From an uncultured Nitratifractor sp. (GTDB lineage: Bacteria; Campylobacterota; Campylobacteria; Campylobacterales; Sulfurovaceae), in NCBI GenBank assembly GCA_947311565.1, contig CAMZLH010000013.1, forward strand, positions 1 through 33,970: a stretch of 33,970 bases of DNA, read 5' to 3'. Shown here piece by piece: positions 1 through 33,970 of the stretch; position 1 is the stretch's first letter, and each line of letters starts with the position of its first letter. The notes under the pieces were generated by a model. The model saw nothing but the letters and a program-made list of their open reading frames with translations, searched no databases and was not told the DNA's origin. The translations under genes were made by a program, and so were the position numbers.

Positions 1-59
1 AGCTCCAAAACAAGCTCATCATTACAAATAACGGCTTCAACAAGAAAAACAATATACAT
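1..59 (-). CDS. Possible 5' end of an unknown gene, cut by the window edge
   Basis: An open frame starts with ATG at 59 on the minus strand and runs off the left edge after 19 codons; it reads MYIVFLVEAVICNDELVLE. A TTG lies directly before the ATG and a stop just before that, so the start is well bounded. A TATAAT box about 54 bases upstream supports transcription in this direction. The Shine-Dalgarno sequence is weak, and 19 residues are too few to assign a family. It could be a chance frame. Confidence 0.35.
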   Translation of the reverse strand, partial: MYIVFLVEAVICNDELVLE

Positions 60-111
60 CAACTACCGACTCATTATTTTAACATAATTTGTTTGGTTTG
101 AGTGGTAGTTG
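60..111. repeat. Imperfect inverted repeat in the leader of the truncated gene
   Basis: CAACTACCGACTC at 60-72 is complementary to GAGTGGTAGTTG at 100-111 apart from one extra base. The repeat lies between the TATAAT box at 113-118 and the ATG at 59, so it could be an operator over the transcription start or a 5'-leader hairpin. Function is not known. Confidence 0.4.
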
Positions 112-112
112 T

Positions 113-118
113 ATTATA
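113..118 (-). promoter_or_regulatory. -10 box (TATAAT) for the truncated minus-strand gene
   Basis: There is an exact TATAAT on the minus strand, predicting a transcript start near 106 and a leader of about 47 bases. No -35 box is obvious, which is usual for sigma-70 promoters in Campylobacterota. Confidence 0.4.
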
Positions 119-146
119 CAAACAAGTTAAAAGTTTGTGATAATTT

Positions 147-180
147 AAAAAGATAAGATAACCCAGTCAGGCTGGGTTAT
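147..180 (-). terminator. Intrinsic terminator downstream of acnB
   Basis: ATAACCCAG (158-166) and CTGGGTTAT (172-180) form a perfect 9-bp stem with a 5-base loop. On the minus strand the stem is followed by TTATCTTTTT. It lies about 90 bases beyond the acnB stop codon and is oriented to end that transcript. Confidence 0.75.
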
Positions 181-231
181 AACGGAGTGTTTATTTGTTT
201 ATAAAAGATAAAACAAAAACTGTATAAAAAA

Positions 232-263
232 GCTTTCAGCCTTTCGCTTTAAGCATTCAGCTT
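232..263. repeat. AGC/TTT-rich repeat downstream of acnB
   Basis: A short run of AGCTTTC-like units starts just after the acnB stop. It contains GCTTTAAGCATT at 246-257, which recurs exactly at 33943-33954 near the other end of the window. On the minus strand it can form a weak stem ending in GCTTTTTT, so it may help terminate acnB transcription. Confidence 0.4.
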
Positions 264-266
264 AAA

Positions 267-2834
267 TTAGCTAACCATTGCTTCTAGCTCTTCTTTTGTT
301 ACTTTATTAAAGTTTAGGTATCTGTAAACATCATCAAACTGGTCTGGTTTGATTTTACTGCTTACTATCTCTATATACTCCTCTTTTGTTGGTAGTTTTC
401 CTTTTAGGGCTACTACTGCTGCTAGTTCTGCACTTCCTAGGTAAACTTGTGAATCTTTTCCTAATCTGTTGTCAAAGTTTCTTGTACTTGTAGAGAAGAC
501 AAAAGCTCCTTGCGCAACTTGTGCTTGGTTACCCATACAAAGGCTACACCCTGGTATTTCTGTTCTTGCACCTGCTGTGCCAAATGCCGAGTAGTATCCC
601 TCTTCGATTAGTGTCTTTTCATCCATTTTTGTTGGTGGTGCAATCCATAGTTTAGATTTTACTTGACCTTCACCTTTTAGTACTTCGCCTAGTGCTCTAA
701 ACAATCCTATGTTTGTCATACAGCTTCCTACGAATACTTCATCTATCTCTGTTCTTAAACCAGCTTCGTGAATTTCGCTTAGTGTTTTAACATCATCTGG
801 ATCGTTTGGACAAGCTAAAATTGGCTCTTTTATTTCATCTAAGTTTATCTCGATTACTGCTGCATATTTTGCGTTTTCATCTCTATCTAAAAGCTCTGGG
901 TTTGCTATCCAGTCTCTCATTTTTTGAGCTCTTCTCTCTAGTGTTGCTTTATCTTCGTAACCTTGGTTAATTAGCTCTTCGATTAGTGCGATATTAGACT
1001 CTAGATACTCGATAATTGGCTCTTTATTTAGCTTAACTGTACATGCTGCTGCACTTCTCTCTGCACTTGCATCACTTAGCTCAAATGCTTGTTCACATTT
1101 TAAATCTTCTAAGCCCTCTATCTCTAAAATTCTACCTGCAAAGATATTCTTTTTACCCTTCTTCTCTACTGTTAAAAGACCATCTTTAATTGCTTGGTAT
1201 GGAATTGCATTTACTAAATCTCTTAGCACAATACCTGGTTGCATTTTACCTTTAAACTTAACCAAAACAGACTCTGGCATAGTAAGTGGCATCATACCTG
1301 TAACTGCTGCAAACGCAACAAGCCCACTACCTGCAGGAAAGCTAATACCTATTGGGAATCTTGTATGGCTATCTCCACCAGTTCCTACAGTATCTGCTAA
1401 ACACATTCTGTTTAACCAAGAGTGAATAACACCATCGCCTGGGCGTAAGATAAACCCTTTTCTGCTTGTCCAGAATTTTGGAAGAGTATGCTGTAGCTCT
1501 ATATCTGCTGGTTTTGGATATGCAGCAGTATGGCAGAAGCTTTGCAGAACAAAATCTGCACCAAAGTTTAGAGCTGCTAACTCTTTAATTTCATCTCTTG
1601 TCATTGGTCCTGTTGTATCTTGAGAACCAACAGTTGAACATACTGGCTCACAGTAAGTTCCTGGTTTTACACCCTCGATACCACACGCTTTTCCAACCAT
1701 TTTTTGAGCTAGTGTAAAACCTGCACCATCATCTGCTGGAATATCTGGAGCCATAAAGATATCTCCTGCATCCATACCTAGCGCCTCTCTTGCTTTTGCA
1801 GTTAAGCCTTTACCAATAATTAGTGGTATTCTACCACCTGCTCTCATCTCGTCTGGTAGAGTATTTGGCTCTAAGTTAAACTCGCTAACTACACTACCAT
1901 CTTTTTCGATAACGCCATCGTATGGCCTAATTGTAATAACATCGCCAGTCTCTAATTTTTCTGATGCTGCTTGAATTGGAAGACACCCGCTATCTTCTGC
2001 TGTATTAAAGAAGATTGGCGCAATAATAGTACCAATTACAACCCCACCAGTTCTTTTGTTTGGAATACCTGGAATATCGTGTCCAAAGTGCCATTGAACC
2101 GAGTTTATACCAGACTTTCTAGAACTTCCTGTTCCTACAACATCACCAACATATGCAAGGTCGTGACCCTTCTCTTTAAGCTTTGCTATTGTCTCTAAAG
2201 GTTGTTCCATTCTTGCACCTAACATAGAGTTTGCATGTAGTGGAATATCTGCTCTTGTAAACGCTTCGCTAGCTGGACTTAGGTCATCTGTGTTTGTTTC
2301 GCCTGGAACTTTGTAAACTGTAACTGTAATCTCTTTTGGAAGTGGCTCTTTATTTTTAAACCACTCAGCATTCGCCCAAGACTCAACAACCTCTTTTGCA
2401 TAGCTGTTGCCATCGTCCATAAGCTTTTTAACATCATTAAATGCATCATAAACTAAAATTGTATTTTTAAGCTCTTTAACAGCTGCTGTTACTAAAGCAT
2501 CGTCTAATGTAAGTGCATTTACAAGTGGCGCAACATTAAAACCACCAAGCATTTTACCTAAAATCTCAATTGCTTCAAGTGGGCTAATTACTTCACACTT
2601 TGCATCGCCTGTTACAACATCGTTTAAAAATGCTGCCTTTACATAAGCTGCATCATCAACACCTGCTGGAACATGATTTTTGATTAAATCTAAAAGATAA
2701 TCTGCCTCTTTTGCTGGAGACTCTTTTAGTAGCTCTACTAACTCGGCTGTCTGCTTAGCTGTTAGTGGTAGTGGTGGAACATTAAGCTCTGCTCTCTCTT
2801 GTGTATGTTTTTTATAATCTTCAATTAGTGACAT
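267..2834 (-). CDS. acnB: Aconitate hydratase B (bifunctional aconitase / 2-methylisocitrate dehydratase family)
   Basis: This 855-aa protein interconverts citrate and isocitrate in the TCA cycle; AcnB enzymes may also handle 2-methylisocitrate. The length and domain order fit AcnB: an N-terminal HEAT-like domain (about 1-160), the swivel domain moved to the N-terminal half (about 165-375, with the TNTDDLSPA motif), then the three core domains. The 4Fe-4S cysteines are visible as GSC at 705 and CSLC at 763 and 766, closely matching the E. coli positions. The start at 2834 is chosen because GGAG sits just upstream and the protein then begins [10 protein letters not shown], typical of the family; a longer frame to 2876 has no such support. 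The gene is monocistronic, with its own promoter and terminator. Confidence 0.97.
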
Positions 2835-2956
2835 TTGGTTCACTCCTATTAAAATTTGATAACTAAATAGTAGCAAAAATATGATTTAAAATAGAACCAA
2901 ATATCAAATGGCATAGTATATAAATAATGATTATGTATCGTATTGTTACAAAGTAT

Positions 2957-2962
2957 ATTATA
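2957..2962 (-). promoter_or_regulatory. Probable -10 box of acnB
   Basis: An exact TATAAT on the minus strand predicts a start near 2950 and a leader of about 116 bases. A second candidate, TATACT at 2915-2920, would give a shorter leader. A GTGTT/AACAC palindrome (2963-2976) abuts the -10 box, and GTTACAAAGTA at 2945-2955 overlaps the predicted start region. That 11-mer also occurs upstream of ccoN. Confidence 0.4.
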
Positions 2963-2988
2963 GTGTTACTAAACACCCCAACAGGGCG

Positions 2989-5175
2989 CTAAAGTATCTC
3001 TCTACTACCTTTATTATTAGGTGCGCTTAAAACCCCCATTTTCTCTAGTTGATCTATAATATTTGCAGATCTATTATATCCAATTTGTAATTTTCTTTGT
3101 AGGTATGATATAGAGGTTTTTCTATCAACTAAGACTACCTCTTTTGCCTTTTCGTATAGCTCATCTAACTCCATATTACTTGGCAAATCTCCACTATCAC
3201 TCTCGCCCTCTACTTTAAAGTAGCTTTCATCGTACTCTGGAGCTCTTTGCGCTTTTAGAAACTCTACAATCTCTTCTACCTCTTCTTCGGTATTCCATGG
3301 AGCGTGTAGTCTAACTAAACCACTAGCCCCTGGCGGAGTAAATAGAGCATCTCCACGACCAAGTAGAGCTTCTGCACCCATTGCATCTAAAATAACTTTA
3401 GAGTCAATTTTCTGCCCTACTCTATAACTAAGTCTTGCAGGTAAGTTAGCTTTTATTAAACCTGTTACAACATCTACACTAGGACGTTGCGTTGCAACAA
3501 TTATATGTATTCCAGCAGCTCTAGCCATTTGAGCAAGTCTTGCAATAGAGTACTCTACCTCTTTACCACCTGTCATCATAAGGTCTGCTAGCTCATCTAT
3601 TACTACAACAATAAATGGCATAGTCTCCTCTTTATTCTTTTTGGCTCTTTGATTATAGTTGTCTATATTTTTTACTTTAGTTTTTGCCATTAACTGGTAT
3701 CTTCTCTCCATCTCTTTAACCAAGTTTGCAAGAGCAATAATTGCCTTTTTAGGCTCTATAATTACTGGTGTTAATAGATGAGGAATATCATTATATATAG
3801 AGAACTCCAACATCTTTGGATCTATTAGTATCAGCCTTAGACTATCTGGATCGTTACGATACAACAAAGATAAAATCATAGCATTTATACCAACAGACTT
3901 ACCACTACCTGTAGTTCCTGCAATTAATAGATGTGGCAACTTTTTAATATCGGTTACAAAAGGGTTACCTACAATATCTTTACCTAAAGCAACAGCTAGT
4001 GGAGATTTAGAATTTTTAAAGAGTTTACTCTCTAAAATATCTCTTAAATATATTGTCTCAAAACTATCGTTTGGTATCTCTATACCTACTACATCTTTAC
4101 CAGGAATTGGTGCTTGAATACGAATAGTCTCTGCACTTAAAGCCATTGCCAAATCATCTTGTAAATTTAAGATCTTAGATACCTTTACATGCGGAGCTGG
4201 TTTAAATTCGAAAGTAGTAACAAGAGGTCCTGTGTATGTTCTTGCAATATCACCATCTATTTTAAATAACTTTAGCTTATCTATTAGCTCTCTGCTTTTT
4301 TTATCTATTTCAGCTTCGTTTACTTTTACTTTCTCTTTTTTAGGTAGTTGCAAAAACTCTAATTTTGGTAGCTTAAAGTTTTTAGGTTTTTCAACCTGCC
4401 CTACTTCTAGCTCTTTTAGAAGCTCTTGATTCTCCTCTAGTTTATCTACAATTACTACAGAAGACTTATCACTTTTTTCTACACTTTTTGCTTGATTAGT
4501 ACTACTTTTTTTCTTACTCTCATCTACTTCTTTCTCTACTTTTGTGCTATTTTTTACAATCTTTTTCTCTTTTTTTACTCTTGTCTCTTTTCTCTTTACT
4601 ACTTTAGGTTTTACCTCTTTTTTAATTGTTATATCAACAAGTGGCTCTAAAGTGGGAGTATCTCTTTTTATAAATATTTTACTATAAATAAAATCGTAGT
4701 AGCTATTTAGCTCTTTTATTAATCTATAATACTCATACTTTATATTATCTACTGATAAGCTTTTAATTATCTCTGAGATATCTTTTTGACTAATTAATGT
4801 TAAAGATAGTACTAAAGATAGAAAAAATAGAAACCACAACCCAGCAACACCAATATATGAAACTAAAGATGAGTATAAAATATTACTAATTAAACCACCA
4901 TACCTAGTGATTAGCGATTGAAATATAAGTATCGATACAAATAGTAAAATCCAACCTAAATATGGATCTACCTTCTCTTTAAGTCTTGGGTTTTTACTGA
5001 AATTAATTAATGGAATAAGTATAAATATAAAGTCTATATACGAAACATAGCCAAATAATTTTACATTCCAACTACCAATTGTACTGCCTACAACACCTAC
5101 AGTATTTGCGTCGTGAAATATTGTTGAAAATAGTATATACATTAATATAGTAAATATTGTTATAATTGTTAACAT
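2989..5175 (-). CDS. ftsK: DNA translocase FtsK
   Basis: This 728-aa protein is the septal, membrane-anchored ATPase that pumps the chromosome termini apart and links division with dimer resolution. Four hydrophobic segments fill about residues 1-130, followed by a Lys/Glu-rich linker (about 190-300). The RecA-like motor has Walker A GTTGSGKS with Lys426 and Walker B VVVIDELADL. The C-terminal winged-helix gamma domain (about 660-728, with SISYLQRKLQIGYNRSANIID) recognises the directing DNA sites. The linker is short compared with enterobacterial FtsK, as is usual in this phylum. AGGA lies six bases before the ATG. The gene is transcribed away from HU and stands alone. Confidence 0.97.
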   Translation of the reverse strand: MLTIITIFTILMYILFSTIFHDANTVGVVGSTIGSWNVKLFGYVSYIDFIFILIPLINFSKNPRLKEKVDPYLGWILLFVSILIFQSLITRYGGLISNILYSSLVSYIGVAGLWFLFFLSLVLSLTLISQKDISEIIKSLSVDNIKYEYYRLIKELNSYYDFIYSKIFIKRDTPTLEPLVDITIKKEVKPKVVKRKETRVKKEKKIVKNSTKVEKEVDESKKKSSTNQAKSVEKSDKSSVVIVDKLEENQELLKELEVGQVEKPKNFKLPKLEFLQLPKKEKVKVNEAEIDKKSRELIDKLKLFKIDGDIARTYTGPLVTTFEFKPAPHVKVSKILNLQDDLAMALSAETIRIQAPIPGKDVVGIEIPNDSFETIYLRDILESKLFKNSKSPLAVALGKDIVGNPFVTDIKKLPHLLIAGTTGSGKSVGINAMILSLLYRNDPDSLRLILIDPKMLEFSIYNDIPHLLTPVIIEPKKAIIALANLVKEMERRYQLMAKTKVKNIDNYNQRAKKNKEETMPFIVVVIDELADLMMTGGKEVEYSIARLAQMARAAGIHIIVATQRPSVDVVTGLIKANLPARLSYRVGQKIDSKVILDAMGAEALLGRGDALFTPPGASGLVRLHAPWNTEEEVEEIVEFLKAQRAPEYDESYFKVEGESDSGDLPSNMELDELYEKAKEVVLVDRKTSISYLQRKLQIGYNRSANIIDQLEKMGVLSAPNNKGSREIL

Positions 5176-5201
5176 ATAGTGTCCTAAAAATCTTTACTGT
5201 A

Positions 5202-5207
5202 ATTATA
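5202..5207 (-). promoter_or_regulatory. -10 box of ftsK
   Basis: An exact TATAAT on the minus strand predicts a start near 5195, about 20 bases before the ftsK ATG. The left arm of the inverted repeat at 5224-5240 would fall in the -30 to -45 region of this promoter. Confidence 0.5.
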
Positions 5208-5223
5208 TCGTATAAAGATACTA

Positions 5224-5304
5224 AATACCTGACCACTTATCAATATAAACTAGATACTTAAACCACTATTAACATACTCTTCTATTTATGAGTGGTCAGG
5301 TATT
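5224..5304. repeat. 81-bp element with 17-bp inverted ends
   Basis: AATACCTGACCACTTAT (5224-5240) pairs with ATGAGTGGTCAGGTATT (5288-5304) over 17 positions, with a single G-T and no gap. About 47 A/T-rich bases lie between the arms. It could be a pair of operator half-sites, a cruciform, or a small decayed mobile-type repeat. No transposase or target duplication is evident. Confidence 0.6.
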
Positions 5305-5459
5305 CTCTACTATCTTTAAGTAAATATCCTCACATTTTAGCTAATATTAGAAGTTTAATTAAATCTAATATAGAGTAAAAAATCTTCAAAATATAGGGCT
5401 TTATAAGAACTAAAATTAATAAAAAAATATTTTTTAAATTATAATATTTCATTTTGTCA

Positions 5460-5465
5460 TATAAT
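5460..5465 (+). promoter_or_regulatory. -10 box of the HU gene
   Basis: An exact TATAAT predicts a start near 5472 and a leader of about 58 bases. Another TATAAT lies 20 bases upstream at 5440-5445. The surrounding poly-A and poly-T tracts resemble the periodic A/T signal that replaces the -35 box in this phylum. Confidence 0.5.
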
Positions 5466-5529
5466 TTAAATTCACTAGCATAAATTGGATAAAATTCTTA
5501 TATATAAAAAATACCATAAGGAAATTAAG

Positions 5530-5808
5530 ATGAAAAAATCTATGCTTATAACAGAGATATCAGAAAAAACGGGTCTTCCCAAGTCGGAAGTGGAGGTTAT
5601 AGTAAACTCAATGCTAGACTCTATAACAGATGCACTTAAAGCAAGAGAAGCAGTTTCGTTTATTGGATTTGGATCATTTGTGCCAGTAAAGAAAAATGCT
5701 AGAGAGATATATATCCCTGGAACAACAAATAAAGTACAAGTAGAAGAGAAATATGGAATAAGATTTAAACCTAGCAAAAAATTAAAAACTATTATAGAAG
5801 AGGCATAG
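5530..5808 (+). CDS. hup: HU-family DNA-binding protein
   Basis: This 92-aa nucleoid protein of the HU/IHF family bends DNA as a dimer. The family pattern is clear: the N-terminal dimerisation helices (LITEISEKTGLPKSEVEVIV), the FIGFGSF turn, the DNA-binding arm region, and the closing RFKPSKKLK. The start at 5530 gives the usual 90-residue family length and has AAGGA eight bases upstream. A frame open from 5485 would add 15 residues that do not belong to the fold. HU and IHF subunits cannot be told apart with certainty here; HU is more likely because the gene is single. Confidence 0.93.
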   Translation: MKKSMLITEISEKTGLPKSEVEVIVNSMLDSITDALKAREAVSFIGFGSFVPVKKNAREIYIPGTTNKVQVEEKYGIRFKPSKKLKTIIEEA

Positions 5809-5865
5809 ATAAAGCCTACTTTAATACAAATTACCCTACAATTTCATCTATCTTTTATTTAAGAT

Positions 5866-5951
5866 GCCTCGGTGGTGGAATTGGTAGACACGCTAGATTC
5901 AAAATCTGGTGGGCTTTGCTCGTGTCGGTTCGAATCCGACCCGAGGTACCA
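5866..5951 (+). tRNA. tRNA-Leu (anticodon CAA)
   Basis: This is a class II tRNA with a long variable arm. The acceptor stem is GCCTCGG against CCGAGGT (5941-5947), giving an unusual G1-U72 wobble at the end. The discriminator A and an encoded CCA follow at 5948-5951. The D arm contains TTGGTAGACA and the T arm GGTTCGAATCC. The anticodon loop TTCAAAA places CAA at 5900-5902, so it decodes UUG. It lies 57 bases after HU on the same strand and could be cotranscribed with it. No integrase or attachment-site duplicate is seen beside it. Confidence 0.95.
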
Positions 5952-6017
5952 CAACTATTTAACCCTACATTTCAACACATACTTTCAAAATTTAACAATA
6001 TAGAGTAGTTTTTTTGA

Positions 6018-6023
6018 TATACT
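6018..6023 (+). promoter_or_regulatory. Candidate -10 box for the ubiX-coaD-tmk-hisS run
   Basis: TATACT preceded by a run of seven T predicts a start near 6030, giving a leader of about 73 bases before the TTG start of ubiX. It is the best -10 match between the tRNA and ubiX, but it is not a perfect consensus. Confidence 0.35.
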
Positions 6024-6102
6024 TTTACTAGGATATTAGTTAGTAGAATTTACTATTTAGAGCTACTTACTAAACCATAAAACCCTTAATTTAGGACTTT
6101 AC

Positions 6103-6624
6103 TTGAAATTAGCAGTAGCAATTAGTGGCGCAAGTGGTGTTGAACTTGGATTTAAATTTATAGAGTATCTGCCAAAATATATTAAACCATTTGTAGTTAT
6201 AAGCGAAAGTGCAAAAGTGGTACAAAAGTTTGAGAGAGAAAACATTACACTCTTTGATAACTCTACTATAGAGGCTTCAATCTCAAGTGGCTCTTTCGGA
6301 GTAGATGCAACCGCAATAATCCCTTGCTCTATGAACACTTTAGCAAAAATTGCATGTGGAATTAGCGATAATCTAACCACTAGAGTAGCCGCAGTTGCAC
6401 TTAAAGAGCAAAAAAAGCTTCTACTAGCCCCAAGAGAGATGCCACTATCTGCAATAGCTTTAGATAATATGCAAAAGTTAGCATCTCTAGGAGTAGTTAT
6501 ATCACCGCCAATAGTTGGATACTATGCCAATATTAAAACACTTGAAGATATGGAGAGATTTATTATTGGAAAATGGTATGATTCTCTTAGAATCGAACAC
6601 AATTTATTTAAAAGATGGAGTTAG
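6103..6624 (+). CDS. ubiX: Flavin prenyltransferase UbiX
   Basis: This 173-aa enzyme joins dimethylallyl phosphate to FMN, making the prenyl-FMN cofactor of UbiD-type decarboxylases. That would serve quinone or futalosine-route menaquinone synthesis here. The N-terminal flavin-binding ISGASG motif (7-12), the PCSMNTLAKIACGISDNL stretch and the PREMPLS motif mark the family. The start is TTG at 6103, supported by AGGA seven bases upstream and by the protein then beginning MKLAVAISGASG; no in-frame ATG would keep this motif. It is the first gene of a tight run, with coaD only four bases downstream. No ubiD is present in the window. Confidence 0.93.
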   Translation: MKLAVAISGASGVELGFKFIEYLPKYIKPFVVISESAKVVQKFERENITLFDNSTIEASISSGSFGVDATAIIPCSMNTLAKIACGISDNLTTRVAAVALKEQKKLLLAPREMPLSAIALDNMQKLASLGVVISPPIVGYYANIKTLEDMERFIIGKWYDSLRIEHNLFKRWS

Positions 6625-6628
6625 TTAA

Positions 6629-7090
6629 ATGAAAAAAGCGATATATCCAGGAACATTTGACCCAATTACATTTGGGCATTTAGATATTATAAAGAGAGCT
6701 TGTAAAGTTTTTGATAAAATATATGTTGCAGTTTCAGAAAACAAAGCAAAAAAACCTATGTTTAGTTACGAAAAAAGAGTAGAGTTAGTAAAAGCTGTTA
6801 CAAAAGATTTACCAAAAATAGAGGTAATTGGTTTTGATGGTCTGCTTGTAGACTTAAGCGACAAATTAGAAGCAAATACAATTATAAGAGGGCTTAGGGC
6901 AGTTAGCGATTTTGAGTATGAGTTACAGATGGGTTATGCAAATGCCTCTTTAAAAGAGGAGCTAGATACTATATATCTGATGCCAAGTTTGCAGTATGCT
7001 TTTATTAGTTCATCTATTGTAAGGGCAATTTTAAGCCATGGTGGCAAGGTTGATCACCTGCTTCCAAAAGAAGTTTTGGAGAAGATTTAG
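6629..7090 (+). CDS. coaD: Pantetheine-phosphate adenylyltransferase
   Basis: This 153-aa enzyme transfers AMP from ATP to 4'-phosphopantetheine, the penultimate step of coenzyme A synthesis, in the cytoplasm. It is a nucleotidyltransferase with the N-terminal YPGTFDPITFGH motif (the T/HxGH active-site signature) and the C-terminal ISSSIVR motif. Its length is normal for CoaD. It begins four bases after ubiX, and its TAG stop shares its last base with the GTG start of tmk, so the two are surely cotranscribed and probably translationally coupled. Confidence 0.97.
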   Translation: MKKAIYPGTFDPITFGHLDIIKRACKVFDKIYVAVSENKAKKPMFSYEKRVELVKAVTKDLPKIEVIGFDGLLVDLSDKLEANTIIRGLRAVSDFEYELQMGYANASLKEELDTIYLMPSLQYAFISSSIVRAILSHGGKVDHLLPKEVLEKI

Positions 7091-7662
7091 TGTATATATT
7101 GTTTGAAGGAATAGATGGCTGTGGCAAAAGCACACAAATAGAGCTTTTAAAGAGCCATTTTAATGCAGTTGTAACAAAAGAGCCAGGTGGCACAAAACTA
7201 GGAGTCAAGCTTAGAGAGATTTTGCTTCATAGCGATGTTAAATCTAAAGAGGCAGAGCTTTTGCTATTTTTAGCAGACCGTGCAGAGCACTTTAAAGAGG
7301 TAATAGAGCCAAATTTAGATAAATATATTTTATCAGATAGGGGTTTTATATCGGGTATTGCCTATGCTATGAGTGGGGGCTTTGATATGAACTTTTTAAT
7401 AGAGCTTAACCGTTTTGCCCTAAGTGGTATAATGCCTCAAAAAGTAGTTTTATTTACTATTACAAAAGAAGAGGCGATAAAAAGGGTTCACACCCGTGGA
7501 GAGTTAGATAAAATAGAGAGTCGTGGGTTTGACTATTTAATGCAAATTCAAGATAATATGCTAAAAGTAGTAGATCATTTAGAGATAGAGACTCTAATAG
7601 TAGATGCTTCAAAGTCTATCGAAGAGATAAATAAAGAGATTATAAATTTTATAGGAGAGTAG
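7090..7662 (+). CDS. tmk: Thymidylate kinase
   Basis: This 190-aa enzyme phosphorylates dTMP to dTDP for DNA synthesis. The P-loop GIDGCGKST covers residues 7-15, the SDRGFISG motif corresponds to the DRx substrate-binding segment, and RGELDKIE occupies the LID position. The start is GTG at 7090, overlapping the coaD stop by one base; it is the only start that keeps the P-loop strand complete. hisS begins directly after the stop codon with no spacer. Confidence 0.95.
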   Translation: MYILFEGIDGCGKSTQIELLKSHFNAVVTKEPGGTKLGVKLREILLHSDVKSKEAELLLFLADRAEHFKEVIEPNLDKYILSDRGFISGIAYAMSGGFDMNFLIELNRFALSGIMPQKVVLFTITKEEAIKRVHTRGELDKIESRGFDYLMQIQDNMLKVVDHLEIETLIVDASKSIEEINKEIINFIGE

Positions 7663-8889
7663 ATGATACAATCATTAACAGGTATGCAAGATATTGTTGG
7701 CGACGAGGCAAAAAAGTATAACTATGTTGTAAACAGTGCAAAAGAGGTGTTAGAAAATTATGATTTTGACTTTCTAAAGATGCCAATGCTAGAAAAAACT
7801 GAGCTTTTTATTCGCTCTGTTGGTGGAAGTAGCGATATTGTAAATAAAGAGATGTATCGCTTTATAGACAAAGGCGAAAACGATGTATGTCTAAGACCAG
7901 AAGGAACAGCAGGGGTTGCAAGATATTTTGTGCAAAATAAGCTAGATAGACAACCACAAAAGTTTAAATTCTACTACCACGGCTCTATGTTTAGATATGA
8001 GCGACCACAAAAGGGGCGATACAGAGAGTTTAACCAATTTGGCTGTGAAAGCTTTGGCGAAGAGAGTGTTTATGAAGATTACGCAATTATAGAGATGGCA
8101 TCTGCTATTTTAGATAAGCTTGATATTAGCTACAAACTAGAGTTAAACTCTCTTGGTTGCAAAGAGTGCAGACCAAAGTATATAGAGAGTTTAAAAGAGT
8201 TTTTAAGAGATAAAAAAGATAAACTATGCGAAGATTGCAACAGAAGATTAGAGCAAAACCCTCTAAGAGTTTTAGACTGCAAAGTGCAAAGTTGTCAAGC
8301 TGAGTATGAAGATGCACCAAAAATTACAGATAATCTATGCGAAAGTTGCGACACTGATTTTAGAAAACTAAAAGAGCTTTTAGATAACAATAGTATAAAT
8401 TACGAAGTAAACAAAAAGCTTGTTCGTGGTTTAGATTACTATAACAAAACTATTTTTGAATTTATTAGCGATAAAATAGGAGCACAAGGGACAGTAATTG
8501 GTGGTGGAAGATACGATGGTTTAATAAGCTATCTTGATGGTAAAGAGACACCAGCAGTTGGCTTTGGTATGGGGGTAGAGAGAGCAATGTTACTAACCAG
8601 TCTGCCAAGCACTCAAAATTGTGGCTACCACCTTGGTGCAATGGATGAAGAGGCACTTAGTAGCATAATATCTCTTACAAAAAGTGTTAGAGTTAGCCAT
8701 AAAGCAACCCTAGAGTATAAGCCTAAAAAGCTAAAAGCTCTACTAAAGGGTGCAGATAAAGCCAATGCAAAATATTGTGTGGTAATTGGTGAAAATGAGC
8801 TTAAAGAGGGTAAAGTGTGGTTGAAAGATTTGGTAACAAAAGATGAGAGCACACCAACAATTGATGAGTTTTTAAATAGTATAAAGTAG
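7663..8889 (+). CDS. hisS: Histidyl-tRNA synthetase
   Basis: This 408-aa class II aminoacyl-tRNA synthetase charges tRNA-His. Motif 2 is seen as MFRYERPQKGRYREFNQFG, the histidine-specific loop as LVRGLDYYNKTIFEF, and motif 3 as VGFGMGVERAML. The C-terminal anticodon-binding domain occupies about residues 320-408. The middle insert is rich in cysteine pairs (CKECRP, CEDC, CESC), suggesting a small zinc-binding or degenerate zinc-ribbon region. The ATG follows the tmk stop directly. It is distinct from the HisZ paralog at 23845-24690, which lacks the anticodon domain. Confidence 0.97.
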   Translation: MIQSLTGMQDIVGDEAKKYNYVVNSAKEVLENYDFDFLKMPMLEKTELFIRSVGGSSDIVNKEMYRFIDKGENDVCLRPEGTAGVARYFVQNKLDRQPQKFKFYYHGSMFRYERPQKGRYREFNQFGCESFGEESVYEDYAIIEMASAILDKLDISYKLELNSLGCKECRPKYIESLKEFLRDKKDKLCEDCNRRLEQNPLRVLDCKVQSCQAEYEDAPKITDNLCESCDTDFRKLKELLDNNSINYEVNKKLVRGLDYYNKTIFEFISDKIGAQGTVIGGGRYDGLISYLDGKETPAVGFGMGVERAMLLTSLPSTQNCGYHLGAMDEEALSSIISLTKSVRVSHKATLEYKPKKLKALLKGADKANAKYCVVIGENELKEGKVWLKDLVTKDESTPTIDEFLNSIK

Positions 8890-8897
8890 TAGTTTAG

Positions 8898-8903
8898 TAT
8901 AAT
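8898..8903 (+). promoter_or_regulatory. -10 box of the aminotransferase-ppnP pair
   Basis: An exact TATAAT in the 44-base hisS to aminotransferase gap predicts a start near 8910 and a leader of about 24 bases. It would allow this pair to be expressed independently of the ubiX-hisS run. Confidence 0.5.
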
Positions 8904-8933
8904 AGTAAAAATTTACACAATAAAAGGGAAATT

Positions 8934-10106
8934 ATGTTTTCTAAAAAAATAGAGGCTTTGTCGCCCTCGATTACAATTGCAATATCAACATTAGCTAGAG
9001 AGTTAAAGGCAAGTGGAAAAGATGTTATTAGCTTCTCTGCTGGTGAGCCAGATTTTGATACTCCTAAAAAAATTAAAGAAGCAGCAATAGAAGCTATCAA
9101 TAATGGAGAGACAAAATATACAGCAGTAGCTGGAACACCAGAACTATTAAACGCAATTAAAGATAAATTAGCAAGAGAGAATAATCTTAATTACGAGACA
9201 AATCAGATATTAGTTAGTAATGGAGCAAAACAATCTCTATTTAATATTACACAAGCTCTTTTAGAAGAGGGAGACGAAGTAATAATTCCAGCACCCTACT
9301 GGGTTACATATCCAGAGTTAGTAAAGTTCGCAGGTGCAACACCTGTAATTGTTGATACATGTGAGAGAAATAGCTTTAAACTGACTGTAAAAGAGTTAGA
9401 AGATGCAATTACACCTAATACAAAAATGTTAATTCTTACAAGCCCATCTAACCCAACAGGCTCAGTATATACAAGAGAAGAGCTAGAGAGGTTATCTAAA
9501 GTTTTAGAGGGAACTAACATTACAATAATTAGTGATGAGATGTACGAAAAACTACTATTTAACGATACTGAATTTGTATCTGTAGCAGCAATTAATGAAG
9601 ATATGTTTAATAGAACAATAACTGTTAATGGTTTAAGTAAATCTGTTGCAATGACAGGCTGGAGAATGGGATATTTAGCAAGCCCAAATGTAGAGCTAGT
9701 TAAAAAAATGACTTCACTGCAATCTCAAAGTACTTCAAATATAAACTCTATTACTCAGTATGCATCTATAACTGCACTTAATGGTAGTGTAGATGAAGAT
9801 GTTGAGAGAATGAGAGAAGCTTTCGAAGCAAGAGCAGAAGCGGCAGTTAAGCTATTTAACTCAATAGATGGATTAAGCGTATTAAGACCAAAAGGGGCTT
9901 TTTACCTTTTTGTAAATATTAAAGATGTAAGCAACGACTCTTTAAAGTTTTGTGAAGAGCTATTAGAGCAGTATGGTGTAGCTGTAGTACCTGGTGTTGG
10001 CTTTGGAGCAGAGGGCTACTTTAGATTCTCATTTGCAACTGATATGGTTACAATTAATGAGGGTGTTAGAAGAATAGAAAAATTTGTTAAAAATTTAGGA
10101 AAATAG
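8934..10106 (+). CDS. aspC: Aspartate-type pyridoxal-phosphate aminotransferase (class I)
   Basis: This 390-aa protein probably transfers the amino group between aspartate and 2-oxoglutarate; related enzymes of this subgroup also act on prephenate. The PLP fold is shown by NGAKQSLFN, SPSNPTG with Asn173, SDEMYE with Asp201, and SKSVAMTGWRMGY with Schiff-base Lys236 and phosphate-binding Arg244. A C-terminal arginine in YFRFSFAT fits the carboxylate-binding site. GGG lies six bases before the ATG. ppnP follows after two bases. Substrate choice (aspartate against prephenate or other amino acids) cannot be settled from the sequence. Confidence 0.9.
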   Translation: MFSKKIEALSPSITIAISTLARELKASGKDVISFSAGEPDFDTPKKIKEAAIEAINNGETKYTAVAGTPELLNAIKDKLARENNLNYETNQILVSNGAKQSLFNITQALLEEGDEVIIPAPYWVTYPELVKFAGATPVIVDTCERNSFKLTVKELEDAITPNTKMLILTSPSNPTGSVYTREELERLSKVLEGTNITIISDEMYEKLLFNDTEFVSVAAINEDMFNRTITVNGLSKSVAMTGWRMGYLASPNVELVKKMTSLQSQSTSNINSITQYASITALNGSVDEDVERMREAFEARAEAAVKLFNSIDGLSVLRPKGAFYLFVNIKDVSNDSLKFCEELLEQYGVAVVPGVGFGAEGYFRFSFATDMVTINEGVRRIEKFVKNLGK

Positions 10107-10108
10107 TT

Positions 10109-10417
10109 ATGAAATTTGAAAATGCAGATGTTCTATTAGAGGGAAATAGCTATTTTGATGGTGCTGTAACAAGCAGAACTATAGTATTAAAAGATGGTTC
10201 TAAAAAAACACTTGGATTTATGCTGCCTGGAGAGTATGAATTTGGCACACAAAGTGCAGAGTTAATGGAAATAACATCTGGTGAACTAGAAGTTCAACTA
10301 CCAGATAGTAAAGATTTTATTACAATTAAAGGTGGCTCATCTTTTAATGTACCAGAAAATAGCAAATTTAAAGTTAAAGTAAAAAGTGTAGTAGATTACT
10401 GTTGCTCTTATTTGTAG
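10109..10417 (+). CDS. ppnP: Pyrimidine/purine nucleoside phosphorylase (PpnP, DUF1255)
   Basis: This 102-aa single-domain cupin splits nucleosides with phosphate into free base and ribose 1-phosphate, as shown for E. coli PpnP (YaiE). The family core GFMLPGEYEFGTQSAELMEI is present, as is the following SGELEVQLP strand and the GGSSFNVPENSKFKVKV cupin strand pair. Length is normal. It begins two bases after the aminotransferase stop and is probably cotranscribed. The functional link between the two is not obvious. Confidence 0.88.
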   Translation: MKFENADVLLEGNSYFDGAVTSRTIVLKDGSKKTLGFMLPGEYEFGTQSAELMEITSGELEVQLPDSKDFITIKGGSSFNVPENSKFKVKVKSVVDYCCSYL

Positions 10418-10443
10418 ATAATAAAAAAATATAAAACTTAAGC

Positions 10444-10479
10444 CTAATTTTGGCAATTATATTATGTCGCCAAAATTAG
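10444..10479. terminator. Hairpin between convergent ppnP and the minus-strand respiratory run
   Basis: CTAATTTTGGC (10444-10454) and GCCAAAATTAG (10469-10479) form a perfect 11-bp stem with a 14-base loop. Neither side has an immediate T-run; on the minus strand a T-rich stretch begins about eight bases later. It probably serves as a terminator shared by the converging transcripts. Confidence 0.5.
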
Positions 10480-10561
10480 CAAAAAGAGTACTTATCTTAC
10501 AGATTTTACAAAGTGCTTAAGGCTAAGCCATATACTTAGACTATAGCAAGCTATTTAGAGA

Positions 10562-10981
10562 TTATTGTTTTACACCTCTTCGTTTATCTAGCACATCTTT
10601 TGCTTTCAGTAAAGCATCTCTAAACTCATACGGATAGACACTTCCAATAGAAGGTATTAGTTTACTATTACTGCTATCTACAAAGTGAACTGTTGGAGTT
10701 TTAAATGTATGCATCCACTCTTTTGGTAGACTATCTTGCTCTCTAACATCTATATAATTGACAATGCAATATCTATCTAATATCTCTTTAACCTCTTTAA
10801 CTCTAACAACCTTCTCTTGATATACACAAGCTGGGCAACCCTCTCTTTTTATAATATATAGTACAACTTTACTATTAAGAGTACTTTTATTACTCTTTAA
10901 TTTATTAGTTTCCGTAGCACAGCTAGTAGTAAAAAATACTCCACCTATTACTAGCAGCAGTGCAAAAAAATTTCTAACCAT
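10562..10981 (-). CDS. Thioredoxin-fold lipoprotein
   Basis: This 139-aa protein has an N-terminal signal segment ending FFTTSC, a plausible lipobox with Cys21, so it is probably anchored to a membrane facing the periplasm. A thioredoxin-like domain follows, with the CPAC redox motif (Cys49, Cys52) and the cis-proline motif KTPTVHF (Pro96). It may reduce, oxidise or shuttle disulfides, but CPAC alone does not tell the direction. AAGGAG lies just before the ATG. It is the last gene of the minus-strand run that begins at ccoN and may be linked to cytochrome c or envelope thiol chemistry. The exact family is not recognised. Confidence 0.75.
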   Translation of the reverse strand: MVRNFFALLLVIGGVFFTTSCATETNKLKSNKSTLNSKVVLYIIKREGCPACVYQEKVVRVKEVKEILDRYCIVNYIDVREQDSLPKEWMHTFKTPTVHFVDSSNSKLIPSIGSVYPYEFRDALLKAKDVLDKRRGVKQ

Positions 10982-11024
10982 TACTAACTCCTTTAGTTTA
11001 CTATTAGATTAAAATTATACCAAA

Positions 11025-11816
11025 TTAAATTCTATCTATAGTGCCACGTATAAAATCTTGCATTACTCTATAATATCTCTTATCACTTGAGATATCATTA
11101 TGCCCTCTATTTCTAATTACAGTTACCATTGGCTTACTCTTTTTAAATGCATCAATTAATCTCTTAGTATGCTCTAGAGGAATAACTTTATCATTTTCAG
11201 CTATAACAATAAAGGTTTTAGCTTCAATATTTTTTACATTACTAATAGAGTTATATCTATCTTTTAATAATAAATTAGCTGGATATATAGAGTAACGCTC
11301 TTGAGCTATTGCTAGAATACTATCGTATGGTGTAATTAATGCTAATCTATTAACTTCTCTTCTAGCTGCTACATATGTAGCTATCCCTGAGCCAAGTGAG
11401 CGTCCTCCTATATTTATCTCGTTATGTCTTTTAGCTATATAGTCATATAGTGCTAATGCATCTTTGTATATATCTTTTTCTCTTGGTTTACCTTTACTCC
11501 CTCCATACCCTCTATAATCCATTAAATAACAGGTAAAATCTGGAAACTGCTGTGCTATATAGTTAGCACTCTTTGCCATAGATTCACCATTGCCTCCAAA
11601 GTAAATTATAGCATTTTTTCTACCTCTGTGTAGAATATGAACCATAATATCTGTACCATCTTGATCTAAAATAATATTAGGGTAGTCTATCTTAATATTT
11701 GGTGTAGGATGATAGAGTAACTTAAATTGAAAGCTATATAGAAAAAGACCCACTCCAAAATATAAAACTATAACAATAGAAAATATAGTTATAAATATCT
11801 TTTTAATATTATACAT
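11025..11816 (-). CDS. Membrane-anchored alpha/beta hydrolase
   Basis: This 263-aa protein has one N-terminal transmembrane helix (about 7-28) and an alpha/beta hydrolase domain. The nucleophile elbow GRSLGSG holds Ser140, the acid is probably Asp209 (AENDKVIP) and the histidine His239 (RGHND), giving a complete triad. GGNGES (about 74-79) is the likely oxyanion-hole loop and DYRGYGGS the typical strand after it. This layout matches the YfhR/BEM46-like group of uncharacterised serine hydrolases. Substrate is unknown. It starts three bases after the addB stop. Confidence 0.85.
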   Translation of the reverse strand: MYNIKKIFITIFSIVIVLYFGVGLFLYSFQFKLLYHPTPNIKIDYPNIILDQDGTDIMVHILHRGRKNAIIYFGGNGESMAKSANYIAQQFPDFTCYLMDYRGYGGSKGKPREKDIYKDALALYDYIAKRHNEINIGGRSLGSGIATYVAARREVNRLALITPYDSILAIAQERYSIYPANLLLKDRYNSISNVKNIEAKTFIVIAENDKVIPLEHTKRLIDAFKKSKPMVTVIRNRGHNDISSDKRYYRVMQDFIRGTIDRI

Positions 11817-11819
11817 ACT

Positions 11820-14150
11820 TTACAAATACTCCCCTCTGTGACATAAGAGTTGATAGGGACAATAGCGACAAGTTTGTAAATTTTCACATCTATTTGCAAC
11901 CAAGTTTGTTTGACTCTTTAACTCATTTACAATTTCTATTAACCTCTCCTCTTTCTCCTCTTGCATCTGCACAAACTCTAACTTTTGGCTCTCCAATATC
12001 TTTAAGTAAGCAAAATCAATAACTGGTTTATCATATAGTAACTTATATATACTCATTTGAAAATCTGTTATTTTATCAATCTTTTGGCTATTGTTTATAT
12101 TTCCACTTTTATAATCTATAACTAAAAATCTACCATCTCTTTTATCTACTCTATCTATGTAACCCTTAAAGTTTAAGCCCTCAATCTTACCACTAACCTT
12201 TTGCTCAACATCTATAACACTCCAACCACTATATAAATGAGTAAACTGTTCATCTGCAAATGATTTTAACATATCACTCCATAAAACTTTTTTATAGAGT
12301 ATCTCTTTATTATCTATATCTATATTGGCAATCTCAATATCTAAGGCTTTTTTTAACTCGTTACTACTTTTGAAATTACAATTTACAGTTAATACTCTAC
12401 TTAAAACTTCATGTAGTATTGCACCTTCATTTATATCATCACTATAAGGCTCTGCTATTTTAGATATATACTTATAATAAAATCTTCGTTTACACTCTAA
12501 AAATATTTTTAAACTTGTAGCTGACCACTCAAACTGTTTTGCATCGAACTTAATCTCTATATCTATCTCATGTGCTCTATCTCTATAATTACTACTTCCT
12601 AAAAAAAGTAACTCATTTGGAACTTTATACTCCTCTACCCTTTCGTTAATTCCTAACTCATATAAAAATTTAGATGGTTGATGATTGCTACTAGTATGAT
12701 AAACAACTACACCTCTTTTAACTCTCTCTAGTAATCGTGCATAGTAATATTTTTGTAGATTTTCTCTATCTTTTTTAGTGGGCAAAGAGGCTTTAGATCT
12801 AACTTCAGAGTTTAAGAATCTATCTTTTTTAGGTGTAGTTGGTACTATATCTTCATTAAAATCTAAGACTACAACGGCATCTAAATTAACTCCCCTACTC
12901 TCTAAAACACCCATTATTGTAACTTTACCACCTCTTACATCATCTATTGTATGCTCACTTAATTCACTTAACCATAAAAATATCCACTCTTTAAAGGTAA
13001 ATCTATCTTTAAAAATATGTTTAAATTTAAAAAGCTTTTTTGCTAAATTAAGTTTATCCAACTTATCCTCATAATCTTTCTCAGAGTAGAGTGGTAAATT
13101 TAAACTCTTTAAAATTTCAAAAAACTTATCTACCTCTACTTCGACATTTGCATCTATAAGATCTAGATTAAGAGTTAAATCTTTTAAATACTCTTTTGCA
13201 TCTATTTTTCCTCGCATAAACTCTTTTATCATAAATAGAGCCATATAACTATTAAAATTACTATATCTATATCCCATGGCAAGATTATAATTATTTAATT
13301 TATCAAAATCTCGTATAACTTCTGCTAAACTCTCATCAGGTGTAATTAAAGCTATTTTGTTAGGATCTATACCACTATCTATAAACTCTTCAATCTTTGC
13401 AAAAGCTATAGATATCTGTTCTAATCTCTCCCGAGTCTTTATAACTTCGCAATTAAGCTCTAAATCTCTTCTATTAAAATATAATATCTTTTTACTACTT
13501 AAACTAAATTCAACATCTGAGTTATTTGGTAAAGATATAGATAGCTCTCTAAAACTATCTTGCAACTTCATATTAAACGAGAGAGTCCTAAGCTTTATAG
13601 TAAACTCTTTTTTCTCTGCAATTTTACTAAATAGCTCTAATTCAAAATTAGTTAATAGCCCCTCTAGCTCAAGCTCAAAACTATCAAAACTATTAATATA
13701 ATCCCAATTTATACTATAGTTATCACTAACAAAGGAGCTATCAATTAAACCTTTACTATCTAATATCTCTCTATAATTACTCTTAAGCTCTTTTAGTATA
13801 TTTAAATCTCTATCAAACTCTGCATATGTATCAGCAACAAGTAAATTATCTATATCAACTAGCTCTACAGAAAGCTCTTCAAAAAAGCTAAAAAACTCTT
13901 TAGAGTTAGAGTAAAACTTTACTAAACTCAAATCACTTTTTAAAAACTTAAATTCCGAAAAATCTGCTGCCTCTTTTAGATACAAAACTCTTAACATACT
14001 ATCTACAAATACTCTATTTTCTATTACTATAGATCTACTTAAAAAATCAGCAATTGTAGTGGTATGGCCAATTAAAGAGTCATGTTCTAAAAAATTAGAC
14101 TTACTCTCTCTTACTGCTCTACTTGTTGCAACAATATGTAGATTATTCAT
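11820..14150 (-). CDS. addB: AddB-type helicase-nuclease subunit with PD-(D/E)XK nuclease and 4Fe-4S clasp
   Basis: This 776-aa protein is a likely AddB partner of an AddAB double-strand-break resection enzyme. The C-terminal RecB-like nuclease has GYIDRVD (Asp666), VIDYKSG (Asp679, Lys681) and the upstream ILHEVL histidine. An iron-sulfur clasp is indicated by Cys553 (FLECKRRFYYKY) and a terminal cysteine trio at 761, 764 and 770. The CxxCx5C spacing equals that of AddB. The N-terminal half looks like a decayed UvrD-type helicase with no clear Walker A, typical for AddB. Its ATG follows the fixH-like stop with no spacer. No addA is in the window, so the partner must be elsewhere. Confidence 0.85.
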   Translation of the reverse strand: MNNLHIVATSRAVRESKSNFLEHDSLIGHTTTIADFLSRSIVIENRVFVDSMLRVLYLKEAADFSEFKFLKSDLSLVKFYSNSKEFFSFFEELSVELVDIDNLLVADTYAEFDRDLNILKELKSNYREILDSKGLIDSSFVSDNYSINWDYINSFDSFELELEGLLTNFELELFSKIAEKKEFTIKLRTLSFNMKLQDSFRELSISLPNNSDVEFSLSSKKILYFNRRDLELNCEVIKTRERLEQISIAFAKIEEFIDSGIDPNKIALITPDESLAEVIRDFDKLNNYNLAMGYRYSNFNSYMALFMIKEFMRGKIDAKEYLKDLTLNLDLIDANVEVEVDKFFEILKSLNLPLYSEKDYEDKLDKLNLAKKLFKFKHIFKDRFTFKEWIFLWLSELSEHTIDDVRGGKVTIMGVLESRGVNLDAVVVLDFNEDIVPTTPKKDRFLNSEVRSKASLPTKKDRENLQKYYYARLLERVKRGVVVYHTSSNHQPSKFLYELGINERVEEYKVPNELLFLGSSNYRDRAHEIDIEIKFDAKQFEWSATSLKIFLECKRRFYYKYISKIAEPYSDDINEGAILHEVLSRVLTVNCNFKSSNELKKALDIEIANIDIDNKEILYKKVLWSDMLKSFADEQFTHLYSGWSVIDVEQKVSGKIEGLNFKGYIDRVDKRDGRFLVIDYKSGNINNSQKIDKITDFQMSIYKLLYDKPVIDFAYLKILESQKLEFVQMQEEKEERLIEIVNELKSQTNLVANRCENLQTCRYCPYQLLCHRGEYL

Positions 14151-14693
14151 CTACTTAACTCTAACTCCATAAGTATCTATAAATTTAATATCTTTACCAA
14201 CAATAAACCTTGCTCTTATAATATAACGACCTGGTTTTTTTACCAATAATGAGTCGACTCTATAAAGACCTCTATCACCTTTTACTTTAATTATTGGTAA
14301 ATCGTCTTCATTGGTGCCAGGTTTAGTAAGAAGTATAGAGACATTTGCATCCACACCTTTACCATCTTTACTACTTATAAAGTAACTAAATGTATTAGAT
14401 TCATTTAACCCAACATATCTATGTGGCTTACGCTTTAAATTTTTAGGCTTAAACTCTACATGCTCTAATCCACTAATTTTGATACTATATTTACTATCAA
14501 ATCTTTCTGCAGACTCTTGCATAAGGTCAGCATTAACATCGGCATCTTGATATTTCATCATAAATGCATTCGACTCTCTAACAGGTAGAGATATAGTATT
14601 TTTTATTGTCCAGTAGCCTAATGTTATTCCTATAAATAGAAAGCCTAAAATCATATATGGCCAAAATTTTCCACTATCATCTTTTTTGCTCAT
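14151..14693 (-). CDS. FixH-family membrane protein
   Basis: This 180-aa protein has one N-terminal transmembrane helix (about 12-32) and a periplasmic beta-rich domain ending in KKPGRYIIRARFIVGKDIKFIDTYGV, resembling the FixH/CcoH group involved in cbb3 oxidase maturation. AAGGATAATT precedes the ATG. It sits 90 bases after the TPM-like gene and directly abuts addB. Its place downstream of ccoNOQP supports an assembly role, but similarity to FixH is by layout rather than strong motifs. Confidence 0.7.
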   Translation of the reverse strand: MSKKDDSGKFWPYMILGFLFIGITLGYWTIKNTISLPVRESNAFMMKYQDADVNADLMQESAERFDSKYSIKISGLEHVEFKPKNLKRKPHRYVGLNESNTFSYFISSKDGKGVDANVSILLTKPGTNEDDLPIIKVKGDRGLYRVDSLLVKKPGRYIIRARFIVGKDIKFIDTYGVRVK

Positions 14694-14783
14694 AATTATC
14701 CTTTTATCTTTATTCTAAAGCTCTATAGATATTTATATATCTACACAACTTTAGTTAGTAAGACATAAGTCTCACTAAATTAA

Positions 14784-15371
14784 TTAACTCTTTAATTTTC
14801 TAAAAAGTGGAGCAATGAAATATATCCAAATTACTATTAAAGAACCTATAATAATTAAACTATTTACAACTCTAAGTACCCAACTTGTTCCATCTTTAAT
14901 TGTTGTTGTTAATTCTACACCTTTGCTCTTAGCTACTTCATCTGCTAATTCAGAATAGGCTTGAACCATACCAACATCATATTTAGATTGGTTAGAGTTT
15001 TTATCTTCGCTTGCTATAACTTTTATAGCATAATCTAAAATTTCATCTTTATCCAAACTATTTAGTTGCTCTTTTGGTTCAGCAACCAAATGTATTCTTC
15101 TAGAGTTTGGTACAAATACAATTGCTACATATGGTTTGCTTAAACTACTACTATACTTTTTTACATAATCATATACACTTATACCTCTATCTAACTTATC
15201 GTTAGTTGTAATAATATAACTATTAACTCCACTCTTTTGCTTTAATTCAGAACCCATTTTTTCAATAAAATCGGCTGCTTTTGGTGAAATTAAGTGATCA
15301 TTAAATAGATAATTAGCGTATAGATTAAATGAGAGTAGTAGAGTAAGCAAGGCAAACCTTGCTTTTCTCAT
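14784..15371 (-). CDS. TPM-domain-like membrane-anchored periplasmic protein
   Basis: This 195-aa protein has a signal peptide (about 1-19, cleavage likely after NLYA), a periplasmic alpha/beta domain resembling the TPM fold (VNSYIITTNDKL, YVAIVFVPNSRRIHLV), and a C-terminal transmembrane helix (about 166-190) with a short basic tail. TPM proteins have been tied to photosystem repair and to membrane protein quality control, so a role in cbb3 oxidase assembly or turnover is a fair guess. It starts four bases after the 29-codon gene, whose last codons carry its AGGA. No catalytic residues are recognised. Confidence 0.7.
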   Translation of the reverse strand: MRKARFALLTLLLSFNLYANYLFNDHLISPKAADFIEKMGSELKQKSGVNSYIITTNDKLDRGISVYDYVKKYSSSLSKPYVAIVFVPNSRRIHLVAEPKEQLNSLDKDEILDYAIKVIASEDKNSNQSKYDVGMVQAYSELADEVAKSKGVELTTTIKDGTSWVLRVVNSLIIIGSLIVIWIYFIAPLFRKLKS

Positions 15372-15375
15372 ATAT

Positions 15376-15465
15376 TTATCCTACAAATAGGTGATTAGGA
15401 GTTAAAACAGACCAAGCTGTAATAGCCGCTGCTATAACTATTAGTAGTGTTATTAATTTAAGCAT
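15376..15465 (-). CDS. 29-aa single-helix membrane peptide in the cco operon
   Basis: The frame reads ATG to TAA for 29 residues, beginning MLKLITLLIVIAAAITAWSV and ending in PNHLFVG: almost entirely one transmembrane helix. GGAG lies six bases upstream, directly after the DUF4006 stop, and the spacings to both neighbours (10 and 4 bases) are those of an operon. The AGGA for the next gene lies in its final codons. Small one-helix subunits are common in cytochrome oxidases, so this could be an accessory or assembly peptide of the cbb3 enzyme. It is easily missed by gene finders because of its length. Confidence 0.75.
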   Translation of the reverse strand: MLKLITLLIVIAAAITAWSVLTPNHLFVG

Positions 15466-15475
15466 TCTGTACTCC

Positions 15476-15709
15476 TTATAGTTTACTTACATCAAACTTA
15501 GCATTATCAGTGCTACTTGCTTTAATATTTTTAAAGCCCTCTTCGCCTGTTATCTTAGTACCATCATAAGGCTTTGTAACTGCATCTCTTTGAACTACAA
15601 TTGATTGAGAGACTAAAAAGAATAGTATACTTAATAGTAACACTGTCGCTATTAACATACCAGTAATTCCGTTTAGTTTAAACAAGCCTCTACTTGTATT
15701 TTCTGCCAT
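15476..15709 (-). CDS. DUF4006 family protein
   Basis: This 77-aa protein has a single transmembrane helix (about 15-38, GITGMLIATVLLLSILFFLV) and a short hydrophilic C-terminal tail. DUF4006 proteins are small membrane proteins found downstream of ccoP in Campylobacterota, and this gene is in just that position, nine bases after the ccoP stop. An assembly or stability role in the cbb3 oxidase is likely but unproven. Confidence 0.85.
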   Translation of the reverse strand: MAENTSRGLFKLNGITGMLIATVLLLSILFFLVSQSIVVQRDAVTKPYDGTKITGEEGFKNIKASSTDNAKFDVSKL

Positions 15710-15718
15710 AATCGCTCC

Positions 15719-17248
15719 TTACTTAATAACCGCGATATCAACGCGTCTATTCTCTTTATTATCATCTGAAATTGGCTCATCAGAACCCATACCACTTACA
15801 AGAACATTACTAGCATTTACACCTCTAGCAATAAGTGCTTGCTTAACTGATTCAGATCTTTTAGCCGATAAAGCTCTATTTTTGTCTGCATTACCAGTAT
15901 TATCTGTATGTCCTCTTACCATAACTTTAACAGCTGGGTGCTCTTTAAGAGCCGCAGCAATATCATCTAACTGAGCTTTTGACTTATCACTTAAATTTGC
16001 AGATGCAGTTTCGAAAAATACACCCTTAAGAATATAAGCTCTAACAGATGCACTCTCGCCATTAATATCAGATACAATTGCTTTCTCTTCTGCTGCAGCA
16101 TCGCCAACAACTACTTTAGCAGCTGGTGCTTCTGCAGATGCTTTTGCAGCCGCTTCTGCATCTGCTGCAGCTTTTGCTTCTTCGTCAGCTTTTGCTTTTG
16201 CAGCCGCTTCTGCATCTGCTGCAGCTTTTGCTTCTTCATCAGCCTTCGCTTTTGCTGCTGCATCTGCTGCAGCTTTTGCTTCTGCATCTGCTTTTGCTTT
16301 TGCTTCTGCGGCTTTAGTAGCTTTTATTGCAGCTTCTTTTGCTTCTGCTTCTGCTTGATCAGCACCAGATAAGCTAGAAATATATGCTGCAAGAGCTTTA
16401 TCTTGAACTGGTGTAAATCTATTTACAAATGATGGCATTTCACCAATTGAACCATGTTTACCATTAGTAAGAACTTGAGCAACCAAAGTTGAATCAAAAT
16501 ACTTTAAGTTAGGAGCTTGACCACCATTACCAGTACCATCAGCACCGTGGCAAGCTGTACAAGCTGCAAAAGAAGCTGGTGCTTCACCTTTTAAACCACC
16601 TGCAACATATGCTGCAATATCTTCTGCATCTTTACCAGATGCCATACCTGCAGGCATAGCACCCATTGGATATTTAAAGTAGTGTGAACCATTATTGATA
16701 ACACTTAAAACTTGCTCTTTGCTCATTCTTTTTGTTAAATCATGCGCCTTACCATCAAGACCATCACCACTATTACCATGACAAGGAGCACACTGTACTA
16801 AGAATATTGACTCACCCATATTTTTTAGTGTCTCTTTATCTGCATTTTTATTCTTCTCTTCAAATGCTTTATTGTAAGCTTTTGTCTCTTCATTCCAAGT
16901 ACCAATTTGACTATATGCATTTACTGGATACCCCATTAGCATATACCAAATAGCCCAAATAAGTGTACCTACATACGACCAAGCCCAACCAGATGGAACA
17001 TCATTTTTATACTCACCAATTCCATCCCAATTATCCTCTGCCAACTCACCTGTTGCTGTGTCTGTCTTCATCTGTTGCATATACTTTGCAGATACACCAA
17101 AAGAAAGAACTGCAATTGCAATTGCACCGATAAATGTAATCATATTTATCGGATCACTTAAGTCAATATTCATCTGCTTAACAACAACTAATGTTCCAAT
17201 AATTAGAACACCAGCCATTACTAGAGCTTTGACTATCATACCATTCAT
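15719..17248 (-). CDS. ccoP: cbb3 oxidase diheme subunit CcoP fused to an OmpA-type peptidoglycan-binding domain
   Basis: This 509-aa protein is about 200 residues longer than usual CcoP. Residues 1-298 look like CcoP: hydrophobic segments at about 5-24, 34-53 and 88-107, then two cytochrome c domains with CAPCH (153-157) and CTACH (230-234). These pass electrons to CcoO and CcoN on the periplasmic side. Residues about 299-378 are an Ala/Lys/Glu/Asp-rich, helix-forming linker like that of TolA, with an 18-residue tandem duplication. Residues about 405-509 are a complete OmpA C-terminal domain: GVFFETASANLSD, GHTDNTG with Asp449, and NRALSAKR with Arg464. That Asp-Arg spacing of 15 equals the diaminopimelate-binding pair of Acinetobacter OmpA. 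The frame is unbroken. It would fasten the oxidase to the cell wall. GGAG lies upstream of the ATG within the ccoQ end. Confidence 0.95.
   Translation of the reverse strand: MNGMIVKALVMAGVLIIGTLVVVKQMNIDLSDPINMITFIGAIAIAVLSFGVSAKYMQQMKTDTATGELAEDNWDGIGEYKNDVPSGWAWSYVGTLIWAIWYMLMGYPVNAYSQIGTWNEETKAYNKAFEEKNKNADKETLKNMGESIFLVQCAPCHGNSGDGLDGKAHDLTKRMSKEQVLSVINNGSHYFKYPMGAMPAGMASGKDAEDIAAYVAGGLKGEAPASFAACTACHGADGTGNGGQAPNLKYFDSTLVAQVLTNGKHGSIGEMPSFVNRFTPVQDKALAAYISSLSGADQAEAEAKEAAIKATKAAEAKAKADAEAKAAADAAAKAKADEEAKAAADAEAAAKAKADEEAKAAADAEAAAKASAEAPAAKVVVGDAAAEEKAIVSDINGESASVRAYILKGVFFETASANLSDKSKAQLDDIAAALKEHPAVKVMVRGHTDNTGNADKNRALSAKRSESVKQALIARGVNASNVLVSGMGSDEPISDDNKENRRVDIAVIK
16142..16249 (-). 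repeat. 54-bp tandem duplication in the CcoP linker
   Basis: Two copies of a 54-bp unit start at 16142 and 16196 and are nearly identical at DNA level over their first 48 bases. Each encodes one 18-residue block, ADEEAKAAADAEAAAKAK or a close variant. The flanking linker contains shorter, more diverged copies of the same pattern. The near identity suggests a recent duplication and possible length variation between strains. Confidence 0.8.
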
Positions 17249-17253
17249 ATCAT

Positions 17254-17472
17254 CTACTCCTTTTTATCATTACTAGCTTTAAGATTCTCATCTAACAATT
17301 TACTATCTAGTTCATCATCTAGTACTAGAGAACTGTATTTTTCAAAATCTTTCTCACCCTTTTTCTCACTACGATAGAGATATATTATATAGCTGTATAG
17401 TAATACTACTAATATACCTGCCATTACAGTATACATAATTACTTGTAACTGCTGTAGCTCTTCTAAACTCAT
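17254..17472 (-). CDS. ccoQ: CcoQ-like small cbb3 oxidase subunit
   Basis: This 72-aa protein has one transmembrane helix (about 12-33, VIMYTVMAGILVVLLYSYIIYLY) followed by a charged cytoplasmic tail (RSEKKGEKDFEKYSSL). Size, topology and position between ccoO and ccoP fit CcoQ, a stabilising subunit of the oxidase. The sequence itself is weakly conserved in this family, so the call rests mainly on context. It starts seven bases after ccoO and ends five before ccoP. Confidence 0.85.
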   Translation of the reverse strand: MSLEELQQLQVIMYTVMAGILVVLLYSYIIYLYRSEKKGEKDFEKYSSLVLDDELDSKLLDENLKASNDKKE

Positions 17473-17479
17473 ATCAACC

Positions 17480-18148
17480 TTACTTTAACTTATTCAAATA
17501 AGCAATTAATGCAACAACTTCTGGAACTTTACCAGACTTTACTGCTTTAATTAAGTCTTCTCTTTTTGTTGCTTTAGCAACTTTTAGAGCTTCTGGTATA
17601 ATTTTAGACTTTAATCTAGCCTCATATGCCTCTTTACCTGGCTTAATACCATCATCATAAGGTGTATTAAATACAGTTTTCACTGTTACAGCCTCTGCAT
17701 ATGCAGTCTCTAAATCTGCAGCATTAGTAAACTGATGCTTATATGCTGGCATAATAGAATCTGGAACTAAATCTTTTGGATTCCACATATGGTTTGCATG
17801 CCAATCAGATGTTCTATAGTTACCAATTCTATGTAAATCTGGACCAGTTCTTTTAGAACCCCAAAGGAATGGTCTATCATAAGCATACTCTCCACTTAGT
17901 GAATATTGACCATATCTGTCTGTTTCAGATTTAAATGGTCTAATTAACTGTGAATGACAAGCAATACAGTTATCTTTTTTATAAACCTCTTTACCTGCTA
18001 ACTCTAATACAGTATAAGGCTTAAGACCTTTAACTGGTCTAGCCTTATCTACAAAGTTTGGTAAAATCTCAATAAGACCTGCGTAAGCGATTACTACAAA
18101 TACTCCAACCGCAAAGAAAAACGGATTTTTTTCTAACCAATGAAACAT
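17480..18148 (-). CDS. ccoO: cbb3-type cytochrome c oxidase monoheme subunit CcoO
   Basis: This 222-aa subunit carries electrons from CcoP to the catalytic subunit. It has one N-terminal membrane anchor (about 9-30), the heme-c motif CIACH (61-65) and a probable axial methionine at 133 in DSIMPAYKHQF. The SQLIRPF and TGPDLHRIG segments are typical of CcoO. Twelve bases separate it from ccoN. Confidence 0.96.
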   Translation of the reverse strand: MFHWLEKNPFFFAVGVFVVIAYAGLIEILPNFVDKARPVKGLKPYTVLELAGKEVYKKDNCIACHSQLIRPFKSETDRYGQYSLSGEYAYDRPFLWGSKRTGPDLHRIGNYRTSDWHANHMWNPKDLVPDSIMPAYKHQFTNAADLETAYAEAVTVKTVFNTPYDDGIKPGKEAYEARLKSKIIPEALKVAKATKREDLIKAVKSGKVPEVVALIAYLNKLK

Positions 18149-18160
18149 ATTATCTCCTCC

Positions 18161-19627
18161 TTAAGCCATAGGTGATCTGTATCTAGGCTCTTGCTCAAGT
18201 CTTCTACCTGCTGTTGCAGTTTTAAAGAAGTTCCAAGCGAACATAAATACACCAATTAGGTATAGTAAACCACCAAGTGCTCTAATTGCATAGTATGGGT
18301 GTAATACAGAAACTGTATCGATAAAGCTATATACCAAGTTACCATACTCATCAACAGCTCTCCACATCATACCTTGAGTAATACCTGCAATCCACATAGA
18401 TGTAAAGTATAAAACAACACCTATTGTTTGAATCCAAAATTGCGACTCAAGTAAAGATTTGCTGTAAATCTCTCTTTTAAATACTCTTGGTGCCATATGC
18501 ATAAGAGCAGCAAATATCATAAATGCAACCCAACCAAGTACACCATCATGAACATGTCCTGGAATCCAATCTGTAAAGTGTGCAATTGCATTCACAGATT
18601 TAACCGCCTGAATTGGACCCTCTAGTGTTGAAAGCATATAGAATGTAGATGCAAGAACCATAAACTTAATTAATGGATTTTCAGTTAATTGATTCCACTC
18701 ACCCTTCATTGTAAGAAGCATGTTGATAGCACTTCCCCAAGAAGGTAAAATTAATACAACAGAGAATACAGAACCCATAGTTTGCATCCAATCTGGAACA
18801 GTTGACCAAATTAAGTGGTGAGCACCAGCCCAAAGGTAAACAAACATTAATCCCCAGAATGCTGCAAGAGATAGTTTATAAGAGTAAATTGCTTGACCAG
18901 ACTCTTTTGGTAAAAAGTAGTAAATTATTGCAATAATAGGAACAGTAAATACAAATGCAACCGCATTGTGTCCCCACCACCATTGAATTAGAGCATCATT
19001 TGTTCCTGCATACATAGATACAGAGTGATACCAAGCACCAACTCCACCAGAGAATAACATTGTAGGAACTTCCATATTGTTAAATAGGTAAAGCATTGCA
19101 ACACCAAGGAAACAAGCTATGTAGTACCATAAAGATATATATAGTGTTTTTTCTCTTCTTAGTCCAATAAGACCAAACATTGCAACACCCCAAAGTACCC
19201 AAATAACTACTATTAAGATATCTAATGGCCACTCCATTTGTGCATACTCTTTATTTGCAGTAATACCCATACCAAGTGAAAGTACCATAGATGCTGCTGC
19301 AATTAAGTATAAGAAAAAGTGGAGTTTACCAATACCATTAACTACTTTACTCTCTCCCATAGAAACTTTTAATACTCTTGGTGCAGAGTAGTAAAACGAT
19401 GCCCATACACCACTTAGTGTAAAACCATAAATAACAACATTTGTATGTAGTGGTCTAAGTCTAGAAAATGTTCCATACTCACCAAGTAGGTAGTTTAAAT
19501 CTGGAAATGCAAGTTGTGATGCTATTAGCACACCTATTGTCATTCCAACAATACCAAAGATTACAGCTGTCCAAGTAAACCACTTAGCAACAGTATAATC
19601 ATACTCTAAAGACGCGTTAGACTGCAT
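18161..19627 (-). CDS. ccoN: cbb3-type cytochrome c oxidase catalytic subunit CcoN
   Basis: This 488-aa, twelve-helix protein reduces oxygen to water with high affinity and pumps protons across the inner membrane. All metal ligands of the C-family are visible: heme b His61 and His360, heme b3 His358, and CuB His220, His270 and His271. Tyr264 sits six residues before the CuB pair, as does the cross-linked tyrosine of cbb3 enzymes. An AGGAGG sequence precedes the ATG. It is the first gene of the minus-strand respiratory operon, with a long regulatory upstream region. Confidence 0.98.
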   Translation of the reverse strand: MQSNASLEYDYTVAKWFTWTAVIFGIVGMTIGVLIASQLAFPDLNYLLGEYGTFSRLRPLHTNVVIYGFTLSGVWASFYYSAPRVLKVSMGESKVVNGIGKLHFFLYLIAAASMVLSLGMGITANKEYAQMEWPLDILIVVIWVLWGVAMFGLIGLRREKTLYISLWYYIACFLGVAMLYLFNNMEVPTMLFSGGVGAWYHSVSMYAGTNDALIQWWWGHNAVAFVFTVPIIAIIYYFLPKESGQAIYSYKLSLAAFWGLMFVYLWAGAHHLIWSTVPDWMQTMGSVFSVVLILPSWGSAINMLLTMKGEWNQLTENPLIKFMVLASTFYMLSTLEGPIQAVKSVNAIAHFTDWIPGHVHDGVLGWVAFMIFAALMHMAPRVFKREIYSKSLLESQFWIQTIGVVLYFTSMWIAGITQGMMWRAVDEYGNLVYSFIDTVSVLHPYYAIRALGGLLYLIGVFMFAWNFFKTATAGRRLEQEPRYRSPMA

Positions 19628-19653
19628 TTAGCCCTCCTAAAATTAAAAATTTA

Positions 19654-19666
19654 GTTACAAAGTAAC
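19654..19666. promoter_or_regulatory. GTTAC-AAA-GTAAC palindrome in the ccoN leader
   Basis: This perfect 5-bp inverted repeat with a 3-base centre lies between the predicted ccoN transcript start (about 19672) and its ribosome binding site. It could be a repressor site or a small RNA hairpin. The 11-mer GTTACAAAGTA inside it also occurs at 2945-2955 in the acnB promoter region. Confidence 0.4.
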
Positions 19667-19678
19667 AGTAACACTCTG

Positions 19679-19684
19679 ATTATA
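19679..19684 (-). promoter_or_regulatory. Candidate -10 box of ccoN
   Basis: An exact TATAAT on the minus strand is preceded by TGCA, close to an extended -10. The predicted start near 19672 gives a leader of about 45 bases. Upstream lie TTACTT-T-AAGTAA (19747-19759), a perfect palindrome, and an ATAAGTTT/AAACTTAT pair (19741-19748 and 19769-19776), possible sites for an oxygen or redox regulator. Confidence 0.45.
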
Positions 19685-19822
19685 TGCAATATTTTCTATA
19701 ATAAAACTTAAAAAACATATTTATTTTTTAGTTTTTATTTATAAGTTTACTTTAAGTAATTATGGCAGAAACTTATTTTTTACTAAAATAAATCCATTTA
19801 AAGGGGGTAAAGAATAGTGTAT

Positions 19823-19856
19823 AAAAAAAGTCAAAGGAAAACTAAGCTTTTCCTTT
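19823..19856 (-). terminator. Intrinsic terminator of the ddl operon
   Basis: On the minus strand AAAGGAAAA (19856-19848) and TTTTCCTTT (19841-19833) form a 9-bp stem with a 6-base loop, followed by GAC and seven T. The stem begins inside the last codons of ddl. Confidence 0.75.
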
Positions 19857-20885
19857 AGCTTTTTGAATACTATTTATATAAAGATAGTCTATTTTTATAT
19901 CTTTTTGAGTGGGTAGATTTGTAGCAACAATATTTAACAAATTATCAAAATTTTCAAATAGGTAATTTGCAAGAGAACCTGGTATTGGATTTATCTCATT
20001 TAGATAGACTTCATTATCTACAACAAAGAAATCACATCTTATTATAGCACCATTAAATAGTGGTTTATATATCTTCTTAAAGCTATTTTTAATTTTCTCT
20101 TTTAACTCATCGCTTATATTAGCTTCGCTTACTCGCTCATCTCTTGCAAAGTCTAAATACTTTTTATCAAAGTCTAAATACTCCTCTTTTTGAGGCTCTT
20201 CTATTATAGATAGATTCCAATCTTTACTATGTGCACCTGCTAAGTTATACTCTTTAATTCCATCAATAAATGGTTCTATTAAAACTTCATTATCAAATTC
20301 AAAAGCAACATCTAATGCATACTCTAACTCATCAGCAGATTTCACAATAGATACACCAATTGAGCTACCAAGTCTTAACGGTTTAATTATAACTGGATAC
20401 TCAATATCTAAATCTCTGCTATCATCTTTAGATAAGAGTTTATAATCTATAGTTTTTACACCAAGACTATTTGCTAAAAGTTTTGTATAAAGCTTATTAA
20501 AGCTTAAAATACTCGCTTCTACTCTTGGACCAATATATTTTATATTGAAAAATTCTAATAAAGATGTAACTTTGCCATCTTCGCCATCTCTTCCATGAAT
20601 TAAATTTAATGCTACATCAAAATCTAAACTTTTAGCTTTTAGTAACCCTTTTGCCTCAAAACCACCCTTAACAATAGATAATTTTTTTGCACTCTTTAAG
20701 TACTCTTTAGAGCTAAAATAGTTAGATTTCATATCTTTACTATCTACTAAATAAAAATCTCTCTTGTTATCTATAAAGATAAACTCTAATTTATGACTTT
20801 TTATTACACTCTTTAATGTAATTGCACTTACTATACTAATTTCGTGTTCATAACTTGAACCACCAAAAACTATTGCCAACTTCAT
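19842..20885 (-). CDS. ddl: D-alanine--D-alanine ligase
   Basis: This 347-aa ATP-grasp enzyme makes the D-Ala-D-Ala dipeptide for peptidoglycan precursors. The N-terminal FGGSSYEHEISIVSA motif, GRDGEDG in the first domain, PVIIKPLRLGSSIGVS in the ATP-grasp core, and LNEINPIPGSLA near the end are the family hallmarks. Its ATG overlaps the carA stop by one base. It is the last gene of a six-gene operon, and its final codons form part of the terminator stem. Confidence 0.96.
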   Translation of the reverse strand: MKLAIVFGGSSYEHEISIVSAITLKSVIKSHKLEFIFIDNKRDFYLVDSKDMKSNYFSSKEYLKSAKKLSIVKGGFEAKGLLKAKSLDFDVALNLIHGRDGEDGKVTSLLEFFNIKYIGPRVEASILSFNKLYTKLLANSLGVKTIDYKLLSKDDSRDLDIEYPVIIKPLRLGSSIGVSIVKSADELEYALDVAFEFDNEVLIEPFIDGIKEYNLAGAHSKDWNLSIIEEPQKEEYLDFDKKYLDFARDERVSEANISDELKEKIKNSFKKIYKPLFNGAIIRCDFFVVDNEVYLNEINPIPGSLANYLFENFDNLLNIVATNLPTQKDIKIDYLYINSIQKAKGKA

Positions 20886-22006
20886 TAATTTTTTACCTTA
20901 TTTGCAAATTTTTTAAATATATATGCACTCTCATGAGGTCCAGGAGATGCCTCTGGATGGTGTTGAACAGATAAAATATTACCACAATTGTACTCTAAAC
21001 CCTCTATCGTATTATCAAAAAGGTTAGTATGTGTTACCTTTGAAACCTCTCTAATATTATCTGGAACATTATAGTTATGATTTTGAGCTGTTATCTCAAC
21101 TTTACCGCTACTATCTTGAACAGGATGATTACCACCATGGTGTCCAAACTTTAATTTGAATGTATCAAAACCATGTGCAATAGATAACATCTGATGCCCA
21201 AGACAAATTCCAAACATTGGTATTTTAGCCTCTATTAAACCTTTAACAATCTCTTTTTGTTCAGCTAAAACAAGTGGGTCACCTGGTCCATTAGATAAAA
21301 ATACTCCACCTATTTCACCACTATTAAATTTATCTACTACATAACTATCAGGTGTATTTGCTGGAACAACCTCTACCTCTAAGCCAGCAGTTACTAATTC
21401 ATTTAAAATATTTCTTTTGATACCAAAATCATATGCTATAATTTTTTTATCAATTTTTGGAGTTGTATAGCAAAAATTAACAGCATCATATTTACCCTGT
21501 TTATGAGTATAGATATCTTTAGTTCCAACCTCGTCAATATAGTTAATCTCAGCAATAGTCGCAGAACTATCTAAAATCTTTTTTAATTCATTTTTATCAC
21601 TAATCTCTGTAGATGCTACCATCTCCATAGCACCTTCATCTCTTAACATTTTTGTTAAGTATCTTGTGTCAATATCTGTAATACCTAAGATATTATACTT
21701 TTTCAAAAGTTCATCTAAAGACTCTTCGGCTCTAAAATTTGAGTATCTACTCTGATAATTTCTAACAATTACACCTTTACAGTGAGCTTTACTACTCTCA
21801 TAATCTTCACTATTTACCCCTACATTTCCAATCTCTGGCATTGTAAATGTAATAAACTGCCCAGCATAGCTTGGGTCAGTAATAATCTCCTGATATCCAC
21901 TTAAAGATGTATTAAATACTACCTCTCCAATAGAAGTTCCCTTAGCACCAAAACTTTTAGCCTCTACAAATAACCCATTTGCAAAATATAACCAAACACT
22001 ACTCAT
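20885..22006 (-). CDS. carA: Carbamoyl-phosphate synthase small (glutaminase) subunit
   Basis: This 373-aa subunit hydrolyses glutamine and passes ammonia to CarB for carbamoyl phosphate, the entry to pyrimidines and arginine. The N-terminal CarA domain begins WLYFANGLFVEAKSFG, and the class I amidotransferase domain has the triad Cys268 (GICLGHQ), His350 and Glu352 (HHPEASPGP). carB is not in the window. The gene lies 21 bases after DUF507 and overlaps ddl by one base. Confidence 0.97.
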   Translation of the reverse strand: MSSVWLYFANGLFVEAKSFGAKGTSIGEVVFNTSLSGYQEIITDPSYAGQFITFTMPEIGNVGVNSEDYESSKAHCKGVIVRNYQSRYSNFRAEESLDELLKKYNILGITDIDTRYLTKMLRDEGAMEMVASTEISDKNELKKILDSSATIAEINYIDEVGTKDIYTHKQGKYDAVNFCYTTPKIDKKIIAYDFGIKRNILNELVTAGLEVEVVPANTPDSYVVDKFNSGEIGGVFLSNGPGDPLVLAEQKEIVKGLIEAKIPMFGICLGHQMLSIAHGFDTFKLKFGHHGGNHPVQDSSGKVEITAQNHNYNVPDNIREVSKVTHTNLFDNTIEGLEYNCGNILSVQHHPEASPGPHESAYIFKKFANKVKN

Positions 22007-22027
22007 TTATATCCTTTTTTATGCAAC

Positions 22028-22579
22028 TTAAAGCATACCACGACGACTTAACTCTTCTGTAAACAGTCTCTCATATACTATTTCATACTCGCTACTTCCT
22101 GGCTGTATCTCTCTCTCCATCTTTCTAATTCTATCATAGATTAAATCATCAATCTCTTCGTAAGCTTTTATGTAATCTTTAAAAGCTTTAAAAATTACAT
22201 TCTTTACTTGGTTATCACTTACATCATACTCTATAAGATACTCTTCATATAGTTCATCTAAAATTTTACTAGACAAATCTGTATATCTATCATCATAATT
22301 CATAATTACGCCATGCTCTGGTGCAAGTCTTTTTTTAATCATAAAGAATAGTTGTCTCTCATCAGCTCTTTGAATCTCTATCTCATCATAGTTTTCATCT
22401 ATAAGATCTCGAACTTTTGCATCTAGTTCACTCTCTACTTTTAGATTTACTTCTATAATTTTAGCCGTTGCCTCAACAACTGCATCTTTCCCTTTTAGTA
22501 ACTTTACAAATGGGGCATTTATTAAATCCACTGCTATCTTACCAGCAACTAAAGGACTCTGTTTTGGCTTTAATCTCAT
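22028..22579 (-). CDS. DUF507 family protein
   Basis: This 183-aa soluble, highly charged and mostly helical protein starts MRLKPKQSPLVAGKIAVDLI and has no signal peptide or membrane helix. It looks like two copies of an approximately 90-residue unit, each with an arginine/aspartate-rich middle and a hydrophobic repeat. DUF507 is found in Campylobacterota and a few other phyla, with no known function. It lies between purA and carA (11 and 21 base gaps), an arrangement I recall as recurrent in this phylum. A link to nucleotide synthesis is only contextual. Confidence 0.8.
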   Translation of the reverse strand: MRLKPKQSPLVAGKIAVDLINAPFVKLLKGKDAVVEATAKIIEVNLKVESELDAKVRDLIDENYDEIEIQRADERQLFFMIKKRLAPEHGVIMNYDDRYTDLSSKILDELYEEYLIEYDVSDNQVKNVIFKAFKDYIKAYEEIDDLIYDRIRKMEREIQPGSSEYEIVYERLFTEELSRRGML

Positions 22580-22590
22580 ATCGACTCCTT

Positions 22591-23844
<1,254 letters not shown>

Positions 23845-24690
23845 CTAATCCCTTTGCATCATTTTAGCTATAACTGTGTCGGTATATATTGCAAAACCAG
23901 CACCATTTACGCCTTTTATATTATATTCACCACCTGTTAAATATAGACTCTGCCCATCAAAAGCTCTAAATATTAAAGAGTTATAGTAGTGCATTGGTGC
24001 ATAGTATAGTGGTGAAACTATACAATTTTTACTATCTATATCTTTTGCAATATCTAAAATTTTCAACAACTCCAATCTTATATTATCTGGATATATAGTT
24101 AAATCCTCTAAATCCTCTACAGTTGAGATATTAACTAAACTCTCCATCCAACTATAGCCATAGCTTAAGAGTCTCTCTATTTTAACAGCTGTAATATCTT
24201 CTAACTCTATACTATAGCTATTAATTAATCTATTTGCAAGTGCCATATTAGCTACTTGAAATTTAAAATCGACTCTCATCTCTTTTAGTAACTCTAAAGA
24301 GATATTTGCAATTTCACTTAATGTTCCATCTAATATCTCTGCACCAATTTGGTTCTGCTCTTGTGTTGGAAATGAGAATATAGGTTGTATATAAAACCAC
24401 TTTTTTATATCTTCACTTCTAGCTAACCTATTTGTTGCAATTCTTACAACATCTACAGTAGAGTCTGCTCTTAGACTAACTTCGCTATTATTAGTATCAT
24501 TTACTCTAATTAGAACTCTTCTATCTATAAAACCATCTTGCTGATGGTATGAAAATAGTGGTGTAGATATCTCATTAAACCCAAAACTATCTAGCTTTTT
24601 AGCACTAATAGACTCTATCTCTCTCTTTATCTTAGCGCTTTTTCCAAAGTAGAGCTTGCTTCCACTTGGTATCTCATGCTCTAAAATCAT
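23845..24690 (-). CDS. hisZ: ATP phosphoribosyltransferase regulatory subunit HisZ (class II synthetase-like)
   Basis: This 281-aa protein resembles the catalytic core of a histidyl-tRNA synthetase: an N-terminal motif-1 helix (KIKREIESISAKKLDSFGFNEI), a motif-2-like segment (SLRADSTVDVVRIATNRL then KKWFYIQPIFSF), and YLTGGEYN in place of the His-specific and motif-3 regions. It lacks the anticodon-binding domain and the key catalytic arginines, as expected for HisZ, which activates the short form of HisG in histidine synthesis. It is short compared with HisZ of most bacteria. hisG is not here. Its ATG overlaps the aminotransferase stop by four bases (ATGA). Confidence 0.8.
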   Translation of the reverse strand: MILEHEIPSGSKLYFGKSAKIKREIESISAKKLDSFGFNEISTPLFSYHQQDGFIDRRVLIRVNDTNNSEVSLRADSTVDVVRIATNRLARSEDIKKWFYIQPIFSFPTQEQNQIGAEILDGTLSEIANISLELLKEMRVDFKFQVANMALANRLINSYSIELEDITAVKIERLLSYGYSWMESLVNISTVEDLEDLTIYPDNIRLELLKILDIAKDIDSKNCIVSPLYYAPMHYYNSLIFRAFDGQSLYLTGGEYNIKGVNGAGFAIYTDTVIAKMMQRD

Positions 24691-25799
24691 TTACTCTCCA
24701 ACTTAAATACTTCACTAAAAGTTTTAGCAGCAACTCCACTATACTCTAATCTTCCAAGTTCACTTAACGCACTCTCTATAGAGTCAACTACCCACAACAT
24801 ATCACTAGTTTTAATTAAGCCCATATTATTTACTCTAAAAATCTTACCCTTAAGATGGTCTTGACCACCTGCAATATTTACTCTATACTTACTCTTTAAA
24901 AGTTTTCTAATATTTTCACTATCTTTATCTATTACTGTTGCCATAGCTAAAGCTGGAGAGTTTGGATAAATTTTTAAATCTATCGACTCTAATGCTTTAA
25001 TAAGTGCTTTTGACCTAGCTTCTGTTATACTATAAAGAGTATCTAACCCTCCACTATTTTCTATCAAATCAAATATCTTATTTAAACCAATTATCAAAGT
25101 AGTTGCGGCAGTATATGCTGTTGTATTTTTTTGCTGCTTTGCAATTTCACTAGCTAAATTTAGGTAGTAGCCGCTACCACTTCCAATACGCTCTATAGCA
25201 TATTCACTTAAACCAAGCATTGCAAGACCTGGTGGTAACATAAGAGCTTTTTGACTACCAGATATCAATATATCTATATATCTTGTATCTATTGGCTCAA
25301 CACCAACTGCTGTAATACCATCTGCAATTATTGCAATATCTTTATTAAACTCTTTAACAACTTTTGCTATCTCTTCTACGGGATGTCTCAAACCACCTGC
25401 ACTCTCGCATACTTGTATTGCAATTGTATCTATATCACTATTATTACACAGTGCCTCTTTAATATCTTCAACAGATACAGGCATATTCCACTCATATTTT
25501 AGCTCTACAAGCTCTTTTCCATATGCTTTAGCAATCTTTCCGAATCTCTCTCCAAATTTACCAGAATTAACAGTTAAAATTTTCTTTTTACAGATGTTAA
25601 TAACCGAAGCCTCCATAGCACCAGTGCCAGAGCTAGCAATCATGATTGCCTCTTTCATACCAAAAAGTTTAAGTAGTCTCTCTCTTGCTTCTTTAAATAT
25701 TGCTTCAAACTCTGGAGTTCTATGGTGAAGCGTAGGTGCAGACATCGCTACCCTGATAGCTTCAGGGACAGGTGTTGGACCAGGAGTAAATAGATGCAT
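24687..25799 (-). CDS. Class V aminotransferase (alanine-glyoxylate / serine-pyruvate type)
   Basis: This 370-aa PLP enzyme has FTPGPTPVP at the N-terminus, SSGTGAMEAS in the cofactor site, DGITAVG with Asp160, and SGSQKALMLPPG with Schiff-base Lys184. The group includes alanine-glyoxylate and serine-pyruvate aminotransferases, and in some bacteria such proteins act as phosphoserine aminotransferase. The sequence does not say which substrate is used here. AAGGA lies eight bases before the ATG. It leads the operon running through hisZ, purA, DUF507, carA and ddl. Confidence 0.88.
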   Translation of the reverse strand: MHLFTPGPTPVPEAIRVAMSAPTLHHRTPEFEAIFKEARERLLKLFGMKEAIMIASSGTGAMEASVINICKKKILTVNSGKFGERFGKIAKAYGKELVELKYEWNMPVSVEDIKEALCNNSDIDTIAIQVCESAGGLRHPVEEIAKVVKEFNKDIAIIADGITAVGVEPIDTRYIDILISGSQKALMLPPGLAMLGLSEYAIERIGSGSGYYLNLASEIAKQQKNTTAYTAATTLIIGLNKIFDLIENSGGLDTLYSITEARSKALIKALESIDLKIYPNSPALAMATVIDKDSENIRKLLKSKYRVNIAGGQDHLKGKIFRVNNMGLIKTSDMLWVVDSIESALSELGRLEYSGVAAKTFSEVFKLESK

Positions 25800-25828
25800 A
25801 GTATATTCCTTAATATAAAAATCGTAAG

Positions 25829-25834
25829 ATTATA
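25829..25834 (-). promoter_or_regulatory. -10 box of the aminotransferase-hisZ-purA-DUF507-carA-ddl operon
   Basis: An exact TATAAT on the minus strand gives a predicted start near 25822 and a leader of about 22 bases. It is the only clear promoter upstream of the six tightly spaced genes. Confidence 0.55.
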
Positions 25835-25844
25835 TCTAATTTTC

Positions 25845-25901
25845 TATAAGGGTCAGTTTGCATTAAAGCTAGATTATTAATTAGAAATGCCCTTAGCTAT
25901 A
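25845..25901. repeat. Long imperfect inverted repeat upstream of the operon promoter
   Basis: TATAAGG (25845-25851), GCATT and CTA on the left are matched in order by TAG, AATGC and CCTTA with TATA on the right, with internal loops. It lies just upstream of the -10 box at 25829-25834, so it is not in that leader RNA; an operator or a plus-strand RNA structure are possible. Confidence 0.35.
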
Positions 25902-26106
25902 AAAGTATAGAATAAATTATTACCTCACTAAGTAACAAACTCTTTAACAAAAATATCTATAATAGTAACTTCATATAATGTTTATATCTTAATAAGTGGT
26001 TAAAATGCAGAAAATCTGTGTAACTTTATTATCTAATTTTATAAATTATAAAGTAATTTAAGCTCTAATCAAAGTTTAATATTATACAATATGGTATTCC
26101 CATATT

Positions 26107-26203
26107 AAAAAATGTGAGGAGTTAGTTTAGCGACTCTCCTCACATGACCTCTGGGAAGGGCTTATAAAAATGGAGTTGTGTCTAAAATTTAAAATAAAAG
26201 ACA
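26107..26203 (-). ncRNA. Predicted small RNA divergent from the first outer-membrane protein gene
   Basis: On the minus strand an extended -10 box (TGCTATAAT, 26218-26210) predicts a start near 26203. A 6-bp hairpin (AGACAC at 26199-26204 with GTGTCT at 26178-26183) would form at the very 5' end. A largely unpaired middle follows with the pyrimidine-rich segments AACUCC and CCCUUCCC. A strong stem ends the RNA: ATGTGAGGAG (26145-26136 read on the plus strand complement) and its complement at 26121-26112, 10 bp with a 14-base loop, then six T. All parts of an independent sRNA gene are present in one direction, in about 97 bases. It matches no RNA family I recognise; it is not SRP RNA, 6S or tmRNA. 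Confidence 0.6.
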
Positions 26204-26208
26204 CCAGT

Positions 26209-26218
26209 TATTATAGCA
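26209..26218. promoter_or_regulatory. Overlapping two-way promoter for the sRNA (minus) and outer-membrane protein gene (plus)
   Basis: The same bases read TATAAT with a TG extension on the minus strand (26218-26210) and TATTAT on the plus strand (26209-26214). The plus-strand start would lie near 26221, 30 bases before the ATG at 26251. TTGTTT about 16 bases upstream of the minus -10 is a fair -35 box. Confidence 0.45.
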
Positions 26219-26250
26219 TAAATTTAATGCAAACAAGGAAAGGTTTAATC

Positions 26251-26874
26251 ATGAAAAAGGTATTTTTTTCATTAATTACAGCTACTGCTCTAAGTAGTAC
26301 ACTATTTGCTGGTAAGAATGTAGCTCCTGCATACATTCCTTCACTGCCAGTACCAGAAAAACCAGCGCAAGAGACACTACCACCTTTAGGTCTGTATATT
26401 GGTGGAGGCTTAACATATGCAAAAAGTGAATGCCAATGTGATAACTCTGTTAGATTTTCAGATGGAACTACAAGTAGAGTTAATACTGGTAAGAGTTATG
26501 GAATTAACTTAAGAGCTGGTTACGATTTTAGTGAATATGTTGGTATTGAGGGTAGATATCTTTACACTCCATGGGGAGATAAAGATAAAACTCTTAAACA
26601 CTATGGTCTATACCTAAAGCCAATGGCAGCTGTTACTGATAATATAGATGTTTATGGTCTACTAGGTTATGGTAAAACAGATTGTGAAACACTTAGTGAG
26701 AGTCAAAAAGGTTTTGCATGGGGTCTTGGTGCTGAGTATCAACTTAGTAAAAAAGAGCAAGGTACTAGTAATGGTTGGGGTGTTTATGCTGAATACTCAA
26801 GACCACTTAAAAAGAGTGGAGATAGAAATATAAAAACTAATGTATTTACTAGTGGTGTAGCTTATCACTTCTAG
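26251..26874 (+). CDS. Outer-membrane beta-barrel protein, paralog 1
   Basis: This 207-aa protein has a signal peptide (about 1-20, cleavage near LFA-GKN), a proline-rich stretch, and then an eight-strand-type small barrel with alternating hydrophobic residues (LGLYIGGGLTYAKS, KSYGINLRAGYDF, YVGIEGRYLYTPW). It ends in aromatic YHF, the usual outer-membrane insertion signal. It resembles opacity/OmpA-barrel-like porin-family proteins of Campylobacterota. Cys61, Cys63 (CQC) and Cys145 are kept in paralog 2. The start at 26251 is chosen for the signal peptide and the AAGGAAAGG upstream; an upstream ATG at 26170 would add 27 non-signal residues. Cargo or function is unknown. Confidence 0.88.
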   Translation: MKKVFFSLITATALSSTLFAGKNVAPAYIPSLPVPEKPAQETLPPLGLYIGGGLTYAKSECQCDNSVRFSDGTTSRVNTGKSYGINLRAGYDFSEYVGIEGRYLYTPWGDKDKTLKHYGLYLKPMAAVTDNIDVYGLLGYGKTDCETLSESQKGFAWGLGAEYQLSKKEQGTSNGWGVYAEYSRPLKKSGDRNIKTNVFTSGVAYHF

Positions 26875-26900
26875 AGATCGACATAGCTTTACTTAAACAC

Positions 26901-26926
26901 TTTACCTAGATTCAATTCTAGGTAAA
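26901..26926 (+). terminator. Hairpin between the two outer-membrane protein genes
   Basis: TTTACCTAGA and TCTAGGTAAA form a perfect 10-bp stem with a 6-base loop, 26 bases after the stop of paralog 1. There is no T-run after it, so termination may be partial, or the stem may protect the 3' end of the mRNA. Confidence 0.5.
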
Positions 26927-27023
26927 TATATCCATTATACCTAATATCTTATTCATTTCTTAAGTTTTATTTAATCTTATATTGTTAAAATAGTTTAATA
27001 GAAAAACGAAACAAGGATTAAAT

Positions 27024-27632
27024 ATGAAAAATTTAAGATTAGCAATTGCTTCCGTAGTGATTTTAACAGCATCTGTTCATGCAGGTAAAAATGTTATCGA
27101 GCCACTTTCAGATCCAATACCTGTACCTGTTGTAAACATACCTCTTGGACTATATTTAGGTGGAGGATTAACATACACAAGCAGTAAATGTCAATGCTCT
27201 ACAGATGTTAAATTTTCAGATGGCAGCACAAGTAGAGTTAGTAGTGCTAAAACATATGGTTATAATCTAAAAGCTGGTTATTTTATTAACAAATTTTTAG
27301 CAGTAGAAGCAAAATATATCTACACTCCATGGGGAGATAAAAACTCTAAATTAAAACACTATGGTGCTTATCTTAAGCCTGTATTTGCAGTTAGTGAAAA
27401 TCTAGATTTATATGCACTATTAGGTTATGGAATTACTGATTGTAATAGACTTAATGCATCTCAAAAAGGGTTTGCATGGGGTGCTGGTGCTGAATACACT
27501 GTAAATAAAAAAGTAGATGGGCAACGAGATGGAGTGGGTCTATACGTAGAGTATCTAAGACCTTTAAAGAAAACTGGTAATAAAAATATTACTGTAGATA
27601 TGGTAAATGCTGGCGTTAGTTACCACTTTTAA
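27024..27632 (+). CDS. Outer-membrane beta-barrel protein, paralog 2
   Basis: This 202-aa protein has a signal peptide (about 1-20, HA-GKN) and a small barrel ending VSYHF. It is clearly a tandem duplicate of the preceding gene: GLYxGGGLTY, SKCQCSTDVKFSDGS, YTPWGDK, KHYGAYLKPV, LLGYG and SQKGFAWG all align. Cys56, Cys58 and Cys140 match the three cysteines of paralog 1. AAGGA precedes the ATG by seven bases. The N-terminal proline-rich spacer and the loops differ most, as expected for surface-exposed regions. Confidence 0.88.
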   Translation: MKNLRLAIASVVILTASVHAGKNVIEPLSDPIPVPVVNIPLGLYLGGGLTYTSSKCQCSTDVKFSDGSTSRVSSAKTYGYNLKAGYFINKFLAVEAKYIYTPWGDKNSKLKHYGAYLKPVFAVSENLDLYALLGYGITDCNRLNASQKGFAWGAGAEYTVNKKVDGQRDGVGLYVEYLRPLKKTGNKNITVDMVNAGVSYHF

Positions 27633-27634
27633 AC

Positions 27635-27663
27635 CATTGAACAAGAGTAACTCTTGTTCAATG
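27635..27663. terminator. Strong palindrome after paralog 2
   Basis: CATTGAACAAGAG and CTCTTGTTCAATG form a perfect 13-bp stem with the loop TAA, two bases after the paralog 2 stop. It lacks a T-run on either side. It probably ends or stabilises the plus-strand transcript ahead of convergent glmS. Confidence 0.55.
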
Positions 27664-27681
27664 ACATTACCAAAATTAATA

Positions 27682-27704
27682 GCGCTCCCAATATTAAGGA
27701 GTGC
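27682..27704 (-). terminator. Terminator-like hairpin downstream of glmS
   Basis: GCGCTCC and GGAGTGC form a 7-bp stem (one G-T) with a 9-base loop. On the minus strand it is followed by TATTAATTTT. It lies 28 bases past the glmS stop. Confidence 0.45.
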
Positions 27705-27731
27705 GGTATATACAAATTATGTAAAATAAAG

Positions 27732-29540
27732 CTACTCTACAGTAACAGATTTAGCTAAATTTCTTGGCATATCTACATCATTTCCTAATCTTATTGATAT
27801 CTCTAATGCCAAAAGTTGTGTAACGACCATCATCTCAAAAAACTCTAACATTACATGTGAACTACAGCGTGTCTTAATATAATCATCTGCTAGTTCAAAC
27901 TCTTCTGGTGAAATAGCTAGTATAGTTGTATCTCTAGCACTTAACTCCTCTACATTAGATTTTATTTTATCAAATAAAAGATTCTTAGGCATTAGTGCAA
28001 CAGTAAATAGCTCACTATCAGCTAAGGCAATTGGTCCATGCTTCATCTCTCCTGCTGGATACCCTTCTGCATGTAGGTAACTAATCTCTTTTAATTTTAA
28101 TGCTCCCTCTAGCGCTAGTGGGAAAAATATATCTCTACCTATAAAGAAAAACCCATGTCCATGGAGATACCTTTTAGATAATCTATGAATTTTATCATGT
28201 AGCCAATTATCTACCTTTAGTGCATTTGAGCACTTTCTTAAAGCCTCTATCTCATCTTTTAAACTATCTTTTGATATAGTATCTTTTCTCTCTGCTGTAT
28301 AAAGTACTAGCATCCATAAAAGAAGAGTTTGTGTAGCAAAAGCTTTTGTACTTGCAACTCCTTTTTCAACACCTGCTCTAGTTAATAAAGAGATATCACT
28401 CTCCCTAACTATAGATGAGTTATCAACATTACATATAGCTAAACTCTTAAGCCCAGCTTTTTTTGCCATCTTTAGAGCCTCTAAAGTATCTGCTGTCTCT
28501 CCACTTTGTGAAATTGTAATAAATAGTGTATCTTTAGTTAAAAGAGGCTCTTTATATCTAAACTCACTTGCTATCTCTACTTCGCATCTAATCTTAGCAA
28601 CTCTCTCAAATAGATAGCTACTTACTAATGCACTATGATAGCTAGTACCACAAGCACATATTTTAATACAATTTATATCATTAAAAAAATTATCATCTAT
28701 CTCTTCAAACTTTATAGTTTCATCTAATACTCTGCCCATCATTGTATCACTAACTACAGATGCTTGTTCATAAATCTCTTTCTCCATAAAGAATCTATAT
28801 CCATCTTTTTGTGCAGAGAGTTTATTGCTACTTAATGGTTTTGTTCTAAACTCTTGCTCTCCATCTGAATTAAATAGAGTAACTTTACCATCTTTAGCAT
28901 ATCCATACTCTCCATCTTCAAGATAATAGACACTTGTAGCTTTACCAATAATTGCAGTATCTGATGAAGCAAAGTAGATATCATCTCCATTAAAACCAAT
29001 AAGCATGGGTGAACCATTTTTAGCAAAAAATATACTATCAGGCTCATCATTTGTAATTAAAAGAGTAGCATAAGCACCCTCTAAAAGCGAAATTGTACTC
29101 TTAAAGGCTTCAAATTTATTTAAACTATTAATAGTGTTTTTTTCAAATAGATGAACTATAACTTCTGTATCAGTTTGACTTAAAAACTCAAAGCCTTCTA
29201 ATTTTAACTCATCTTTTAAGATTGTATAGTTCTCTATAATACCATTATGTACGACAAAAGAGTTCTTGCCTAAATGTGGATGAGCATTTAACTCATTTGG
29301 TTTACCATGGGTTGCCCATCTTGTATGGCCAATTGCAACTCCAAACTCTTTTGAACTAAACTCTTTGCTCTTCTCTTCTAAGTTAACTAGCTTTCCAACG
29401 GCTTTGTAGCTATGGAGTCCTCTACTATCTATAATAGCAATTCCTGCACTATCGTATCCTCTATACTCTAGCTCTCTTAATCCATCTACTAGAATCTCTT
29501 TTTTCTCTTTCTTACCAACATAGCCTACAATTCCACACAT
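27732..29540 (-). CDS. glmS: Glutamine--fructose-6-phosphate aminotransferase
   Basis: This 602-aa enzyme makes glucosamine 6-phosphate, the first committed step to UDP-GlcNAc for peptidoglycan and lipopolysaccharide. The N-terminal glutaminase domain starts MCGIVGYVG with catalytic Cys2 and has GHTRWATHGKP. Two SIS sugar-isomerase domains follow (CGTSYHSAL and SQSGETADT; RDIFFPLALEGALKLKE), ending LAKSVTVE as in the family. No glmS ribozyme is seen: the gene follows gltX after six bases. It is the last gene of accB-accC-gltX-glmS. Confidence 0.97.
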   Translation of the reverse strand: MCGIVGYVGKKEKKEILVDGLRELEYRGYDSAGIAIIDSRGLHSYKAVGKLVNLEEKSKEFSSKEFGVAIGHTRWATHGKPNELNAHPHLGKNSFVVHNGIIENYTILKDELKLEGFEFLSQTDTEVIVHLFEKNTINSLNKFEAFKSTISLLEGAYATLLITNDEPDSIFFAKNGSPMLIGFNGDDIYFASSDTAIIGKATSVYYLEDGEYGYAKDGKVTLFNSDGEQEFRTKPLSSNKLSAQKDGYRFFMEKEIYEQASVVSDTMMGRVLDETIKFEEIDDNFFNDINCIKICACGTSYHSALVSSYLFERVAKIRCEVEIASEFRYKEPLLTKDTLFITISQSGETADTLEALKMAKKAGLKSLAICNVDNSSIVRESDISLLTRAGVEKGVASTKAFATQTLLLWMLVLYTAERKDTISKDSLKDEIEALRKCSNALKVDNWLHDKIHRLSKRYLHGHGFFFIGRDIFFPLALEGALKLKEISYLHAEGYPAGEMKHGPIALADSELFTVALMPKNLLFDKIKSNVEELSARDTTILAISPEEFELADDYIKTRCSSHVMLEFFEMMVVTQLLALEISIRLGNDVDMPRNLAKSVTVE

Positions 29541-29546
29541 TAAAAC

Positions 29547-30932
29547 CTACCTTTTTAGAAAACTCTTAATACTCTCTACTCTACTTTTAATCTCATCAAC
29601 TCCAAGTATATCCATTACACTATCCATACCTGGACCTCTCATTGCACCAAGTAAAGCAACTCTAAGTGGCTGACCAAGCTTTCCAAATCCTATCTCTTTA
29701 GACTCTATTATACTCTCCATAGATTTATGATATGCCTCTTTATTTGTAGGTTTATCTAACTCTAGATTTGCTACAAAGTCATCTAAAATCTCTACAGCAT
29801 CACCTTTAAAGGCTTTTTTAAGAGCTTTCTCATCGTAAGAAGTTGGAGCTTTTACTATAAAGTTAATCTCATTTGCTAAATCTACTAAAGTCTTAGCTCT
29901 ATCTTTAGTTATATCTATAATATCTAACATTATATCGCTATTGTCACTATCTATACCAAAATCTTTCAAAAGTGCTAATAATTTATCATTACTGCTATTT
30001 TTAATATAGTGTGCATTTAACCAAAGTAGTTTATCTAAATTATAGCTAGATGCACTCTTACCAATATTAGATGGATCAAAAAGTTCTATCAACTCTTCTA
30101 TACTAAATATCTCTTGATCTCCATGGCTCCAGCCAAGTCTAACCAAAAAATTTATTAATGCCTCTGGGAGATAGCCATTTCTCTTATAATCCATAGCATC
30201 AGCAGCACCATCTCTTTTACTAAGCTTTTTACCCTTCTCATTATTAATCATAGCTACATGGTAAAATTTTGGTAACTTAAACCCAAGAGCCTCATAAACT
30301 ACAATCTGTTTTGGAGTATTATAGAGATGATCATCTCCACGAATAACATCTGTTAAGCCCATCTCATAATCATCAATTGCAACTACAAAATTATATGTTG
30401 GTGTGCCATCACTTCTTGCAATAATAAAATCATCAACCTCACTTGCTGCTATTTTTATTTTACCCTTAATGCCATCTTCAAACTCTATAAATCCATCTTG
30501 TTGCGCCTTTATTCTGATAACTGGATTTACACCTTCAGGAGGAGTACCACTAAAATCTCTATATCTACCATCATATCTTGGTCGCTCACCTTTGGCTTCT
30601 TGCGAAGCTCTAAGATCATCTAGCTCATCTTTACTCATATAGCACTTATATGCTTTACCCTCATCTAATAATTTTTGAATATAACTTTTATATATATCAA
30701 ATCTTTTAGATTGGTATAAAACCTCTCCATCATGATCTAGACCCACCCAATTAAATGCCTTTAAAATTGCTTCTAAAGCTTCATCAGAGTTTCTACTTAA
30801 ATCTGTATCTTCTATTCTTAAAAGAAATTTTCCACTATTTTTTCTTGCCCAAAGCCAACTATACAGAGCTGTTCTAAGCCCACCAATATGTAAATAGCCA
30901 GTAGGACTTGGCGCAAATCTTGTAATTATCAT
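29547..30932 (-). CDS. gltX1: Glutamyl-tRNA synthetase (GltX1 type)
   Basis: This 461-aa class I synthetase charges tRNA-Glu. The HIGH motif is in FAPSPTGYLHIGG and the KMSKS motif is KKLSKRDG. The SDGTPTYNFVVAIDD and DDHLYNTPKQ segments are typical. Campylobacterota usually have two such enzymes, one for tRNA-Glu and one that mischarges tRNA-Gln. Length and segments such as RYRDFSGTPPEGV resemble the H. pylori GltX1 protein as I recall it. It follows accC after 29 bases, a gap that contains a small hairpin. Confidence 0.95.
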   Translation of the reverse strand: MIITRFAPSPTGYLHIGGLRTALYSWLWARKNSGKFLLRIEDTDLSRNSDEALEAILKAFNWVGLDHDGEVLYQSKRFDIYKSYIQKLLDEGKAYKCYMSKDELDDLRASQEAKGERPRYDGRYRDFSGTPPEGVNPVIRIKAQQDGFIEFEDGIKGKIKIAASEVDDFIIARSDGTPTYNFVVAIDDYEMGLTDVIRGDDHLYNTPKQIVVYEALGFKLPKFYHVAMINNEKGKKLSKRDGAADAMDYKRNGYLPEALINFLVRLGWSHGDQEIFSIEELIELFDPSNIGKSASSYNLDKLLWLNAHYIKNSSNDKLLALLKDFGIDSDNSDIMLDIIDITKDRAKTLVDLANEINFIVKAPTSYDEKALKKAFKGDAVEILDDFVANLELDKPTNKEAYHKSMESIIESKEIGFGKLGQPLRVALLGAMRGPGMDSVMDILGVDEIKSRVESIKSFLKR

Positions 30933-30952
30933 ATTTTACCTCTTATGAAATT

Positions 30953-30968
30953 GGGGTAGAGTTACCCC
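30953..30968. promoter_or_regulatory. Small hairpin at the accC-gltX junction
   Basis: GGGGTA and TACCCC form a perfect 6-bp stem with a 4-base loop, overlapping the accC stop codon. It lacks a T-run. It may tune the ratio of accC to gltX-glmS mRNA by processing or stabilisation. Confidence 0.4.
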
Positions 30969-32305
30969 TTGTAGTCTTCTAAATATTTTGTATCAAAATT
31001 GTTACTCTTAAAGTCTGGATTTCTCATCATCTTTCTATGAAACTCAATAGTCGTTCTAACACCACCTACTTCAAACTCATCTAAAGCTCTTTGCATCTTT
31101 GCAATTGCTGCGTCTCTGTCTTCTCCCCAGATAATAAGCTTTCCTATCATAGAGTCATAATGAGTTGGAATAACATAGTTACAGTGCGCATGTGTATCAA
31201 TACGAACATCTTTGCCACCAGGTGCTATCCATTTTTGTATTTTTCCAGGACTTGGTAAGAAAGTAACAGAGTCTTCTGCTGTAATTCTACACTCTATAGC
31301 GTGCCCTTTTAGAGTTATCTCATCTTGGCTTGGTAGCTCTTTACCCTCTGCTATTTCAATCATTAGCTTAATAATATCTAAACCACTTACCATCTCGCTA
31401 ACACAGTGCTCTACTTGAAGTCTTGTATTCATCTCCATAAAGTAAAAATTATTATGTTTATCTACTAAAAACTCAAATGTACCTGCACCTTCATACTTTA
31501 AAAATTTAGTTGCACGAACTGCAGCTTCATGTAGCTCAGTTCGTCTAGCATCATCTAATACTACTGCTGGAGACTCCTCTATAAGCTTTTGATGGCGTCT
31601 TTGCATAGAGCAATCTCTCTCACCTACATGAATAGCATTACCATGGCTATCACCTAAAACTTGTACCTCAACATGGCGTGGTGCTTCTATAAACTTCTCC
31701 ATATATAGCGTACCATCACTAAATGCATTAACTGCTTCAGCTTCGCAAGCTAAAAAGGCATTCTCTATATAGCTCTCATCTGTTACTATACGCATACCTC
31801 TACCGCCACCGCCAGCAGCAGCTTTTAATATAAGTGGATAACCAACATCTTTAGCCATCTCTTTAGCTACCTCTGGTGTAGCAACTGCACCATCACTACC
31901 AGGAATTGTAGGAACACCAGCTTCTGCCATAACCTGCTTAGCTTTTGATTTATCTGCCATCATCTCCATAAGCTCTACCGATGGACCAATAAACTTAATA
32001 CCATGATGCCCACAAATCTCTACAAAACTCTGATTCTCACTTAAAAAACCATATCCAGGAAAAATTGCATCACAATCACTTATCTCTGCAGCTGAAATAA
32101 CTGCGGGAATACTAAGATAACTATCGCTACTCTTTATCCCACCAATACAAACTGCAGCATCTGCAAACTTTAAGTAAGAGGCATCTTTATCACCTTTAGA
32201 GTAAACAACAACAGCCTCTTTACCCATCTCTTTAATAGTTCTAATTGCTCTTAAAGCTATCTCACCCCTATTAGCAACTAAAATTCTCTTTATCTCTTTT
32301 GCCAT
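30962..32305 (-). CDS. accC: Acetyl-CoA carboxylase biotin carboxylase subunit
   Basis: This 447-aa ATP-grasp enzyme carboxylates the biotin on AccB with bicarbonate and ATP, starting fatty acid synthesis. RILVANRGEIALRAIRT at the N-terminus, the glycine-rich loop AAGGGGRGM, and EMNTRLQVEH with the catalytic Glu/Arg pair are seen. Length is standard. It starts one base after the accB stop. Confidence 0.97.
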   Translation of the reverse strand: MAKEIKRILVANRGEIALRAIRTIKEMGKEAVVVYSKGDKDASYLKFADAAVCIGGIKSSDSYLSIPAVISAAEISDCDAIFPGYGFLSENQSFVEICGHHGIKFIGPSVELMEMMADKSKAKQVMAEAGVPTIPGSDGAVATPEVAKEMAKDVGYPLILKAAAGGGGRGMRIVTDESYIENAFLACEAEAVNAFSDGTLYMEKFIEAPRHVEVQVLGDSHGNAIHVGERDCSMQRRHQKLIEESPAVVLDDARRTELHEAAVRATKFLKYEGAGTFEFLVDKHNNFYFMEMNTRLQVEHCVSEMVSGLDIIKLMIEIAEGKELPSQDEITLKGHAIECRITAEDSVTFLPSPGKIQKWIAPGGKDVRIDTHAHCNYVIPTHYDSMIGKLIIWGEDRDAAIAKMQRALDEFEVGGVRTTIEFHRKMMRNPDFKSNNFDTKYLEDYKG

Positions 32306-32306
32306 A

Positions 32307-32765
32307 TTAAAGCTTCTCTACTTTAAATAGTGGCATATCATACTCTACAGGCTCACCATCTTGAACTAAAACCTCTACTATTTTACAATCAAACTCTGCC
32401 TCATACTCATTCATAATCTTCATAGCTTCTAAAATACATAGAGTCTGACCCTTCTTGATAGTATCACCAGCACTTGCAAAGGCAGGAGAGTCTGGAGATG
32501 GAGCAGTATAGAATGTTCCAACCATTGGAGAGGTTATAAAATCTCCTCCCTGCTCTTCTACTTTTACTGCACTCTCTGCTACCTGAGCTGTCACTGCTGG
32601 TGTTGCAACTGGCGTGGCAGGTTGTACAACAGTAGCTGTTGAAACTGCTACTTCTGAACCCTCTTTTGCCATAGATACTTCAAACTCACCATCTTTAACT
32701 TTAAGTTTACCTAGCTTACTTCTACCAAAAACTCGAATTAACTCTTTAATCTCTTCTAAGTTCAT
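32307..32765 (-). CDS. accB: Biotin carboxyl carrier protein of acetyl-CoA carboxylase
   Basis: This 152-aa protein carries the biotin arm between AccC and the carboxyltransferase. The N-terminal helix MNLEEIKELIRVF, an Ala/Pro/Val/Thr-rich flexible linker (about 40-75) and the biotinyl domain are in order. Biotin attaches to Lys116 in EAMKIMNE. The domain also has the SPMVGTFY thumb region of bacterial AccB. It leads the operon and is divergent from dcd. Confidence 0.97.
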   Translation of the reverse strand: MNLEEIKELIRVFGRSKLGKLKVKDGEFEVSMAKEGSEVAVSTATVVQPATPVATPAVTAQVAESAVKVEEQGGDFITSPMVGTFYTAPSPDSPAFASAGDTIKKGQTLCILEAMKIMNEYEAEFDCKIVEVLVQDGEPVEYDMPLFKVEKL

Positions 32766-32812
32766 AATTTATCCTCTTTTGCTACTCTATTAATAAAGTA
32801 AAATATTTTGGA

Positions 32813-32818
32813 TATAAT
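32813..32818 (+). promoter_or_regulatory. -10 box of dcd
   Basis: An exact TATAAT predicts a start near 32825 and a leader of about 24 bases that includes AAGGAA. The facing accB promoter must lie in the same 83-base gap, but no clear box is seen for it. Confidence 0.5.
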
Positions 32819-32848
32819 ACCATAAATTTTATAAGGAAATCTAAAACG

Positions 32849-33406
32849 ATGGGTTTAAAATCAGATAAATGGATAAGGGAGATGTCGCAAAAGGGTATGA
32901 TTACCCCATACTGCGAGGGTTTAGTTGGGCAAGGTGTAGTTAGTTATGGGCTTAGCAGTTATGGCTACGATATTCGTGTAAGTGATGAGTTTAAAATATT
33001 TACAAACATAAATGCAGAGGTAGTTGACCCAAAAGATTTTAATCAAAATAATGTTGTCGACTTTAAAGGTGATATCTGTATTGTACCACCAAACTCTTTT
33101 GCATTAGCTAGAACTATAGAGTACTTTAAAATGCCATCTAATGTATTAGCAATATGCCTTGGCAAAAGTACATATGCAAGGTGTGGCATTATTGTAAATG
33201 TTACACCTTTTGAACCAGGTTTCGAGGGACACATTACTATTGAGATTAGTAATACTACTCCACTACCAGCTAAAATATATGCAAACGAAGGTATTGCACA
33301 AGTTCTCTTTTTAGAAGGAGATGAACAGTGTGAAACAACCTATGCAGATAGAAAAGGAAAGTATCAATCCCAAGAGGGAATTACACTACCTAGAATTTTG
33401 AAATAG
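32849..33406 (+). CDS. dcd: dCTP deaminase
   Basis: This 185-aa trimeric enzyme turns dCTP into dUTP for thymidylate synthesis. [31 protein letters not shown] and GIAQVLFLE are the family's nucleotide-binding and catalytic motifs, with the active-site Glu in the FEPGFEGH stretch. The dUTPase side activity of archaeal bifunctional forms cannot be excluded. AAGGA lies about 11 bases upstream, a slightly long spacing. Confidence 0.96.
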
Positions 33407-33430
33407 TTTTACTATTAATACATATTTTTG

Positions 33431-33439
33431 TGCTATAAT
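33431..33439 (+). promoter_or_regulatory. Extended -10 promoter of the BON-LysM gene
   Basis: The sequence TGCTATAAT (33431-33439) is a perfect extended -10, the same sequence as the predicted sRNA promoter. The start near 33446 gives a leader of about 23 bases with AAGGAG. Confidence 0.6.
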
Positions 33440-33468
33440 TACATATATTAAAATTTCAAGGAGAAAAA

Positions 33469-33930
33469 ATGGGTATATTTAGTTTTTTTAAAGATGCAGG
33501 TTCTAAGCTTTTAGGTAATGGTAACGATGATGAGGCTATCAAGAATGAGATCGAAAGTAGCTTCGATAACGAGCCAGTTCAAGGGTTAGTTGTAAATGTA
33601 GAAGATGGTCTAGTAACACTAGCTGGTTTAGCATCTGATAATGCAACTAGAGAGAAAGTTATCTTAATTGCAGGAAATGTAGAGGGTGTAGAGAGTGTAG
33701 ACGCTGACCAACTAGTAACTGCTGAAATTGTAGAAGCTAGTAATGAAAGAGATATAGCAGAACCAAGATTCTACACAATTGAAAAAGGTGATACACTATG
33801 GGCAATCTCTGAGAACTTCTATAGCGATGGTAGTAAATATCCAGTAATTGTAGAAGCAAACTTAGAAGTTATTAAAGATGCAGATAAAATATATCCAGGA
33901 CAATCTATTAGAATTCCCGAAATAGCATAA
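33469..33930 (+). CDS. kbp: BON-LysM protein (potassium-binding Kbp/YgaU family)
   Basis: This 153-aa protein has a BON domain (about 22-85, GLVVNVEDGLVTLAGLA and VEGVESVDA) and a C-terminal LysM domain (about 101-152, YTIEKGDTLWAISENFY and IYPGQSIRIPE). This order and length match E. coli Kbp, a cytoplasmic K+ sensor induced by osmotic stress. No signal peptide is seen, supporting a cytoplasmic place despite the LysM. AAGGAG precedes the ATG. K+ binding here is inferred from the family only. Confidence 0.88.
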   Translation: MGIFSFFKDAGSKLLGNGNDDEAIKNEIESSFDNEPVQGLVVNVEDGLVTLAGLASDNATREKVILIAGNVEGVESVDADQLVTAEIVEASNERDIAEPRFYTIEKGDTLWAISENFYSDGSKYPVIVEANLEVIKDADKIYPGQSIRIPEIA

Positions 33931-33938
33931 CCAATTTA

Positions 33939-33970
33939 AAAAGCTTTAAGCATTTAGCTTTTAGCTTTTA
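33939..33970 (+). terminator. AGC/TTT-rich terminator-like repeat after the BON-LysM gene
   Basis: AAAAGCT and AGCTTTT can form a 7-bp stem around TTAAGCATTT, followed by further AGCTTTT units that run off the window. The 12-mer GCTTTAAGCATT (33943-33954) is identical to 246-257. This looks like a small dispersed repeat placed at gene ends. Confidence 0.4.

Follow-up and report, generated by a model that had tools for sequence, protein, structure and literature searches.

A CcoP subunit of cbb3 oxidase with an in-frame arm and predicted peptidoglycan-binding OmpA domain in Nitratifractor

Introduction

Respiratory complexes of bacteria are usually regarded as free to move within the inner membrane. 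A 33,970-nucleotide stretch of DNA from an uncultured Nitratifractor sp. (contig CAMZLH010000013.1; the window, in what follows) raises the question of whether one such complex may be held to the cell wall. Within it, the CcoP subunit of a cbb3 oxidase runs on in frame into a low-complexity linker and an OmpA-C domain, from which a sequence-only reading had proposed a wall-tethered oxidase. The answer depends on whether the fusion is genuine, on how it is distributed and conserved among relatives, and on what its parts can be predicted to do.

Results

A single frame joins a complete CcoP to an OmpA-C domain

The fusion gene has 509 codons and lies on the minus strand, a strand that the sequence-only reading did not give; read on the plus strand, positions 15719-17248 have stops throughout. 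Its parts are as follows.

15719..17248, minus strand: ccoP-OmpA fusion gene, a single frame of 509 aa with ATG start and TAA stop
16364..17248, minus strand: CcoP part, residues 1-295, diheme and complete, with 74-81% identity to full-length unfused CcoP of the genus
within 16364..17248, minus strand: three hydrophobic helices of CcoP, about residues 2-25, 33-55 and 86-111
within 16364..17248, minus strand: c-heme sites CAPCH (153-157) and CTACH (230-234)
16151..16363, minus strand: Ala/Lys/Glu/Asp arm, residues 296-366, predicted by AlphaFold2 as a continuous helix, about 10.6 nm if straight
16019..16150, minus strand: second linker part, residues 367-410, a low-confidence stretch followed by a short helix at about 384-396
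15743..16018, minus strand: OmpA-C domain, residues 411-502, with D449 and R464 (PF00691; Foldseek matches 3td5 and 3td4)

All protein coordinates first read from the letters were right, including the heme sites starting at 153 and 230 and the spacing of 15 residues between Asp449 and Arg464. Four Pfam domains follow one another, each above its cut-off: FixP_N at 67-114 (PF14715, E 3.7e-16, 59.0 bits against a cut-off of 24.9), Cytochrome_CBB3 at 145-215 (PF13442, E 3.8e-18), Cytochrom_C at 227-293 (E 8.7e-7) and OmpA at 411-502 (PF00691, E 1.6e-22, 80.1 bits against 27.2). The curated CcoP model TIGR00782 gives the fusion 111.7 bits, and the unfused CcoP proteins of its genus and order reach 114-124 bits, likewise below its cut-off of 179.95, which is thus unsuited to this lineage. 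With an N-terminus that is that of CcoP, and with 67.3 of 125.35 bits for TIGR02802 and 84.1 of 175 for YiaD, the fusion has no Pal or lipoprotein identity.

The low-complexity linker occupies residues 296-385, as had been described, and consists of 47 A, 14 K, 12 E, 8 D, 3 V and six others. Some 20-25 residues beyond 385 precede OmpA, giving an arm of about 110 residues from the heme domain to the OmpA fold. Its DNA contains imperfect tandem repeats of 48-54 bases, and its charges are spaced as in single alpha helices, with 19 opposite-charge i,i+4 pairs per 90 residues. Domain II of TolA is a long Ala/Lys/Glu-rich helix across the periplasm, and the likeness to TolA is one of arm composition only; the fusion has no match to TolA domain III or to a TolQR-type helix, and no TolA family match was found in Pfam or among the listed NCBIfam matches.

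The tail sits within an intact cco operon

The genes around the fusion are the following.

18161..19627, minus strand: ccoN, catalytic subunit I (TIGR00780, above cut-off)
17480..18148, minus strand: ccoO, monoheme subunit II (TIGR00781, above cut-off)
17254..17472, minus strand: ccoQ, 72 aa (FixQ, PF05545, above cut-off)
15476..15709, minus strand: ccoX-like gene, 77 aa, DUF4006 (PF13179, E 8.2e-23), starting 9 bases past the fusion stop
15376..15465, minus strand: ccoY-like gene of 29 aa containing a single hydrophobic stretch; only position and size support the assignment
14784..15371, minus strand: ccoZ-like gene, with a weak TPM-domain match below cut-off
14151..14693, minus strand: ccoH-like gene, 180 codons, with an N-terminal membrane helix and no family match, assigned by position

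Judged by gene content and order, the locus is an intact ccoNOQP-X-Y-Z-H; for Y, Z and H the assignment relies on gene order, size and weak similarity. The same order, ccoNOQPXYZH, is known from C. jejuni, where ccoX is a DUF4006 protein, ccoY has 33 aa, X, Y, Z and H are required for full oxidase activity, and ccoZ co-migrates with subunits of the oxidase and of the bc complex (PMC8267372). The ccoZ-like gene at 14784-15371 (minus strand) is conserved in the operon, yet it has only the sub-threshold TPM match and no NCBIfam match.

A ribosome-binding sequence and the ccoX start lie directly 3' of the stop in fused and unfused ccoP alike, so the tail sits just before the stop codon and leaves the operon undisturbed. 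Because this is the sole ccoP-type gene (one FixP_N match in a genome that is 99.99% complete), all cbb3 complexes of the organism would bear the tail.

A second species carries the same fusion and its tail is conserved

Among the 12 genomes of the genus, the fusion was found in one further species (G048), whose protein (L006, 539 aa) has the same domain order and shares the junction LSG, the operon position and the downstream ccoX. The two oxidase cores have 74.4% amino-acid identity (dN 0.196, dS 0.94) and the two OmpA tails 84.7% (dN 0.090, dS 0.70), which gives a dN/dS of 0.13 in the tail and 0.21 in the core, approximate values in that both dS estimates approach saturation. The similar dS of core and tail disfavours a recent swap of the tail alone. 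The D449/R464 pair and the GHTD motif are intact in the second species. The arms, of 92 and 108 aa, can hardly be aligned and have their Ala/Lys/Glu/Asp make-up in common; a length and character kept without the sequence point to a spacer joining two selected domains. We conclude that the ccoP-OmpA fusion is genuine and beyond chance, with the same junction in a second species and a tail under strong purifying selection.

Residues 31-43 of the L006 fusion form a 13-residue insertion, GIHATSSFPFIEV, between membrane helices one and two, which at full length occurs in no unfused relative of the alignment.

The fusion is known from two species of the genus

In eight other genomes of the genus the 3' end of ccoP is visible, with a stop near residue 297; ccoP was not found in two incomplete genomes (G065 and G071). 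Across the family (175 genomes), the specific tail occurs on CcoP only in the two fused species among the matches listed. Searching the order (399 genomes) with a profile of the whole fusion gave, among the matches listed, a full span for the Nitratifractor gene only, the remainder ending at about 297-320 of the protein in open frames of at most 366 aa. No frame exceeded 331 aa among the matches listed in a FixP_N scan of the phylum (397 genomes), and a scan of 84,980 species, with one genome per species, recovered close relatives only. Further fusions of independent origin may exist beyond the matches listed. At 41 unfused ccoP loci, the flanking sequence showed no OmpA motif.

These comparisons bear on two doubts raised with the sequence-only reading: that an assembly join made the fusion, or that relatives keep ccoP and an OmpA gene as separate neighbours. 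The same fusion stands in a second genome, and unfused relatives do stop at about residue 297 but have no neighbouring OmpA gene, so an assembly join is unlikely, and so is a split gene. As far as sequence comparison can tell, the tail is a derived, selected addition to CcoP.

The tail probably derives from OmpA proteins of the family

On an rpoB tree, the two fused species (G000, the source of the window, and G048) form one clade with the unfused G077 (support 100/99), and the tree does not separate the three: a topology with the fused species as sisters is not rejected (AU p 0.31), but in the CcoP tree G048 pairs weakly with G077. The pattern may reflect a single gain and a later loss, a single gain shared by two sister species, or transfer. 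In both fusions the loop preceding NRRVDI is five residues shorter than in the nearest unfused relative of the tail, and this shared shortening favours a single origin. As G077 belongs to the same clade and has no tail, the tail is dispensable in a close relative.

That nearest unfused relative (L079, 322 aa) comes from another genus of the family (genome G044) and forms a three-member clade with the two tails (support 99.7). A single hydrophobic helix at its N-terminus is followed by a linker and OmpA, so that it resembles a stand-alone membrane-to-wall link, and it is 48% identical to the tail over 128 residues. In the tree it stands beside long coiled-coil OmpA proteins from its own genus. 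The linker segment AEEKAIVSDI (about 384-396; AEEEAxIIADI in the comparison with L079) is common to both fusions and L079. L079 shares with the fusion this segment and OmpA, and differs from it in standing alone, in having a hydrophobic helix of its own and in a linker of unrelated sequence. With its nearest relatives in the family, the tail would thus stem from the family's own OmpA pool. GC and GC3 of tail and core match within each gene in both fused species; acquisition of the tail from outside was rejected on this agreement and on the nearest relatives lying in the same family.

L079 (1097-2065, plus strand), a possible donor type found in one genome only, also has acidic repeats. The next nearest relatives of the tail are very long coiled-coil proteins of family genus g8 (L102 and other loci of L099-L107), with repeated heptad-like units of about 60 residues, OmpA-C at the end and open frames of up to 1801 aa.

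Structural models predict a long arm and a wall-binding fold

An AlphaFold2 model of the full-length protein, built on 14 sequences, has three N-terminal helices, a helix at 296-366 and the strand-helix order of OmpA-C. Its mean pLDDT is 62 and its pTM 0.38, with 365-406 at especially low confidence, and the reach and rigidity of the arm are therefore estimates. The arm helix itself has a pLDDT of 82-89 at 310-350, and its predicted length of about 10.6 nm agrees with the proposal of a helical arm long enough for the purpose. Lysines follow the second of the three hydrophobic helices, which would place the heme domains and the C-terminus in the periplasm.

Modelled alone, the tail reaches a pLDDT of 75 and a pTM of 0.71 and matches the A. 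baumannii OmpA structures 3td3-3td5 with an rmsd of 1.7 A, 37% identity and Foldseek E-values of 1e-8 to 1e-7. Two of these are crystal structures with meso-DAP ligands, DAP itself in 3td4 and a DAP pentapeptide in 3td5, as fits the complete OmpA-C domain and DAP-binding pair that had been read from the letters. Further fold matches were Pal, EAEC TagL (7bba) and H. pylori MotB (3cyp). The GHTDNTG block and the following Arg align with 3td3, and D449 and R464 correspond to Asp271 and Arg286, the residues with which A. baumannii OmpA binds DAP (PMC5974059).

The genome's MurE scores above its cut-off and carries DNPR. In MurE, DNPR is the motif of DAP-adding enzymes, and the wall of the host would accordingly be predicted to contain meso-DAP.

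Discussion

We consider it probable that the fusion is a cbb3 CcoP with a predicted C-terminal peptidoglycan tether, and from its parts we infer both wall binding and purpose. The tail would emerge from the second heme domain into the periplasm, and an arm of about 110 residues, 71 of them as one helix of about 10.6 nm, would reach the wall. There, D449 and R464 would clamp the meso-DAP of peptide stems, so that every cbb3 complex would be held to the wall. The likeliest effect would be mechanical or positional: an abundant inner-membrane complex would double as a wall link, and its free diffusion would be curbed. Electron transfer need not change, because the arm begins past the last heme domain. 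We lean slightly towards a benefit to the envelope over a benefit to the oxidase, because L079 stands alone and the tail is more conserved than the core.

The wall-tethered oxidase proposed earlier therefore stands as the best reading of the fusion, the arm, the OmpA-C domain, the periplasmic placement and a wall of the DAP type. The accompanying suggestion of an envelope lacking a full Tol-Pal link is not supported: a search covering the TolB and Pal components found TolB, which passes the NF003124 cut-off, and a Pal-like lipoprotein (109 of 125.35 bits).

In this genome a CpoB-like TPR gene comes after tolB, and pal lies neither between nor beside them (L139, 409-2451, contig C44), and the Pal-like lipoprotein lies elsewhere, beside ksgA (L027, 1453-2070, contig C16).

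Taken further, the tether could mean an oxidase permanently fixed to peptidoglycan, which would be the first wall-anchored respiratory complex, a link in the envelope and a site-bound reducer of O2. We give this about an even chance. A bc complex may be attached as well, since ccoZ is present.

A possible but clearly less probable explanation is that the tether serves the envelope alone, with an abundant inner-membrane carrier of a wall anchor replacing a stand-alone OmpA protein and the oxidase unchanged. This fits the nearest tail relative, a stand-alone helix-linker-OmpA protein, and also fits a tail that is conserved beyond the core beside unaltered catalytic parts. However, the genome has other OmpA proteins (two lipoproteins, one Pal-like and one of YiaD type, and a long OmpA protein). 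In unfused members of the genus no L079-type gene was found, so a replacement would be conjectural.

We regard as improbable that the product is a polyprotein, cleaved in the periplasm to give a normal CcoP and, separate from it, an OmpA fragment bound to the wall. The poorly ordered lower arm (367-406) could offer a protease site, but the main helix is predicted to be well ordered, a long arm is kept in both species, and comparison of the two arms brings out no conserved sequence resembling a cleavage site. Lower still do we rate a nearly neutral passenger whose wall binding was lost or never present: such a passenger would suit a tail known from two species and absent from the close relative G077, but not one with a lower dN/dS than the core and with binding pair and motif intact in both. 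The chance that an assembly error or a misread stop codon linked ccoP with an ompA-like gene is negligible, since although both fusion genomes are fragmented assemblies, the second species shows the same junction and operon position at 74% core and 85% tail identity, ccoX comes directly next in both, the unfused ccoP flanks fetched hold no OmpA gene, and GC and GC3 agree.

A tethered CcoP would combine features of several known systems. With the CcoP/FixP proteins of Campylobacterota, such as that of C. jejuni, the fusion shares FixP_N, two heme sites and the N-O-Q-P-X-Y-Z-H order, and its core has 70-81% identity with the family's unfused CcoP proteins; the arm and OmpA, about 210 residues, are found in no other CcoP examined. 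The MotB/PomB stator and the long form of T6SS TagL/TssL are likewise inner-membrane complexes held to peptidoglycan through a C-terminal OmpA-like domain, whereas the fusion has neither an ion-channel plug nor secretion parts, its cargo is a respiratory oxidase and its spacer is a long Ala/Lys/Glu helix. OmpA/Omp38, Pal, YiaD and YfiB share the OmpA-C fold and the Asp/Arg DAP pair, but these are outer-membrane proteins and lipoproteins, and in the fusion CcoP provides an inner-membrane anchor. The CcoP-cytochrome cy fusion of PDB 6xkx, a presumably engineered construct, also has an extra C-terminal domain and shows that this position tolerates additions; there the added part is an electron carrier, in contrast to the predicted wall-binding domain of the Nitratifractor tail.

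Each part is already known, and the combination of CcoP with OmpA-C appears to be new. The sequence-only reading knew of no description of such a fusion; likewise, we found none in the open-licence literature, nor an example in the genomes examined other than those of the two fused species, and database-only or unpublished examples may exist in other phyla.

If the tether is real, respiratory proteins can act as structural links of the envelope, and OmpA-C anchoring, so far a matter of motors and secretion systems, would reach into bioenergetics. Close relatives with and without the fusion would then offer a ready comparison of how far oxidase mobility, clustering and supercomplex formation bear on respiration.

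Two further observations concern other genes of the window. Adjacent genes at 26170-26874 and 27024-27632 (both plus strand) encode small outer-membrane barrels that match OMP_b-brl and, in the second, OmpA_membrane as well; neither has an OmpA-C domain at its end, and both lie on the same 33,970-nt stretch as the oxidase that bears one. Two proteins with a histidyl-tRNA-synthetase core are encoded at 7663-8889 (plus strand) and 23845-24690 (minus strand), the second being short and HisZ-like.
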